Positions 1-64,000 of a stretch of 64,000 bases of DNA are shown here, piece by piece. The notes under the pieces were generated by a model. The model ran no database searches. It was given only the letters and a program-made list of their open reading frames with translations, and was not told the origin of the DNA. The stretch's first letter is position 1. Each line of letters starts with the position of its first letter. Both the position numbers and the translations under genes were made by a program. Source of the stretch: Geminicoccaceae bacterium (GTDB lineage: Bacteria > Pseudomonadota > Alphaproteobacteria > Geminicoccales > Geminicoccaceae); assembly GCA_025062095.1 (NCBI GenBank), contig JANXAZ010000013.1, forward strand, positions 1-64,000, in the 5' to 3' direction.

Positions 1-161
1 CTTCCGATCGCGACCTCCTCGGTGGAGCGCGGGCGCACGAGGGCCGCGGGCCGGACCGGCCCGAGCCCGCTCCAATCCGTGAGGTTGCGCGCGGGGATCG
101 CCTCGCCGACGAGAACCGTCCCCGGCCCGAGCCGCGCTTCGAGCGCCGCCTGGATGTCCAT
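1..161 (-). CDS. FAD-linked oxidase (GlcD/D-2-hydroxyacid dehydrogenase type), N-terminal part only
   Basis: The first 53 codons are seen; the gene runs off the left edge of the window. The peptide opens MDIQAALEARLG and reaches RPAALVRPRSTEEVA, which is the entry of the PCMH-type FAD-binding domain in bacterial FAD/FMN-dependent dehydrogenases such as glycolate oxidase GlcD or D-2-hydroxyglutarate dehydrogenase. Members oxidise 2-hydroxy acids and pass electrons to an acceptor; the substrate cannot be told from this fragment. The ATG is preceded on its own strand by a purine-rich AGGAAAGG. The FAD-contact and catalytic parts lie outside the window, so the family call rests on the N-terminal motif alone. 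Confidence 0.7.
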   Translation of the reverse strand, partial: MDIQAALEARLGPGTVLVGEAIPARNLTDWSGLGPVRPAALVRPRSTEEVAIG

Positions 162-599
162 GGCCTTTCCTTTCCCTGCTTCTCGGCGGAGGTCGAGCAC
201 GAAGCGGAAGCGGGGTCCAGGGACGCGGGCGTGTGCCGGCTCGGGCGCCCGAGCATGCCCGCTCGGCGCGCTCTTCGCCGACACCTCCTCTCGCGCAGGG
301 TCGGAACAGGGGCGGGTCGTTTCCCGGCCCCCCGGGGCGACGGGAGCGGCGGCTGCGTCTTCCTCGACGCCCGCGCGCATCCCACGGGCCGCCGGTTGCG
401 ACGCGCCGCGACGTCGCGTCGACCCCGCCGGGCCCGATCCGACCTCGCCGCACGGCTGTCCGCGCGCCACCGCCTCGGCCGAGGCGTCGCGCACCCTCGG
501 CGGGAGCGCGGCGGGTGCCGGCATCGGTTCCCGATCGCGGAGACGAGGCTTATATGAGAGGTCACTCATAAACCCCGCCCGAGTTCGGAGCGATTCGCG
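162..599. other. 438-bp spacer without a recognisable gene
   Basis: Frames are open on both strands but code only for Arg/Pro/Ala-rich peptides with no family resemblance, and they overlap one another. The right end (about 540-599) carries the control region of the RND operon, including a short inverted repeat. Nothing else is recognised. Confidence 0.5.
553..570. promoter_or_regulatory. Inverted repeat TATGAG-N6-CTCATA, likely repressor operator
   Basis: Perfect 6-bp arms with a 6-bp spacer, 30 bp before the start of the RND adaptor gene, in a locally AT-richer patch of a very GC-rich spacer. Drug-efflux RND operons are often controlled by TetR-family repressors that bind such short palindromes in the promoter. 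No tetR-like gene is adjacent inside the window; it could be elsewhere. This is an inference from position and symmetry. Confidence 0.45.
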
Positions 600-1595
600 A
601 TGCGCGCTCTCGCTTTTCTGCTCGCCGGCGTCCTGCTCGCGGCCGTACCCGCCGCGGCCGAGGTCTTCGTCGCCCAGCGGCGCACGATCGAGGACCGCAA
701 AGCGGTCTTCGCGACGGTCGAGAGCGTGCGCGAGGTCGAAGCGCGCGCGCGGATCTCGGGCACGCTTTCCAAGCTCCTCGTGCGCGAAGGCGACCGGGTG
801 GAGGCGGGGGCGCTTCTGGCCGAGGTCGAGGACAGAAAACTCGCCCTCGAGCTCACCGCGCTCGATGCCCGACTGGATGCGCTCGCCGCCCAACGCCGCC
901 AGGCGGCGCAAGACCTCGAACGCGCGCGCACGCTGCGCGCCCAGGGCGCGGTGCCGCAAGCGCGGCTCGACGAGGCGCAGGCCGCCTTCGACGTGATCGA
1001 AGCCCAGATCGCCGCGACCCGCGCCGAGCGCGCGGTGGTCGAAGAGCGCCGGCGCGAGGGTCGGGTGCTCGCCCCGCAAGCCGGCCGCGTCCTCGCCGTG
1101 CGGGGAACCGAGGGGTCGGTGGTGATGGCCGGGGAAACCGTCGCCCGGCTGGCGACGCGCACCTACGTCCTGCGCTTGCGCCTTCCCGAGCGCCACGCGC
1201 GGTTCATGCGCGCGGGCGATCCGGTGGAGGTCGGCGCCCGCGGCCTCGCCGAACGTCCCGAGGCGGTGCTCGGAACCGGAAGGCTCGTGCTCGTCTACCC
1301 CGAACTCGAGAACGGCCAGGTCGTCGCCGACGCCGAAGTCGAAGGGCTCGGCGATTTCTTCGTGGGCGAGCGGGTGCGCGTGACCATCGCCGCCGACCGC
1401 CGCGAGGCCGTTCTCGTTCCCCTCCGCTTCGTTCGCCGCGCACCGGGCGTCGATCTCGTGCGCCTGGAAAGCGGCCTCGAGGTGCCGGTCCAGCGCGGTC
1501 CCGTGCGCCTCGTCGACGGCGAGCCGATGGTCGAGATCCTGAGCGGCGTCGTTCCCGGTGACCGGCTCGTGCCGCCCGGAGGAGCCGGACGATGA
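600..1595 (+). CDS. RND efflux periplasmic adaptor (membrane fusion protein)
   Basis: A 331-aa protein with an N-terminal Sec-type signal peptide (hydrophobic stretch about residues 3-20 ending in AAA|E) and the usual HlyD/AcrA layout: a biotinyl-lipoyl-like half (IRISGTL-type segment, about 50-80), an alpha-helical hairpin (about 85-145, heptad-like, Glu/Arg/Ala-rich), the second lipoyl half (VLAPQAGRVLAVRGTEGS, about 158-175), then the beta-barrel and membrane-proximal domains. There is no lipobox cysteine, so it is probably not lipidated. Adaptors bridge the inner-membrane RND pump to an outer-membrane channel. The ATG has a GGAG nine bases upstream, and the stop overlaps the start of the pump gene (ATGA), so the two are translationally coupled. 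No TolC-type gene is nearby. Confidence 0.88.
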   Translation: MRALAFLLAGVLLAAVPAAAEVFVAQRRTIEDRKAVFATVESVREVEARARISGTLSKLLVREGDRVEAGALLAEVEDRKLALELTALDARLDALAAQRRQAAQDLERARTLRAQGAVPQARLDEAQAAFDVIEAQIAATRAERAVVEERRREGRVLAPQAGRVLAVRGTEGSVVMAGETVARLATRTYVLRLRLPERHARFMRAGDPVEVGARGLAERPEAVLGTGRLVLVYPELENGQVVADAEVEGLGDFFVGERVRVTIAADRREAVLVPLRFVRRAPGVDLVRLESGLEVPVQRGPVRLVDGEPMVEILSGVVPGDRLVPPGGAGR

Positions 1596-4500
1596 ACCTC
1601 GGCATCTCCGGGTCTCTCGCGCGGACCTTCGTCCGCTCCCCGCTCACCCCTCTTCTGCTGCTCGCCGCGCTCGCGGTGGGTCTGATCGCGCTTTTCGCTC
1701 TGCCCCGCGAAGAAGAGCCGCAGATCTCGGTGCCGATGGTCGACGTCTACGTCCGCGCGGACGGACTTTCGGCGGCCGATGCGGTCGAACTCGTCACGCG
1801 GCCCTTGGAGCAGATCCTCGAGGGCATCCCCGGGGTCGAGCACGTCTACAGCCGCACGGAAGACGACCAGGTCCTCGCGACCGCGCGGTTTTTCGTGGGC
1901 ACCGACGCCGACGATGCGATCTTGCGCGTGCACGAGAAGCTGCGCGCGAATTGGGACCGCATTCCCTTGGGCATCCCCGAGCCCCTGGTGGTGGGCCGCG
2001 GCATCGACGACGTGGCCGTCGCCGTCGTCACGCTCCATCCCACGGGCGAGGCGATCGGTCGCGTCGACGACAGCGCGCTCTTCGAACTCGCCGACCGCCT
2101 CCTTTCCGAGCTCGTCAAGATCGACGAGGTCGGCCTCACCTACATCGTCGGCGGCCGCCCCGCCGAGATCCGCATCGAGCCCGATCCCGAGCGCTTGGCC
2201 CTGCACGGGATCACCTTGAACCAGCTCGTCGACAAGATCGAGGGCGCCAACCGCTCCTTCGCCGCGGGCGGCATGCGCAAGGACGGCAAGAGCCTGTCGG
2301 TGCAGGTCGGGGCGACCTTGCAGACCGTTCCGGAGATCGCCCTTCTCGTCCTGCGCGCCCGCGACGGTCGTCCGGTGTATCTCGGCGACGTCGCCAGCGT
2401 CTCCGTCCTGCCGCGACCGGAAGAGAGCCGCGTCTGGCGCCTCGTGCGCGGTCCCGGAGGCGAATTCGTGCGCGCGCCCGCGGTCTCGGTGGCGGTCGCC
2501 AAGCGGCCGGGGGCGAACGCCGTCACGATCACCCGCGCGGTCGCCCAGCGCCTGGAAGAGCTGCGCGGCACGCTTCTTCCCGCCGGGATCGAGGCGACCA
2601 TCACCCGCGACTACGGGCGGACGGCGACCGAGAAGTCGGACGAGCTGCTCTTCCACCTCTTTCTCGCCACCGTCTCGATCGTCGGCCTCGTCTGGCTCGC
2701 GATCGGTTGGCGCGCGGCGGTGGTGACCGCGATCGTCATTCCCACCACCATTCTGCTCACGCTTTTCGGGGCCTGGGCGCTCGGTTACACACTCAACCGG
2801 GTCTCTCTTTTCGCGCTCATCTTCGCGATCGGCATCCTCGTCGACGACGCCATCGTGGTGGTCGAGAACATCGACCGCCACTGGGCGATGAACGACGGCC
2901 GCGACCGGATCCGAGCGGCGATCGAAGCGGTGGCCGAGGTCGGCAATCCGACGATCGTCGCCACCCTCACCGTGATCGTGGCTTTGCTGCCGATGCTCTT
3001 CGTTTCCGGGCTCATGGGTCCTTACATGGGACCGATCCCGGCCGTGGCTTCGACCGCGATGCTCTTTTCCTATTTCGTCGCGGTGATGCTCACGCCCTGG
3101 CTCATGGTGAAGCTCGGCGCGGGGCACCCGGCGCACGGCGAAGGCGCGCTCGCCCGCGTCTATCGCGCGCTCGCGGGGCCGATCGTGCGCCGGCGCTGGG
3201 CCTCTTGGCTGTTCCTGCTCCTCGTCGGAGCGGCGACCATGGGCAGCTTCGCTCTCTTCGCGACCCGACACGTCACCGTCAAGCTCCTGCCCTTCGACAA
3301 CAAGTCCGAGCTCATGGTGCTGTTGGATCTCCAGAAGGGTGCCAGCCTCGAAGACACCGAGCGCGCGCTGTTCCTCCTCGCCGAGCGGCTGCGAGAGATC
3401 CCCGAGGTCGTGGCGATGAATCTGCATGCCGGGACCGCGGCTCCCTTCAACTTCAACGGCCTGGTCCGCCATTATTTCGCGCGGCGCTCGCCCGAGCTCG
3501 GCGATCTCGACATCCAGCTCGCTCCGCGCCACGAGCGGATGCGAGAAAGCCACGACGTCGCGCTCGCCGTGCGCGAGCTGTTGCGCCGCGTGCCGCTGCC
3601 CGCAGGCGCCCGGCTCAAGGTCGTGGAAGTGCCGCCCGGCCCGCCCGTGCTCGCCACGCTCATCGCCGAGATCTACGGGCCCGATGCCGCGACGCGCGAA
3701 GCGACGGCACGCACGATCCGCTCCGTGTTCGAAAGCGTCCCCTTCCTCGTCGACCTCGACGATACCATCCGCGACCCGGGCACGCGGTTGCGCATCCGCC
3801 TGCTCCCGGACGAGCTCGAATTCCACGGCGTCGAGGAAGAGGCGGTGCACGATACGCTCGCGGCGCTTTTGCGCGGGCTCCAGGTCGGCTGGTCGCACCG
3901 CGGCGCCGGGCGCAATCCGCTCGCCATCACGCTGCGCCTCTCCAAAGAAGCGCGGCTGCCTTCCGAGCGCCTCCTCGCCACCCCGGTCCCGGGCCGGCAC
4001 GGCTTCGTCGAGCTCGGCGATCTCGTCGAGATCCGGGAAGAGCCGGCGTCGCGGCCGATCTGGCGGCGCAACGGACGGACGATGGAGATGGTGACGGCCG
4101 AACTCGCCGGTGCCTTCGAGGCCCCGATCTACGGGATGCTCGCGGTCATGGACGGGCTCGCGCGGCTCCCCGATCCGCCCGAGATCCGCTTCGCGGCTCA
4201 ACCAATGGACGAAAGCCGTCCGGCCCTTCTCTGGGAAGGGGAATGGGAGATCACCCGCATCACCTTCCGCGACATGGGTCTCGCTTTCGCCGTGGCCCTT
4301 CTCGCCATCTATCTTCTCGTCGTGGGCCAGTTCGGCAGCTTCAAACTGCCCTTCGTGGTGTTGCTGCCCGTGCCTTTGGCGCTTTTGGGCGTCGTGCTCG
4401 GGCACGCCGCGCTCGGTGCGGCCTTCACCGCTCCTTCGATGATCGGCTTCATCGCGCTCGCCGGGATCATCGTGCGCAACTCGATCCTGCTCGTGGACTT

Positions 4501-4735
4501 CGTCCGCCACACCCCGCGCGCGGGTCGGCCTTTCCACGAAATCGCGCTCGGCGCCGGAGCCGTGCGCATCAAGCCGATCGCCCTCACCGCCGGGGCGGCG
4601 ATGATCGGCGCCGCCTTCATTTTCCCGGATCCGATCTTCAGGGGCCTGGCGACGTCGCTCTTCTTCGGCCTCCTCTCGAGCACCGTGCTCACGGTGGTCG
4701 CCGTTCCGGCGGTCTACCGGATCTTCCGCGGCTGA
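1592..4735 (+). CDS. RND family efflux pump, inner-membrane permease
   Basis: A 1047-aa protein of typical RND length (about 1000-1050) with TM1 near the N-terminus, a large periplasmic loop, a bundle of TM helices in the middle, a second loop and a C-terminal TM bundle. The proton-relay aspartates are present in TM4 (IGILVDDAIVVVENI), which marks the HAE/AcrB-type superfamily. It uses the proton gradient to expel substrates together with the adaptor encoded just upstream, with which it overlaps by 4 bp. The substrate cannot be deduced: the heavy-metal (CzcA) signature was not evident, and the organisation (adaptor then pump, no outer-membrane gene) is common for hydrophobic-compound pumps. 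The operator-like palindrome upstream of the adaptor suggests repressor control of both genes. Confidence 0.93.
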   Translation: MNLGISGSLARTFVRSPLTPLLLLAALAVGLIALFALPREEEPQISVPMVDVYVRADGLSAADAVELVTRPLEQILEGIPGVEHVYSRTEDDQVLATARFFVGTDADDAILRVHEKLRANWDRIPLGIPEPLVVGRGIDDVAVAVVTLHPTGEAIGRVDDSALFELADRLLSELVKIDEVGLTYIVGGRPAEIRIEPDPERLALHGITLNQLVDKIEGANRSFAAGGMRKDGKSLSVQVGATLQTVPEIALLVLRARDGRPVYLGDVASVSVLPRPEESRVWRLVRGPGGEFVRAPAVSVAVAKRPGANAVTITRAVAQRLEELRGTLLPAGIEATITRDYGRTATEKSDELLFHLFLATVSIVGLVWLAIGWRAAVVTAIVIPTTILLTLFGAWALGYTLNRVSLFALIFAIGILVDDAIVVVENIDRHWAMNDGRDRIRAAIEAVAEVGNPTIVATLTVIVALLPMLFVSGLMGPYMGPIPAVASTAMLFSYFVAVMLTPWLMVKLGAGHPAHGEGALARVYRALAGPIVRRRWASWLFLLLVGAATMGSFALFATRHVTVKLLPFDNKSELMVLLDLQKGASLEDTERALFLLAERLREIPEVVAMNLHAGTAAPFNFNGLVRHYFARRSPELGDLDIQLAPRHERMRESHDVALAVRELLRRVPLPAGARLKVVEVPPGPPVLATLIAEIYGPDAATREATARTIRSVFESVPFLVDLDDTIRDPGTRLRIRLLPDELEFHGVEEEAVHDTLAALLRGLQVGWSHRGAGRNPLAITLRLSKEARLPSERLLATPVPGRHGFVELGDLVEIREEPASRPIWRRNGRTMEMVTAELAGAFEAPIYGMLAVMDGLARLPDPPEIRFAAQPMDESRPALLWEGEWEITRITFRDMGLAFAVALLAIYLLVVGQFGSFKLPFVVLLPVPLALLGVVLGHAALGAAFTAPSMIGFIALAGIIVRNSILLVDFVRHTPRAGRPFHEIALGAGAVRIKPIALTAGAAMIGAAFIFPDPIFRGLATSLFFGLLSSTVLTVVAVPAVYRIFRG

Positions 4736-4864
4736 GCCCGGTCGCCGGCACTCGGGTGCGACGCGGTTACGCAGCCACGGTCCCGGTGGAGAGCGATACA
4801 TTAGCGAAAAATCAACTAATCCCGCGCAACGAGCGGGTCGCGTCGAAACGAGGGGATCGGGACG

Positions 4865-6178
4865 ATGGGAACCGCCGCGATCGGCAGGAGGGGGTTCACC
4901 GCGCTCTTGGGCGCGGGGCTCGCGCTCGGTGCGGCCGTGCCGCGCTCCGAAGCGACGACCGTGGTCCGTACGACCGCGCGGATCGTCGTCGTGGGTGGGG
5001 GCGCGGCGGGCACGACGATGGCCAACCGGCTCGCCCGGCGGCTCGAAGGTGCCGCGATCACGGTCGTCGATCCGCGCCGCGAGCATCTTTACCAGCCGGG
5101 CTACTCCTTGGTCGCGGCGGGGCTCAAGCCGGCCGCTTATGTGATCGACGGCCGCACCCGCGATTGGCTGCCGGCCGGCGTGCGCCTCGTCGAAGAGGAA
5201 GCGGCGGAGATCGATCCCGAGGCGCGGCGGGTGACCACGCGCAGCGGCACGCGGTTGGAGTACGACTTTCTGATCGTGGCCACCGGCCTCGAACTGGACT
5301 GGAGCGCGATCGAAGGCTTCTCCCTCGACCTCGTGGGCAAAAACGGCATCGGCGCGCTCTACGCGGGGCCGGAGTTCGCCGAGCGCACGGCGCGGGCGGT
5401 GCGCGGCTTCGCGGAGAAGGGCGGGGTCGCGGTTTTCACGCGACCGAACACCGAGATGAAATGTGCCGGTGCGCCGATCAAACACACCTTCATCGTCGAG
5501 GACATCGTCGCGACCGCCGGCAATCGGAAGAAAAGCGAGATCGTTTATTGCTCGAACAGCAAGGTCCTCTTCTCGGTGCCGATCGTCTCCGAGCGGGTGC
5601 GCATGCTGTTCCACGAGCGCGGCATCCAGATACGCTACGAACACGTGTTGCGGGCGATCGATCCGGTGCGCCGAATCGCGACGTTCGCGACGCCGGAGGG
5701 CACGAAAGAAATCGGCTACGATTACATCCACGTCGTCCCGCCCATGCGCGCACCCGAGGTGGTGCGCAACTCGCCCCTTCCCTGGGCCGAGCGGTGGAAG
5801 GGCCAATACTGGGTCGAGGTCGATCAGAAGACCTTGCGCCACCGTCGCTATCCCGAGGTGTTCGCGCTCGGCGACGTGGCGGGGGTCCCCAAGGGCAAGA
5901 CCGCGGCTTCCGTCAAATGGCAGGCGCCGGTCGTCGAAGACCAGCTCGTGTCGCAGATCCAGGGGCGCGAAGGGACCGAGACCTACAACGGCTACACCTC
6001 CTGCCCGCTCATCACCCGCATCGGTCGGGCGATGCTGATCGAATTCGATTACAACGACAACCTCCTGCCCAGCTTCCCGGGCGTGATCGCTCCGCTCGAG
6101 GAGCTCTGGATCACCTGGCTCATGAAAGAGATCGCCTTGAAACCCACGTACAACGCGATGTTGCGCGGGCTCGCGTGA
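4865..6178 (+). CDS. sqr: Sulfide:quinone oxidoreductase, type II, with Tat-like leader
   Basis: A 437-aa flavoprotein of the two-dinucleotide-binding-domain family. The FAD-binding GxGxxG is at about residues 42-47 (VVGGGAAGT) and a second FAD segment, YPEVFALGDVAG, lies near residues 333-344. The two redox-active cysteines sit at C200 (KCAGAPIKH) and C380 (YTSCPLIT), matching in position and surroundings the active pair of mitochondrial-type (type II) SQR. The C-terminal amphipathic region (WITWLMKEIALKP) would bind the membrane. SQR oxidises sulfide to persulfide/polysulfide and reduces quinone. Unusually for this group there is an N-terminal GRRGFTALLGAGLALG stretch resembling a Tat signal peptide, suggesting export as a folded flavoprotein. 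The next gene, 13 bp downstream, encodes a small membrane protein and is probably in the same operon. Confidence 0.88.
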   Translation: MGTAAIGRRGFTALLGAGLALGAAVPRSEATTVVRTTARIVVVGGGAAGTTMANRLARRLEGAAITVVDPRREHLYQPGYSLVAAGLKPAAYVIDGRTRDWLPAGVRLVEEEAAEIDPEARRVTTRSGTRLEYDFLIVATGLELDWSAIEGFSLDLVGKNGIGALYAGPEFAERTARAVRGFAEKGGVAVFTRPNTEMKCAGAPIKHTFIVEDIVATAGNRKKSEIVYCSNSKVLFSVPIVSERVRMLFHERGIQIRYEHVLRAIDPVRRIATFATPEGTKEIGYDYIHVVPPMRAPEVVRNSPLPWAERWKGQYWVEVDQKTLRHRRYPEVFALGDVAGVPKGKTAASVKWQAPVVEDQLVSQIQGREGTETYNGYTSCPLITRIGRAMLIEFDYNDNLLPSFPGVIAPLEELWITWLMKEIALKPTYNAMLRGLA

Positions 6179-6191
6179 GGGGAGCCGGGCG

Positions 6192-6614
6192 ATGAAAGAA
6201 CTGTCGCTTTCGACCTTGATCGCGGTGTTCGAGGAGATGTTCGGCCGCGAACTCTTCTGGGGTCTGGTGGCGGCGGCGGTGCTCGTCACGGGTCTGTTCA
6301 TCGCCGTGCTCGTCCGCGAGCACGCATTGGAGTCGCGACGCTTCCTGCGCGCCGAGATCACCGCCCCCCTCGGAGCGGGGGCGGCGGTGGCCTTTTTGTT
6401 CTGGATCACGAACTCGAGCCCCGCGCACATCGGCGGCCCGATCGACTGGGTGATCCTCGCTCTGGTCGCGGTATTCGGAGGCGGCGGGCTCGCGATGGCG
6501 AGCTACGTGGTCATGGGGCTCGTATCGTGGCGCCGGTCCGAGCCCCAGAAGCGTGTGCGAAGCGCGTCGGAGGTGGGTGAACGTCGGGCCGCGGCGCTCC
6601 AGGAAGCGGCGTGA
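6192..6614 (+). CDS. Small inner-membrane protein next to sqr (DUF5368-like)
   Basis: A 140-aa protein with three predicted membrane segments (about residues 22-42, 58-75 and 84-108) and a basic, cytosolic-type C-terminal tail. The start MKELSLSTLIAVFEEMFGR and the segment IGGPIDW resemble a family of unknown function common in alphaproteobacteria (recalled as DUF5368; not verified). It follows sqr by 13 bp on the same strand, so a role in anchoring or electron transfer for the exported SQR is a reasonable guess, but no catalytic or cofactor-binding motif is visible. Confidence 0.72.
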   Translation: MKELSLSTLIAVFEEMFGRELFWGLVAAAVLVTGLFIAVLVREHALESRRFLRAEITAPLGAGAAVAFLFWITNSSPAHIGGPIDWVILALVAVFGGGGLAMASYVVMGLVSWRRSEPQKRVRSASEVGERRAAALQEAA

Positions 6615-7255
6615 CCGCCGCGCGGCCCGCGATGCGCCGTGCCCGGTCGGAACGGCGACCGCGCGCGATCGGACCCGAGGCTCTCGGCTGCGGCCGTCGG
6701 GCGGACTTCCGCGGGGATCCGAGAGCGCGCTTTCGTCGGCGCGCGAACGGCGCGGCCCGTCCTCGAGAACTCCGAGCGGCGCGGTCTCCGCTCCGGCTCG
6801 CTCGGTTCGGTCGGCGGCGCGGCCGCACGCGGCCTCTTTCGCGCTGCGCCCGGCTGCGCGTCGCGACGGGCAGGACGCGGCTCGTCGCCGCTCGATCGCT
6901 CCTCGTCGCGACGGCCCCCGCGCGTCGGGCTTCGCCGCGGCCCGTCGCGATCCGGTCTCGAACACGTGCTCGCCTCCCGCGCGGGACCGACCGGCGCGGG
7001 TCTCGAAACGGTCGACGATGCTCCGGAGGGCCGACGTGCCCCCGCGGCTCGTCCCGCACCGGGCAGGTCGTCGTCCGACCGCAGCGCGAAAGCGGGCAGC
7101 CGCCCGCGCCCTTCGCGCGTGCAGGCTCCTTCGTTCGGCGTATGGAGGCGTGCCCCGGAGGCTGCGCCCGGCTCCCGCGGCGAGCGATTGACTCGACCGC
7201 GTGAACATCTCAGCAACATCATGATGGCTGGGAGGCGGTCGGGAGACGCGTACGG
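6615..7255. other. 641-bp spacer without a recognisable gene
   Basis: Very GC-rich, with overlapping open frames on both strands that give only Arg/Pro/Ala-rich peptides. No promoter, terminator or RNA gene is recognised; the last 25 bp hold the purine-rich ribosome-binding region of the following gene. Confidence 0.5.
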
Positions 7256-7477
7256 ATGAGGTCGTTCGACTATTACATCGTCGTTGAACATCCAGAGCTC
7301 GGGAAGGTTCGTACGATCCGGGGTGCTACCGCCGAAGAAGTCGAACAAAAAGCTCGCGCCCAAACGATCGCTCGGGACGAGCAATATGCGCGCAAGCTGG
7401 AGGCGGCCGCACGGCAGGCGAAGCGACAAGAGACCGAACGCTCCAAGGCGAAGGCCCGCGAACCGACGCGTGATTAG
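7256..7477 (+). CDS. N-terminal fragment of Mrr-type restriction endonuclease, ended by in-frame TAG
   Basis: A 73-aa frame, MRSFDYYIVVEHPELGKVR followed by a Lys/Arg/Glu-rich helical stretch. This is the usual N-terminus of about 550-aa restriction-endonuclease proteins in which a short beta domain and a charged coiled region precede a segment ending in LENIL...IDDTID. The frame stops at TAG (7475-7477), yet the very next codons in the same frame read AGARNRLENILRETSAIDDTID, the expected continuation. The two pieces therefore look like one gene broken by a single amber codon. The start is supported by GGGAG ten bases upstream of the ATG. On its own the fragment would have no enzymatic activity. 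Confidence 0.6.
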   Translation: MRSFDYYIVVEHPELGKVRTIRGATAEEVEQKARAQTIARDEQYARKLEAAARQAKRQETERSKAKAREPTRD

Positions 7478-7609
7478 GCAGGAGCACGCAACCGGCTCGA
7501 GAACATTCTCCGAGAAACATCGGCGATCGACGATACGATCGATCGGGATGCGCTGCTCGATCGGCGCAGCTTCGACGAACCCGAGCCGGAACCGCCTCCC
7601 GGTCCGGTC

Positions 7610-8908
7610 TTGCCGCCCGAACCCGAACCACTCCCTTTCCGTCCCTCGTTCTGGGCCCGATGGTCGTCTCGAGCGCGACGACGGGCGCGCGAGCGCTGGG
7701 AGCAGACGGTGGCGGCGCAGCGCGCGCTCTGCCACGAAGAATGTGAGCGGATCCGTCGCGACCACGGATCGGCGCTCGACAAGTGGCGGAGCGAACGAGC
7801 CGCGTGGCTCGAGCAGAAGATGGAATTCCTGGAACGTCAGACCGCTCGAAACGCCGCCATCGAAGCGCAAAAAATTCGCTACATGAACAAGGATCCCGAT
7901 GCCGTTGCAGAATATTGCGATATGGTGCTTTCGCGTTCGGACTATCCTCCGGAAATCACGAAAGACTTCCACGTTGACTATGATCCCGAGAGAGGAACAC
8001 TTGTCGTAGACTATGTACCACCCTCTGAAGACACTCTTCCGATGATACGTGAAGTCAAATATGTCCCTTCGCGCGAAGAATTCGAATCGAAGCCGTTGGG
8101 CAAACGAGAGGCGGACCGTTTTTACAATCGCGTGATCTGCAGCATTGCGTTGAGAACACTCCACGAACTGTTCGAAGCGGATCGAGCCGACGCTTTGAAA
8201 GACTGTGTTTTCAACGGCTTCGTCGACTTCGTCGACCGCAGAGACGGGCGAAAGAAAAAGACCTGTATCCTCACGGTGCGCGCGGAAAAAAGTCGTTTCG
8301 CTGCCATTGACCTCGCGAATGTCGATCCCTGCGAATGCGTGCACTCGTTGGGTGCTCTGTGTGCCCCGAATCTGCGCGACCGGATTCCCGTGAAGCCGAT
8401 GCTTCAATTGTCTCGCGACGATCAGCGCTTCGTGCCGGAGCTGGATCTGGGGGAGCGCATCGAGGCCGGGATGAACGTCGCGGCACTGGGGTGGGAGGAG
8501 TTCGAACATCTCGTGCGGATGATCCTGGAGAAGGAGGTCGCGGCGGGCGGCGGCGAGGTCAAAATCACCCGCGCGAGCCGCGATGCGGGCGTGGATGCGG
8601 TGATCTTCGATCCCGATCCGATCCGAGGCGGCAAGATCGTCGTCCAGGCCAAACGCTATACGAATACGGTCGGTGTTTCGGTGGTGCGCGATCTCTACGG
8701 AACGATTTTGAACGAAGGCGCTTCCAAGGGCATTCTCATCACGACGTCGCGGTTCGGCCCCGATGCGTACGATTTCGCGAAGAACAAGCCGATCGTCCTG
8801 ATCGACGGCAACAACCTTCTTTATTTGCTCGAAAAGCAGGGTCTGAAAGCGAAGATCGATCTCGACGAAGCGAAAAGGCTCGGCGTCGGCCTGCAGCGCT
8901 TCCGCTGA
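7610..8908 (+). CDS. Mrr-type restriction endonuclease, C-terminal part (gene interrupted at 7475)
   Basis: Reads in the same frame as the fragment at 7256-7477. The listed start is a TTG (7610); the frame is actually open from 7478, directly after the TAG, and the residues between 7478 and 7610 are conserved-looking, so the true gene is probably 7256-8908 (550 codons plus stop) with one nonsense codon. The C-terminal 130 residues form an Mrr_cat domain: LGWEEFEHLVRMIL, then the PD-(D/E)xK variant DAGVDAVIF...VVQAKRY, and TTSRFGPDAYDFA. Such enzymes are usually defence nucleases, some acting on modified DNA. No methyltransferase gene lies nearby, consistent with a modification-dependent or stand-alone enzyme. 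Whether the protein is made (restart, or amber readthrough) cannot be told. Confidence 0.78.
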   Translation: MPPEPEPLPFRPSFWARWSSRARRRARERWEQTVAAQRALCHEECERIRRDHGSALDKWRSERAAWLEQKMEFLERQTARNAAIEAQKIRYMNKDPDAVAEYCDMVLSRSDYPPEITKDFHVDYDPERGTLVVDYVPPSEDTLPMIREVKYVPSREEFESKPLGKREADRFYNRVICSIALRTLHELFEADRADALKDCVFNGFVDFVDRRDGRKKKTCILTVRAEKSRFAAIDLANVDPCECVHSLGALCAPNLRDRIPVKPMLQLSRDDQRFVPELDLGERIEAGMNVAALGWEEFEHLVRMILEKEVAAGGGEVKITRASRDAGVDAVIFDPDPIRGGKIVVQAKRYTNTVGVSVVRDLYGTILNEGASKGILITTSRFGPDAYDFAKNKPIVLIDGNNLLYLLEKQGLKAKIDLDEAKRLGVGLQRFR

Positions 8909-9013
8909 GAAAGCCGATCCTGACACCGGGACGGGCTCGAAGCGGCGACGGCCGAGCGCTCCGGCGCGCGCTTGCGACCCTCTGTTCGGCTCGCGCGCGT
9001 CGCGGTCTCGCGA

Positions 9014-10942
9014 TCAGACCCTCCGCCACGCGAGGTGGGCCAGCTGCACCGAGCCCGGACGGGAGACCGCGAGCGCCGACGCGCCGGGCGCCGGCTCCCC
9101 TTTCTTCTGCGGATCGGCGGCGGGCCGACAGCCGACGAGGTCGACCGGCTCCCCGGCGTAAGACGCGAGCCAGTTCGCCAACGCCTCCGTCGGGAGTGCG
9201 GGTGTCCAGAGATAACCCTGCGCCGCGTCGCATCCCAGACGGCGCAAGGTGCGAGCCTGCTCGAGGGTCTCGACGCCCTCGGCCACGACCGTCGCCCGCA
9301 AGTCGCGGGCGAGACCGATGATCGACTTGACGATGCCGCGCGAGACGGGAGAGCGGCTCATCTCGACCACGAATCGCCGATCGACCTTGATCACGTCGAC
9401 CTGCAACTGCCGCAGATGGGCTAGGGACGCGTATCCGGTACCGAAATCGTCGAGGGCCACGCGCACTCCCGCGGCGCGCAGGGCGCTCAGGACCGGCTGC
9501 AGGCGGTCGGTCGTTCCGTCGTCGAGAGCCTCCTCGCTGATTTCGATCTCGATCTGAGAACCCGTGGCTCGCAGACGCTCCGCGAGTTCGCCGAGCCGCG
9601 AGGCGAGCTCGTCCCAGAAGAGCTGCCGACGGGAGAGGTTCAACGCGACGCGGCCCGCCCAACCGATCCGCTCGTGCAACTCGGCGACATTCTCTCCGAC
9701 GGAGCGGATGCACCACTCGGCGAACCGGTGGACGAAAGGCGAACGCTCGATGACGGCGAGGATGCTGTCCGGGCGATGCTCCTTCAGCTCGGGATCCTCG
9801 AAGCGCAGCAGCGCCTCGAGGCCGACGACCTGGCCCGTCGCGATGTCGAGCTGAGGCTGCCAGTGAAGCCGCAGACCATGACCGTCGAGGGCGCGCACGA
9901 AAGCGGGCAGGATCGCCGGTCGCTTTTCCCTCTGAGACGAGAGCGCGACGAACACGAAGCGGGCGCGCCCCGAGCGCTTGGCCTCGTAGAGTGCGTCATC
10001 AGCCGCGCGCAGGAGCTCCTGCTCCGTGCAGCACTCGGCGCCGCAGACCGTGCCCCCGATGCTGACCCGGAAATCGATCTGGTCGCGGCCGCGCTGCAAG
10101 GGGGCGGCCATCGCCGCCAAAATCCGCTCGGCGACGGCCTCGACCTCGAACCGCGAGCGGATCCCGCTCAGCACCACGCCGAGCTCGTCCCCGCCCAGTC
10201 GGGCCACCGTGTCCACCTCGCGCAGGCAGGCGCGCAGACGACGCGCGACCTCGACGAAGACCGCGTCGCCGGCCTCGTGGCCGAAGCTGTCGTTGATCAA
10301 CTTGAAGTGGTCGACGTCGAGCCGCAACAAGCCGACCCCGTTGCCGCTTCGCCGGGCCGCGCGCAGCGCCGCCGCCAGCGCTTCCGAAAACAGCCGCCGG
10401 TTGGCGAGGCCGGTCAACGGATCGTGCAGGGCGAGCTCGTGGAGCTGCGCGGCGAGCGCGCGGTGTTCTTCACGAAGGGCGGTGACGTAGCCGTCCGCGA
10501 CGTCGCCGGCGAAAGCCAGGCTGCGGCGCAACATCCGCCGCAGGACGGCGGCCGTCTCTGTCGGCGGCAGCACCGGCTCGAGCCGCTCGGCGAGGCGGCC
10601 GACCATCTCGTCGAGCGCTCCCAGAAACGAACGGAGGTCGATGCCCCACTGAAAATGGGCCTCGCCCACGGCGCGCGCCTGCGCGGGATCCGTCGCCTCC
10701 GGCCCGAGCAGGTCGGCCAGCCAGCGGGCGTGCCCGGCCCGCATCTTCTCCAGTCGTCGTTCGCTCGCGAGAAGAGCGGCGTGTTTCGGATTCGCGGCGA
10801 GCGAATCGGCGAGCTCGGAGCTGACGGCCTCGACGATCTGCGCGAAGATCGGCGACAGCGCTTCCTCCGGCGCCTCCGGCCGAGACGGGCCGTCGTCGGC
10901 TCGATCGACGGCAAGGGGCTGGGAACAGTCCGTTCGATCCAT
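9014..10942 (-). CDS. Globin-coupled GGDEF-EAL protein (c-di-GMP turnover)
   Basis: A 642-aa cytoplasmic signalling protein. Residues about 25-155 resemble a protoglobin sensor: a short helix with KMRAGHARWLADLL, whose His would be the proximal haem ligand, followed by VGEAHFQWGIDLRSFLGAL. The GGDEF domain (about 180-340) has LGGDEL instead of GGDEF, with an RxxD inhibitory site (REVD) five residues before it. The EAL domain (about 365-600) keeps EALLRF, ALNLSRRQL, ALDDFGTG, the Lys in VIKVDR, AEGVET and AQGYLW, so it should be an active phosphodiesterase. Together this suggests an oxygen- or NO-responsive enzyme making and/or degrading c-di-GMP, like DosC-type proteins. The start MDRTDCSQ is preferred over upstream in-frame codons because the upstream peptide is spacer-like. 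It is divergent from an XRE-type regulator. Confidence 0.85.
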   Translation of the reverse strand: MDRTDCSQPLAVDRADDGPSRPEAPEEALSPIFAQIVEAVSSELADSLAANPKHAALLASERRLEKMRAGHARWLADLLGPEATDPAQARAVGEAHFQWGIDLRSFLGALDEMVGRLAERLEPVLPPTETAAVLRRMLRRSLAFAGDVADGYVTALREEHRALAAQLHELALHDPLTGLANRRLFSEALAAALRAARRSGNGVGLLRLDVDHFKLINDSFGHEAGDAVFVEVARRLRACLREVDTVARLGGDELGVVLSGIRSRFEVEAVAERILAAMAAPLQRGRDQIDFRVSIGGTVCGAECCTEQELLRAADDALYEAKRSGRARFVFVALSSQREKRPAILPAFVRALDGHGLRLHWQPQLDIATGQVVGLEALLRFEDPELKEHRPDSILAVIERSPFVHRFAEWCIRSVGENVAELHERIGWAGRVALNLSRRQLFWDELASRLGELAERLRATGSQIEIEISEEALDDGTTDRLQPVLSALRAAGVRVALDDFGTGYASLAHLRQLQVDVIKVDRRFVVEMSRSPVSRGIVKSIIGLARDLRATVVAEGVETLEQARTLRRLGCDAAQGYLWTPALPTEALANWLASYAGEPVDLVGCRPAADPQKKGEPAPGASALAVSRPGSVQLAHLAWRRV

Positions 10943-11294
10943 GGCGCGCCTCGCTGGCACCGATCGCCCCGAATGTTCCCCTATGGAGCCTAACGAATTG
11001 TAGCGTTCCCGTCTGGCGCGAAACGCGGCGGAGAACAATATACGTATTGATGCGAATACGCGGAGCATCTCGCGAGAGCGATCGCCGCGAGCCAGGTTGC
11101 GCCCCGCTCCTCGCGAGAATAGGAGCGGCCCGTCCTCGCGGATCGGCGCTTCCGACCTGAGCGCGGTGGGTCGAGAACGAGCCAAAGGCGGTCGGAAAAA
11201 CTCTCTCGGCGCTTCGCTCGCCGAGCGCGCGCGGGCACGACGACCCTTCGTGCTCGGTCGCTTCCGCCCACTTGCTCGTCGATGAGGATGCGCG
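10943..11294. other. 352-bp divergent control region
   Basis: Lies between the divergent c-di-GMP protein and the XRE-type regulator. It contains an AT-richer patch at about 10990-11060 (unusual here), including the palindrome listed separately, and so probably holds one or both promoters. No gene is recognised. Confidence 0.45.
11036..11049. promoter_or_regulatory. Short palindrome CAATA-TACG-TATTG
   Basis: Five-base perfect arms around TACG (with ATACGTAT inside), in the AT-rich patch between the divergent c-di-GMP gene and the XRE-type regulator gene. Its placement about 95 bp before the c-di-GMP start fits an operator or promoter element; the adjacent XRE regulator would be the obvious candidate ligand. 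Inference only. Confidence 0.3.
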
Positions 11295-11939
11295 ATGAAG
11301 CCGGCGCCGGAGAGCTGGGCCCGATACATCAGCAGATACCGCCGCTTCGAAGGCCTCTCTCAGAAAGCGGCCGCCCGTATCTTGGGGGTCTCGCAAGCGA
11401 CACTTTCCCGCTGGGAAGCTGGCAAACAGGTGCCGGCCCTCTCCACCCGACGGCGGCTGCAGGAACGAATCGAGGGGAGGACCGGCGGAGCCCGTCGGAC
11501 GATCGTCGCAGCGGTGGAGAGGTCACCGATCGTCGTGATCCTCTTCGACCGCCGTCGCCGGCTCCTGGCCGCATCGGCCGCGGCGCGCGACCTGGCGACG
11601 CGGACGGCTCCGGCCGAAAGCGGCCAGGGCGAGGAGGCGATCCTGTTCCTGCTCGGCCCCCGGGCCGAGGAAGTGTCGAGCGGATTCCGCGAGGACGAGC
11701 TCGGGAGGATCGACCCCGTTCTGGTCGAAACCCGCGTCGAATTGCTCTGCCGCGACGGTACGGCGATGACCCTCGACCAGCTCTGGGTCCCGACCCTGTG
11801 CGCGCAGGGCGAATATCTTTACCGAGTAGAAATGGCCCGCCTACCGGCCGAGGGCGATCGCTTCCCGGTCTCGAGGAAAAGCGCGAGCGCGAGGCTCTGG
11901 GTCCGACCTCTCGCGCGCGACGCCCTCGAGGCCCTCTGA
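11295..11939 (+). CDS. XRE-type helix-turn-helix regulator with PAS-like C-terminal region
   Basis: A 214-aa protein. Residues about 8-58 are an XRE/Cro-type HTH (YISRYRRFEGLSQKAAARIL followed by GVSQATLSRWEAGKQVP). After a basic linker, residues about 72-180 read as a PAS-like fold (SPIVVILFDRRRRLLAASAAARDL...) with no visible cofactor cysteine/histidine signature. It is presumably a DNA-binding sensor; the signal is unknown. It is transcribed away from the globin-coupled c-di-GMP gene and converges on pqqE, with only 26 bp between the two stop codons. The ATG at 11295 gives the complete HTH; the upstream frame is spacer-like. Confidence 0.72.
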   Translation: MKPAPESWARYISRYRRFEGLSQKAAARILGVSQATLSRWEAGKQVPALSTRRRLQERIEGRTGGARRTIVAAVERSPIVVILFDRRRRLLAASAAARDLATRTAPAESGQGEEAILFLLGPRAEEVSSGFREDELGRIDPVLVETRVELLCRDGTAMTLDQLWVPTLCAQGEYLYRVEMARLPAEGDRFPVSRKSASARLWVRPLARDALEAL

Positions 11940-11965
11940 CGGCCGAGCCGATCGCGAACGGGTTC

Positions 11966-13081
11966 TCACGCCGGGACGGGCTCGAGGCGGCGGTAGCGGA
12001 ACGGAGGCGGTGCGGCCGCGGCTTCGGCCTCCGCCAGGGCCGTGATCCGCGCGTGATGGGGCGAGAGCGCGCAGGCCGGATCCGTCGCCTCGGGATCGCC
12101 CAGAAGCTGCATCGCCTGGCAGCGGCAACCGCCGAAATCGATCTCCCGCCGCGGACAGGAGCGACAGGGCTCCTTCATCCAGTCGAAGCCGCGGAAGCGC
12201 TGGAAGGCCGGGCTCTCCTGCCAGATCCAGCGCAAAGGCGCGTCCTTCACGTTGGCGAACACCAAACCGGGGATCGTGTGCGCGGCGTGGCACGGCAGGG
12301 CGCGTCCGTCCGGTGCGACGACGATCACCGCTCGGCCCCAGCCCGAAGTGCACGGCTTGGGATGGGTCGCGTAATAATCGGGTACGACGAAATCGATGAG
12401 CAGCCGATCGCCGTAGCGCTCCCGCGCGCGCTTCACGATCTCCACCGAGCGGTCGAGCTGGGCCCGGGTGGGCATGAGCGCCGCGCGATTGAGCAGTGCC
12501 CAGCCGTAATATTGCACGTGCGCGACCTCGAGCCGATCGGCGTCGAGCTCGAGCGCGAGCTCGACGAACCTTTCGAGCCGATCGAGGTTGTGGCGGTGAA
12601 CGACGGCGTTGACGGTGAGGGGCAGCCCCAGCCGACGGACGGCGCGCGCGAAGGCGATCTTGCGCGCGAGCGAACCCGTGAAGCCGCCGATGCGGTCGCA
12701 GCCCTCGGGATCGACGTCCTGCACGCTGAGCTGGACGTGGTCGAGCCCGGCGCGCGCGAGCGCCTCGAGCCGCCGCTCCGACACCCCCACCCCGGCGGTG
12801 ATGAGATTGGAATAGAGCTCGAGCGCCCGGGCGCGGGCGACGATCTCCTCGAGATCGGAGCGCAGCGTCGGCTCGCCGCCCGAAAGGTGCAGCTGCAGCA
12901 CGCCGAGCTCCGCCGCCTCCTCGAGCACGCGCAGCCACTGCGCGGTCGAGAGCTCGCGCTCGCGCGCGACGAGCTCGAGCGGATTGGAGCAGTACGGACA
13001 GCCGAGCGGGCAGCGATGGGTGAGCTCGGCCAGAAGCCCGATCGGGGGCTCGCGCCAAGGAGCGGGGGCGAGGGCGCTCAT
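11966..13081 (-). CDS. pqqE: PqqE, radical SAM enzyme of PQQ biosynthesis
   Basis: A 371-aa radical SAM/SPASM protein. The CxxxCxxC motif that binds the SAM [4Fe-4S] cluster is C24-PLG-C28-PY-C31. [11 protein letters not shown] follows as the GGEP SAM-binding motif, and the C-terminal SPASM cysteines are seen in [17 protein letters not shown]. PqqE makes the carbon-carbon link between the conserved Glu and Tyr of PqqA while PqqA is held by PqqD. The start overlaps the pqqD stop (ATGA), so it is coupled to pqqD. It is the last gene of pqqABCDE. Confidence 0.96.
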
Positions 13082-13368
13082 GCCGCCCTCCGCTCGACGC
13101 GGACGACCCGCTGCGCCACGAGATCGCTCAACAGCGCCTCGAGATCGCGGCCGATCTCCTCGGCCGGAGCGTCGAATTCGGCGGCGAGCTCGGCGACGAG
13201 CGCGCCGAAGCTGCGCGGCTCGCCGAGCCGCCCGAGGATCTCCACCGAAGTCGGGCAGGGAAAGAGCACGCGCTCGGGTGCCAAGAGCACGTGACAGTTG
13301 CGCACGGGGTCGAAGCGCACCCGCACGCCCCTGGCGAGCACGAGCCGGTCGTCGGGAGCGAAACTCAT
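13078..13368 (-). CDS. pqqD: PqqD, PqqA-binding chaperone
   Basis: A 96-aa protein with the winged-helix-like PqqD fold: it opens [30 protein letters not shown], then [17 protein letters not shown], and ends with helices ([20 protein letters not shown]). It binds the PqqA peptide and presents it to PqqE. It overlaps the pqqC stop by 4 bp upstream and pqqE by 4 bp downstream, which fixes the ATG at 13368. The length is typical for the family (about 90-100). Confidence 0.95.
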
Positions 13369-14138
13369 GCCGCCCTCGCCTTTTCGACGTGGTCCTCGGG
13401 CACGAAGGCTCCTCTGGGGATGCCCCCGCCCAGGACGTAGGCGTGGTGCAGCGCGTCGAGCTGCGCCCAGAGCACGTCGCATTTGAAGATCAGGGCCTTG
13501 CAGACGAGGAACCGTTTTTCCGGCGTATCCGCGTGTTTTTTCACCCATTCGAGCGCGAAGCCGGCATCGCGCGGCGCCTGATCGAGCCGTTTGCGGAAAT
13601 AGGCGACCATCTCCTCGGTCACGAAGGGGTAGTTCTTCAACAGGCCGGGGATCCGCTCCTCGTGGATCGCCGGCGCGAACAGCTCGGTGAGGGAGGAAGC
13701 CACGGCCTCCAACAGGCTCTGCTCGCGCACGAAGCGCACGTAGGCCTCGACCGCGAACTTGGTCGCCGGCAGCGCCCCTTCCTCCGACATCACGTAGTCG
13801 CGGCTCAGCCCCAGCCCCTCGCAGAGCCGGAGCCAACGCTCGATCCCCCCTTCCTCCTCGCCGAAACCGTCGTGGTCGAGGATCCGCACGAGCCAATGCC
13901 GCCGCAGCTCGCGATCCGGGCAGCGGCCCATGAGGCTCGCGTCCTTCATCGGGATGCGGCTCTGGTAGACGTAACGGTTCAGCGCCCAGGCCTGCACCTG
14001 CCCCTTGGTGCAGCGCCCGGAATGGAGCAGGCGGTGAAAGGGGTGGTGGATGTGGTAGCGCTCGGCGCCGATGCGGCGCAGCGCCGCTTCGAGCTCCTCG
14101 GGTGAGCGCAGGTCGCGGTAGGCGTCGAGTTCGCTCAC
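13365..14138 (-). CDS. pqqC: PqqC, pyrroloquinoline-quinone synthase
   Basis: A 257-aa all-helical haem-oxygenase-fold oxidase that carries out the final ring closure and eight-electron oxidation giving PQQ. It shows the family landmarks [36 protein letters not shown] (split here by eye), [20 protein letters not shown] and [12 protein letters not shown]. Length fits the family (about 250). ATGA overlaps with pqqB upstream and pqqD downstream place it in one transcript. Confidence 0.96.
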
Positions 14139-15076
14139 GGCGTCTCTCCCGGAAGATCGATGACGAGGCCGTCGTGGCCGACCTCGAAACCCGCGCGCTC
14201 GACCAGGGCCCGCTCGGGACTGTCGGCGAGCAGCACGGGGTTGGTGTTGTTGAGGTGCACGAGGATCTTGCGGCGCGCCGGAACGGGTCCCAGCCGCGCG
14301 AGCACGCCATCCTCGCCGGAGATCGAAACGTGACCCATGTCCCGCCCCCTACGGGCCGCGATCCCGGCGCACACGAGCTCGTCGTCGCGCCAGAGCGTGC
14401 CGTCGACGAAGACGACGTCGGCCCCGGCGCAGCGCTCGAGCACCGCTCCCTCGAGCCGACCGCAATTCGCGATCCAGACGATCCGTCGCCCGCCCGAAGC
14501 GATCTCGAGGCCGACGACGTCGCCCGGCTCGGGGCGCGGAGGCGGCCCGCCGCGCGCCGCTTTCTCGAGGAACAGGGGCGGCTTGCCGGCGACCGGGAAG
14601 GCCCGCACCTCGAGGCCGAGAGGAACCCCGTGCGCGTCTTCGAGCGCGATCCGTCGCTCGAGCGGCACGGGGCGGCGCGGTACGATCGCCCGGTCGACGA
14701 CCTCGAACACCGGGTTCGCGTCCAGAAGAGCCAGGATGCGCGGATGCGCGTAGAGCGCGAAGGGCGTCCCTTCGCGCAAGTGCAACAGCCCGCCGATGGA
14801 ATCGATTTCGCCGTTGGTCGGGATCACCGCCGCGATCGGCGAGGACCGCGGCCCCCGCTCGGGGTGCAGCTCCGCCGTCGCCTCGATCTGCTGGCGCAGA
14901 TCCGGCGAAGCTTCGACGAGAAGCCAGCGCGTGCCGTCGGCGGAGACGGCGAGCGAGGCTTGTGTGGCGGGCCGGGCGGCGGGATCGCCCGCGCGCGCCC
15001 GCACACAAGCCTCGCTTCCCGCGTTCCACTGCGGAAAACCACCGCCCGCGGCGGCGCCGAGCACGATCGCGCGCAC
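14135..15076 (-). CDS. pqqB: PqqB, metallo-beta-lactamase-fold PQQ biosynthesis protein
   Basis: A 313-aa protein starting from a GTG (VRAIVLGAAAGGGFPQWN), which carries the glycine-rich family N-terminus. The GTG is chosen because GGAGG lies five bases before it, the length then matches the family (about 300), and the in-frame extension upstream would read through pqqA and has no family resemblance. PqqB is an iron-dependent hydroxylase acting on the Glu-Tyr dipeptide freed from cross-linked PqqA. Late landmarks such as VHLNNTNPVL are present. The stop overlaps pqqC by 4 bp. Confidence 0.92.
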   Translation of the reverse strand: MRAIVLGAAAGGGFPQWNAGSEACVRARAGDPAARPATQASLAVSADGTRWLLVEASPDLRQQIEATAELHPERGPRSSPIAAVIPTNGEIDSIGGLLHLREGTPFALYAHPRILALLDANPVFEVVDRAIVPRRPVPLERRIALEDAHGVPLGLEVRAFPVAGKPPLFLEKAARGGPPPRPEPGDVVGLEIASGGRRIVWIANCGRLEGAVLERCAGADVVFVDGTLWRDDELVCAGIAARRGRDMGHVSISGEDGVLARLGPVPARRKILVHLNNTNPVLLADSPERALVERAGFEVGHDGLVIDLPGETP

Positions 15077-15105
15077 CGGAACCTCCGCGGGCGGCGCTAC
15101 CGGCC

Positions 15106-15189
15106 TCAGAGCTCGGCCGGCAGGTACATGGTGACCTCCATCCCCACGGGACGGGTGGTCACCTGCGGACGGGTCCACTTCTTGCGCAT
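15106..15189 (-). CDS. pqqA: PqqA, PQQ precursor peptide (27 aa)
   Basis: MRKKWTRPQVTTRPVGMEVT-MYLPAEL: the invariant glutamate (E18) and tyrosine (Y22), spaced three residues apart, are present in the EVTMY motif. These two side chains become PQQ. A GGAG lies seven bases upstream of the ATG. The gene is 29 bp upstream of the pqqB start, in the usual first position of the cluster. Because PqqA is the stoichiometric substrate, its own ribosome-binding site and promoter (upstream, 15190-15300) are expected to be the strongest of the operon. Confidence 0.95.
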   Translation of the reverse strand: MRKKWTRPQVTTRPVGMEVTMYLPAEL

Positions 15190-15372
15190 CGATCCACTCC
15201 TCGGTCGCAGAGTCCAGCCGCCGGAGCGTCCCGACGGCGGCTTTCCCTATGGTGACGCGCACCGACTGCGACAAGTTTTCGCATGCATGCTCCCGGGCTT
15301 ATGGAGCCCTCGCGAACGCAGGCCGGAAGCCGCGTCGCCCGCCCTCCGACAGGAGGGATCGCGATCCTCGCC

Positions 15373-16428
15373 TCACGGCCCCGAGCGGGCGATGACGAAA
15401 GGCGGCGGCGATGCGACGGGAACGAGCCTGTAGCGCCGGGCGGTGGCCGCGAGCGCGTCGAGAAAGGTGCGCAACGGCTCGATCTGGCGACGATGCGAGG
15501 GGACGAGGGCGACGAGCCGGCGCTCCATGCTCGGCACGGCGTACAGGCGGACCTTGAAGAGCATGCGTCCGCCGAGCTGGGCGGTGAGCTCGGGCACGAG
15601 CGCCACCCCGAGGCCGGCTTCGACCATGGCGAGCGCCGTCTCGTAGCTGCGCACCCGGGCGAGGGTGCGCGCTCCGGGCAGCACGCGCCGGTACCACTCG
15701 GCGATGCGATCGGCGTGCAGCGTGCCGAAGTTGAACTCGATCGTGCGCTCGAGCACGGCGCGGGTCTCCGCCGGCAGCTCGCGTTCGGGCTCGACGAGCC
15801 CGTCGAGGGACAGATGCAGGGGAACCGCCAACGCGTAGCCGTCCTCGCGCAAGGGGATGCGGGCGAAGGGCAGATGGTCGCTCGCCACCGCCGTCTCCGA
15901 GACGACCGCGACCTCGAGCGTGCGCCCGTAGAGCCCTTCGATGGCCTCCTGGGGCGCGAGCTCGTGCACGTCGAGAGACAGCTCGGGAACCTTGAGCCGC
16001 GCCTGCTCGAAGGCCGCGGGCACGAGGGTGCGCGCGACCGAAGCGAGCGCGCCCACCGAGACGCGACCGCGCAGGCCGGCCTTGTAGGCCTGAAGACCGC
16101 TTTCGAGCGCGTCCGCCTCGGCCAACAGGCGTCCCGCGCGCTCGAGGAGGAAGCGACCGGCGTCGGTGAGCTCGAGCTTGTTCGAGCGGCGGTCGACGAG
16201 CCTGTGCCCCAAGAGCCTCTCGAGCTTGGCCAGGGCCTGCGAGAGCGCGGGCTGGGTGATCCCCAGCTGCTTGGCGGCCTGGGTCAGAGAGCGCGCGTGC
16301 GCGAGGGTCCAGAAAAGCCGCAGCTGGTGCAAGGTGAGCGCGAGGGTCTGGCCCTTGGCTTCGCCTCCGACCTCGGCACCCGCCTCCCGTTCGCCTTCGC
16401 TCTCCGGCCGTTCTTCGTCTTCGCGCAT
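15373..16428 (-). CDS. LysR-family transcriptional regulator
   Basis: A 351-aa protein. An acidic N-terminal extension (about 30 residues, MREDEERPESEGERE) precedes the LysR winged helix (LTLHQLRLFWTLAHARSLTQ, then AAKQLGITQPALSQALAKLE). From about residue 120 it has the co-inducer-binding periplasmic-binding-like domain. GGGAGGA lies just before the ATG at 16428. It is divergent from the carbamoylase-type amidase at 16573 with 144 bp between them, the usual arrangement when a LysR protein controls its neighbour; the effector would then be a carbamoyl-amino acid or ureide. Regulation of the adjacent pqq cluster is also possible but less usual. Confidence 0.88.
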   Translation of the reverse strand: MREDEERPESEGEREAGAEVGGEAKGQTLALTLHQLRLFWTLAHARSLTQAAKQLGITQPALSQALAKLERLLGHRLVDRRSNKLELTDAGRFLLERAGRLLAEADALESGLQAYKAGLRGRVSVGALASVARTLVPAAFEQARLKVPELSLDVHELAPQEAIEGLYGRTLEVAVVSETAVASDHLPFARIPLREDGYALAVPLHLSLDGLVEPERELPAETRAVLERTIEFNFGTLHADRIAEWYRRVLPGARTLARVRSYETALAMVEAGLGVALVPELTAQLGGRMLFKVRLYAVPSMERRLVALVPSHRRQIEPLRTFLDALAATARRYRLVPVASPPPFVIARSGP

Positions 16429-16572
16429 CGTCCTCCCCCCTTTCTCGCGGCTCCGCTTTCGCCGCAGAGCCTGCCCCGCGCGGACCTCGGGGTCCACCCC
16501 GTTCGCGCGATCCTTGACCGGTCGCGCGAGGGGCGCGAGGACGCCCGCGGGCGAGCGTGAGGGGAGGACACC

Positions 16573-17823
16573 ATGCGGGCATCGGACAACGGATCGCCGC
16601 GGATCGACGGCCGACGCTATTGGGCTTCCCTCATGGAGATGGCGGCGATCGGGGCGACCCCGAGAGGCGGTTGCGATCGTCAGGCGCTCACCGATGCCGA
16701 CAAACAGGCGCGCGATCTGTTCCGGGCCTGGTGCGCGGCGGCCGGAGCCGAGGTCGTCGTCGACGCGATGGGGAACATCCGCGCGCGACGACCCGGCCGG
16801 CGCCCGGAGCTCCCGCCCGTGGTCATCGGCAGCCATCTCGACACCCAGCCCGCCGGCGGCAAGTTCGACGGGGCGGCGGGGGTGCTCGCCGGCCTCGAGA
16901 TCCTGCGCACCCTCGACGATGCCGCTTATGAGACCGATCACCCGATCATGGTGGTCGATTGGACCAACGAGGAGGGCTGCCGCTTCGCACCCGCCATGCT
17001 CGCCTCCGGGGTGTTCGCGGGCGCCTTCACCGAGGCTTACGCCTATGCCCGCACCGACCGCGAGGGTCGACGGTTCGGCGACGAGCTCGAACGCATCGGC
17101 TACAAGGGCTCGTACCCCTGCACGGCCGAGCCGTGGAAATGCCATCTCGAGTTGCACATCGAGCAGGGTCCGATCCTCGAGGCCGAGGGCAAGATCATCG
17201 GGGTGGTCACCGGGGCCCAGGGGATCCGTTGGTACGACGTCGCGATCACCGGGCGTCGGGGTCATGCGGGCTCGACCCCCATGGAGCGGCGCAAGGACGC
17301 CCTCGTCGCGGCGAGCCGCGCGGTCGAGGGCCTCGACCGGCTCGCGCGGGAGTTCGCGCCGCGCGCGGTGGCGACCGTCGGGACCCTGGAGATCCGCGCG
17401 CCCTCGCGCAACGTCGTCCCGGGCGAGGTCCGCTTCACGATCGATCTGCGCCATCCCGACGAAGGGACGCTCGACGAGCTCGAGAGGCGCTGCGCGGCCA
17501 TTCTCGCCGAAGCTTGCGCCCGTGACGGGCTCTCCTTCTCCTGGGAGCGGATCTGGTCGTTCCCGCCCGTGGCCTTCGATCCCCGGTGCGTTTCCGCCGT
17601 GCGCGAGGCGGCGATCGCCCTCGGCTATCCGTGGCGGGAGATGATCTCGGGCCCGGGGCACGACTCCTGTTACACGGCACGGGTGGTGCCCACGGCGATG
17701 ATCTTCGTGCCGTGCCGCGAGGGGCTCTCCCATCACGAAGAAGAGTGGGCCGAGCCCGAGCATCTCGCCGCCGGCTGTCAGGTCCTGCTCGAGGCGGTGC
17801 TCGCCCTCGCGCGCGCCGATTGA
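16573..17823 (+). CDS. Zn-dependent amidase, N-carbamoyl-L-amino-acid hydrolase / ureidopropionase family
   Basis: A 416-aa M20-fold hydrolase. The metal ligands are visible in order: IGSHLDTQ (His/Asp), GKFDGAAGVLAGLEIL (bridging Asp), TNEEGCRF (Glu pair) and LELHIEQGP (His), with the C-terminal SGPGHDSCY and SHHEEEW. The dimerisation lid contains GRRGHAGSTPM. Enzymes of this family cleave N-carbamoyl groups or ureido/allantoate-type substrates, releasing ammonia and CO2 from pyrimidine, hydantoin or purine catabolism. The exact substrate is not evident. It has no operon partner: a PhoD gene converges on it, and a LysR gene is divergent. Confidence 0.9.
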   Translation: MRASDNGSPRIDGRRYWASLMEMAAIGATPRGGCDRQALTDADKQARDLFRAWCAAAGAEVVVDAMGNIRARRPGRRPELPPVVIGSHLDTQPAGGKFDGAAGVLAGLEILRTLDDAAYETDHPIMVVDWTNEEGCRFAPAMLASGVFAGAFTEAYAYARTDREGRRFGDELERIGYKGSYPCTAEPWKCHLELHIEQGPILEAEGKIIGVVTGAQGIRWYDVAITGRRGHAGSTPMERRKDALVAASRAVEGLDRLAREFAPRAVATVGTLEIRAPSRNVVPGEVRFTIDLRHPDEGTLDELERRCAAILAEACARDGLSFSWERIWSFPPVAFDPRCVSAVREAAIALGYPWREMISGPGHDSCYTARVVPTAMIFVPCREGLSHHEEEWAEPEHLAAGCQVLLEAVLALARAD

Positions 17824-17856
17824 TCCCGAGAGGCTTTTCCCGAACGGGCCGCGTCG

Positions 17857-17889
17857 AAAAAAAACGCACCGGCCCGCGCGGGCCGGTGC
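17857..17889 (-). terminator. Rho-independent terminator of phoD (perfect 10-bp stem)
   Basis: GCACCGGCCC-GCGC-GGGCCGGTGC forms a perfect 10-bp GC stem with a 4-nt loop (17866-17889), with eight A residues at 17857-17864. Read on the minus strand this is a strong stem followed by a U-run, 24 bp after the phoD stop. On the plus strand the same stem lies 43 bp after the amidase stop but lacks a U-tract. Confidence 0.88.
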
Positions 17890-17912
17890 GCGGGACGGCG
17901 CGCGTTCGCGCC

Positions 17913-19514
17913 TCAGATCTCGGGTCGCAACTCCTGGGTGAACAACGTCCTGCCCTCGAGATCCTTCAGCCGAACGGTCATGACCTCCGTCTTCCCGTCG
18001 ATGTCGACCTGGCCGAAGAACTGGAGGCCCGCGGAGGGCGGCAGGTTGGCCTGGCCCGGAGGCGGCGCCTTCTGGAAGACGACTTGCGGACCGAAGGTGC
18101 GATCGAGCTCGTTGGGTCCGAAGGTGCCGGCGTTGAGCGGCCCCGAGACGAACTCCCAGAACGGCGCGAAGTCTTGGAAGACGGCCTTGTTCGGATCGTA
18201 ATAGTGCGCCGCCGTATAGTGCACGTCGGCGGTGAGCCAGACCACGTTCTTGATGCCGTTGTCGCGGATGAAACGCAGCAGTTCCGCGATCTCGAGCTCG
18301 CGGCCCTTGGGCGGCCCCTGATCGCCCTGAGCCACGGCCTCCGCCCCTTTGCGCGCGCGGAAATCGTCCCAGACGACGAGGCCGAGCGGCATGTCCGAGG
18401 CGATCACCTTCCAGGTCGCATCCGACGCCAGAAGCGCCCGTTTGAGCCAACGCATCTGGGCCTCGCCGAGGATGCGGGTCTCGGGCGCGAGCACGGTTTC
18501 GAGCCCGTCGCTGTTCGCTCCGCGATACGAACGCATGTCGATGCGGAAAATCTCGAGCGACGGTCCGTACCGGAACGACTCGTAGATCCGATCGCGCTCC
18601 AGGGGATGCCGCCGCGTGGGCATGTAATCGTGGAAGGCCTTCATCGCGCGCGCGGCGAGAACCGCCACCGAGCCTTCTTTGTAGCGCTGGTCCTTGTCGA
18701 GCCTCTTCTCCCAGTACCAGTTGTTGGTCACCTCGTGGTCGTCCCACTGCGCGAACATCGGCACTTCCGCGTTGAACTTGCGGACGTTCTCGTCCATGAG
18801 ATTGTAGGCGTAGTTCATGCGGAATTCGCGCAGGGTCTCGGCGACCTTCTGCTTCTCTTCGATGGTCAGGTTCTTCCAGACGGTGCCGTCGGGAGCCTTG
18901 ACCTCGGGCGGGATCGGATTGTCCGGATAGACCGTGTCCCCCGAATGGATGAAGAAGTCCGGTTCGGTCCGTCGCATCGCCTCGTAGATCCGCATCCCGC
19001 CGAAGTCCGGGTTGATCCCGTAGCCTTGTCCGGCGGTATCGCCCGACCACAGGAAGCGGACGTCGCGCCTGCCCGCGGGCGGGGTGCGGAACCGTCCGAC
19101 CACGGGCTCGCTCTTGGTCTTGTAATCCGAAAGATCGAGAAAGCTCACCCGATAGAAAACGGTCTCGCCGGGCGGCAGGCCGACGAGATCGATCTTGCCG
19201 CAGAAATCGGTGTCTTCGGCGACGTTGGGCCCGACGACGGTGCGCGCGTCTTTCATGCTCTCCGTCGTCGCCCATTCCACGATCATCCGCGCTTCGCGAT
19301 CGGCTTTGGCCCAGAGGATCGCCCGATCGCCGGAGAGGTCGCCCACCTGGACACCGTAGGGCACCTTGATGCGCATGCGCTCGCTCGCGATCACCGCCGG
19401 GGCCTGGGCGAGCACGGCCACCGGTCCGCCGCTCAAGGCGAGCCCGATCCCGCCCAAGCCGACGCGGCCGAGCAACTCGCGCCGTTTCGTGCGCATTTTC
19501 CAGATCGTCCGCAT
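17913..19514 (-). CDS. phoD: PhoD-family alkaline phosphatase/phosphodiesterase
   Basis: A 533-aa protein with a Tat signal peptide (TKRRELLGRVGLGGIGLAL, cleavage near AQA), a beta-rich PhoD N-domain (YGVQVGDLSGDRAILWAKAD) and the metallophosphatase core. The metal-binding segments are seen as FLWSGDT, HSGDTVYPDN, QWDDHEVTNNW and LTADVHYTAAHYY. PhoD enzymes are Ca/Fe-dependent, exported by Tat, and release phosphate from phosphodiesters or monoesters. A hairpin overlaps its Shine-Dalgarno and a strong terminator follows, so it looks like a monocistronic unit downstream of gyrB. No clear Pho box was recognised. Confidence 0.9.
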   Translation of the reverse strand: MRTIWKMRTKRRELLGRVGLGGIGLALSGGPVAVLAQAPAVIASERMRIKVPYGVQVGDLSGDRAILWAKADREARMIVEWATTESMKDARTVVGPNVAEDTDFCGKIDLVGLPPGETVFYRVSFLDLSDYKTKSEPVVGRFRTPPAGRRDVRFLWSGDTAGQGYGINPDFGGMRIYEAMRRTEPDFFIHSGDTVYPDNPIPPEVKAPDGTVWKNLTIEEKQKVAETLREFRMNYAYNLMDENVRKFNAEVPMFAQWDDHEVTNNWYWEKRLDKDQRYKEGSVAVLAARAMKAFHDYMPTRRHPLERDRIYESFRYGPSLEIFRIDMRSYRGANSDGLETVLAPETRILGEAQMRWLKRALLASDATWKVIASDMPLGLVVWDDFRARKGAEAVAQGDQGPPKGRELEIAELLRFIRDNGIKNVVWLTADVHYTAAHYYDPNKAVFQDFAPFWEFVSGPLNAGTFGPNELDRTFGPQVVFQKAPPPGQANLPPSAGLQFFGQVDIDGKTEVMTVRLKDLEGRTLFTQELRPEI

Positions 19515-19519
19515 CGATG

Positions 19520-19552
19520 CCTCCTCGAGCCGTTTTCGGAACGGCTCCGAGG
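19520..19552 (-). promoter_or_regulatory. Hairpin touching the phoD Shine-Dalgarno
   Basis: On the minus strand an arm at 19552-19540 pairs with one at 19534-19523 (AACGGCT/AGCCGTT, extended by CTCGAGG-type pairs with one bulged base; loop about 5 nt). The 3' arm ends inside the GGAGG (19524-19520), which is five bases before the phoD ATG. The stem could partly hide the ribosome-binding site, or it could be the remains of a gyrB terminator; there is no U-run. Confidence 0.45.
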
Positions 19553-19625
19553 ATGACGACCGCCGCCGACGCGGGCGCGACCGGACCGCTACGGTTCCTC
19601 GACCGAGCAGAAACCCGAGTCCGCT

Positions 19626-23192
<3,567 letters not shown>

Positions 23193-23193
<1 letters not shown>

Positions 23194-24311
23194 CAGACCC
23201 GCATGGGCATGAGGACGAACAGAAGGCTCGGGTCGGAGACGTCGCGGAAGAGGGTGGGCGCGGCGGCGTTGGCCATCTCGATCTTGAGCTCGGAGCCCTC
23301 GATCTCGCCGGTGATGTCCAAGACGTAGCGGGCGTTGAAGCCGATCTCGAGCGGCGCGCCCGCGTAATCGCAATCGAGCTCCTCCACCGCGCGGCCGAAC
23401 TCCGGGCTCACCGCCGAGAGCGTGAGCTTGCCGGGTTCGAAGGCGAGCTTCACGGGGCGGGCCTTTTCCATGGAAATCGTCGCCACCCGATCGACCGCCT
23501 GCTCGAAGGGGCGGGTGGCGAGGACCGCGATGCGCTCGTTGTCGCGCGGGATGACCCGTTCGTAATCCGGGAAGGTGCCGTCGATCAGACGCGAGACGAG
23601 CACGGCGTTGCCGAGCGCGAAGCGGATGCGCGCCGCCGACACCCCGACCTCGACCGGCCCTTCCGCCCGCTCGAGGAGCTTGAGGAGCTCGCCTACCGTC
23701 TTGCGCGGCACGATCACCGGCGGCATCCGCTCCGCCCCCGGCGGGCAGGGCATCTCGACGAGGGCGAGGCGATGGCCGTCGGTCGCCACCGCCCGCAGCG
23801 TGCGCGCCGCACCCGCGCCGGTGACGTGGAAGTGCACGCCGTTGAGGTAATAGCGCGTCTCCTCGGTGGAGATCGCGAAGCGCGACTTCTCGATCAGCTT
23901 GGCGAGCTCTTCCGGCTGGATCGCGAAGCGGACGTCGAGCTCCTCGTCGGCGGCCACCGGGAAGTCCTCCACGGGCAGCGTCGGCAACGCGAAGCGCGAG
24001 CGGCCGGCCTCGATCTCGAGCTCGGAAGCTCCCGGCTTGTGGGCGAGGCGGACGTCCTGATCCTCCGGCAGCTTGCGCACGATGTCGAAGAGCATGTGGG
24101 CGGGCGCGGTGGTCGCCCCCGACCGCTCGATCTCGGCGCTTTCGCGCGCGAGCAGCGTGAGGTCGAGATCGGTGGCGAGAAGCTCCAAGGCACCGTCCGT
24201 CGCGGCGAGCTTGACGTTGCCGAGGATGGGGATCGTCGTCCGCCGTTCGACCACGTTCTGCACGTGGCTCAGGGAGTGGAGCAGGGCTGTACGCGCGATC
24301 GTGAGTTTCAT
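23193..24311 (-). CDS. dnaN: DNA polymerase III beta subunit (sliding clamp)
   Basis: A 372-aa three-domain clamp. It begins MKLTIARTALLHSLSHVQNVVE, as alphaproteobacterial DnaN does, contains RYYLNGVHFHV and VATDGHRLALVEMP, and ends LFVLMPMRV, the conserved C-terminus that forms part of the partner-binding groove. It tethers polymerase III and other clamp-binding proteins to DNA. It overlaps recF by 4-bp coupling and lies 107 bp downstream of the dnaA stop. Confidence 0.97.
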
Positions 24312-24418
24312 CGGCGGATCATCCGGGCTCGCACCGGGCTCGGCGCCCGTCGGTTTCCTCCGGGCCCGGGCAAGCTAGCAAAAACGCCGCGAGGCTTCGA
24401 CCCTTTCGCCGATCTCTC

Positions 24419-25831
24419 CTAAGCCTGCAGCTTGCGGCGGAGCGCGGCGACGTCGTCGGCGATCTGCGGATCCTCCACGATCAGCCGTTCGATCTGGCGG
24501 ACGGCGTGCATGACGGTGGTGTGATCGCGCCCGCCGAACCGGCGGCCGATCTCCGGAAGGGAACGCGGGGTCAAGAGCTTGGCGAGATACATCGCCACCT
24601 GCCGCGGGCGGGCGACGGCGCGCTGGCGGCGGGCGGAAGTCATGTCCGAGAGCTTGAGCCCGTAATGCTCGACGACCGCCTTCTGGATCTCCTCGATCGT
24701 GATCCGGCGCTCGGAGGAGCGCAGGACGTCTTTGAGGATCTCTTGCGCCATCTCGATCGAGACGGGCCGGTTCGTGAGGCTCGCCTGCAGCACGAGGCGA
24801 TTGAGGGCGCCTTCGAGCTCGCGCACGTTGCTCGTGATGCGGCTGGCGAGGAACTCGAGCACGCGCAGCGGCAACTCCACCCCTGCGGCCTCGGCCTTGG
24901 CCTGCAGGATCCCCAGGCGCAGCTCGTAGGTCGTGGGATGGATGTCCGCCACGAGACCCCAGGACAGGCGCGAGCGGATCCGTTCCTCGAGCCCGTCGAG
25001 GTCCGAGGGGCTGCGGTCGGCGCTGAGCACGATCTGACGCCCGCGCTCGACGAGAGCATTGAAGGTGTGGAAGAACTCTTCCTGGGTCGAATCTTTGCCG
25101 ATGATGAACTGCAGATCGTCGACCAACAACAGGTCGACCGAGCGGAACAGCTCTTTGAACGGGATGGTGTCCTTCGAGCGCAGAGCGAGGATGAATTGAT
25201 ACATGAACTTTTCGGCGGTGAGATAAACGACCCGCCGGCTCGGGTCGCGCTGGCGGACCCGCCAGGCGATGGCGTGCATGAGATGGGTCTTCCCGAGCCC
25301 CACCCCGCCGTAGAGGAACAGCGGATTGAACGGCGGAGTGTCGGAGTTCGCGACTTTTTCCGCTGCCGCGAAGGCGAACTCGTTCGGCTTGCCGACGACG
25401 AAGGTCTCGAAGGTGAAGCGGGGGTCGAGCCGCGCGCTGAGCTCCTCGTTGGGCCCCGAGTTCGCGGCCTCCGCGGCCGCGGGCTCGGCCGCCGCCGCGG
25501 GTTGGGGCGGCCGGACGAGGAGCGTGATCGAGCGCACGGAGGGATTGAGCCGCGTCCAGAGCACCCGGATGCGATCGGCGTAGTTCGCGGCGATCCAGTC
25601 GCGCATGAACTGGGTCGGGCAGGCGAGCACCGCGCGGTCGTACGAGACCTCGACGAGCTCGAGCGGCTTGAGCCAGGTGCCGAAGGCGGTGTCGCCGAAT
25701 TCGGCGCGCAACAGCGCGCACACCTGCTGCCATTGTCGCTGGGCGTCGTTGCCGACCATGCCGCCCGGATTCTCGCCGAACGTCCGCGTGACCTCCGTGG
25801 AGGCGAAGGACTGGCCGGACCGCAAGGCCAT
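24419..25831 (-). CDS. dnaA: DnaA, chromosomal replication initiator
   Basis: A 470-aa protein: domain I (QWQQVCALLRAEFGDTAFGTWLKPL), a short Ala/Pro linker, AAA+ domain III with Walker A GGVGLGKTHL and Walker B LLLVDDLQF, and domain IV with the DnaA signature GGRDHTTVMHAVRQIE for DnaA-box binding. The ATG at 25831 is chosen because GGAGG lies six bases upstream. A GTG at 25879 would add 16 residues (MLGRPWLRTSG...) without a ribosome-binding site. It starts the dnaA-dnaN-recF-gyrB series, and rpsT lies upstream on the same strand, the classic alphaproteobacterial order. Confidence 0.96.
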   Translation of the reverse strand: MALRSGQSFASTEVTRTFGENPGGMVGNDAQRQWQQVCALLRAEFGDTAFGTWLKPLELVEVSYDRAVLACPTQFMRDWIAANYADRIRVLWTRLNPSVRSITLLVRPPQPAAAAEPAAAEAANSGPNEELSARLDPRFTFETFVVGKPNEFAFAAAEKVANSDTPPFNPLFLYGGVGLGKTHLMHAIAWRVRQRDPSRRVVYLTAEKFMYQFILALRSKDTIPFKELFRSVDLLLVDDLQFIIGKDSTQEEFFHTFNALVERGRQIVLSADRSPSDLDGLEERIRSRLSWGLVADIHPTTYELRLGILQAKAEAAGVELPLRVLEFLASRITSNVRELEGALNRLVLQASLTNRPVSIEMAQEILKDVLRSSERRITIEEIQKAVVEHYGLKLSDMTSARRQRAVARPRQVAMYLAKLLTPRSLPEIGRRFGGRDHTTVMHAVRQIERLIVEDPQIADDVAALRRKLQA

Positions 25832-26258
25832 GATGCCCCTCCCGACACCCGACGTTCGAAGCCACGGCCGGCCGAGCACCGCCGCGCGCGGCGCGCAGCG
25901 GTCTCGCCCGGGGACGCCCCTCTAGCTACGGTAGAGCCGCCTCACGAAGCAAGCCCCCTTCCGGGCGACACGAGAATCTTTGGCCGCAATTTCCCGACAC
26001 GCAATATTCCCAAATCGACGATCAGGGAACATCGACCCTCATCGAGGACCGGAATATTAACGATTCCCGCGGCCACCGTCTAGAAGACCGAAACGTGAAC
26101 GCCGCTGCTCACCGAAAAGTTGAGACGTCGCCGCTCCGCAACCGTCCGTTCCGACGGCCGGAACAGCGCGTGAAAGACCGCTACGAGCACCGCCTGCGGC
26201 CGGCTCCCCGACCGATGGTTGCGAAGACGGCGGGCGACGGGGGTGCCCGCCGCGGGCT
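25832..26258. promoter_or_regulatory. dnaA: dnaA upstream region (427 bp), AT-richer centre
   Basis: No gene is recognised. The part from about 25970 to 26070 is clearly richer in A/T than the surroundings and holds an 8-bp inverted repeat, AATATTCC (26003-26010) and GGAATATT (26051-26058), plus two GANTC sites (25974 and 26062) of the kind methylated by CcrM in alphaproteobacteria. GANTC pentamers are expected about once by chance in a stretch this size, so they prove nothing alone. No TTATNCACA-type DnaA box was found, so this is read as the dnaA promoter rather than the replication origin. Confidence 0.5.
26229..26251 (-). terminator. Possible terminator after rpsT
   Basis: GGCGGGC (26229-26235) and GCCCGCC (26245-26251) form a 7-bp GC stem with a 9-nt loop, 7 bp after the rpsT stop on the minus strand. 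No U-run follows, so it is a weak or Rho-assisted terminator at best. Confidence 0.35.
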
Positions 26259-26558
26259 TCAGGCGGAAGCGCCCTCTTGGGCCCGCGCCCTGGCGAGATC
26301 GAGTGCCTTGATGCGTTGGGCGAGCCGGGAGATCTTGCGCGAGGCGGTGTTGAGGTGCAGCACCCCTTTGCTCACCCCGCGCCGAATCTCCGGCTCGGCC
26401 GCCTTGAACGCCTCGCGCGCGGCCACCGGATCGCCCGCCGCGAGGGCGGCCTCGACCTTGCGGATGAAGGTCTTGATGCGGCTCTTGCGGGCCTTGTTGC
26501 GCAGCGTGCGCTTGATCGTCTGGCGCACGCGCTTGCGCGCCGAAGCAGTGTTCGCCAC
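26259..26558 (-). CDS. rpsT: 30S ribosomal protein bS20
   Basis: A 99-aa basic helical protein starting [20 protein letters not shown] and ending with a lysine/arginine-rich helix and RAQEG; it binds 16S rRNA at the base of the small subunit. Length is slightly above the usual 85-90. It lies between echA and dnaA on the same strand, an arrangement conserved in alphaproteobacteria. Confidence 0.97.
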
Positions 26559-26642
26559 GAGTTCGCTCTCCGGAAATCCGGGCTTCGCTTGATAGCGGCG
26601 CCGGCCGACGGCGTCAATGCCGCCCGCCGCGGGCGTTCTCGC

Positions 26643-27416
26643 TCATCGGTTGCGAAAACTCGGCGCCCGCTTCTCGACGAAGGCGGTCATCCCTTCCTTG
26701 CGGTCCTCGGTCGCGAAGGTCGCGTAAAACACCCGCTGTTCGAAACGGATGCCCTCCTGCAACGTCGTCTCGAACGCGACGTTGACCGCTTCCTTCGCGA
26801 TGCGAACCACGAGCTGGGATTTCTTGGCGATCTCTTCGCCGAGCGCGATCGCTTCGTCCAACAACCGGGCGAGCGGGACCACGCGCGCGACGAGATTGGC
26901 GCGCTCGGCCTCCTCCGCGGTCATCAGCCTCCCGGTGAGGATCATGTCCATCGCCTTGGCCTTGCCGATCGCGCGGGTGAGCCGTTGCGTGCCGCCCACG
27001 CCCGGGATCGTGCCGAGATTGATCTCCGGCTGGCCGAAGCGGGCGTTGTCGGCGGCGATGATGATGTCGCACATCATCGCGAGCTCGCATCCCCCGCCCA
27101 GCGCGTAGCCGGCGACCGCGGCGATGAGCGGCTTCTTGTGCCGGGCGATGCGGTTCCAGGCGCCGACGAAATCGCTCTCGAGCGCCGCCACGAAGTCCTT
27201 GTCGAGCATCTCTTTGATGTCGGCACCGGCGGCGAAGGCCTTCTCGTTGCCGGTGATCACGATCGCCGCGATCTTGGGATCGGCGTCGAAGGCGGTGAGC
27301 GCCTGCTCGATCTCGTTGATGACCTGACTGTTGAGAGCGTTGAGTTGCTTGGGTCGGTTGATCGTCACGAGGCCCACGGGCCCGCGCGTTTCGACGATGA
27401 TCGTCTCGTAAGCCAT
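26643..27416 (-). CDS. echA: Enoyl-CoA hydratase (crotonase family)
   Basis: A 257-aa crotonase. The oxyanion-hole and substrate segments are AAGADIKEM (about residues 60-68) and [16 protein letters not shown] (about 101-116), and both catalytic glutamates are present (the GGCEL glutamate, about 111, and the one in [13 protein letters not shown], about 131). It hydrates trans-2-enoyl-CoA in fatty-acid beta-oxidation. The ATG at 27416 gives the family N-terminus [12 protein letters not shown] with GGGAG upstream; an upstream extension is non-conserved. Its position between mutM and rpsT matches many alphaproteobacteria. Confidence 0.93.
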
Positions 27417-27545
27417 GGCGTTTCTCCCGGTCGGGGCGGCCCCGCGCGCCGCCCGCGGCCGTCTTTCCGCCGCAGCGTCCGAAGGGTCGCCGCGGCGCGC
27501 GGCTAGATGCAAAAGCGCGGGCCCGCCGTCCAGGCCCCCGCTCCT

Positions 27546-28361
27546 TCAGCGCTGACAGCGCGGACAGAAATAGGTCGCCCGCCCGCCCTGGACGATGCGG
27601 CGGATCGGCCGCCCGCACCCCGGGCAAGGCGCGCCCGCGCGATCGTAAACCGAGAAGTCGTTCTGGAAGCTGCCGAGCTCCCCGTCGGCTTGGACGTAAT
27701 CGCGCAGCGTGGTACCGCCCTTGGCGATCGCCTCCTCGAGCGTCGCCCGGATCGCGCGCACGAGCCGCTCGGTGCGGACGGGACCGAGCGAGCAGGCGGG
27801 TCGCAGCGGTGAAATGCGGGCCCGGAACAGGGCCTCGTTGGCGTAGATGTTGCCGAGCCCGACCACGAGCCTCTGGTCCATGAGAACGCTCTTGAGCGGC
27901 GCGCGACGCCCGCGCAGGAGCGCGCCCAACGCGGCGGCGTCGAAACCCGGCTCGAGCGGCTCGATGCCCAGGCCGCGCAGCGAGGGATGCTCGTCCAGCC
28001 GCGCACTCGGCCACAGATCGATCATGCCGAAGCGACGCGGATCCACGAACCGCAGCCGGGTCCCGTCGTCGAAGAGAAAGGTGAGGTGTTCGTGCGGCCC
28101 GCGGGGCGGCCCGTCGAGCACGAGCCGCCCCGACATGCCGAGATGGACGAGAAGCGTCCAGCCGTCGTCGAGGCCGGCGAGGATGAACTTCCCCCGTCGC
28201 CCGAAGCTCTCGATCCGCCGCCCTTCGAGCCGCTTCCCGAGCCCGTGGGGCAAGGGCGCGCGCAAATCCGCGCGCCGCTGCTCCACGCCCACGATCCGCC
28301 GTGCCGACAGGCGCGCCGCGAGCCCGCGGCGGATCGTCTCGACCTCGGGAAGCTCCGGCAC
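27546..28361 (-). CDS. mutM: Formamidopyrimidine-DNA glycosylase (Fpg/MutM)
   Basis: A 271-aa base-excision repair enzyme that removes 8-oxoguanine and nicks the site. Translation starts at GTG so that removal of Met exposes the catalytic proline ([13 protein letters not shown]). The H2TH region and the C-terminal zinc finger (CPGC...CPRC, positions about 246-269) are complete. The GTG at 28361 is chosen because the N-terminal proline is obligatory and GGAGG lies just upstream; a longer frame to 28436 would bury the active site. It is divergent from ubiE with only 73 bp between starts. Confidence 0.95.
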
Positions 28362-28434
28362 CGCACCTCCGCCTTGCCGCGCCCGCCCGCGACGCGTAAG
28401 GGACGACGGTCCCCATCGACCGGTCGCTGTCTGC

Positions 28435-29208
28435 ATGAGCGTCGAGGACCCCGCAAGCGCCGCGGCTCGGCTCGCCGCTTCCTTCGGCTTCGAGGAGATC
28501 GCGCCGGAAGAGAAAGCCGGCCGGGTGAAAGCCGTCTTCGAGCGGGTCGCCGCCCGCTACGACCTCATGAACGATCTCATGAGCGCGGGCATCCATCGCC
28601 TCTGGAAGGAGGCGATGCTCGATTGGCTCGCCCCGCGCCCGGGCATGCATCTCCTCGACGTCGCGGGCGGGACCGGGGATGTGGCCCTGCGGTTCCTTTC
28701 CCGTGTCCGGGGCGAGGGCCGGGTCACCGTCGTCGACTACAATTTCGCGATGGTCGAAGTCGGCCGCGACCGGGCGCTCGACGCCGGGTGGCTGGCCGAG
28801 ATCGACTGGGTGGTGGGCGACGCCCAGTGCTTGCCGCTGCCGGATGCGAGCGTGGAGGCGTACACGATCGCCTTCGGCATCCGCAACGTCACCCGCATCG
28901 ACCGGGCGCTCGCGGAAGCGCGAAGAGTCCTCAAGCCCGGTGGTCGTTTCCTGTGCCTCGAGTTCTCCAAGCTCTCCTTGCCTCTGCTCGAGCCCCTTTA
29001 CGACCTCTATTCGTTCACCGTTCTTCCGGCGCTCGGCGGGCTCGTCGCCGGCGATGCCGAGAGTTACCGGTACCTCGCCGAGAGCATCCGCCGCTTCCCC
29101 GATCAACGCACCTTCGCCGCGCTCGTCGAAGCGGCCGGGCTCGAGCGGGTGCGCTATCGCAATCTCTCGGGCGGAATCGCCGCGATCCATTCCGCCTGGC
29201 GATTGTGA
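28435..29208 (+). CDS. ubiE: UbiE, ubiquinone/menaquinone C-methyltransferase
   Basis: A 257-aa class I SAM methyltransferase. The SAM-binding loop is [15 protein letters not shown] (about residues 69-83); family signatures [17 protein letters not shown] and [21 protein letters not shown] are present, and the C-terminus is [12 protein letters not shown]. It carries out the C-methylation step of ubiquinone synthesis. It is followed by ubiB after 6 bp, forming the ubiE-ubiB-coaBC-dut series that lies next to mutM in many alphaproteobacteria. Confidence 0.96.
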
Positions 29209-29214
29209 GCCGGC

Positions 29215-30717
29215 ATGCTGCGCGGCCTGCGCAACCTCGCGCGGCTGCTCGCTTGCGCCCGCTCGCTCGCGCGCCACAACGCCCTCTTTCCCTTCGCGCT
29301 CGTCCCCCAGCTCGTACCTTTCGTCGAATTCGCCGAGCGCTTCGTCGACAAGCGCGCTCCCGGTCGCCCGGGCGAACGGCTGGCCCGCGCGCTGCAGGAG
29401 ATGGGCCCGGCCTTCATCAAGCTCGGACAATCGCTCGCCACCCGCGCGGATCTCTTGGGCGAGACGATCGCCCGCGATCTCTCGCTCCTCCAGGACCGGC
29501 TGCCGCCCTTTCCGGCCGAAGAGGCCCGTGCGGTCATCGAGAAGGACCTCGAGCAGCCCATCGAGGCGCTCTTCAGCGAGTTCGCTCCCGAGCCCGTGGC
29601 CGCCGCATCGATCGCCCAGGTGCACCGGGCGCGCACGACCGAAGGCGCGTTGGTGGCGGTCAAGATCCTGCGCCCGGGCATCGAAGAGGCGATCGGCCGC
29701 GACCTCGACTTTTTTCTCTGGCTCGCCGAATGGGCGGAGCGGCTGCATCCGCCGCTGCGCCGCTACCGGCCGGTGGAGGCGGTGCGGATCCTGGCCCGCT
29801 CCACCCGCCGGGAAATGGACCTGCGCCTGGAAGCCGCCGCCGCCGCCGAGTTCGCCGAGAACAACCGGGACGCCGTGGGCTTCCGCGTACCCGCGGTCGA
29901 CTGGCGCCGGACCGGAAGACGGGTGGTGACCTTCGAATGGGTCGAGGGCCTGCCGGTGGACGAGCGCGAGCGGCTCGTCGCGGCCGGACTCGATCCGGAC
30001 GCCATCCTCGAGCGCGCCGCCGTCGTCTTCTTCAATCAGGTGTTCCGGGACGGCTTCTTCCACGCCGACATGCACCCCGGCAACATGCTCATCGACCCCG
30101 TCACCGGGGACATCGTGGCGCTCGACTTCGGGATCATGGGTCGGCTCGCGCTCGCCGACCGACGCAATCTCTGCGAGATCCTCCTGGGATTCCTCGAGCG
30201 CGACTACGCGCGCGTGGCCGAGGTCTTCTTCCGCGCCGGCTTCCTTCCGCCCGATCAGGACAAGGCGGCGTTCACCCAGGCGTGTCGGGCCCTGGGCGAG
30301 CCGATCCTGGGGCTGCCGTTGAGCGAGATCTCTTTCGGCCGCCTCTTGGGCCAGCTCTTGGCCACGGCCGAAGAGTTCGAGATGCAGACCCAGCCCCAAC
30401 TCCTGCTCCTGCAGAAGACCATGGTGGTCGCCGAGGGAGTGGGCCGCGCCCTCAACCCTTCCGTGAACATCTGGACTCTCGCGCGACCTCTCGTCGAACA
30501 GTGGATGCGCGAGAACCTCGGGCCGGAAGTCCAGCTGCGCGAGGCCCTCGCCGAAGGCGTCGAAGCGTTGCGCCGCTTGCCCGCCACCCTCGGCCGGCTC
30601 GAGCGGCTGCTCGAGCGGGTGCAGGCGACCCCCGCGCCGCCCGCGCGGCTGGAGGCGGATCGCCTCGCCTGGCTCCTCGCCGCGGCCGCTTTTCTCCTCG
30701 GCCTTGCCTTGGGCTGA
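29215..30717 (+). CDS. ubiB: UbiB, atypical kinase needed for ubiquinone synthesis
   Basis: A 500-aa ABC1/UbiB protein-kinase-like protein. The diagnostic KxGQ motif is in FIKLGQSLATRADLL; the Ala-rich loop AAASIAQVHRA, VAVKILRPG (lysine), HADMHPGNML and ALDFGIMG (metal-binding) are all intact. Two hydrophobic helices at the C-terminus (about 480-500) anchor it to the membrane. It is an ATPase that supports the coenzyme Q synthesis complex rather than a protein kinase. It follows ubiE by 6 bp. Confidence 0.95.
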   Translation: MLRGLRNLARLLACARSLARHNALFPFALVPQLVPFVEFAERFVDKRAPGRPGERLARALQEMGPAFIKLGQSLATRADLLGETIARDLSLLQDRLPPFPAEEARAVIEKDLEQPIEALFSEFAPEPVAAASIAQVHRARTTEGALVAVKILRPGIEEAIGRDLDFFLWLAEWAERLHPPLRRYRPVEAVRILARSTRREMDLRLEAAAAAEFAENNRDAVGFRVPAVDWRRTGRRVVTFEWVEGLPVDERERLVAAGLDPDAILERAAVVFFNQVFRDGFFHADMHPGNMLIDPVTGDIVALDFGIMGRLALADRRNLCEILLGFLERDYARVAEVFFRAGFLPPDQDKAAFTQACRALGEPILGLPLSEISFGRLLGQLLATAEEFEMQTQPQLLLLQKTMVVAEGVGRALNPSVNIWTLARPLVEQWMRENLGPEVQLREALAEGVEALRRLPATLGRLERLLERVQATPAPPARLEADRLAWLLAAAAFLLGLALG

Positions 30718-30762
30718 AGGGGCGGCACACTCGCGGCTCCGGAGCGCAAGGGAAGGCCGACC

Positions 30763-31977
30763 TTGTCGGGTAAACGCGTCTTGCTCATCGTCACCGGTGG
30801 CATCGCCGCCTACAAGGCTCTCGAGCTCGTCCGCCGCCTCAAGGAGCGCGGGATCGCCGTGCGCTGCGTGCTCACCCGCGCCGCCAGAGAGCTCGTGAGC
30901 CCGCTCGCGCTCGCCGCGCTTTCGGGCGAAAGGGTCCACGAGGAGCTCTTCTCGCTCACCGAAGAGGCGGAGATGGGGCATATTCGCCTTTCGCGCGAGG
31001 CGGATCTCGTCGTCGTCGCCCCCGCCACCGCCGACATCCTCGCCAAGATGGCGAACGGCCTCGCGGACGATCTCGCCTCCGCGATCCTTCTCGCCACCGA
31101 CAAGCCGGTGCTCGTCGCCCCGGCCATGAACCCGCGCATGTGGTGCCATCCGGCGACGCGGCGCAACCTCGCCCGGCTCGTCGAGGACGGGGTCGAGTTC
31201 GTGGGGCCGGCGGAAGGGGACATGGCCTGCGGCGAGACCGGCCCCGGGCGGCTGGTCGAGCCCGAGGTCCTGGTCGAGCGCATCCTCGCCCGGCTCGCGC
31301 CGGAACCGCGTCCGCTCGCGGGCTTGCGCGCGCTCGTCACGAGCGGGCCCACCTACGAGGCGATCGATCCCGTGCGCTTCATCGCCAACCGCAGCTCGGG
31401 TCGCCAGGGACACGCGATCGCCGCCGCGCTCGCCCGCGCCGGGGCGCAGGTGACGCTGGTCTCCGGCCCGGTGGCCATTCCCGATCCGCCCGGTGTACGC
31501 ACCGTTCACGTCGAAAGCGCCCGCGACATGCTGCGCGCCTGCGAAGACGCGCTGCCGGTCGACATCGCCGTCTGCGCCGCGGCGGTGGCCGATTGGCGTC
31601 CCGAAAGCCCGGCGGACGCCAAGCTCAAGAAAGAGGAGGGGGCTCCGCCGCCGCTTCTGCGGCTGGTCGAGAACCCGGACATCCTCGCCCGCCTCGCCCG
31701 GCATCCCACCGCCCGGCCGCGGCTGGTCGTCGGCTTCGCCGCCGAGACCGGCGATCTCGAGGCCGCGGCCCGGGCCAAACGGGCGAAGAAGGGGTGCGAC
31801 TGGATCCTCGCCAACGACGTCTCGCCCGGCTCGCGCGTCTTCGGTGGCGCGCGCAACCGGATCCTCTTCCTCGCCGGAGACGAACCGGCGGAGAGCTGGC
31901 CGGAGATGCCGAAAGAAGAGGTGGCGCGGCGGCTCGTCGCGCGCATCGCCGCCGCGCTGGGTCGGGAGGCACCGTGA
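30763..31977 (+). CDS. coaBC: CoaBC, bifunctional phosphopantothenoylcysteine synthetase/decarboxylase
   Basis: A 404-aa fusion enzyme of coenzyme A synthesis. The N-terminal CoaC half (FMN flavoprotein) shows [15 protein letters not shown], the [11 protein letters not shown] histidine, APAMNPRMW and [13 protein letters not shown]. The C-terminal CoaB half has [25 protein letters not shown] and AAAVADWRP. The start is TTG at 30763 (LSGKRVLLI), supported by GGAAGG six bases before it and by the flavoprotein N-terminus. It sits 45 bp after ubiB, and its TGA overlaps the GTG of dut. Confidence 0.95.
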
Positions 31978-32459
31978 GCACGACCGTGACGGTCGCCGTC
32001 GAACGTCTGCCGCACGCGCACGACCTGCCGCTTCCGACCTACGCGAGCCCGCAAGCCTCCGGGCTCGATCTCTGCGCGGCGATCGCCCGCGACGAGGCCG
32101 TGACGCTCGCGCCGGGCGAGCGCGCGCTCGTCCCCACCGGCATCCGCATCGCGCTTCCGGACGGGTTCGAGGCGCAGATCCGCCCGCGCTCGGGCCTCGC
32201 CCTGCGTCACGGGCTCACCGTGCTCAACGCGCCGGGAACGATCGACGCCGATTATCGCGGCGAGATCGCGGTGTTGCTGATCAACCTCGGGCAGGCGCCG
32301 GTGACCGTCCGACGCGGCGACCGGATCGCCCAGCTCGTCCTCGCCCCCGTGGCTCGGCTCGCCTGGGCGGAAGGTCCGGTCTGCGAGCGGGCGACCAGCC
32401 GCGGCCCGGGCGGCTTCGGTTCGACCGGGGTCGGCATCGAGGAGGCGCAGGGGCGATGA
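31974..32459 (+). CDS. dut: Deoxyuridine triphosphatase (dUTPase)
   Basis: A 161-aa trimeric dUTPase with the five motifs in order: [48 protein letters not shown] and the C-terminal P-loop-like [10 protein letters not shown]. It hydrolyses dUTP to dUMP, keeping uracil out of DNA. The GTG start overlaps the coaBC stop (GTGA), and its stop overlaps the following Rrf2 gene start (ATGA). Confidence 0.95.
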
Positions 32460-32905
32460 TCGGCCCGGGCGCGCCCGACCGGCGCCTGCAACTCGCCGTG
32501 GAAGCGGTGCTCGACATCGCGCTCCACGGCACGAGCGCGCCCGTGCCGAGCAAGGAGACGGCGGCGCGCCTCGACTTGCCGCCTCGGCATCTCGAGCAAC
32601 TCATGCAACAGCTCGTGCGCGCGGGCATCCTCAAGAGCCTGCGCGGTCCCAAAGGCGGCTATCGGCTCGCGCGCGAGCGCCGGCGCATCAGCGTCGCCGA
32701 CATCTTCCTCGCCCTCCACGAAGAAGCCGGGCCGCGCAAAGAGACCGGCTCGCGGCTCGCGCGCGAGGTCCTGGCCCCGCTCTGGGGCGAGCTCGAGGCG
32801 TTGTTGCTCGAACGGCTCGCTCAGGTGTCGCTCGAGTCGCTGTGCGATCGCGCCGCTGCCGCGGGCTGCGCACCGCGCGCCCCCGATCTCGACTTCGTCA
32901 TCTGA
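32456..32905 (+). CDS. Rrf2-family transcriptional regulator
   Basis: A 149-aa winged-helix protein. Family signatures: [13 protein letters not shown], the recognition helix region [39 protein letters not shown] and the C-terminal [14 protein letters not shown]. IscR/NsrR-type members bind Fe-S clusters through three cysteines; here only two cysteines are visible near the C-terminus (C139 area, [11 protein letters not shown]), not the usual set, so the sensing mode is unclear. It overlaps dut by 4 bp, so it is co-transcribed with the coaBC-dut series. Confidence 0.85.
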
Positions 32906-33033
32906 AGGGATCCGGGCCGCGCGCGCTCCGCTTTCGCACCGGGACATGAGCGCACAGCGTTTTCGCACGAGCCGCGGCCGACCGAAGAGCCTATAATGGC
33001 GGCCGGCGGATCGACCTTCCGGACGGACCTGCG

Positions 33034-33972
33034 ATGACCGGCTCCCCTGCGCTCGCGGCGCCCGTGCACGCGACGGGCCGCGCGGTGCTCGCGGCTTTGG
33101 CGAGCTACGCCTGCTTTTCGGTCGCCGATGCACTCGTCAAGCTCGCGGCATCGCGCTACCCGGTCGAGCAGATCGCGCTCCTTTCGAGCCTCTTCGCGCT
33201 CGTGCCCGTGTTCTTCCTCGCGCGCGCGTCGGGCGGCGTGCGGGCCCTTCTGCCCAACAATCTCGCGCTCGTCGCCGCCCGCGGCCTCCTCACCGCGCTC
33301 TGCGCGCTCTGCGCCTGGCGCGCCTTCGCGCTGATGCCGCTCGCCGACGCCTATGCGCTGCTGTTCCTCGCCCCGATCCTCTTCACCGCTCTTTCCGCGC
33401 TTCTGTTGGGCGAGCCCGTGGGCTGGCGGCGGTGGTGCGCATCCGCCGTCGGCTTCGCCGGTGTCCTGCTCATGGTCCGTCCGGACTTCGCGACCCTGGG
33501 TCTCGGTCACGCTCTCGCGCTCCTCGCCGCCGCGCTCGGCGCCGCCGCCCTGACCGTGCTCAAACGGATCGGGAACTCCGAGACGAGTGCGGCCGTTTTG
33601 TTCGCGCTCTTTTCCGCCATCGGCGTCGTCGCCGCACCGGGAGCGGTGCTGAGCTGGCGCCCGCTCGATCTCGCGGGGTTGTGGCCCGTCGCCCTCGCCG
33701 GCCTCCTCTTCGGCAGCGCCCAGGCGGCGCTCGTGCTCGCGACGCGCGAAGCTCCGGCGTCCGTCGTCGCGCCCTTCCAGTACACCCAGATGCTGTGGGC
33801 GGTGCTGCTCGGCCTGTGGATCTTCGGAGACCGTCCCTCACCGGAGCTCTTCGCGGGCATGGCGCTCGTCGCGGGGAGCGGACTCTATACGCTCTGGCGC
33901 GAGAAACTGCGCCGCGGCACGGTGAGCCTCGGGGCGGCGCGCGGCGAAGTCCCTGCGCGCACCGCCCGCTGA
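33034..33972 (+). CDS. EamA/DMT-family transporter
   Basis: A 312-aa membrane protein with ten predicted helices in two EamA repeats (about residues 14-145 and 160-290). Hallmarks: SYACFSVADALVKLA in helix 1, YALLFLAPILFTALSALLLGE at the end of repeat 1, and PFQYTQMLWAVLLGLWIFGD in repeat 2 (split). Such proteins export metabolites or amino acids; the substrate is unknown. The gene stands alone, 128 bp after the Rrf2 gene, so co-transcription with dut is possible. Confidence 0.88.
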   Translation: MTGSPALAAPVHATGRAVLAALASYACFSVADALVKLAASRYPVEQIALLSSLFALVPVFFLARASGGVRALLPNNLALVAARGLLTALCALCAWRAFALMPLADAYALLFLAPILFTALSALLLGEPVGWRRWCASAVGFAGVLLMVRPDFATLGLGHALALLAAALGAAALTVLKRIGNSETSAAVLFALFSAIGVVAAPGAVLSWRPLDLAGLWPVALAGLLFGSAQAALVLATREAPASVVAPFQYTQMLWAVLLGLWIFGDRPSPELFAGMALVAGSGLYTLWREKLRRGTVSLGAARGEVPARTAR

Positions 33973-34530
33973 ACCGGCGTATCACGCGACCCCGACCTTC
34001 CGCCCGAAACGGCGCCCCGCGCGCAAAAAGGCGGGCGCGATCGGCTTTTCCTCCTCGCCCCGGCCGCCCTCCTTCGCGGTCCCCCGCCTCGGACCTTCCC
34101 GGCTGCGGGACGATCTCGGCATCGACCGCGACCTCCCGGTCTCCGCGGTCGGTTCGCCGGGTGCGGGCGCGGATCGCGGCGGCGAGAGCCGAAAAACTCC
34201 CGAAGCCCGACGCGAGACGCTCGCGGCGGATCGGACGCGGGTCCGGGGCATCGGCGTTCCCGCTTCGGTCCTCGGCCGGCCCGCGCCCCGTCTTCGCGAC
34301 CGACATCGCCGGCGCCTCCGCTCCGACGGGCGAGACTCGCCACGGCCGCGCACGCGGCTATGGTGCGGCACGTCCGACACCGCCGAGGCGCGCCGGGTCC
34401 GCGAACCGTACGCAGCGGTCGCGCCCGAGTTCCCGATTCTCGGGTGGAGCCGGGCGCGGACCGTTCGCGCGACGGACCGCGCGACGGTCTCGACCCGCGC
34501 GAGGCACGGGTGGTCGGAAGGGAGCCGGCG
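33973..34530. other. 558-bp spacer without a recognisable gene
   Basis: GC-rich, with overlapping open frames on both strands that give Arg/Pro-rich peptides only. No clear terminator for the transporter gene and no recognised promoter; the last bases (GGGAG before the ATG at 34531) are the ribosome-binding site of the next gene. Confidence 0.5.
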
Positions 34531-36327
34531 ATGGAGCGCTTCACGACCCGCCCGGTGATCACGGGCACCTTCGGTGTCGTCGCCAGCACGCATTGGATCG
34601 CGAGCGCGGCGGCGATGCGCATGCTCGAGCTCGGCGGCAACGCCTTCGATGCCGCGGTCGCGGGCGGCTTCGTGCTCCAGGTCGTCGAACCCCATCTCAA
34701 CGGCCCGGGGGGCGAGATGCCGGCCCTTCTGTGGGACGCGCGCAGCCGTCGCGTCCGGGTGCTCTGCGGCCAGGGCCCGGCCCCCGCGCTCGCCACGATC
34801 GAGGCCTTCGAAGCGCTCGGCGTCGAGGCGATCCCGGACGACGGCCTTCTGCCGGCGGTCGTTCCCGGTGCGGTCGACGCCTGGCTGCTCCTGTTGCGCG
34901 AGCACGGCACGCTCGACCTCGCGACCGTGCTCGAGCCGGCGATCGCTTACGCCGAGCGCGGCCATCCGTTGCTCGCCCGTTGCGCCCGGACGATCGCCGG
35001 GCGCGCCGAGTGGTTCCGCGCGCATTGGCCGACATCCGCCGCGCTCTGGCTGCCCGGAGGCGAGGCACCCGCCCCCGGCGCGCTTTTCCGCAACCCGGCT
35101 CTCGCGGCGAGCTTCAGGCGCCTGCTCGCCGAGGCCGAGGCGCGCGGAGGCGGGCGCGAAGAGCGCATCGAGGCGGCGCGACGGGCCTGGCGCGAAGGCT
35201 TCGTGGCCGAAGCGATCGATCGCTTCTGCCGGGAAACCGAGGTCGCCGATGTCCTCGGAGGACCGCACCGGGCCTTCTTGCGCGGCTCGGATCTCGCGTC
35301 GTGGGAAGCCTCTTTCGAAGAGCCGGTGAGCCTCGATCTCGGGCGGTTCCGGGTGTGCAAGACCGGGCCCTGGGGCCAGGGTCCGGTGCTTCTGCAGGCT
35401 CTCGCGATCCTCGACGGCACCGGTATCGAGACGGTCGACCACGAGGGACCCGAGTTCGTGCATCTCGTGATCGAGGCCCTGAAGCTCGCCATGGCCGACC
35501 GCGAGGCCTACTACGGCGATCCGACCTTCGTTCCGGTCCCTCTCGACCGCTTGCTCTCCCGCGCCTACGCCGACGAGCGCCGCGCGCTTCTCGGCCCGGC
35601 GGCCTCGGCCGATTTCCGCCCCGGGGCGATCCCGGGCTACGCGCGGCAGTGCGCGCTCGCGATCGAGGGCTGGGAGCGCGCCTGGGCCACGGAAGGCCCC
35701 CTCGGCGCCGAGCCCACCTTCGGCGCGCTTTCGGAACGGCGCGGCCGCGCCGACACCTGCCACATCGCCGTCGCCGATCGCTTCGGCAATCTCGTCTCCG
35801 CCACCCCTTCGGGAGGCTGGCTGCAATCGAGCCCCGCGATCCCCGAGCTCGGCTTCTGCCTCGGAACGCGCGGCCAGATGTTCCGCCTGGAACGCGAGCG
35901 GCCGGACGCGCTCGCTCCCGGCAAGCGCCCGCGCACCACGCTCTCGCCCACCCTCGTGTTCGCGGACGGCGAACCGTATCTCGCGTGCGGCACGCCCGGG
36001 GGCGACCAACAGGATCAATGGCAGCTCGTGTTCCTCTTGCGGCACCTCTTCCACGAGCTCGACCTGCAAGCGGCGATCGACGCTCCGCTCTTCTTCGGGG
36101 AGCACTGGCCGCTCTCCTTCTTTCCGCGCCGCGCGCGCCCCCGTTCGGTGCGGATCGAGGACAGATTTCCTTACAGCGCCCTCGAAGAGCTCGCCCGCCG
36201 CGGCCACCGGTTGACGATCGAGGAGGGCTGGTCGATCGGTCGCCTCACCGCGGTGGCTCGGCGCGGGGAACTCCTCTTCGCGGCGGCGACGCCGCGGCAC
36301 ATGCAGGCCTATGCGGTGGGACGCTAG
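34531..36327 (+). CDS. Gamma-glutamyltransferase family protein (no signal peptide)
   Basis: A 598-aa Ntn hydrolase of the GGT family. The N-terminal half opens GVVASTHWIASAAAMRMLELGG and has NGPGGEMPALLWD. The autocatalytic cleavage site and nucleophile lie in RADTCHIAVADRFGN (Thr409, with Cys in place of the usual second Thr), followed by the small subunit with SPTLVFADGEPYLACGTPGGDQQDQW (split). No signal peptide is seen, unlike many periplasmic GGTs, so it may act in the cytoplasm as a glutathione-hydrolase-like or acylase-like enzyme. It is 17 bp upstream of the DUF1028 gene and appears to be first in an operon with that gene and opgG. Confidence 0.88.
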   Translation: MERFTTRPVITGTFGVVASTHWIASAAAMRMLELGGNAFDAAVAGGFVLQVVEPHLNGPGGEMPALLWDARSRRVRVLCGQGPAPALATIEAFEALGVEAIPDDGLLPAVVPGAVDAWLLLLREHGTLDLATVLEPAIAYAERGHPLLARCARTIAGRAEWFRAHWPTSAALWLPGGEAPAPGALFRNPALAASFRRLLAEAEARGGGREERIEAARRAWREGFVAEAIDRFCRETEVADVLGGPHRAFLRGSDLASWEASFEEPVSLDLGRFRVCKTGPWGQGPVLLQALAILDGTGIETVDHEGPEFVHLVIEALKLAMADREAYYGDPTFVPVPLDRLLSRAYADERRALLGPAASADFRPGAIPGYARQCALAIEGWERAWATEGPLGAEPTFGALSERRGRADTCHIAVADRFGNLVSATPSGGWLQSSPAIPELGFCLGTRGQMFRLERERPDALAPGKRPRTTLSPTLVFADGEPYLACGTPGGDQQDQWQLVFLLRHLFHELDLQAAIDAPLFFGEHWPLSFFPRRARPRSVRIEDRFPYSALEELARRGHRLTIEEGWSIGRLTAVARRGELLFAAATPRHMQAYAVGR

Positions 36328-36344
36328 GCCGGAGCGCAGGGGCG

Positions 36345-37058
36345 ATGACCTGGTCGATCGTCGTCCGCGACCCGCGCACGGGGCTTTTCGGGATCGCCGT
36401 GGCGAGCCGCTTCTTCGCGGTCGGGGCACTGGTCCCCCACGCGAGCCGGCACGGGGCCGTCGCCACCCAGGCCCTCGTCAACCCCACCTACGGCCCCCGC
36501 GGCTTGCGGTTGCTCGCCGAAGGCGTGGCCCCGGAGATGGTCGTCGCGACCCTGGTCGGTCTCGATGCCGGACGCGAACATCGTCAGCTGCATCTCGTGG
36601 ATGCCGAAGGTCGTTCCGCGCGCTGGACCGGTCTCGCGTGCGTCGACTGGGCCGGCCATCTCGCGGAGAACGGGGTCTCGCTCGCCGGGAACATGCTCGC
36701 GGGCCCGGCGGTGCTCGAGGCGACGCTCGAGACCTGGCTCGCGCGCCGCGATCTGCCGCTCGTCGCGCGCCTGATCGCCGCGATGCGGGCGGGCGAAGCG
36801 CGCGGCGGCGACAGGCGCGGCAAACAATCGGCCGCGATCCTGGTGCAGGGCCAAGAGCCCTGGCCGCGGTTGTCCCTGCGCGTGGACGATCACCCCGAAC
36901 CCTTGGACGAGCTCGAGCGGCTTTATCGGGTCGCCAAGGAACGTTTTCTGCCCTTTGCGGGCGTCTATCCCAAACACGAGCGCGATCCCGGGATCTTCGA
37001 CCGGGCCGAGATCGAGCGGCGCATCGCCGCGCCCAATGCGGACGATCCGGAGCTGTGA
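36345..37058 (+). CDS. DUF1028 protein (Ntn-hydrolase-like)
   Basis: A 237-aa protein with the family start MTWSIVVRDPRTGLFGIAVASRF and landmarks QALVNPTYGPRGL and GNMLAGP. DUF1028 proteins have an Ntn-hydrolase-like fold, are of unproven function, and often lie beside peptidases or GGT-like genes, as here. The ATG is preceded by AGGGGCG and follows the GGT stop by 17 bp; the stop overlaps the GTG of the next gene. Confidence 0.87.
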   Translation: MTWSIVVRDPRTGLFGIAVASRFFAVGALVPHASRHGAVATQALVNPTYGPRGLRLLAEGVAPEMVVATLVGLDAGREHRQLHLVDAEGRSARWTGLACVDWAGHLAENGVSLAGNMLAGPAVLEATLETWLARRDLPLVARLIAAMRAGEARGGDRRGKQSAAILVQGQEPWPRLSLRVDDHPEPLDELERLYRVAKERFLPFAGVYPKHERDPGIFDRAEIERRIAAPNADDPEL

Positions 37059-38626
37059 GGGTCTGGTCGCGGCGCAAGATCCTGGACCTGGCGGCCGGCC
37101 TTGGCGGGCTCGTCGCGGCTCCGAGCTTCGGCCCTCGCGCGGCTGCGGTGCTCGGCGAGGCGCGCCCGCACGGCTTTTCGGAGGTGCTCGCGCAGGCACG
37201 CGCGCTCGCGCGCGAGCCTTTCCGCCCTCCGCCGCGACCGGCTCCCGAGATCGTGGCGGAGATCGATTACGAGCGCCACGGCGCCATCCGCTTCCGAGCC
37301 GAACACGCGCTCTGGGCCGAGGGTCCCGGCCGTTACCCGGTCACCTTGTTTCCGCTCGGGCGCTTTTTCCCGCACCCGGTCGCCGTCCACCTCGTGGAAG
37401 GAGGAAAAGCGCGACCGGTGCTCTTCGATCCCGCACAATACGAGAGCCCGCCCGACAGCCCCTGGCGGCGGCTGGCCGCGGAGGCGGGGCACGCGGGTTT
37501 TCGCGTGCACGAGGCGCGCACGCGCCCCGATTGGCCGCGCCAGGACTGGCTCGCCTTTCTCGGCGCCTCCTATTTCCGCGCGATCGGCGAGCTCGGCTAT
37601 TACGGTCTTTCGGCGCGCGGGGTGGCGATCGACACGGCCGAACCCGAAGGCGAAGAGTTCCCGGCCTTCGTGGCCTTTTGGCTCCACCCCGCGATCGCCG
37701 TCGAGGATCCGGTGGTCATCGAGGCTCTTCTCGACGGCCCCTCGCTTTCCGGCGCTTTTCGCTTTCTCGCGTGGCGCGGAGCGGGGGTCGAGATGGAGGT
37801 GGAAGCGCATCTCTTCTTCCGCCGGCGGGTGCGCCGGCTGGGGATCGCGCCTCTGACCTCCATGTTCTGGTACGCCGAATACGGCGAGAGCCGCTGGCTC
37901 GATTGGCGACCGGAGGTGCACGATTCGGACGGCCTGGCGATCTGGACCGGGTCGGGCGAGCGCATCTGGCGGCCCCTGAACAATCCCGAGACCGTCGTCG
38001 TCTCGAGCTTCCTCGACCGCGATCCCCGAGGCTTCGGTCTCCTCCAGCGGGACCGCGAGGTCGAGCACTATCTGGACGGCGTTCGCTTCGACCGCCGCCC
38101 CTCGACCTGGGTCGAGCCCCTGCAGCCCTGGGGCGAAGGCGCCGTCCAGCTCGTCGAGATCCCCACCGACCACGAGATCCACGACAACATCGTGGCGATG
38201 TGGGTGCCCAGAGAGCCGCCGCCGGCCGGGGGCGAGGGATCGTGGCGCTATCGTCTTTTCTGGCTCGCCGAGGATCCATACGCCCCGCGCGGGCTCGCCA
38301 CCGTCGCCGCCACGCGCATCGGCCGCGGCCACGAGCCCGGACGCCCGCGAGCCCTCGATATCTTCCGCATCGTCGTGGAGTTCGAGGGTCGGGCGCTCGA
38401 CGCGTTGCCTCCCGGCACGCTCCCCGAGCCGGTGGTGAGCGCGAGCCGGGGAGAGCTCTTGCGCGTCACGGTCGAGCCCGTGCCCGGCACGCGTCGTTTG
38501 CGGATCCTCTTCGATCTCCGCGCTCCCGGCCGCGATCCCGTGGAGCTGCGCGCCTGGCTGCGCCTGGCGGAGCGCGCGCTCTCCGAGACCTGGCTGTGGC
38601 AATTGCGGCCGGGAGCGGCGGGCTGA
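37055..38626 (+). CDS. Periplasmic glucan biosynthesis protein (OpgG/OpgD family) with Tat leader
   Basis: A 523-aa protein starting from a GTG that overlaps the DUF1028 stop (GTGA). The leader WSRRKILDLAAGLGGLVAAP is a Tat signal, as in OpgD. The body shows family segments SMFWYAEYGESRWLDWRPEVHDSDGL (read in parts), GFGLLQRDREVEHYLDG and EPLQPWGEGAVQLVEIPT. OpgG/OpgD act in periplasmic beta-glucan assembly, and recent work on relatives shows glucanase activity. No opgH synthase is nearby. It is translationally coupled to the two genes before it. Confidence 0.9.
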   Translation: MRVWSRRKILDLAAGLGGLVAAPSFGPRAAAVLGEARPHGFSEVLAQARALAREPFRPPPRPAPEIVAEIDYERHGAIRFRAEHALWAEGPGRYPVTLFPLGRFFPHPVAVHLVEGGKARPVLFDPAQYESPPDSPWRRLAAEAGHAGFRVHEARTRPDWPRQDWLAFLGASYFRAIGELGYYGLSARGVAIDTAEPEGEEFPAFVAFWLHPAIAVEDPVVIEALLDGPSLSGAFRFLAWRGAGVEMEVEAHLFFRRRVRRLGIAPLTSMFWYAEYGESRWLDWRPEVHDSDGLAIWTGSGERIWRPLNNPETVVVSSFLDRDPRGFGLLQRDREVEHYLDGVRFDRRPSTWVEPLQPWGEGAVQLVEIPTDHEIHDNIVAMWVPREPPPAGGEGSWRYRLFWLAEDPYAPRGLATVAATRIGRGHEPGRPRALDIFRIVVEFEGRALDALPPGTLPEPVVSASRGELLRVTVEPVPGTRRLRILFDLRAPGRDPVELRAWLRLAERALSETWLWQLRPGAAG

Positions 38627-39084
38627 GCACGCGTTCGGCCGTCGTTCCGAGCCCGCCGAACCGCCCGCGGTTCGCGAGCGCGCCCCGAACACGACACCGA
38701 CCCTTCCCTGGCCATCGGAAAGCTCCGGGTCTTCGACCTCGAGCACCCCTCGCGAAAGCCGGAACGACGGCGATCGTGCGCGTTTTCCGAGGGCCTTCGA
38801 TGCCGGCGATGCGAACGGCGCCGACGAAAAGAAGGGCGCCGTGCCGAGGGTGATCGGCCCGCGCGCGACGCGCCGGAGATCGCCTCGGGCTCGCGCGGAC
38901 CCGGGGCCCCGCACCGCGCGCCACGCGGATCGCGCGGCGTCGACGGCGCGCGAAGCTCGCCTTATCGAAAGCCGAGGGCGTGCGGACCTTCCGACCCCGG
39001 CACGAGGCGATCCGCGCGCTTCGCCCGCCGTCGGTCGCGGCCACCGAGCGGCCCTTTCGATTCCTGTTCCCGGGGAGCAGCGGC
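38627..39084. other. 458-bp spacer without a recognisable gene
   Basis: GC-rich, no family-like protein on either strand. It probably contains the promoter of the PsiE/TRAP genes; no specific element is recognised apart from GGGGAG before the ATG at 39085. Confidence 0.5.
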
Positions 39085-39591
39085 ATGAGCCCGGACACCC
39101 GCACCCGCGAGCCGCAGATGAGCCTGTTGCGCCGCGAATTCGAAGCGGCGCGCGGCCGCTGGCGCGTGCTCGGCCTCTACGAGCGCTTCGAGCATGCGAT
39201 GGTCGTCGTGCTCACCGCGGTGATCGCGATCATCGTCGTCGCCGCGGTATGGAGCCTGATCCTCGAGGTCATGATCAGTCTCGTCCTCAAGGGCCAGTTG
39301 GACGTCACCGAGCACGCTGCCTTCCAGCGTGTCTTCGGCATGATCTTCACGGTGATCATTGCCCTGGAGTTCAAGCGCTCGCTCCTCGTCGCGGTCGAAC
39401 GCCGCCAGAGCATCGTGCAAGCGCGCACGGTCGTCTTGCTCGCCATGCTCGCGATTCTGCGCAAGCTCATCATCATGGACCTCGAGACCACCGAAGCGCT
39501 CAAGATCATCGGGCTCGCGGTCACGCTTCTGGCGCTGGGAACGGTCTATTGGGCGCTGCGCGAGCAGGATCGGCGCTTCGAGCGGGATTGA
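39085..39591 (+). CDS. PsiE-like membrane protein
   Basis: A 168-aa protein with four predicted membrane segments (about residues 37-60, 72-93, 111-128 and 137-155) and landmarks ALEFKRSLL and ILRKLIIMDLE, matching the phosphate-starvation-inducible PsiE family. Function is unknown. The ATG at 39085 has GGGGAG seven bases upstream; an in-frame extension from 38980 is Arg-rich and unlikely. The TRAP transporter genes follow after 86 bp on the same strand, but a functional link is not shown. Confidence 0.78.
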   Translation: MSPDTRTREPQMSLLRREFEAARGRWRVLGLYERFEHAMVVVLTAVIAIIVVAAVWSLILEVMISLVLKGQLDVTEHAAFQRVFGMIFTVIIALEFKRSLLVAVERRQSIVQARTVVLLAMLAILRKLIIMDLETTEALKIIGLAVTLLALGTVYWALREQDRRFERD

Positions 39592-39677
39592 GCCCGACAT
39601 CGGCGCGAGGGAAGGGACTGGCGAGGGACGCCGAGCCCGGCTAAGCAACGGCGCGCCAGGGACGACTGGGGAGGCGG

Positions 39678-40670
39678 ATGGCCATGCGCGGAAGCTGGAT
39701 CGTTCTCGCCGGGCTGCTGTTGGCCGGCGCGGATGCCCAGGCTCGCATCGAGCTCAAAGCGAGCCATCAGTTCCCGGGCGGCAAGGGCGACGTCCGCGAC
39801 GAGATGGTGCAGATCATCGCCCGCGAGGTCGAGAAAGCCGATGTGGGCCTCAGCATCAAGGTCTACCCGGGCGCTTCGCTCGTCAAGGCGACCGAGCAGT
39901 GGAACGCGTTGCTCAAGGGGCAAATCGACATTTCGTTGTTCCCGCTCGATTATGCGTCGGGCCGACATCCGCAGTTCGGTGCGACGCTCATGCCCGGTCT
40001 GGTCTTGAGCCACGAGCGGGCGCGTCGGCTCAACCAATCGCCGTTCATGAGCGACATCAAGAAGATCATCGAGGACGCCGGCATCATCGTGTTGGCCGAT
40101 GCCTGGCTCGCCGGCGCCTTCGGCGCCAAGAACAAGTGCATCCTCGAGCCCGCCGACGTCAAAGGCCTGAAGATCCGCTCGGCCGGGGCGACCTTCGCCG
40201 AGATGTGGGCGGGCGCCGGCGCTTCGATCGTCCAGATCCCCTCCAACGAAGTCTACAGCGCTTTGCAGACCGGCGTCGCCGACGCCACCGACACCTCGAC
40301 GGCGAGCTTCGTTTCCTTCCGTCTGTACGAGCAGATCGAGTGCATCACCGCCCCGGGCGACACGGCGCTGTGGTTCATGTACCAGCCGGTGCTCATGGCC
40401 AAGCGCAGCTTCGATCGGCTCGACCCCAAGCAGAAAGAGGTCTTGCTCGCCGCGGCCAAAAAGAGCGAGGACTATTTCTTCGCCGAGAGCAAAAAGCTCG
40501 ACGAGGAGATGATCGAAGCCTTCAAGAAGGCCGGACGCAAGGTCGTCACGCTCTCGCCCGAGCAAGTGAAGAAGTGGCAGGACATCGCCTGGCAGACCTC
40601 CTACAAGACCTTCTCGGAGCAGGTGCCGGGCGGCAAGGCCCTGATCGAGAAAGCGCTCGCCGTCAATTGA
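39678..40670 (+). CDS. dctP: TRAP transporter substrate-binding protein (DctP family)
   Basis: A 330-aa periplasmic binding protein with a Sec signal peptide (WIVLAGLLLAGADAQA|R). DctP landmarks: GQIDISLFPLDYAS, LKIRSAGATFAEMW with the conserved Arg expected to bind the carboxylate of the ligand, and ATDTSTASF. It delivers an organic acid to the DctQM permease. Two in-frame ATGs (39678 and 39684) follow GGAGG; the second has the better spacing. The ligand cannot be deduced. It is first of the dctPQM operon, 42 bp from dctQ. Confidence 0.92.
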   Translation: MAMRGSWIVLAGLLLAGADAQARIELKASHQFPGGKGDVRDEMVQIIAREVEKADVGLSIKVYPGASLVKATEQWNALLKGQIDISLFPLDYASGRHPQFGATLMPGLVLSHERARRLNQSPFMSDIKKIIEDAGIIVLADAWLAGAFGAKNKCILEPADVKGLKIRSAGATFAEMWAGAGASIVQIPSNEVYSALQTGVADATDTSTASFVSFRLYEQIECITAPGDTALWFMYQPVLMAKRSFDRLDPKQKEVLLAAAKKSEDYFFAESKKLDEEMIEAFKKAGRKVVTLSPEQVKKWQDIAWQTSYKTFSEQVPGGKALIEKALAVN

Positions 40671-40712
40671 CAAACCGACGACGACGGCTTCCGCGCCTTC
40701 CGACCGATCGCG

Positions 40713-41231
40713 ATGGAGACCTACGTCCGCATCGTGAGCGCGCTTTCGCGCGCCGCCGCCTTCATCGCCGTCGGACTTTTGGTCGCGGCGATCCTCGTCA
40801 TCTGCCAGATGCTCGTGATCCGCCACGGCCTCGGGCGCTCCGCCGTCTGGCAGAACGAGTTCGTGACCTTCGCCCTCGTCGCCGCGACCTTCCTCGCCGC
40901 TCCGTACGTGCTCCTCGTGCGCGGCCACGTCGTGGTCGAGCTCGTGCCGATCTGGCTTCCTCCTCGCGCGCGGCGGATCCTCGGTCTGGTCGCCGCCGTG
41001 CTCGGCTTTTCGTTCTGCGCGGTCGTCTTCGCCACCTCGCTCGAATGGTGGTGGGAGGCCTGGCGGCTCGATCTCCGCACGAGCACGATGTGGCGCGCGC
41101 GGCTGTGGATCCCCTACCTCTCCTTGCCCCTGGGCTCGCTCCTGTTGACGTTGCAATATCTGGCCGAGGTCTGGGAGATCGCGACGAACCGCAAGCCGGC
41201 CTTCGGAAATCCGCACGAGGTCGGCGCATGA
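40713..41231 (+). CDS. dctQ: TRAP transporter small permease (DctQ family)
   Basis: A 172-aa protein with four membrane segments and the DctQ signature WQNEFVTFALVAATFLAAPYV (read in parts) plus GHVVVELVP in the middle. It forms the inner-membrane complex with DctM. The stop overlaps the dctM start (ATGA). Confidence 0.9.
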   Translation: METYVRIVSALSRAAAFIAVGLLVAAILVICQMLVIRHGLGRSAVWQNEFVTFALVAATFLAAPYVLLVRGHVVVELVPIWLPPRARRILGLVAAVLGFSFCAVVFATSLEWWWEAWRLDLRTSTMWRARLWIPYLSLPLGSLLLTLQYLAEVWEIATNRKPAFGNPHEVGA

Positions 41232-42544
41232 GCCCGCTCGCCCTGGGCGCTCTCATCGCTCTGGTCACCGTCCTCGTCCTCGCCACCGGAACGCCCGTGG
41301 CCTTCGCCCTGGGGCTCGTCGCGGTCGCCTTTTTGCTCCTCTTCGAAGGACCGATCGCGCTCGCCAACCTGGCCGACACGCTTTTCGCCGGTCTCAACGA
41401 TTTCACCCTCGTCTCGATCCCCATGTTCGTGCTCATGGGAGCGGCGGTCGCCGCCTCGCGCGCCGGCGCCGATCTCTACGAGGCCCTCTCCCGGTGGCTG
41501 TGGCGCGTGCCGGGCAACCTCGTGGTGGCGAACATCGGCGCTTGTGCGCTCTTCGCCGCGCTCACCGGCTCCTCGCCCGCGACCTGCGCGGCCATCGGCA
41601 AGATGGGCATCCCCGAGATGCGCCGGCGCGGCTTTCCCGCCGATCTCGCCACCGGCGCCATCGCCGCCGGGGGGACGCTGGGCATCCTGATCCCGCCCTC
41701 GATCACCATGATCCTTTACGGGATCGCTTCCGAGACCTCGATCGGGCGGCTGTTCCTGGCCGGGATCGTGCCGGGCCTGATCCTCACCGGCCTCTTCGCG
41801 CTGTGGGCGGTAGCGGTGAGCCTCTGGCGCGGGGAGAGCCGTCCCGCGGGCCCCGGCCCCTCGCTCGCCGAACGGCTCGCCATCCTGCCGCGCGTCCTTC
41901 CTTTCGTCGCGGTGATCGTGGGCGTGGTCTGGGCACTCTACGGGGGCGTCGCGACGCCTTCGGAAGCCGCCGGGGTGGGGGCGGTCCTGTGTCTGGTGCT
42001 CGTCGTCCTCGTCTACCGCATGCGGCGGCCGCGCGAGCTGTGGCCGATCTTCGAGGCGACGATCCGGGAGTCGACGATGATCCTGATGATCATCGCGACC
42101 TCGGTACTCTTCGGCTACATGCTCTCCAACCTCTACGTCACCCAGTCCATCGCTCAGTGGATCGCCGGCCTCGAGGTCAATCGCTGGGTGATCATGTTCT
42201 GGATCAACCTGCTCCTGCTCGTCGCCGGATGTTTCCTACCGCCGGCGGCGATCATCCTCATGACCACCCCGATCATCATGCCGATCCTGGAGAACGCCGA
42301 TTTCGATCCGGTGTGGTTCGGCGTGATCCTGACCCTCAACATGGAGCTCGGGCTCATCACCCCGCCCGTCGGCCTCAACCTCTTCGTGATCAACGGCATC
42401 GCCCCCGACGTCCCGCTCGGCACGGTGCTGCGAGGCGCTCTGCCCTTCATGCTCCTGATGGTCGCGACGATGGTGCTGCTGTGCTTCTTCCCCGGGCTCG
42501 CGACCTGGCTGCCGGATCTCCTGATGGGCCCGCGGGTCGGCTGA
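41228..42544 (+). CDS. dctM: TRAP transporter large permease (DctM family)
   Basis: A 438-aa polytopic permease with 11-12 helices. It has the family segments GTPVAFALGLVAVAF, GSSPATCAAIGKMGIPEM, AAGGTLGILIPPSITMILYG, PPAAIILMTTPIIMPI and ELGLITPPVGLNLFVI. It imports the DctP-bound substrate with sodium. It overlaps dctQ and ends the operon; the next feature is a tRNA on the other strand. Confidence 0.94.
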   Translation: MSPLALGALIALVTVLVLATGTPVAFALGLVAVAFLLLFEGPIALANLADTLFAGLNDFTLVSIPMFVLMGAAVAASRAGADLYEALSRWLWRVPGNLVVANIGACALFAALTGSSPATCAAIGKMGIPEMRRRGFPADLATGAIAAGGTLGILIPPSITMILYGIASETSIGRLFLAGIVPGLILTGLFALWAVAVSLWRGESRPAGPGPSLAERLAILPRVLPFVAVIVGVVWALYGGVATPSEAAGVGAVLCLVLVVLVYRMRRPRELWPIFEATIRESTMILMIIATSVLFGYMLSNLYVTQSIAQWIAGLEVNRWVIMFWINLLLLVAGCFLPPAAIILMTTPIIMPILENADFDPVWFGVILTLNMELGLITPPVGLNLFVINGIAPDVPLGTVLRGALPFMLLMVATMVLLCFFPGLATWLPDLLMGPRVG

Positions 42545-42759
42545 GCCACGGCTTCCCGCGGCACCGAAAGGCCCCGATTTCGGCTCCCGCCCCCGCCCGC
42601 TCCGCGGAGCCGAAGAACGTTGCGTGGAACGCGCGCGGGGTTCTCGCGGGCCGGTTCCGCCGGTCCCCTCGGCGGGTTCTCCGCGGCCGAGCCGGCCTAA
42701 GGCCACGCGCGCGACGCTCGGCGAGCGCGCGGTGCGATCGCGGGTGGTTTCGGGGCGGG

Positions 42760-42835
42760 TGGTGGAGCCGAGGGGACTCGAACCCCCGACCCCCTGCGTG
42801 CAAAGCAGGTGCTCTCCCGACTGAGCTACGGCCCC
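42760..42835 (-). tRNA. tRNA-Ala (anticodon UGC), CCA encoded
   Basis: A 76-nt cloverleaf on the minus strand. Acceptor GGGGCCG/CGGCTCC (one G-U pair), D stem GCTC/GAGC, anticodon stem CCTGC/GCAGG with loop TTTGCAC (TGC at 42800-42802), T stem GGGGG/CCCCT with loop TTCGAGT. Discriminator A and a genomically encoded CCA follow. The alanine identity pair G3-U70 is present. It is a stand-alone gene, not next to an rRNA operon in the window. Confidence 0.97.
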
Positions 42836-42883
42836 CCGGGCAGAGATGACAGCTCCCCGTCCGGTGCGCAATCCCCGCCCCGA

Positions 42884-43564
42884 TCAGCGATCCGGACCCG
42901 GCCGGCCGTGCTCGGCGGGGGGAGGCTCCTCTTCGGCGGCGGGCGCGAAACATCGGGCGAGAAGCGCGCGCATCGCGCGCGCGCGATGCGAGAGCGCTTC
43001 TTTCTCTTCGGCCAACATCTCGCCGAAAGTCCGCGTCTCGCCTTCCGGGACGAAGAGAGGATCGTAGCCGAAGCCCCGTTCGCCACGGGGCTCGGGGGCG
43101 ATCTCGCCTTCCACCCTCCCTTCCGCGCATTCGCTGTGGCCGTCGGGCCAAGCGAGGCAGATCGCCGCGACGAAGGCGGCGCGCCGATCGGCCTTCTCGA
43201 TCCCCCCGAAGCGCGCCGCGAGCTCCTCGCGCACCCGCCGCATGGCCTTGGCGAAGTCGCGCTCCGGTCCGGCCCAATCGGCGGTCGCGAGCCCGGGAGC
43301 GCCACCGAGCGCGTAGACGAGGAGGCCGCTGTCGTCGGCGAGCGCGGGGATCCCGCTCGCCCGCGCCGCGGCAACGGCCTTCAGGCGCGCGTTCTCGAGA
43401 AAGGTCGCTCCGCTCTCGTCGGGCACGGGCAGCCCCGCCTCGGCCGCTCCGATCACGCGGACGCCGAGAGGTTCGAGAAGCGCGCGGAACTCCGCGAGTT
43501 TGCCGGGATTGTGGGTGGCGACCAGGAGCCGGTCGCCGGTGAAGCGGCGGGGTTTTCCGCTCAC
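42884..43564 (-). CDS. rdgB: RdgB/HAM1, non-canonical purine NTP pyrophosphatase
   Basis: A 226-aa enzyme that hydrolyses ITP, dITP and XTP. Signature [15 protein letters not shown] near the N-terminus, [21 protein letters not shown] and [12 protein letters not shown]. The start is a GTG ([12 protein letters not shown]) that overlaps the rph stop (GTGA). It is the third gene of a coupled glycosyltransferase-rph-rdgB chain. The tRNA-Ala lies 48 bp beyond its end. Confidence 0.94.
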
Positions 43565-44289
43565 AGCCGAGCGATCGCCTCGCGTTGGAGCTGAACGAGC
43601 CGGGCGATGCCGCTCTCGGCGAGGGCGCGCAACGCCGCCACCTGGGGTTCGGTCAACGGCGCCTCCTCGGCGGTGAGCTGGATCTCGACCACCCCGCCCG
43701 AAGCGGAGAGAACGAAGTTGCCGTCGGCCGCGGCGATGCTGTCCTCGGCGTAGTCGAGGTCGAGAAGGGCCGTGCCCGCGACGATGCCACAAGAGACCGC
43801 CGCGACCGGTTCGCGCAGCGGCAGGCGCGGCAGCTCGCCGCGGCGCACGAGGAGCGCGAGGGCCTGGTGCAGCGCCACGTAGCCCCCGGTGATCGCGGCG
43901 CACCGGGTGCCGCCGTCGGCCTGCAGCACGTCGCAGTCGACGGTGATCTGCCGCTCGCCCAGAAGCTCGAGATCGGTGACCGCGCGCAGGCTGCGTCCGA
44001 TGAGCCGCTGGATCTCGAGCGTGCGTCCGGACTGGCGTCCGCGCGCCGCCTCGCGCTCGCTGCGGGTGAGCGTCGCGCGCGGCAGCATGCCGTATTCGGC
44101 CGTGACCCAGCCTCTGCCGGTGTTGCGCAGAAAAGAAGGCACCTTCTCCTCGACGCTCGCCGTGCACAGGACCACCGTGTGACCGACGCGCACCAGACAC
44201 GAGCCCTCGGCGTGGCGGCTCCAGCCCGGCTCGAGGCTGACCGGGCGGAGCTCGTCGGGGCGTCGACCGGAGGGACGGGCGAAGCTCAC
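43561..44289 (-). CDS. rph: RNase PH
   Basis: A 242-aa phosphorolytic exoribonuclease for tRNA 3' ends. It begins with a GTG ([22 protein letters not shown]) overlapping the previous gene's stop, and contains [41 protein letters not shown] (read in parts) and the C-terminal helix. Length matches the family (about 238-240). It is coupled to rdgB downstream, the usual alphaproteobacterial pair. Confidence 0.96.
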
Positions 44290-45188
44290 GCGGCCTTCGG
44301 CAGCGCCGGCACCCGTTCGATCAGCGCGAGGGCGTCGTGGCGGATGTGGTTGCGGGCCATGTGCTCCTTCAGAAGCGCTTCGTCCACGATCCCCTTCTCC
44401 AGGCACTCGCGCAGAAGGCCGAAGAAGTACTCCTCTTGCTTGGCGTCCGGGTGCGGCTTGTAGCGGCCGAGGAAGGCGTATTCGCCGAAGAGCTTGCGAC
44501 GCGCGCGTTTGAGGAGCGCGAGCCCGGGGATCAGGGAGCGCTCGGCGGGTACGAAATCGACCGGCAAGCCGGTCTTCCAGGGTTGAGTCATCCGCCGGGT
44601 GTTGTGCAGCATCTTGGTTCGCGGCGTGAGCCGATCGAAGTCGTTCCACTCCGGCTCGAACAGACCGATCGTCGACTTGTCCTCGTACTCGAGGTTCATC
44701 CAATCCTTGTAATCGCGCTCCATCCGGAAGAGTTTGTCGAAGTCCTCCTCCATTTTCCAGTGCCGGAGCTCGGCGCAGTCGAGGAGCATCACGCTCGAGG
44801 CGAAATGAGCGAAAGGCCCGGATCCGCGCATCCGGCACATGATCGCCTTGCCCTGCATGTCGCGCGAGAGCAGCTCCCACACGTCCTGCACGGCGAAGAC
44901 GTCGGGGTCGACGACCACCGCCCGCCCCTGATAGCCCATGAGCTCCGGCGGCTTGAAGCGCAGCGGGGTGAAGGATTGGAGGTCGTCGTTGAGCCAACGG
45001 CGCGTCGAGCCGTCGCGGCGGTACTCGCGTCCCTCGTAACGATCGAAGAACTCTTTGTACGTCGCGTGTTCGATCAGCCGTACGTCGAAGGCGTCGGGCG
45101 AGCGCGAGTTGCGCTTCATCGAATAAGCGGAAACGAGCGCACCGATGTACTGCTTGTGATTCGTATGGATGAAGACGCAAGGTTTCAT
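44286..45188 (-). CDS. Glycosyltransferase-like protein (nucleotide-sugar transferase fold)
   Basis: A 300-aa protein starting [26 protein letters not shown], a beta-strand/helix start typical of GT-A-type transferases acting on activated sugars, and carrying [17 protein letters not shown] where DPD could be the metal-binding DxD. No closer family is recognised and the donor is unknown. The start follows a gene-free region. It overlaps rph by 4 bp and is thus first of a chain with rph and rdgB, an unusual partner for two nucleotide/RNA-quality genes; the link may be only transcriptional. Confidence 0.68.
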
Positions 45189-45580
45189 CGGGTCCTTCCC
45201 CCGCCCAGGACCGAACCGGCGGACGAGTCCGTTAGCACGGGCACGGGCCTCGCCTCAACCACGAGATCGCGGGCGCGACGATCCGCCCGGTGCGCGAAGA
45301 ACCGCGAACGAGCGAAGATCGAGACCGCGGAGCGGCGGACGCGCGGGACTGGCCGGCGTCTCGCGGCGAGGCTCCTCGCGGGCGACGGGCGGGCGCGACC
45401 GCGGGGACCGATGTCTTCGGTGCGCGTCCCGAGCACTCGTCGGCCGCGCCCCGGGAGAAGGCTTCGGCCGGCTCGGCCCGCACCGGCCGAGTCTGGGTTC
45501 ACGGCGCGAGCCCCGGCTGCTATGTGCTCGTTGCCCGCCTTCCGCCGCCCGAAGCGGCGCGCGCGGTGATCGGAGGCCTC
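45189..45580. other. 392-bp divergent spacer without a recognisable gene
   Basis: Lies between the divergent starts of the glycosyltransferase-like gene and the rhomboid gene. GC-rich; frames running upstream of the rhomboid ATG are Arg/Ala-rich and not conserved-looking. Presumably holds two promoters, none recognised. Confidence 0.45.
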
Positions 45581-46351
45581 ATGGTCCCCGTCCGGGACGC
45601 CGTGGCCACGCGCCATCCGCCCTTCGTCACCTGGACGGTGATCGCCCTGTGCGTTCTCGTCTATCTCCTCGAGGCCGGGCTGCCGGCCAAGGCCTTCGAG
45701 CGTTTTCTGTTCCAGCACGGGCTCGTGCCGGCGCGTTTTTTCGGCCCCCTCGCGCTGCGCGATCCGCCGAGCTCGTGGGATTATCGGGTCTTTTTCACCC
45801 ACATGTTCCTCCACGGCGGTTTCCTTCACCTTCTGATGAACATGTGGACGCTTCTGGTCTTCGGACCGGCGATCGAAGACCGGTTGGGAATCCGTCGTTA
45901 CATCGTTTTCTATCTCGCTTGCGGTCTGTTCGCCGGTCTCGCGCACGCCCTCGTCAACGCCCACTCCACGGTTCCCGCGGTCGGCGCCTCCGGGGCCATC
46001 GCCGGGGTGATCGGCGCTTATGCGCGGATGTTCCCGCGCGCGCGGCTGGTCATGATGGTACCCGTCTTCTTCGTTCCTTTCTTCGTCGAGGTCCCGGCTC
46101 TCGTGTTCGCCGCCTTCTGGTTCTTGTCCCAAGTGGTTCCGGGACTTCTCGCGCTCGGGGGACCGGCGGACGTCGGCGGGGTCGCCTGGTGGGCGCACAT
46201 CGGCGGCTTCGTCGCCGGCTGGGCACTCGCTCCGTTCCTGCGCCGACCCTACCGCCGCTATCGACGCTTCTATGCCGACGAAGGGGTCTACGGGTTTCTC
46301 CCCGACGGGCGCCGCTCGCGGGGCAAGGCCGGGATCGGACCATGGGGTTGA
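45581..46351 (+). CDS. Rhomboid-family intramembrane serine protease
   Basis: A 256-aa membrane protein with six to seven helices. The catalytic serine is S137 in VGASGAIAG and its partner H206 in WWAHIGGFVAGW. The oxyanion-type Asn is in HLLMNMWTLLVFG, and the L1 loop has the usual WR-like aromatic region (WDYRVFFTHMFLHGG). It cleaves substrate transmembrane helices. ATG 45581 follows GGAGG; an extension upstream is Arg-rich and spacer-like. The stop overlaps by 10 bp the start of the SDH-type protease gene, so both are made from one transcript. Confidence 0.9.
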   Translation: MVPVRDAVATRHPPFVTWTVIALCVLVYLLEAGLPAKAFERFLFQHGLVPARFFGPLALRDPPSSWDYRVFFTHMFLHGGFLHLLMNMWTLLVFGPAIEDRLGIRRYIVFYLACGLFAGLAHALVNAHSTVPAVGASGAIAGVIGAYARMFPRARLVMMVPVFFVPFFVEVPALVFAAFWFLSQVVPGLLALGGPADVGGVAWWAHIGGFVAGWALAPFLRRPYRRYRRFYADEGVYGFLPDGRRSRGKAGIGPWG

Positions 46352-47169
46352 CGGATCTCTTCTCGCTTTTCGTCGTGATCGCCGCGTTGCAACCGGTGTT
46401 GCAGCGTCGCTGGCTCGAAGCCATGCGCGCGCGCAAGATCGCTCAGATCGAAGAACAGCGGGGCTCGCGGGTCATCCTCCTCGTCCATCGCCAAGAGACC
46501 ATGAGCCTCCTCGGTTTTCCCTTGATGCGTTATATCAACGTCAACGATTCGGAGGAGGTTCTGCGCGCCATCCATTTGACCGATCCGGAGCTTCCGCTGG
46601 ATATCGTCTTGCACACACCGGGAGGTTTGGTGCTCGCGGCTCTGCAGATCGCGCGCGCGATCGAGGCGCACAAGGGCAAAGTGACCGTGTTCGTGCCGCA
46701 CCACGCCATGTCGGGCGGTACGCTCATCGCGCTCGCCGCGGACGAGATCGTGATGTGCGAGCATTCGGTGCTGGGGCCGATCGATCCCCAAATCGGCGGG
46801 ATGCCGGCCGCCTCGATCGTCAAAGTGGCCGAGAGCAAGCCCATCGCCGAGGTCGACGACCAGACCCTCGTGCTCGCGGACATCGGACGCAAGGCGATCG
46901 CCCAGATGGAGGCCGCGGCCGCTTCCCTTTTGCGCCGGCACATGGACGAGGCGCGAGCGCGGGAGGTCGCGGCCAAGCTCGCGAGCGGCACCTGGACCCA
47001 CGACTATCCGATCTCCGCCCGGGAGGCGAAAGCGCTCGGCCTTCCCGTCTGCTTCGCCATGCCGAGCGAGGTGCTCGAGCTCATGACGCTCTATCCCCAG
47101 CCCGTGCGCCAACAAGGCGGGGTGGAGTATCTGCCCGTCCCGCGTCATCGCGCGATCGGGACGCGCTGA
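46342..47169 (+). CDS. SDH-type (SppA/ClpP-fold) serine protease-like protein
   Basis: A 275-aa protein with an N-terminal membrane segment (LFSLFVVIAALQPVLQRRW) and a ClpP/crotonase-like core: DIVLHTPGGLVLAALQIA, HHAMSGGTLIALAADEIVM (likely nucleophile Ser in MSGGT) and SVLGPIDPQIGGMPAASI. This matches the serine dehydrogenase proteinase (SDH) family, which is related to SppA and NfeD-type proteases. It overlaps the rhomboid gene by 10 bp, so it likely acts with it in membrane proteolysis. Confidence 0.83.
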   Translation: MGLTDLFSLFVVIAALQPVLQRRWLEAMRARKIAQIEEQRGSRVILLVHRQETMSLLGFPLMRYINVNDSEEVLRAIHLTDPELPLDIVLHTPGGLVLAALQIARAIEAHKGKVTVFVPHHAMSGGTLIALAADEIVMCEHSVLGPIDPQIGGMPAASIVKVAESKPIAEVDDQTLVLADIGRKAIAQMEAAAASLLRRHMDEARAREVAAKLASGTWTHDYPISAREAKALGLPVCFAMPSEVLELMTLYPQPVRQQGGVEYLPVPRHRAIGTR

Positions 47170-47187
47170 AGGCGGGGCGATCGCGGC

Positions 47188-48333
47188 TCACGACACGAGC
47201 GGTGCGGGTTCGTCCGCCGGCGGCGGAACGGCGGGGGCGAGGAGCGCGCGCACGCGGGCCACGGCGACCTCGAGCTCGTCCGCCGGCGGTGTCGCCGCGG
47301 TCGGGAACGGCTCGCCGAGGCGCACGGCGCGCCCGCTCGCGAAAAGATACCGGTGGATCCGTTCGATCTCGCGCGAGAAACCGAGAAGGCCCGCGCGGCG
47401 GACGAGCGCGCCGAGCCCCGCGAGCGCACCGTCGGGTCCGAGGGCGCGGGCGACGCCACGGCCGACCCGGGTCGCGAGGTCGCGGCGCACGGGAAGCTCG
47501 GCGATGGCGAGGGGCCGGCCGAGCCGCGCCACTTCCACCACCATCGACACGCTGTCCCCGGTCACCACGAAGCGATCGGCGAAGGCCAGGAGGCCGTAAT
47601 AGGGGTTGGCCTCGGGGGGATCCTCGGCCCGCCAGGAATAGAAGAGCGTGCCGGGGGGCAGGGCCTCGCGCAGCGCCCGCGCCACCTCCGCGCTCGTCCG
47701 CCGGCTCGTGCTCGCGTAGATCGTCCCGCCCTCGCGCATCGACGAAAGGCGCGCAGCGAGTTCGCGCGCGACCGCGGCATCGAAGCGATAGGGCTTGGTC
47801 TCGCCGCCCACGAAGAACGCGGTGAGCGGACGCGGCAGCGGCTCGAGGCGCGGCCGCCATCGCTCGCGCGCGGCGGCGAGCCGCTCGGGGTCGGGTCGCA
47901 ACAGCGGGAGCTGGAGGCGCACGACGTTGGGCGCCTCCGGGACCGCGTACTGGGCGGGAGCGATGATCAGCGCGAAGCGCTCGGGCCAGCGTTTGGGCCG
48001 GCCGAGAATGACCAGGCGGGTGCGCCCGCCGCTCCGCTCGGCCAGCCACAGCGCGGCCATCGAGGGCCGCCGCCCGATCGTGATCGCGAGCTCGGGCCAA
48101 GGCGGCTCGAGCGGATCGGAGCGAGCGGGATCGAGATGCGCGAGGCTCGGCCGGAAGCGGGGCTTGCCGAGCATCCATTCGGGTCGCGGAACGAGCCGCT
48201 TGATCGCGAAGGGTTCGCCCAGCGCGCGCGCGAGCTCGAGCACCTGCGCGTTGTCGCCGGCCTTGTCGCCGAGCAGGAGCCACAGACGCGGGGGGCCGCC
48301 GAGGTCGCGGCCAAGGACGGGGGATGGCGACAT
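47188..48333 (-). CDS. ELM1-like protein (mitochondrial fission ELM1 family)
   Basis: A 381-aa protein with LWLLLGDKAGDNAQVLELARALG at the N-terminus and, in the C-terminal half, YASTSRRTSAEVARALREA, FYSWRAEDPPEANPYYGLLAFAD and VTGDSVSMVVEVARLGRPLAI. These mark the ELM1/DUF1022 family, related to GT-B glycosyltransferases, common in alphaproteobacteria and shared with plant mitochondria. Its role in bacteria is unproven. It converges on the SDH protease gene and lies downstream of fliW on the same strand (64 bp). Confidence 0.86.
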   Translation of the reverse strand: MSPSPVLGRDLGGPPRLWLLLGDKAGDNAQVLELARALGEPFAIKRLVPRPEWMLGKPRFRPSLAHLDPARSDPLEPPWPELAITIGRRPSMAALWLAERSGGRTRLVILGRPKRWPERFALIIAPAQYAVPEAPNVVRLQLPLLRPDPERLAAARERWRPRLEPLPRPLTAFFVGGETKPYRFDAAVARELAARLSSMREGGTIYASTSRRTSAEVARALREALPPGTLFYSWRAEDPPEANPYYGLLAFADRFVVTGDSVSMVVEVARLGRPLAIAELPVRRDLATRVGRGVARALGPDGALAGLGALVRRAGLLGFSREIERIHRYLFASGRAVRLGEPFPTAATPPADELEVAVARVRALLAPAVPPPADEPAPLVS

Positions 48334-48397
48334 ACCGACCCCTTAGCAAGCCCGCGCGCTCGCGTCTCGCCCCGCGCGGCCGCGGGCGCGGCGCGCT

Positions 48398-48859
48398 TCA
48401 GGCCTCTTCGGGCGCGAGTCGACGACGCAAGGGCAGGTTCGGATCGGGCAGCACGATCTGCCGAGCGGTGCGCGTTCGCGCATCGACAGCGATCGGGGCA
48501 CGCAGGTTCACGAAAGCCTCGGTTCCCCGCACGCTCCGGCTCAAGGTCACGATCAGGAGCACGCGCAGCGCGCTTGCCGGGATCCCGCTCGCCGCCCGCA
48601 ACGCGGCCGCGGCCGCGGGCCCGAAGACCGCCCCCGGCTCGGCGACGGCGGCGACCACGAAGCGCGGACCGTCCGGTTCTTCGGCGCGCAAGAGCAGGAA
48701 CGATCCGGCCGCAGCACCGAGGGGCTCCAAACGACAACCGCGCAGCCCCGGGAAGCCGAACAGGCCCGAAGGGAACAGGATCGGCCCGCATTCGAGAAAA
48801 GTCGGCGCGGACTCGACGGAGTTCGGGGTCGGGAGGGAAGAGGCGGCTGTGGTCTGCAT
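48398..48859 (-). CDS. fliW: FliW, flagellar assembly factor
   Basis: A 153-aa protein with FPSGLFGFPGLRGCRLEPL, then VTLSRSVRGTEAFVNLRAPIAVD, and TRTARQIVLPD near the end, matching FliW. FliW binds flagellin and antagonises the RNA-binding regulator CsrA in bacteria where it has been studied. ATG 48859 is chosen because AGGA lies six bases upstream; an upstream GTG would add eight residues. It lies 70 bp downstream of flgL on the same strand, so it is the last gene of the flagellar operon. No csrA gene is visible nearby. Confidence 0.85.
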   Translation of the reverse strand: MQTTAASSLPTPNSVESAPTFLECGPILFPSGLFGFPGLRGCRLEPLGAAAGSFLLLRAEEPDGPRFVVAAVAEPGAVFGPAAAAALRAASGIPASALRVLLIVTLSRSVRGTEAFVNLRAPIAVDARTRTARQIVLPDPNLPLRRRLAPEEA

Positions 48860-48929
48860 CGGAGATCCTTCCGGGATCGTCACGGGGCACGCGGTCGTTC
48901 GTTCGGATCACGAGCAGAAGCGGCGCGGA

Positions 48930-49829
48930 TCAACGCAAATAGTCGGCGAGATTGAGTTGATTGAGCCGGGCGATCACGAGATAGCTCGCTTCGAGGGCGG
49001 CCTGGTCGCGCGCGAGCCGGCTCATGGTCTCGGCGAGATCGGTATCGACGGTTTCGCCGATGAGCGCGTCGAGCTGGACCAGGGTCCCCCTCTGGGTCTC
49101 GGCGAAGGCTTCCAGACGCGCATCGACCGCGCCCACGCCCGCGCGCAGTCCGGCGATACCGGCGATCGCTCCGGACACGCGCGAAAGCGCGGCTTCGAGG
49201 CCCGCCCGATCGTGTGCGACATGCGCCGCGCGCGCCTGGCCGAGAGCGGCTACGAGTTCCGCGAACGGTGCAGCCGAGGCCCGCACGCCGTAGGCGATTT
49301 CCACCCCGACATCGGCCTGAAAGGCGAGCGCGACTTCGTCTCCCCGATAATAGAGAGCCGGATCGGCCACCACCGGCAACGGCTCGGGCAACTCGACCGG
49401 CGGGCGGTCGGAGCGGCTCCCCGCGAACAGATAAGCACCGTCGACCTGCCGGTTGAGCAGGCTCTCGAGCTCGGCGGCCATGGCGGCGACCTCGGCGTCG
49501 AGCGGGATCGAGGCGCCACTCGCATCGTTCAACCGGGCCACGAGCAGGGTCCGCAGGCGCTCCGCGATCTCCCCGATGCTGCCGAGCGTCGCCTCGACCA
49601 CACCCAAACGCGCGCGCAGCTCGTCGTTCTCGGCCAGGAAGCCCGCCGTGAGGCCGCGTTGTTCGCGCAGGGCGACGAGCATGCCGGCGCGGTCGCCGAG
49701 GCGGTCCCAGCGCTCGGTGCGATGCCCGCTCGCCACCGCCACTTGCGCTTCGCGCACGCGCATCTGGGTTCGGCGCAACAGCGCGCCGAGCCGGTCGTTC
49801 TGGGCGAGGTCGCCGATGCGCTCGATCAT
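48930..49829 (-). CDS. flgL: FlgL, hook-filament junction protein (HAP3)
   Basis: A 299-aa flagellin-like protein with helical N- and C-termini: RIGDLAQNDRLGALLRRTQMRV and a C-terminal ALEASYLVIARLNQLNLADYLR. Central VDGAYLFAGSRSDRPPV is the family signature. It joins the hook to the filament. ATG 49829 gives the family N-terminus; the frame upstream runs antisense to nothing useful and is non-conserved. It follows flgK by 14 bp. Confidence 0.9.
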   Translation of the reverse strand: MIERIGDLAQNDRLGALLRRTQMRVREAQVAVASGHRTERWDRLGDRAGMLVALREQRGLTAGFLAENDELRARLGVVEATLGSIGEIAERLRTLLVARLNDASGASIPLDAEVAAMAAELESLLNRQVDGAYLFAGSRSDRPPVELPEPLPVVADPALYYRGDEVALAFQADVGVEIAYGVRASAAPFAELVAALGQARAAHVAHDRAGLEAALSRVSGAIAGIAGLRAGVGAVDARLEAFAETQRGTLVQLDALIGETVDTDLAETMSRLARDQAALEASYLVIARLNQLNLADYLR

Positions 49830-49843
49830 CGCCGGATCTCCGT

Positions 49844-51718
49844 TCAGCGCGCGATCGCCAAGAGCTCGTCGAAGAGCCGATCCGTGATCTGAACGATGCG
49901 CGCCGAAACCGTATAGGCCTGTTGATAGAGAACGAGGCGCGAGAGCTCCTCGTCGAGGTTCACCCCCGAGACCGCCGACCAACGAGTCTCGAGCTCGGTC
50001 ACCAACGCGCGGTCGGCCCCGGCTTCGGCCTCGGCCTCGCGGGTCGCGGCGGCGTGCGCGGCGACGAGATCCGCCGCGTAGCCGCCGACGGTCGTGCGCA
50101 CGGCCGACAGCCGACCGCGCGCCACGGTCTCGATCTCGCGCTGGAAAGCCGCGACCAGACCTTGCACCCCGCGCGGATCGCCGGGCCCGCCGAGCGCGGC
50201 CGAAGGCGGCGGGCCGGGATCGACCGCGAGCCGTGCGGTCGCGAGCCGACCGGGATCGGCGCGCAGGGTCTCGTGCACGCCCATCCGGCTCGGCCGACCC
50301 GGCTCGCTCACGAGGAGATCGTTCAGGCCGAAGTAATGAGCGAAGCCGTAGGTCCAGTCGTGCCCCGGGGCGTCGGTGAAGGAAATCGCGCTGTCCCCTT
50401 CCGAGAGCGCGATGCCGTATCCGGCGGAAAGCGCGATCCGGAGCCGTCCCTGGGCATCGACCGCGGCATCGCCGTATCCGGCGAGCGCGGTGTCGAGGTC
50501 GGAGACCAGAGTCGCGAAATCGGCGGCGACGTCGACGGCGATCGTGTGCAGCACGGCTCCGCTCGCGCGATCGACCACCGCGAGCCAGGCGGTACCGGAA
50601 CGCGTCGCCGCGTCGAACGTGCCGTCCTCCCGGCGCGTGCCGACGAGGCTCTGCGGCGGCGGCCAGGCGGTGGCCGCGTTGTGCGCGGCGTTCAACGCGA
50701 AGGCCGCGATGCGGGCGAGCTCGTCGAGCCGATCGGCGAGCTCGGGCAACAGCCGATCGCGCACCTCGAGCAGCCCTTGAAGCTCGCCCGAGCGCAAAGG
50801 CGATCGGATGATCAGCGCCTCGTCGGCGGGCGTTCCGGTCGCGAGCTCCGGGGGCAGCTCGGCCCGGAGCCCCCCGGTCACGAGCACCGCGCCTTTCGCA
50901 CCCGGCGAAGGCTCGCCCGTGGCGGGATCGATGTCGCGGGCGGCGTAGATCTCGATCGGGCCGAAGATCGTGCCGGCCTCGACCACGGGAGGCGGTTCGT
51001 AGACCAACACGCGAGGCCCGGCCTCGAGAAGCGGTCGACCACCGCCCGCGAGAATACCCAATCGACCTTCGTCGAGACGGTAAGTCGAAATGTCGATCTT
51101 GCGGTTGAGCTCGCGCAAGATCCGATCCCGACGATCGGCGAGCTCCGGTGTCTCGCCACCGCGCAGCGTCTCCCGCTCGAGTTCGTGCAGAGCCCGGAGA
51201 TCCTCGTTGATCGCGTCGACGAGCGCGTCGATCCGGCGGTCGGCGTCTCGACGCAACGCCTGGATCGCCTCGGCACTCCGCGCGACGGTTCGCGCGAAAG
51301 ATTCGGCCGCTCCTACCACCGCTGCGCGGAGCGCGGGCTCGTCGGGATCGTTGGCGAGCGCCTGGAGCGCGCGGGCGAGCTCGTGGAGGCGGCCGGCGAT
51401 GCCCGAACTCGTATCGCCCGGCGTTCCGAAGACCAGGCTCTGAGCGCGATCGGCGAATTCCTCGATCACCGCGCTGCGCCCCAGACGGCCCTCGCGCATG
51501 CGGAGCTCGGTCGCGAGGAATTCGTCGACCACGCGCCGTTCGACGAGGGCTCGGGCTCCCCGCCCCTCGCCGGCGAGGACGAGGGGCTCTTGCGCGTGCA
51601 GCTTGCGCGCGTAGCCGGGGGTGGAGACATTGGCGACGTTGTTCGCCGTGACCTGCAAGGCGCGCTGCGCGGTCCGCAGCCCGCTCACCGCGATCTGGAG
51701 CGTGGTGCCCAAGGTCAT
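49844..51718 (-). CDS. flgK: FlgK, hook-associated protein 1 (HAP1)
   Basis: A 624-aa protein. The N-terminus MTLGTTLQIAVSGLRTAQRALQ with VTANNVANVSTPGYARK is the hook-associated signature, and the C-terminus SGVNLDEELSRLVLYQQAYTVSARIVQITDRLFDELLAIA (read in parts) is the HAP1/flagellin D0 helix. It forms the first junction ring between hook and filament. Preceded by the FlgN-like gene with 10 bp spacing and followed by flgL. Confidence 0.95.
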   Translation of the reverse strand: MTLGTTLQIAVSGLRTAQRALQVTANNVANVSTPGYARKLHAQEPLVLAGEGRGARALVERRVVDEFLATELRMREGRLGRSAVIEEFADRAQSLVFGTPGDTSSGIAGRLHELARALQALANDPDEPALRAAVVGAAESFARTVARSAEAIQALRRDADRRIDALVDAINEDLRALHELERETLRGGETPELADRRDRILRELNRKIDISTYRLDEGRLGILAGGGRPLLEAGPRVLVYEPPPVVEAGTIFGPIEIYAARDIDPATGEPSPGAKGAVLVTGGLRAELPPELATGTPADEALIIRSPLRSGELQGLLEVRDRLLPELADRLDELARIAAFALNAAHNAATAWPPPQSLVGTRREDGTFDAATRSGTAWLAVVDRASGAVLHTIAVDVAADFATLVSDLDTALAGYGDAAVDAQGRLRIALSAGYGIALSEGDSAISFTDAPGHDWTYGFAHYFGLNDLLVSEPGRPSRMGVHETLRADPGRLATARLAVDPGPPPSAALGGPGDPRGVQGLVAAFQREIETVARGRLSAVRTTVGGYAADLVAAHAAATREAEAEAGADRALVTELETRWSAVSGVNLDEELSRLVLYQQAYTVSARIVQITDRLFDELLAIAR

Positions 51719-51728
51719 CGCCGGCTCC

Positions 51729-52157
51729 TCAGATCCGTTGATCGCAGCTCATCGCCACGACTTTGCCGCTCGAGGGCGTCGGTCCCTGGCCGGCGGTGGA
51801 GGGAAGAGCGAAGGGATGCTCGGCCAGGCTTTCGGCCAGCTGCCGCAACAGCCGCTCGCTCACCGTCTTGGCGGCCCACAACATCTCGCCGTTGCGGCGC
51901 GCCGCCGCCTGCAACCGACGCATCGCTTCCTCGAGCTCCGCGCGCGCGGATAGCGGCAGATCGGCGAGAAGCCCCGGTTCGCGGCGCAACCGACCGAGCT
52001 CTTCCTCGTAGGCTTCCGCCAAGCGCCGTTTCTCGAGGTGCAAGGCGCGCACCTGCTCGACGTCCATTCGACGCAGATGGTCGTTTTCCTGCGCCATTAC
52101 CGCGCACAGGCGCTCGATCAGAGAGAGCAGGAGCGCGAGCCGCTCGAGTCCGCTCAT
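51729..52157 (-). CDS. flgN: FlgN-like export chaperone
   Basis: A 142-aa, highly helical and charged protein (LALLLSLIERLCAVMAQENDHL..., VRALHLEKRRLAEAYEEEL), with the length and helix pattern of FlgN, the export chaperone for FlgK and FlgL. Sequence conservation in this family is low, so the call rests on helix pattern plus the position directly before flgK. It overlaps flgJ by 4 bp. Confidence 0.7.
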   Translation of the reverse strand: MSGLERLALLLSLIERLCAVMAQENDHLRRMDVEQVRALHLEKRRLAEAYEEELGRLRREPGLLADLPLSARAELEEAMRRLQAAARRNGEMLWAAKTVSERLLRQLAESLAEHPFALPSTAGQGPTPSSGKVVAMSCDQRI

Positions 52158-52441
52158 CGGTTCGCCCCTTGGATGCGCAAGAGTTCGCGATAGGTGGCTT
52201 CCGCGATCCCCACCCCGCCGGTGCGCGCGATCAGGCGCGCGTATTCGTCGGCGAGGAGGCTGCCGAAGGGCTCTTTTCCGAACAGGCCGCTAGGGCCGAG
52301 CCCGGCACTGATGCCGCGCAGCATCTGGGAGAGGAACACGGCCTCGAACTCCACCGCGACCTCGCGCAAGCGCTCGCGCTCGGAAGCGACCCCGCGCGGA
52401 GGCGCCGGCGAAGTCGCGGGTACGCCTCGCGGATCCATCAC
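52154..52441 (-). CDS. flgJ: FlgJ-like rod-binding protein (rod domain only)
   Basis: A 95-aa protein with the rod-binding signature FEAVFLSQMLRGISAGLG and GLFGKEPFGSLLADEYARLIA. It lacks the muramidase domain that enterobacterial FlgJ carries, which is usual for alphaproteobacteria, where a separate lytic enzyme cuts the peptidoglycan. It overlaps the flgI stop and the FlgN-like start by 4 bp each. Confidence 0.85.
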   Translation of the reverse strand: MMDPRGVPATSPAPPRGVASERERLREVAVEFEAVFLSQMLRGISAGLGPSGLFGKEPFGSLLADEYARLIARTGGVGIAEATYRELLRIQGANR

Positions 52442-53589
52442 ATCACCTCGATCTCGGCCTGAAGCGCACCGGCCGCCTTGATGGCCTGGATGATCGCGAT
52501 CATGTCGCGGGGACTGACGCCCAGAGCGTTGAGGCCGTCGACGAGAGCATCGAGCGTGGCGCTTTCTTCGAGGACGACCATCTTGCGCTCGCGCTGTTCG
52601 TCGACCTCGATGTTGCTGCGCGGCACGACCACGGTCTCGCCGCCCGAGAGCGGGCCGGGCTGGCTCACCTGGGGCGTCTCGCTCACCCGGACCGTCAAAT
52701 TACCCTGGGCGACCGCGACGCGGCTGATGCGTACCTTGTCGCCCATGACGATGACCCCCGAGCCTTCGTCGATGACGATCCGTGCCGGGCTGTCGGGCCG
52801 GACCGAGAGCTGCTCGATCTCGCTCACGAGCCGCGCCACCTGCCCGCGGTAGGCGGCCGGGATCGGCACGCGGACGGTGCCGGGGTCGGTGGCACGCGCC
52901 CCCGCGCCCCCGAGCCGCGCGTTGATCGCGGCGGCGATGCGCTGGGCGGTGGTGAAATCGGGATTGCGCAGCGCGAGCCTGAGCTCCGGCAAGGAATCGA
53001 GGGCGAAGGGGACCTCGCGCTCGACGATCGCCCCCGCGGGGATGCGCGCGCTCGTGGGCACGTTGCGGGTCACCGACTGCGCGGCTCCCTTGGCTTCGAA
53101 ACCGCCCACCGCGAGCGCGCCCTGGGCGACCGCGTAGACCTCGCCGTCGGCCCCGAGAAGCGGCGTGGCGAGCAGGGTTCCGCCCAGAAGCGACTTGGCG
53201 TCGCCGAGAGCGTTCACGGCCACGTCGATCCTGCTGCCCTGGCGGGCGAAGGGCGGAAGCGACGCCGTGACCATCACCGCGGCGACGTTCCTGGTGTTGA
53301 GATTGGCACCGCGCGTGCTGATCCCGAGCCGCTCGAGCATCGCGACCAGGCTCTCTCGGGTGAAGACGGCGTTGCGCAGCGAATCGCCGGTGCCGTTGAG
53401 ACCCACGACGAGGCCGTAGCCGACGAGCACGTTCTCGCGCACGCCTTCGAAATCGGCGATGTCCTTGATGCGCGAGGCGGCGTTCGCGACACCCGCGACC
53501 CCGAGAACGAGCGCGAACCCGAGGGCACGGGCGATCGGCCCGTGGCGGTGCCGGGCGCGGCTCCGACGTTCGACCCCTCGACGCGTCAC
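52438..53589 (-). CDS. flgI: FlgI, flagellar P-ring protein
   Basis: A 383-aa periplasmic protein with a basic leader and a hydrophobic signal (ALGFALVLGVAGVANA|A), then RIKDIADFEGVRENVLVGYGLVVGLNGTGDS (read in parts), TLLATPLLGADGEVYAVAQGAL and VVIDEGSGVIVMG-type segments. It forms the P ring around the rod. It starts the flgI-flgJ-flgN-flgK-flgL(-fliW) operon, transcribed from the sigma-54 promoter 38 bp upstream. Confidence 0.95.
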   Translation of the reverse strand: MTRRGVERRSRARHRHGPIARALGFALVLGVAGVANAASRIKDIADFEGVRENVLVGYGLVVGLNGTGDSLRNAVFTRESLVAMLERLGISTRGANLNTRNVAAVMVTASLPPFARQGSRIDVAVNALGDAKSLLGGTLLATPLLGADGEVYAVAQGALAVGGFEAKGAAQSVTRNVPTSARIPAGAIVEREVPFALDSLPELRLALRNPDFTTAQRIAAAINARLGGAGARATDPGTVRVPIPAAYRGQVARLVSEIEQLSVRPDSPARIVIDEGSGVIVMGDKVRISRVAVAQGNLTVRVSETPQVSQPGPLSGGETVVVPRSNIEVDEQRERKMVVLEESATLDALVDGLNALGVSPRDMIAIIQAIKAAGALQAEIEVM

Positions 53590-53626
53590 GGCTCACTCCG
53601 ATCGCGACCAAGCTCGCACCGGACCT

Positions 53627-53643
53627 TGCGATCCCCGTGCCAA
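53627..53643 (-). promoter_or_regulatory. Sigma-54 (RpoN) promoter of the flgI operon
   Basis: On the minus strand TTGGCACGGGGATCGCA matches the RpoN consensus TGGCACG-N4-TTGCW: the -24 GG and -12 GC are exactly ten bases apart, with one deviation at the -12 element (TCGC for TTGC). It ends 38 bp before the flgI ATG. Sigma-54 promoters need an upstream AAA+ activator; two tandem palindromes lie 54-108 bp further upstream. Confidence 0.78.
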
Positions 53644-53696
53644 CCCGGCTCGCCGGCCGTCGCGCGCCGGCGCGGCGGCTCGTGCCGCCGCCCGTG

Positions 53697-53735
53697 CTCG
53701 GCAACACCTGCCGAGCCCGGGCAACATCTGCCGCC
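53697..53735. promoter_or_regulatory. Tandem palindromic boxes, FlbD/ftr-like enhancer
   Basis: Two copies of GGCAACAYCTGCC exactly 20 bp apart: CTCGGCA-acacc-TGCCGAG (53697-53715, perfect 7-bp arms) and GGCA-acatc-TGCC within a longer GC-rich context (53720-53732). Twenty base pairs is about two helical turns, so two dimers would sit on the same face. The arms resemble the ftr elements bound by the sigma-54 activator FlbD in Caulobacter (recalled, not checked). The position upstream of the sigma-54 promoter and between divergent flgI and fliX fits an enhancer. Confidence 0.6.
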
Positions 53736-53810
53736 CCCGATGGCTCTTACAGAATTTTTCAACCTTTTCGCGGCATGCTCGCCTCGGAGCGACCTCAGGA
53801 GTCGCATCGC

Positions 53811-54440
53811 ATGCGCATCGACCCCCTCGTGACGGGTCCGGCTCCCGGATCCGTTCGTCCGATCGCCCGCGGTGGCACCGGATGGGCGCGCGAACTCGCC
53901 GCTGCGAGCCGCGAGACGAACTCCGCCGCCCGAGGCGGGCCGCGGACGGTCGAAGTCGTGGGTTCCCTCGCCGCGCTCGTCGCCTTGCAGGAGCTCGAGG
54001 ACGCGAGCGAGCGGCGCCGTCGCGCGCTGCGGCGGGGGGCGCTGCTTCTCGATCTGCTCGACGAGTTGCGGCTCGGCCTCCTGGCCGAGGAGGTGCAGGA
54101 GAGCACCCTGCGCGCCCTCGCGCGCGGTGCGGCCGAACTCGAGGCGCAGCCGAACGAGCCGGGGCTCGGCGCGGTGCTCCGCGAGATCGCTTTGCGTGCG
54201 GAAGTAGAGCTCGCCAAGCTCGAAGTCTCGCGAGCCGCCAGCGCGCCCGAAGGCGGCGATGCGCGCGAGCCGGCGGGGACGTTCCCGCCGGAGGCGGGAC
54301 GCGACACCGCGACGTCCGGGAGCCGCGGTCAGCGCCCGTCCGGTGCAGCGGGCCCCTTCCCCGGAGCGGGGTCGGAGGCGATGCGCGCGAAAGCCGACAG
54401 CGCCTCGGCCAGGGCTCTGTCGAACGCCTCTTCGTCGTAG
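53811..54440 (+). CDS. fliX: FliX, flagellar assembly regulator
   Basis: A 209-aa protein. Core family segment (about residues 46-145): VGSLAALVALQELEDASERRRRALRRG, LLDLLDELRLGLLAEEV and PGLGAVLREIALRAEVELAKLEVS. FliX works with the activator FlbD, licensing sigma-54 flagellar transcription once the class II basal parts are built. ATG 53811 has AGGAG upstream. The protein normally ends soon after ELAKL; here about 65 extra low-complexity residues follow, and the last 112 bp overlap the convergent hydrolase gene on the other strand. Confidence 0.85.
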   Translation: MRIDPLVTGPAPGSVRPIARGGTGWARELAAASRETNSAARGGPRTVEVVGSLAALVALQELEDASERRRRALRRGALLLDLLDELRLGLLAEEVQESTLRALARGAAELEAQPNEPGLGAVLREIALRAEVELAKLEVSRAASAPEGGDAREPAGTFPPEAGRDTATSGSRGQRPSGAAGPFPGAGSEAMRAKADSASARALSNASSS

Positions 54441-55174
54441 ATGCGGTTGTGGGTGGCGCCGGGGATCATGGCGACGAACAGCGGCCGCGCGAGCGCCGCC
54501 ACCAGCGCCGCGCTGCGCTCGGGCGAGACGACCTCGTCGCGCTCGGCCAGGATCACCGCGGCCGGCACGTCCACGCCGCGCAAATGGTCGGCGGCGCGGA
54601 ACGGATGCCGCAGCAACAGGCGCACCGGCACCCAGGGCAAGCGCTCGCGCGCCATCGCTTCGACCGAATCGAAAGGCGTGACGAGCACGATGCCGTCGAG
54701 CGGCCGGCGCGAAGCCAAAAAGGCGACGACGGCGGCCCCGAGGCTCAAACCGATGGCGTAGACCGGCCGATTCGGCAGGCGTTCTTTCACCCGGTCGTAC
54801 ACGAGCAGCGCATCCGCGTACAAAGCGCGCTCGCTCGGTCGGCCGCTGCTCGCGCCGTAACCGCGATAGTGGAAGACGACGAGGTCGTGGCAGCCGACGC
54901 GCGGCGCGAGAAAGGTCGCGAGGTCGTCGGCGTTCCACGCGTTGCCCCCGAAACCGAGCACGACCCCTTCGCTCTCGCCCCGCGCCGGCACGAGCCATCC
55001 GACGAGCGTCTCGCCCTCGGGCGTGGCGAGCTCGAGCCGCTGTGCGCCCCGCGGCGGTCCGTAGATCGCCCCTTTGGCCGCACCGCGCGGAAAGACGAGC
55101 TCGTCTTGGAGCAAATAGAGGGCGGCGACGACGGCGGCGTAGCCGGCGAGACCGGCCAAGACGAACTGGACCAC
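54329..55174 (-). CDS. Alpha/beta hydrolase (membrane-anchored, BEM46-like)
   Basis: A 281-aa protein. One N-terminal membrane segment (VLAGLAGYAAVVAALYLLQ), then ELVFPRG, HYRGYGASSGRPSE, the nucleophile elbow IGLSLGAAV (Ser), VTPFDSVEAM, the acid in AERDEVVSP and the His in PGATHNRIYD. This matches serine hydrolases of the BEM46/ABHD type, usually of unknown substrate. The GTG start at 55174 is chosen since earlier in-frame codons are spacer-like; the ribosome-binding site is poor, so the start is uncertain. It converges on fliX with a 112-bp tail-to-tail overlap. Confidence 0.82.
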   Translation of the reverse strand: MVQFVLAGLAGYAAVVAALYLLQDELVFPRGAAKGAIYGPPRGAQRLELATPEGETLVGWLVPARGESEGVVLGFGGNAWNADDLATFLAPRVGCHDLVVFHYRGYGASSGRPSERALYADALLVYDRVKERLPNRPVYAIGLSLGAAVVAFLASRRPLDGIVLVTPFDSVEAMARERLPWVPVRLLLRHPFRAADHLRGVDVPAAVILAERDEVVSPERSAALVAALARPLFVAMIPGATHNRIYDEEAFDRALAEALSAFARIASDPAPGKGPAAPDGR

Positions 55175-58053
55175 GTTCCTTTTCCCGAACGGTCGGCGAG
55201 AACGCGCGACCCGCAGCGTTGCGGGTTCGACGTTCCGCCCCTTTCGCTCCGGAGATGGTTTCGGCGTGGCCGAGGCGAAGGGCCTCCGCACCACGGCCCG
55301 CGAGCCGGCGTCTCCGACCCCGCACCAGGCATCGGCGACCGGGGTCCCGATCCGAGGGGGGCGAAAGCGCGCGCCCGCTCCTCTGCCCCGGGAGCCGGAG
55401 TTCGACCGGGTTCCACGGCGATCGTCGCACAAGCGGTCGACTCCGCGCGCACAGGCACCGGGTGCGACGGAAGACGAGCCGCGTGCGGCGGGCTCGGGAG
55501 CTTTCCGTCGCGAGGACAGCTGGTGCACCGAGCGATGATCGCGTGCGCACCCGACGGTCCCCGGCCTCTTCGGCGCGCGGGAGCCCCGGTTCTCGCAGCC
55601 CTCGCTCGCGTCGTCCGTCTTTCGTGCATCGCTCGTTTCTTCTTCTCCTTCCGGCACGTCCGCGGCCGTACCGATCCGGCACCGCGGATCCGAGCATCGA
55701 CGATGCCGCTCGACCGCCGAGCCCGAGCGAGGGCGCATGCGATGCGGATCGTCGCACCCCGGATCGGTCCCGCCTCACACGGCAGTGGAGCACCGGTTCG
55801 CGCCCGCGCTCGTGTTTCCGTTCGTCTTCGAGCCGCCCCGGGGCCGGGGTGCGGCGCACGAGCGCCTGGCACGCGAAACCGGGGGTTCGGACGCCCTTCC
55901 GATTCTGCGAGGCTCCGACCGCCGACGAGCCTCCCGAAGGGCATCCGGCGTGCTCCGCGCAGGCGCACGGTCGCGACGCCCGAGCCCTCGGGCCCGCCTC
56001 CGCCCGGTGGCGCACGCGATGTCCGCATCGCGCGCGGCTCCTCCGAGACCGCCCGAGCCCTTCCCCGCCGGGGAGAGGATACGGGTTCTCTCTCGCGCCA
56101 ACTTCGCCGCCTTTCCCGACGGTGCCCCCGCGCTCGCGGGTTCGGCTGAAAAGGCTCGGTTCGGCCGAACGAGAAGTTTCGAGCCGCCCCTTTCCCGCAG
56201 GCGGCGCACCCGTTCCCGCCCCCTAGTCCCCGGAGCTCCCCGGCCGAGGGAGCCGAGATGCACGAGGTCGAGGAGGATCGCACGCCCGGCCGGCTTTCGT
56301 TCCGCTCGTGCGCGGTGCACCGAGCGACGAGAACGAGCTCGCCCCCGCACCTCGCCTTGTGCCGGAACCGAAAAGGGCGCACTCCTGTTCCTGCGCTCGT
56401 TTCTCTCCGTCGATCTCCTCGCTCGGCTCGTAATCGCGTCGAGCGCGCCCGGGGCGGGCCGATCGCGGCAACTCCGCCGCGGAGCCGACGGTCGAGACGC
56501 CCGGAGCCGCGCGGAGAATCGGGCGGCACGGATCGGGCCGGAACACCCGATGCGCGCCGTTCTCGCGCCGGGGCGCGCGGCCGCGCGGCCTCGCGCCCCG
56601 CGCCTCGCGCGGGGCGTGCTGCGCCCCTTGCGGATCGCCCATGGTCCGCTTCTACCCGATCCGCCCGCCTTGCGGACCTTCCCCGCACTCCGACAGAGCT
56701 TCGCATCGTTTCGGGTTCGCTTCGGGCTTTTTTCGCCGGCCGCGGCACGAGCACCGGCTTTCGCGCGCGTTTTCTGTCGCGTTCTTCTGCGTCGTGCGCA
56801 CGACGCACGGATCCGTACTCCGGACGGGGGCGGTCCCTTTCGCTGCGCGCATAGGTGGTGCGGCGGATCCGATGCGCTGCCGCGCGGGCCGGATCCTGGC
56901 CCTCTGCCGATCGCGCGACAGCCGCGACGTCGAACCCCGCTCTTCCGGCTGCCGCGGGTCGTACCGTTCCGCGATAACCCGAGGTCGTGGTGTTCCCGAC
57001 GTTCCCCTCGGCCGTCTTTTCGCTCCGCGCCCGGAACATCCGTCCGGGTCCGGTCGCTGCTTCCGGACGTCCCGCACGGGGCGTCGACCGCGTCTTTTTC
57101 GCGCACGAGGGCCGAGTACGCCGAACTCTCCGCGGCGCGTTCCGGTGCACCGATCCCGGGACGACGTCGCCTTCCGCCTCCGCGCGGGCTCGCGCGCGAG
57201 GCGGCGAAGAGGCGGCGTTCGATCGCGGGTCGCGAGACCCTCGACCGCACCGCGGGCAGCGGTCGGAACCTCGGCGTTCGCGACGCGCGCGTTCCCTTTT
57301 CCCTTGCGCCCGAACACCGCGCCTCGATACGCGCGACCGGCATCCGGCGCGGATCCGCTTTCCCGCGCCCGCAACGGCGAGAGCACGAGCGCGCACCGCC
57401 GAACCCGGACGCTCGCGATACCGTTCCCCCGCGTCGGTCCGGGTCTTCGCTCTCGGGCCCGGCCCGGCACACGGCGCCCGGACTTTCCTGCGCGCCGCGA
57501 TCCCGCCCGCACCCTACGCTCGGCGCCGCTCGGCCGTGCGTTTCCGGGTGCGGAGGTGCCGCACACCGAGGCGGGCGAGATCCTGCGGGTGGCTGTCCCC
57601 GTGCCGAGCTCCATCGCTCTGGACCCGGCTGCTCGCGAGCGCCGTCCTTCGCGCGCGGGAACGAGGAGCGCCGGAGCTCTCCAAAGAGGCAAGCGAAGAC
57701 GCGGTGCTCGGCACCGATGCGCGGGAAGCATCGCCCGCGATCGGCATCGATCGTTCGCGGGGGATCGACGTTGCGCGAAGCGCGAGGCGCCCTCGTCGCG
57801 GATCCGAGGCGGAAGCTCGCCTCGAGCCGAAACGCGCACCGGGCGCCGGCCCCGGCGGAGAGCGGGCGTCTTCGCGGCCCATCACCCGGTGCCCCGGGCC
57901 TCGCCCGAAGGCCGCCACTTCCGGCATGCGCGGGTAAGGCTCCTGCGCGCGAGCCCGCCCGGGCCGGACGAGGTCGACTTTTTCCGATCGGCGAGGGGTC
58001 GGCACGCGAGCGGGACCCCCGGCTTTCGCGCGAGCGCCCGGACCCGAGCGCGT
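55175..58053. other. 2.9-kb stretch with no recognisable gene
   Basis: Frames of up to several hundred codons are open in several phases on both strands, but all give Arg/Ala/Pro/Gly-rich, low-order peptides with no signal peptide, membrane helix, motif or family resemblance, and they overlap each other. The region shows no AT-rich promoter patch, no tRNA, and no clear repeat array or terminator by eye. It is bounded by the hydrolase start (minus) and the stop of the REC-GGDEF protein (minus). It could be eroded sequence, a spacer, or hold a gene too divergent to recognise. Confidence 0.45.
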
Positions 58054-59922
58054 TCAATCCGGACGCGTCGCCTCCGCCTCGGACCGTTCGCGCAACCAGG
58101 CGCTGCAGGCCTCGAGCGGGAGCGGCGGGCAGCTCGTCGCCGCTTGCACCGCGTGACAGCCGATGTGCTGCAAGAACTCGAGCTGGGCTCGGGTCTCCAC
58201 GCCTTCGGCGACGACGCGGACACCGGCTTCGCGTGCCATGCCGACCACGCTGCGCAAGAAAAAGCCGGCGTTGACGTCTTCGGGCACGTCGCGGAGGAGT
58301 TCGCGGGCGATCTTGAGCGTGCGCAGGGGCACGTCGCGGAGGAGGCGGAGCGAGCCGATGTGCGCTCCGAAACGGTCGACGGCGAGGCGCAGACCTTCCT
58401 GGGCGAGCTGGGTCAGACCGGCACCGCCGGTCTCCAGATCCTCGAAGATCGCGCGCTCCTCGACCTCGAGCTCGAGCGCGGTGCGCGGCAGCCCCGCACG
58501 CGCGAGCCGAGCACCGACCCGCGCGCCGAGATCGCTCCACGCGAGTTGCCGACGGGGCAAGACCGGCACGCAGAGATGGCAGCATCTCCAGCCGGCGTCG
58601 TGCCACTCGCGCAAGCACCGGCAAGCCTCGTCGATCAACCACTCCGTGATCGGATCGATGAGGCCGCCTTCTTCGGCCACCGCCCGGAAACGATCCGCCT
58701 CGACGATCCCGAGCTCCGGGTGTTGCCACCTGAGGATCGCCGCGATCCCGAGCTCCCCCGGGCACAGCGGTACTTGCGGTTGAAAAAACAGGACGAACTC
58801 GCCTCGCTCGAAGGCGCGACGCAGGTCGGCCTCGAGAATGGAGCCGCGGCGCATGCGCTGGTCGAGCGTCGGGTCGTGGAAACGACAGCTCCGACCGCCC
58901 TGGGCCTTGACCGCGTACATCGCGGCATCGGCCAGGCGCATCAGCGTATGAGGATCCTGCCCGTCGTTCGGGTAGAGCGCGACGCCGAGGCTGCCACCGA
59001 TGCGCACTTCTTTGTTCTCGAAGCGGATCGGCGGCTCCAAGGCGTCGAGGAGCTTGCGCGCGACCGTCGTCGCGCGCTCCGGGCGCGCCAGGTTCTCGAT
59101 CAGGATCGCGAACTCGTCCCCGCCCAGGCGCGCGACGGTGTCGGTCTCTCGGACGCAGCCGCGCAAGCGCTCGGCGACGATGCCGAGCACCCGATCGCCC
59201 GCGGCGTGGCCGAAGGTGTCGTTGACCGCTTTGAACCCGTCGAGGTCGAGGATCATGACGGCCAAAGACGCGCGATGCCGGCGGGCGGCGCCGACGGCGT
59301 GCTCGAGCCGATCCTTGAACAGAGAGCGGTTGGCCAGACCGGTGAGCTCGTCGTACTGGGCGAGATGATCGAGGCGATCGGTGAGCTTTCGGCGCGCGAT
59401 CGCGAAGCGCAGCGAACGTACGAGCCGGCCGACTTCGAGCTCTTCTTTCTCGAGCAGATCACCGATGCCGAGTTCGATGGCCGCGGCGGGATCGACCCGA
59501 TCGACGTCCTCGCTCAACAAGACGATCGGGACGCGAATACCGCGGCGCTGGAAGACCCGCACCAGCTCGAGCCCGTCGCGATCGGGCAGGTGCTCGTCGA
59601 GGAGCACGACGTCGAAGCGGCTGGCGGCCAGTCGCCGCAGCGCGGCGTCCGCGCTCGTCGCGCCGTCGACCCGAAACGACGGGCGCTCCGCACGATCGAG
59701 CAAGTCGCGCACGATCTCGCACAGCTCTTCGTCCGCGCTCACCACGAGCACCCGGCAGGAGCCGCTCGAAGCGCCCGAGACCGCGGCCAGGGTCGGAAAC
59801 GCGCCCGCCCGCCGAAGCCCCTCGAGCGGGACGACGGATCCCGCCGCGCGAAACGGCGCGTCCGCTTCTCCGAGGCCCCCGCCGGTGCGCTCTTCGGACG
59901 TCGTCTCCGGGTCCGTGGCCAT
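58054..59922 (-). CDS. Response-regulator diguanylate cyclase with degenerate EAL (REC-GGDEF-EAL)
   Basis: A 622-aa protein. The receiver (about residues 55-175) has RVLVVSADEE, phospho-acceptor Asp in VVLLDEHLPDRDG, Ser in LLSED and the switch Lys in LEKEE. The GGDEF domain (about 190-350) is canonical: ARLGGDEFAI with an RETD inhibitory site, so it should make c-di-GMP when phosphorylated. The EAL domain is degraded: AIL in place of EAL, VP for the Asn segment, VDRFG for DDFG, although AEGVET and a Lys remain, so phosphodiesterase activity is unlikely. It may instead bind c-di-GMP or a partner. No paired histidine kinase is nearby. The ATG lies upstream of the conserved part. Confidence 0.87.
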   Translation of the reverse strand: MATDPETTSEERTGGGLGEADAPFRAAGSVVPLEGLRRAGAFPTLAAVSGASSGSCRVLVVSADEELCEIVRDLLDRAERPSFRVDGATSADAALRRLAASRFDVVLLDEHLPDRDGLELVRVFQRRGIRVPIVLLSEDVDRVDPAAAIELGIGDLLEKEELEVGRLVRSLRFAIARRKLTDRLDHLAQYDELTGLANRSLFKDRLEHAVGAARRHRASLAVMILDLDGFKAVNDTFGHAAGDRVLGIVAERLRGCVRETDTVARLGGDEFAILIENLARPERATTVARKLLDALEPPIRFENKEVRIGGSLGVALYPNDGQDPHTLMRLADAAMYAVKAQGGRSCRFHDPTLDQRMRRGSILEADLRRAFERGEFVLFFQPQVPLCPGELGIAAILRWQHPELGIVEADRFRAVAEEGGLIDPITEWLIDEACRCLREWHDAGWRCCHLCVPVLPRRQLAWSDLGARVGARLARAGLPRTALELEVEERAIFEDLETGGAGLTQLAQEGLRLAVDRFGAHIGSLRLLRDVPLRTLKIARELLRDVPEDVNAGFFLRSVVGMAREAGVRVVAEGVETRAQLEFLQHIGCHAVQAATSCPPLPLEACSAWLRERSEAEATRPD

Positions 59923-60037
59923 GCTCTGCCTCGCCCGCAAGTTTCTTCGCCCCTGCGCGGTTTTAAACAACAGCGCGAGGATTTGTAAACCTGGGGTCGA
60001 GAGTGTTCGGAGATCTGCGCGGCGAAATTTCGACCGT

Positions 60038-61249
60038 TCAACGGCGCGCCAACGCGGGCGGGAACCGCGCAGGCGCGGGCTCGACCACGACGGGTCCTTC
60101 GCGGCTCGTCTGCAGGATCGCGAGCGCGTGTTCGGCCACCCCTTCCGGGCGCAAGCGGAACGGCCCGAGGACGCCCGGAAAGCCGCGCGGGTCGAGCAAC
60201 GCCTCCTCGGCGAGCGGACGGCCCGCGGCGAGAAGGGTGGCGACGAGGCGCACCCCGTCGAAGGCGAGCGCGGCGAGCGGGACCGGCTCGCGGCCGAAGG
60301 CGGCGCGGAATCGCTCGCGAAAGGCGGCTTCGGCGGTCGGGTCGGGTGCCGCGAAGCGGCCGCCCTCGAGCGCCGGATCGCGCAACACCGCGGGATCGTC
60401 GGCCCAGAGGCGGGTCCCGAGCAGACGCGTGCGCGCCCGGTCCAGGTCGAAGAAAGCGAGCAGCGCCGCCACCTGGCGCAAGCGGAGGCCGCCGTCGGCG
60501 AGGAGAATGGCGTCGAGCTCGGGCGGTCGGCCTTCGCCGCGGCCCCCGTGGCGCTCGAGAAAGGCGCGCACCGCGGCGGTCGGATCGCCGCTCGCCGGAT
60601 AGACGCCGATCGCCTCGGCCGCGGGATCGCCGCGCCCGCCGAGCTCGCGCCGCCAGGCTGCCACCGCGACGGTGCCGTAGGCGTCGGCGGGAGCGAGCAG
60701 GCCCAGCCGCCGCCAGCCCTGTTCGCGCGCGTGCGCGAGGATGCGGGCGATCTGCTCTTCGGGCCGGAACCCGAGCACGAACACGCCGTTGCCGGCCACG
60801 GCGGCGTCGTTCGAAAAGGACAAAACGAGCGCACCGCGCTCGCGGGCCAACGGGGCCACCGCGCTCGTGGAGGCGGCGAAGAGCGGGCCGAGCACGAGTT
60901 CGGCGCCGGCCGCGAGCGCATCCGCCGCCGCGCGCTTGGCGGTCTGCGGATCGCTCGCCGTGTCCCGGGGCAGCAAGAGCAGATCCGACGCGTCGCTTTC
61001 GAACAGAGCGAGATGGGCGGCGTCCAGCATGTCCTGCCCGATCGGCGCGGCGTTGCCCGACAGCGGCAACAAAAGCGCCACCTTGCGCGGCCCCTCGACC
61101 ACCGGCGGCGGCAGCAGCGGCTGCACCTTGGGCTCCGGGGGGCGCGGCGGTTGCGGCGGTGCCGTGGGCGTGGTCTGCTTCGCCGGCACGCAACCGACGA
61201 GCAACAGGAGCGTGAGGACCACCAGTCGGGAAAGGCGGGCGGGAGACAT
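60038..61249 (-). CDS. LpoA-like penicillin-binding-protein activator (lipoprotein)
   Basis: A 403-aa lipoprotein: signal peptide with lipobox LLVGC (Cys20), then a proline-rich linker (TTPTAPPQPPRPPEP), and a periplasmic-binding-like domain (KVALLLPLSGNAAPIGQDMLDAA...). Members of this group activate PBP1A or bind small ligands. It is divergent from rsmI, the usual LpoA-rsmI arrangement. The ATG overlaps the rsmI ATG in the sequence CATG (start codons share two bases), so each promoter must lie within the other gene. The domain is shorter than E. coli LpoA, as is common in alphaproteobacteria. Confidence 0.83.
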   Translation of the reverse strand: MSPARLSRLVVLTLLLLVGCVPAKQTTPTAPPQPPRPPEPKVQPLLPPPVVEGPRKVALLLPLSGNAAPIGQDMLDAAHLALFESDASDLLLLPRDTASDPQTAKRAAADALAAGAELVLGPLFAASTSAVAPLARERGALVLSFSNDAAVAGNGVFVLGFRPEEQIARILAHAREQGWRRLGLLAPADAYGTVAVAAWRRELGGRGDPAAEAIGVYPASGDPTAAVRAFLERHGGRGEGRPPELDAILLADGGLRLRQVAALLAFFDLDRARTRLLGTRLWADDPAVLRDPALEGGRFAAPDPTAEAAFRERFRAAFGREPVPLAALAFDGVRLVATLLAAGRPLAEEALLDPRGFPGVLGPFRLRPEGVAEHALAILQTSREGPVVVEPAPARFPPALARR

Positions 61250-62168
61250 GGGCGGAGCCGCTCTGCGCAGCCGGGCACCGGCCGCCGAAGAGGGCTCTAC
61301 CGGAGCCGCCGCCCCCCGTAAACTCGCCCCCGGTCTTTATGTGGTCGCCACCCCGATCGGCAATCTCGGCGACCTCAGCCCGCGCGCTCTCGAAACGCTC
61401 GCCGCCGCGGATGCGGTGGTGTGCGAGGACAGCCGGATCACGGGGGCGTTGTTGCACCGGTTCGGGCTCGACAAGCCGCTCGTCGTCTACAACGACCACT
61501 CCGCTCCGCGCGTGCGGCCGCAGTTGATCGCGCGGCTCGCGCAGGGCGCCGCGCTCGCGCTCGTGAGCGACGCCGGGACGCCGGCGATCAGCGATCCCGG
61601 CTATCGCTTGGTCAAGGAAGCCCACGAGGCGGGCATCCCGGTGCGCTGCGTGCCGGGGCCTTCGGCGCCGATCGCCGCGCTCTCGATCGCCGGCTTGCCG
61701 ACCGATCGCTTCCTGTTCGCCGGATTCCTTCCGCCCCGGCGAGAAGCGCGTCGACGCGAGCTCGCCGCGCTCGGAGCGATCCCGGTCACCCTCGTCCTGC
61801 TCGAGCGCGGGAGCCGTCTGCCCGAGCTCCTCGCCGATGCGGCCGAACTCCTCGGACCGCGCACGGCCGTCGTCGCCCGCGAACTCACCAAGATCCACGA
61901 AGAGGTCCGCCGCGGCACGCTCGCCGACCTCGCCGCCGTCTATCGAACCGGCCCGCCGCCCCGGGGCGAAATCGTGGTCCTTCTCGGACCGCCGGAGCGG
62001 GACGCGCAGGAGGCCTCGGAAGCGGCGATCGATGCCGCGCTCCTCGAGGCCGCCGCGCGCCTGCCCCCGGGTCGCGCGGCGCGCGAGGTGGCCGCCGCCA
62101 CCGGCCGCAAGGCCGAGGAGCTCTACCGGCGGCTGCAGCGGCTGCGGGCCGAGCGCACCGAGGGCTGA
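61248..62168 (+). CDS. rsmI: RsmI, 16S rRNA 2'-O-methyltransferase (C1402)
   Basis: A 306-aa tetrapyrrole-methylase-fold enzyme. Landmarks: GLYVVATPIGNLGDLSPRALE, VVCEDSRITGALLHRFG, LALVSDAGTPAISDPGYRLV, VRCVPGPSAPIAALSIAGL and RELTKIHEEVRRGTLADL. It methylates cytidine 1402 of 16S rRNA in the P site. The ATG at 61248 shares bases with the divergent LpoA-like start; the first about 25 residues are Ala-rich and variable, so a later start is possible. Confidence 0.95.
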   Translation: MGGAALRSRAPAAEEGSTGAAAPRKLAPGLYVVATPIGNLGDLSPRALETLAAADAVVCEDSRITGALLHRFGLDKPLVVYNDHSAPRVRPQLIARLAQGAALALVSDAGTPAISDPGYRLVKEAHEAGIPVRCVPGPSAPIAALSIAGLPTDRFLFAGFLPPRREARRRELAALGAIPVTLVLLERGSRLPELLADAAELLGPRTAVVARELTKIHEEVRRGTLADLAAVYRTGPPPRGEIVVLLGPPERDAQEASEAAIDAALLEAAARLPPGRAAREVAAATGRKAEELYRRLQRLRAERTEG

Positions 62169-62180
62169 GCCCTCGTCTTT

Positions 62181-63275
62181 TCAGCGCCCGCGGTGCGGAA
62201 CGACCACGCCGAGCCGCGCGAGAAGCTTGCGGGTGAGCGTGGGAACGGGGACTGCGCTCAGAGCTTCCGGGGCGAGCCAGAGGCCGGAAGCAGCGACCCC
62301 GGCGGTGCCCCGGGCCAGACGAACCCGCAGCTCGAAATGGGTGAACCGGTGGCGAACTTCGCCGGGAAGCGGCTCCCAAGGCCCGGGCGCGGGGGCGTGC
62401 GCGAGATGCTCGTCGAGCGATCGCTCCTCTCCCCAAGGAGAGCTGGGAAGTTCGATCATGCCGCCCAAGGGGACGTCGTCGGGCCGGCGCCGGAAGAGGA
62501 TCGCTCCGTCGGCGCGACGCAGAAAGAAGGCCATGGTCGAGCGGACCGGTACGGCGCGGCGCGAGGGGCGCGCCGGAATGTCCCGGGCCCGGCCGCTCCC
62601 GGCGGCGCGGCAGTAGGCGCGCACCGGACAGCACGAGCAGGAAGGTGCCCGCGGACGGCAGACGAGCGCGCCGAGCTCCATGAGCGCTTGCGCGACGTCA
62701 CCCGGACGCTCGCCGTGCGCGAGCGGTGCGAGCCCTGCGGCCACCGGCGCTCGCACCCGATCCGCGGGCAGGGCCAGTCCGAGAAGGCGCGCCCCGACCC
62801 GCGCGACGTTCCCATCGACCGGAAGAACCGGACGATCGAAGGCGATCGCGGCGACGGCGGCGGCCGTGTAGGCTCCGAGTCCGGGAAGCGCACGAAGCGC
62901 GTCGAGGGAGTCGGGGACGCGCCCGTCGTGCTCGGCGACGAGCCTCTGCGCGCAGGCGTGCAAGGACCGCGCGCGTCGATAATAGCCGAGCCCCTGCCAG
63001 GCCACGAGGACCTCCTCGAGCGAACTCCCGGCGAGCGCCGCCGGGGTGGGAAAGCGCTGGACGAAAAGCGGGAAGCGCCGCGCGACGGTGGCGGCCGTGG
63101 TCTGTTGGAGCATGACCTCGCTCACGAGCACCGCCCAGGGATCGGGTCGGACACCCGGTGGAGCCCGCCAGGGGAGCGCGCGTCGGGTGGCGTCGTACCA
63201 GGCGAGCAGGGCGCTGCGCATCCGGGCCGCGCTCTCGGCGTCGCGATCGCCGCGTGGTCCGATTTCGGCGGTCAT
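62181..63275 (-). CDS. mutY: MutY, adenine DNA glycosylase
   Basis: A 364-aa enzyme that removes adenine mispaired with 8-oxoguanine. HhH region with LVSEVMLQQTTAATV (catalytic Glu), the VDGNVARVGARLLGL segment (catalytic Asp) and the [4Fe-4S] cluster C-x6-C-x2-C-x5-C in CRPRAPSCSCCPVRAYC. A C-terminal NUDIX-like domain follows (GEVRHRFTHFELRVRLARG). Together with MutM it forms the GO repair system; both are in this window. ATG 63275 gives the family N-terminus. It converges on rsmI and is divergent from the DUF721 gene. Confidence 0.95.
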   Translation of the reverse strand: MTAEIGPRGDRDAESAARMRSALLAWYDATRRALPWRAPPGVRPDPWAVLVSEVMLQQTTAATVARRFPLFVQRFPTPAALAGSSLEEVLVAWQGLGYYRRARSLHACAQRLVAEHDGRVPDSLDALRALPGLGAYTAAAVAAIAFDRPVLPVDGNVARVGARLLGLALPADRVRAPVAAGLAPLAHGERPGDVAQALMELGALVCRPRAPSCSCCPVRAYCRAAGSGRARDIPARPSRRAVPVRSTMAFFLRRADGAILFRRRPDDVPLGGMIELPSSPWGEERSLDEHLAHAPAPGPWEPLPGEVRHRFTHFELRVRLARGTAGVAASGLWLAPEALSAVPVPTLTRKLLARLGVVVPHRGR

Positions 63276-63335
63276 GGTAGGCTGCGTGCGAGGAGGCGAA
63301 GAGGTCGGGACGAGAGCTAGCGCTCCGAGGAACGC

Positions 63336-63854
63336 GTGAGAACGGTGGCTCCGGAGACGGAAGGTGCGTCGCGGCGATCCGCCTCGATGCGGATCGGGAC
63401 CCTGATCCTCGGGCTCTTGCCGCCCGAAGCGCGTCGGCGCGGTCTGGCGGCCGCGGCGTTGCTCGCCGACTGGCCGACAATCGTCGGGCCCGAGCTCGCC
63501 TCTCGATGCAAGCCCGCGGGCCTGCGGTTTCCGCCCGGCGGCCGCGGTGGCGGGGTGCTCGAGCTGTGGACGAGCGGGGCGCACGCGCTCGAGCTGCAGC
63601 ACACGACTCCTCCCCTCCTCGAACGGATCAACGGCTATCTGGGGTTCCGCGCGGTGAGCCGGATCCTCGTCCGCCAGCGGCCCCTCGATGCGACCGGCGC
63701 CGAGGAGGCGGATCCCGCACCCCCGGCGCATCCGGAACACGAAACCGCGATCGCCGCGGCCACCTCGTGCATACCTCACGAGGAGCTGCGGACCGCGCTC
63801 GCCGGTCTCGGGCGCCGGCTCCTCGCGCGCGAGCGGCGGCGGGAACGACGATGA
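63336..63854 (+). CDS. DUF721 family protein (DciA-like)
   Basis: A 172-aa protein with LLADWPTIVGPELASRCKPAGLRFPPG (read in parts), VLELWTSGAHALELQHTTPPLLERINGYLG, which match the DUF721/DciA domain. DciA-type proteins load the replicative helicase in bacteria without DnaC. In alphaproteobacteria the gene is typically next to mutY, as here, divergent with 60 bp between starts. It overlaps the following gene by 4 bp. Confidence 0.78.
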   Translation: MRTVAPETEGASRRSASMRIGTLILGLLPPEARRRGLAAAALLADWPTIVGPELASRCKPAGLRFPPGGRGGGVLELWTSGAHALELQHTTPPLLERINGYLGFRAVSRILVRQRPLDATGAEEADPAPPAHPEHETAIAAATSCIPHEELRTALAGLGRRLLARERRRERR

Positions 63855-64000
63855 GGCAGGCGCACCGCCGCCGCGCTCGGGCGCTGATCGCTCTTTTCGC
63901 GGCCTTCGCTCTCGCCCCGGCCGGCTGCGCACCGCCGCCCCCGCCCCCGCCCCAGCCGCCACCGGATCCCTTCGCCGAGCGCCTGGCCGAAACACAGCGT
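63851..64000 (+). CDS. Lipoprotein, N-terminal part only
   Basis: The first 50 codons are seen; the gene runs off the right edge. It starts MRQAHRRRARALIALFAAFALAPAGC with a lipobox APAGC, then a proline-rich stretch. The ATG overlaps the DUF721 stop (ATGA), so it is co-transcribed. In related genomes a DsbA/thioredoxin-type protein often follows mutY-DUF721, but nothing in this fragment proves that here. Confidence 0.65.
   Translation, partial: MRQAHRRRARALIALFAAFALAPAGCAPPPPPPPQPPPDPFAERLAETQR

Follow-up and report, generated by a model that had tools for sequence, protein, structure and literature searches.

The first 64,000 nucleotides of contig JANXAZ010000013.1 from a Geminicoccaceae bacterium (hereafter the window) contain a restriction nuclease frame that is interrupted near its start by one TAG codon. 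This arrangement raises two questions: whether the sequences on either side of the TAG are parts of a single protein, and whether the codon marks an inactivated gene, a gene still expressed by another route or an error in the sequence.

An interrupted Mrr-type nuclease frame

The frame runs from an ATG at 7256 through 73 codons to a TAG at 7475-7477, continues with 476 sense codons and closes with a TGA at 8906-8908, giving 551 codons with both stops counted. The TAG is the sole in-frame interruption, with no other stop before the TGA, which confirms the claim of an earlier note on this DNA that two frames in the same phase are parted by one TAG. The features referred to below are:

7256..7474, plus strand: N-terminal piece of 73 codons, covering the predicted hairpin and most of a long helix (translation; relatives' profile, 28.8 bits; fold model)
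7475..7477, plus strand: in-frame TAG, codon 74 (translation; 93 sense, 7 gap and 0 stop among 100 junction-crossing loci)
7478..8908, plus strand: rest of the frame, 476 sense codons and the TGA (PDLC03663, E 5.3e-65)
7709..7711, plus strand: possible restart codon GTG, codon 152 (GGGAG 6 nt upstream, duplex energy -6.5)
8483..8830, plus strand: Mrr_cat nuclease domain (PF04471; Pfam E 4.1e-31), holding D443, D447, Q464 and K466 in read-through numbering
6521..11964, no strand assigned: block that congeners G001 and G002 lack at this site (DNA comparison with the congeners; domain search)

The ATG at 7256 is preceded by GGGAG with a duplex energy of -7.4, a value inside the span of -5.8 to -9.5 seen at the starts of five neighbouring genes. 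A promoter scan returned no candidates (0.4 expected by chance) and a terminator scan returned two (1.9 expected), and an Rfam search of 6400-9100 gave no match.

The downstream piece matched Mrr_cat in Pfam (107.9 bits, cut-off 21; E 4.1e-31) and the mREase_IV model PDLC03663 in PADLOC (218.1 bits, E 5.3e-65). With X at the stop, residues 30-528 of the read-through protein aligned to positions 27-526 of the 544 in PDLC03663 (E 2.1e-61, 206.3 bits). By this match over most of its length the protein belongs to mREase_IV, a "methyl-directed" type IV restriction enzyme in the label of the PADLOC model, and because the open frame is interrupted by the TAG at codon 74 we class it as a broken member. 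It is an Mrr-type nuclease by its Mrr_cat domain and by its acidic residues and QxK motif: D443, D447, Q464 and K466 are invariant across a 61-row alignment. We take these four to be the catalytic residues, in line with the family's general features and the PD-QxK description of EcoKMrr. The PADLOC and Pfam matches, together with the translation, support the earlier note in calling this an Mrr-type nuclease gene with one in-frame TAG, and the retained residues support its statement that the catalytic motif is intact. It had also read the residues right after the TAG as the lead-in to the Mrr core, but about 330 residues separate them from it.

Continuity of the protein across the stop

Homologous loci were compared over the junction. 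The set of 123, which includes near-copies of one another, comprised the 80 best of the 379 loci confirmed in genomes of bacteria and archaea, 37 from viral contigs, five plasmid copies and one from genome G093. A locus was counted as junction-crossing when its best tblastn match ran from query residue 60 or lower to residue 500 or higher. In 100 of the 123 a single best match ran across the junction, and at the TAG column these loci carried a residue in 93 cases, a gap in seven and a stop in none. Once four loci whose match contains stops and one duplicate had been dropped, we aligned 95 distinct, unbroken relatives that span the junction, all with a residue at the TAG column. Against a profile of these 95, built with the window left out, the 73-residue piece scored 28.8 bits and the best of 200 shuffles 6.6, although choosing relatives whose match reached query residue 60 or lower favours this result. 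The whole read-through protein scored 633.4 bits against the same profile, and 50 copies with the first 73 residues shuffled reached at most 602.8.

Two results count against continuity. Alone, the 73-residue piece matched nothing significant in Pfam, in PADLOC (best E 0.012) or, by tblastn, in plasmids, and the PADLOC score fell slightly, from 218.1 bits for the downstream piece by itself to 206.3 for the protein read through. Still, the profile score far above the shuffles and the 100 junction-crossing loci point to more than a chance coincidence of two frames in phase. Judged by these alignments, the sequences on either side of the TAG are one protein when read through, as the earlier note had proposed from the fit of the residues on both sides. 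Homologues that end at the TAG position as a short protein, which it had named as evidence to the contrary, were absent among the 100 junction-crossing loci; the other 23 of the 123 are uninformative.

AlphaFold modelled the read-through protein from 61 rows with a mean pLDDT of 90.0 and a pTM of 0.62. The model opens with a hairpin of strands 6-12 and 17-23. Two long helices come next, at 26-82 and 138-210, then a central alpha/beta part from about 214 to 364, and the nuclease occupies about 405-550. Codon 74 falls within the first helix (block pLDDT 93-97), so that the stop does not coincide with a predicted domain boundary. We rejected a separate short N-terminal protein on three grounds, namely the junction-crossing loci, the position of the stop in mid-helix and the fit of the piece to the family profile. 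A hit in genome G251 (profile 31-93, TAG inside, E 9.3e-4), considered as a second split copy, lies near a contig end in frames unlike the family by eye and was treated as chance.

As a by-product, the family gains a high-confidence model of its N-terminal and central parts, an architecture that scans of Pfam and NCBIfam left without a name. A sequence search against solved structures returned three matches, none better than E 0.26, which we put down to chance. In the viral structure library 11 entries matched at E ≤0.001; their TM-scores over the whole model were low, and several of them are named restriction endonuclease.

Origin of the gene and cause of the stop

In two of five congeners, G001 and G002, a DUF5368 gene adjoins a pqqE-like gene; DNA similarity to the window breaks off at 6520 and picks up again at 11965 in G001 and at 11979 in G002. 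The flanking DNA, used as a query, had no match in the other three. The pqq names near the locus are presumptive assignments from the sequences. The block missing from both congeners, roughly 5.4 kb, holds the nuclease gene, a GGDEF/EAL gene (9014-11329, minus strand) and an XRE-like HTH gene (11295-11939, plus strand). The nuclease gene has a GC content of 0.592 and a GC3 of 0.682, against 0.809-0.897 for seven other window genes. Because the block is missing in two congeners and GC3 is low, the nuclease gene seems to have been acquired horizontally. The left part of the inserted block includes about 640 bases (6615-7255) with an unusually high GC content, 0.73-0.79 in most 300-base steps, and no clear gene. 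Outside the block, the counterpart of window gene 4865-6178 in congener G002 (L228, 9279-9927) was found only as two pieces, with 34 and 47% identity, and is possibly degraded.

The reading that we consider probable is that an acquired, stand-alone Mrr-type nuclease gene of the mREase_IV family was recently inactivated when one nonsense mutation turned codon 74 into a stop. The gene would have arrived horizontally within the block that the two congeners lack. The intact protein, with its predicted N-terminal hairpin, two long helices, central alpha/beta part and C-terminal Mrr nuclease, would have acted as a stand-alone nuclease cutting foreign, probably modified, DNA. With the nonsense mutation, translation would end in the first helix and yield a 73-residue peptide that lacks the nuclease; we infer that the cell does carry this stop and that activity is lost through it.

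Conservation after the stop bears on how recent the event may be. At columns at least 95% conserved among relatives, the window keeps 64 of 68 residues after the stop, and in the four that differ one hydrophobic residue stands in for another. The resulting fraction of 0.941 compares with a mean of 0.984 for the relatives, picked by similarity, of which 6 of 95 are lower. At 90% columns the window keeps 83 of 91 (relatives' mean 0.963; 14 of 95 lower) and at 80% columns 125 of 153, four pre-stop columns counted (mean 0.923; 11 of 95 lower). This below-average conservation may be a sign of some decay or simply of a distant branch. The nearest of 60 relatives in the 61-row alignment is 45% identical to the window protein. 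Overall, the gene appears somewhat more diverged than most relatives and without decay, which fits a recent event. No relative near enough to date it was found among the 60 relatives (the window's genome included), 31 genomes of the order, 385 of the class and 398 of the phylum, samples that overlap.

Among the alternatives, a sequencing or assembly error that hides a gene intact in the organism is unlikely, though with a chance that deserves to be counted. In its favour, the genome is a draft of 143 contigs, and the remainder of the gene has no other stop and little loss of conserved residues. Single-base substitution errors, however, are rarer in modern assemblies. For comparison, a passage of PMC3488263 citing Yu et al. 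reports that, when 138 genes of Brucella abortus S19 recorded with a frameshift or a premature stop were resequenced, 109 proved uncorrupted, a base rate in favour of error that comes from one genome, with frameshifts and stops pooled. A restart downstream of the stop has a smaller chance still. Its most likely site is GTG 7709, and the product, about 399 residues long, would keep the central part and the nuclease but lack the hairpin and first helix. The GTG has GGGAG six bases upstream, and its duplex energy of -6.5 is inside the range of the five neighbouring starts (-5.8 to -9.5); most conserved residues beyond the stop are retained, and residues 214-550 are left whole in the model. Against this, the GTG lies inside the second long helix (138-210), and -6.5 sits between the 5th (-7.8) and 25th (-5.3) percentiles of the window's background start codons (mean -3.5). 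It is improbable that the gene is alive in this form, the restart giving a shortened nuclease and the mutation altering assembly or control of the enzyme instead of removing it.

Readthrough or reassignment of the amber codon, which would yield the full-length protein, would fit a frame that is open on both sides and reads as one protein, yet we regard it as very improbable. Of 26 gene-like window frames picked by composition, 24 end in TGA and two in TAG; the latter are dnaA and a gamma-glutamyltranspeptidase gene, so TAG is an ordinary working stop in this genome. The earlier note had suggested looking for an amber suppressor tRNA, and no CTA anticodon occurs among the 37 tRNA genes found, a set that is incomplete, as it lacks tRNAs for His and Ile and has a single one for Ser. 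A 462-residue frame elsewhere in this genome (G000:C96:7229-7555) gave a weak tRNA-synt_2d match (20.1 bits), the second of its kind. Least probable, by a slight degree, is a reversible ON/OFF switch. Restriction-modification genes can be phase variable, with replication slippage and site-specific recombinases as typical routes according to a section of PMC12707154. At 7475, however, we found neither a repeat tract nor an invertible element: no tandem repeat lies at the stop, the two weak arrays are at 7144-7171 and 8218-8236, and none of the listed repeat pairs has a copy there. The earlier note had left four explanations side by side. Recent inactivation by the nonsense mutation fits best and sequencing error comes next in likelihood, whereas the lack of a repeat at the stop speaks against a switch, and the absence of a CTA anticodon from the incomplete set of 37 tRNA genes and the TAG that ends dnaA speak against readthrough.

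Relatives and known systems

Five plasmid copies, from Pseudochrobactrum, Xanthomonas, Agrobacterium, Methylobacterium and Methylocystis, are annotated as restriction endonuclease and range in length from 495 to 569 residues; a sixth copy, the longer gene of Kitasatospora, was left out. The downstream piece matched 210 plasmid records, one of them over at least 80% of its length, and four phage records, none over 80%. In 11 of 59 other relatives it matched at E ≤0.001, in all of them at the nuclease end only. Among 398 genomes of the phylum sample nine matched at E ≤1e-25, the window's own included, and a stop inside the match occurred only in the window's own copy; in the other eight, the match extends over the TAG region four times, starts just past it twice and is partial twice. 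The class sample (385 genomes) listed one other near-full-length copy, in G093, and the PADLOC model was also matched in 4 of 14 control genomes. On a Pseudochrobactrum algeriensis plasmid (L229, 888-9084), a relative of the nuclease has LexA-family and Cro/CI-family regulators next to it and a RecT-family gene close by, neighbours that suggest prophage carriage.

Other broken copies exist, several of them on metagenome contigs that may hold assembly errors. Locus L099 (Bacillus sp. REN16, 5989-7644) likewise has one in-frame stop in the N-terminal part of the same family, in this case a TGA at query position 97 and not a TAG at codon 74; L079 (Bacillus timonensis) is intact and 94% identical to L099 over 551 residues. 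By this comparison L099 appears to be an independent single-stop break parallel to that of the window gene. L099 and two loci whose match is split between two frames in the N-terminal third (L122 and L087) raised the idea of an N-terminal hot spot for breaks. We make no such claim, since breaks also occur in other places, in L065 (stop at 509), in L167/L168 (probably one event) and in L169 (split between frames), and the search patterns that yielded the loci came from the C-terminal core. In L100 and L140 stops occur only at the C-terminal end of the match.

Overall, the explanation is probably an ordinary one, a defence nuclease of a known kind whose gene is broken in this genome. It adds one more acquired stand-alone restriction nuclease apparently lost by point mutation soon after arrival, and its main use is as a pseudogene annotation.

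Among solved structures, the nuclease part of the model aligns best with the modification-dependent enzymes AspBHI (4oc8_A, Z 12.3, rmsd 2.9 over 125 residues) and MspJI (4f0p_C, Z 11.9, rmsd 3.0 over 126 residues), a likeness confined to model residues 406-533 in a search that barely probed the other parts. EcoKMrr of E. coli K-12, described in an excerpt of PMC12707154 as a winged helix joined to an Mrr-cat domain with a PD-QxK site, shares the QxK-bearing Mrr_cat domain with the window protein. Its N-terminal part is a winged helix, whereas in our model the nuclease follows a hairpin, a pair of long helices and a central part, regions outside 391-531 that the fold search barely probed. Also among the closest known systems is PADLOC mREase_IV itself, whose profile the window protein matches at E 2.1e-61 and from which it differs by the stop at codon 74.
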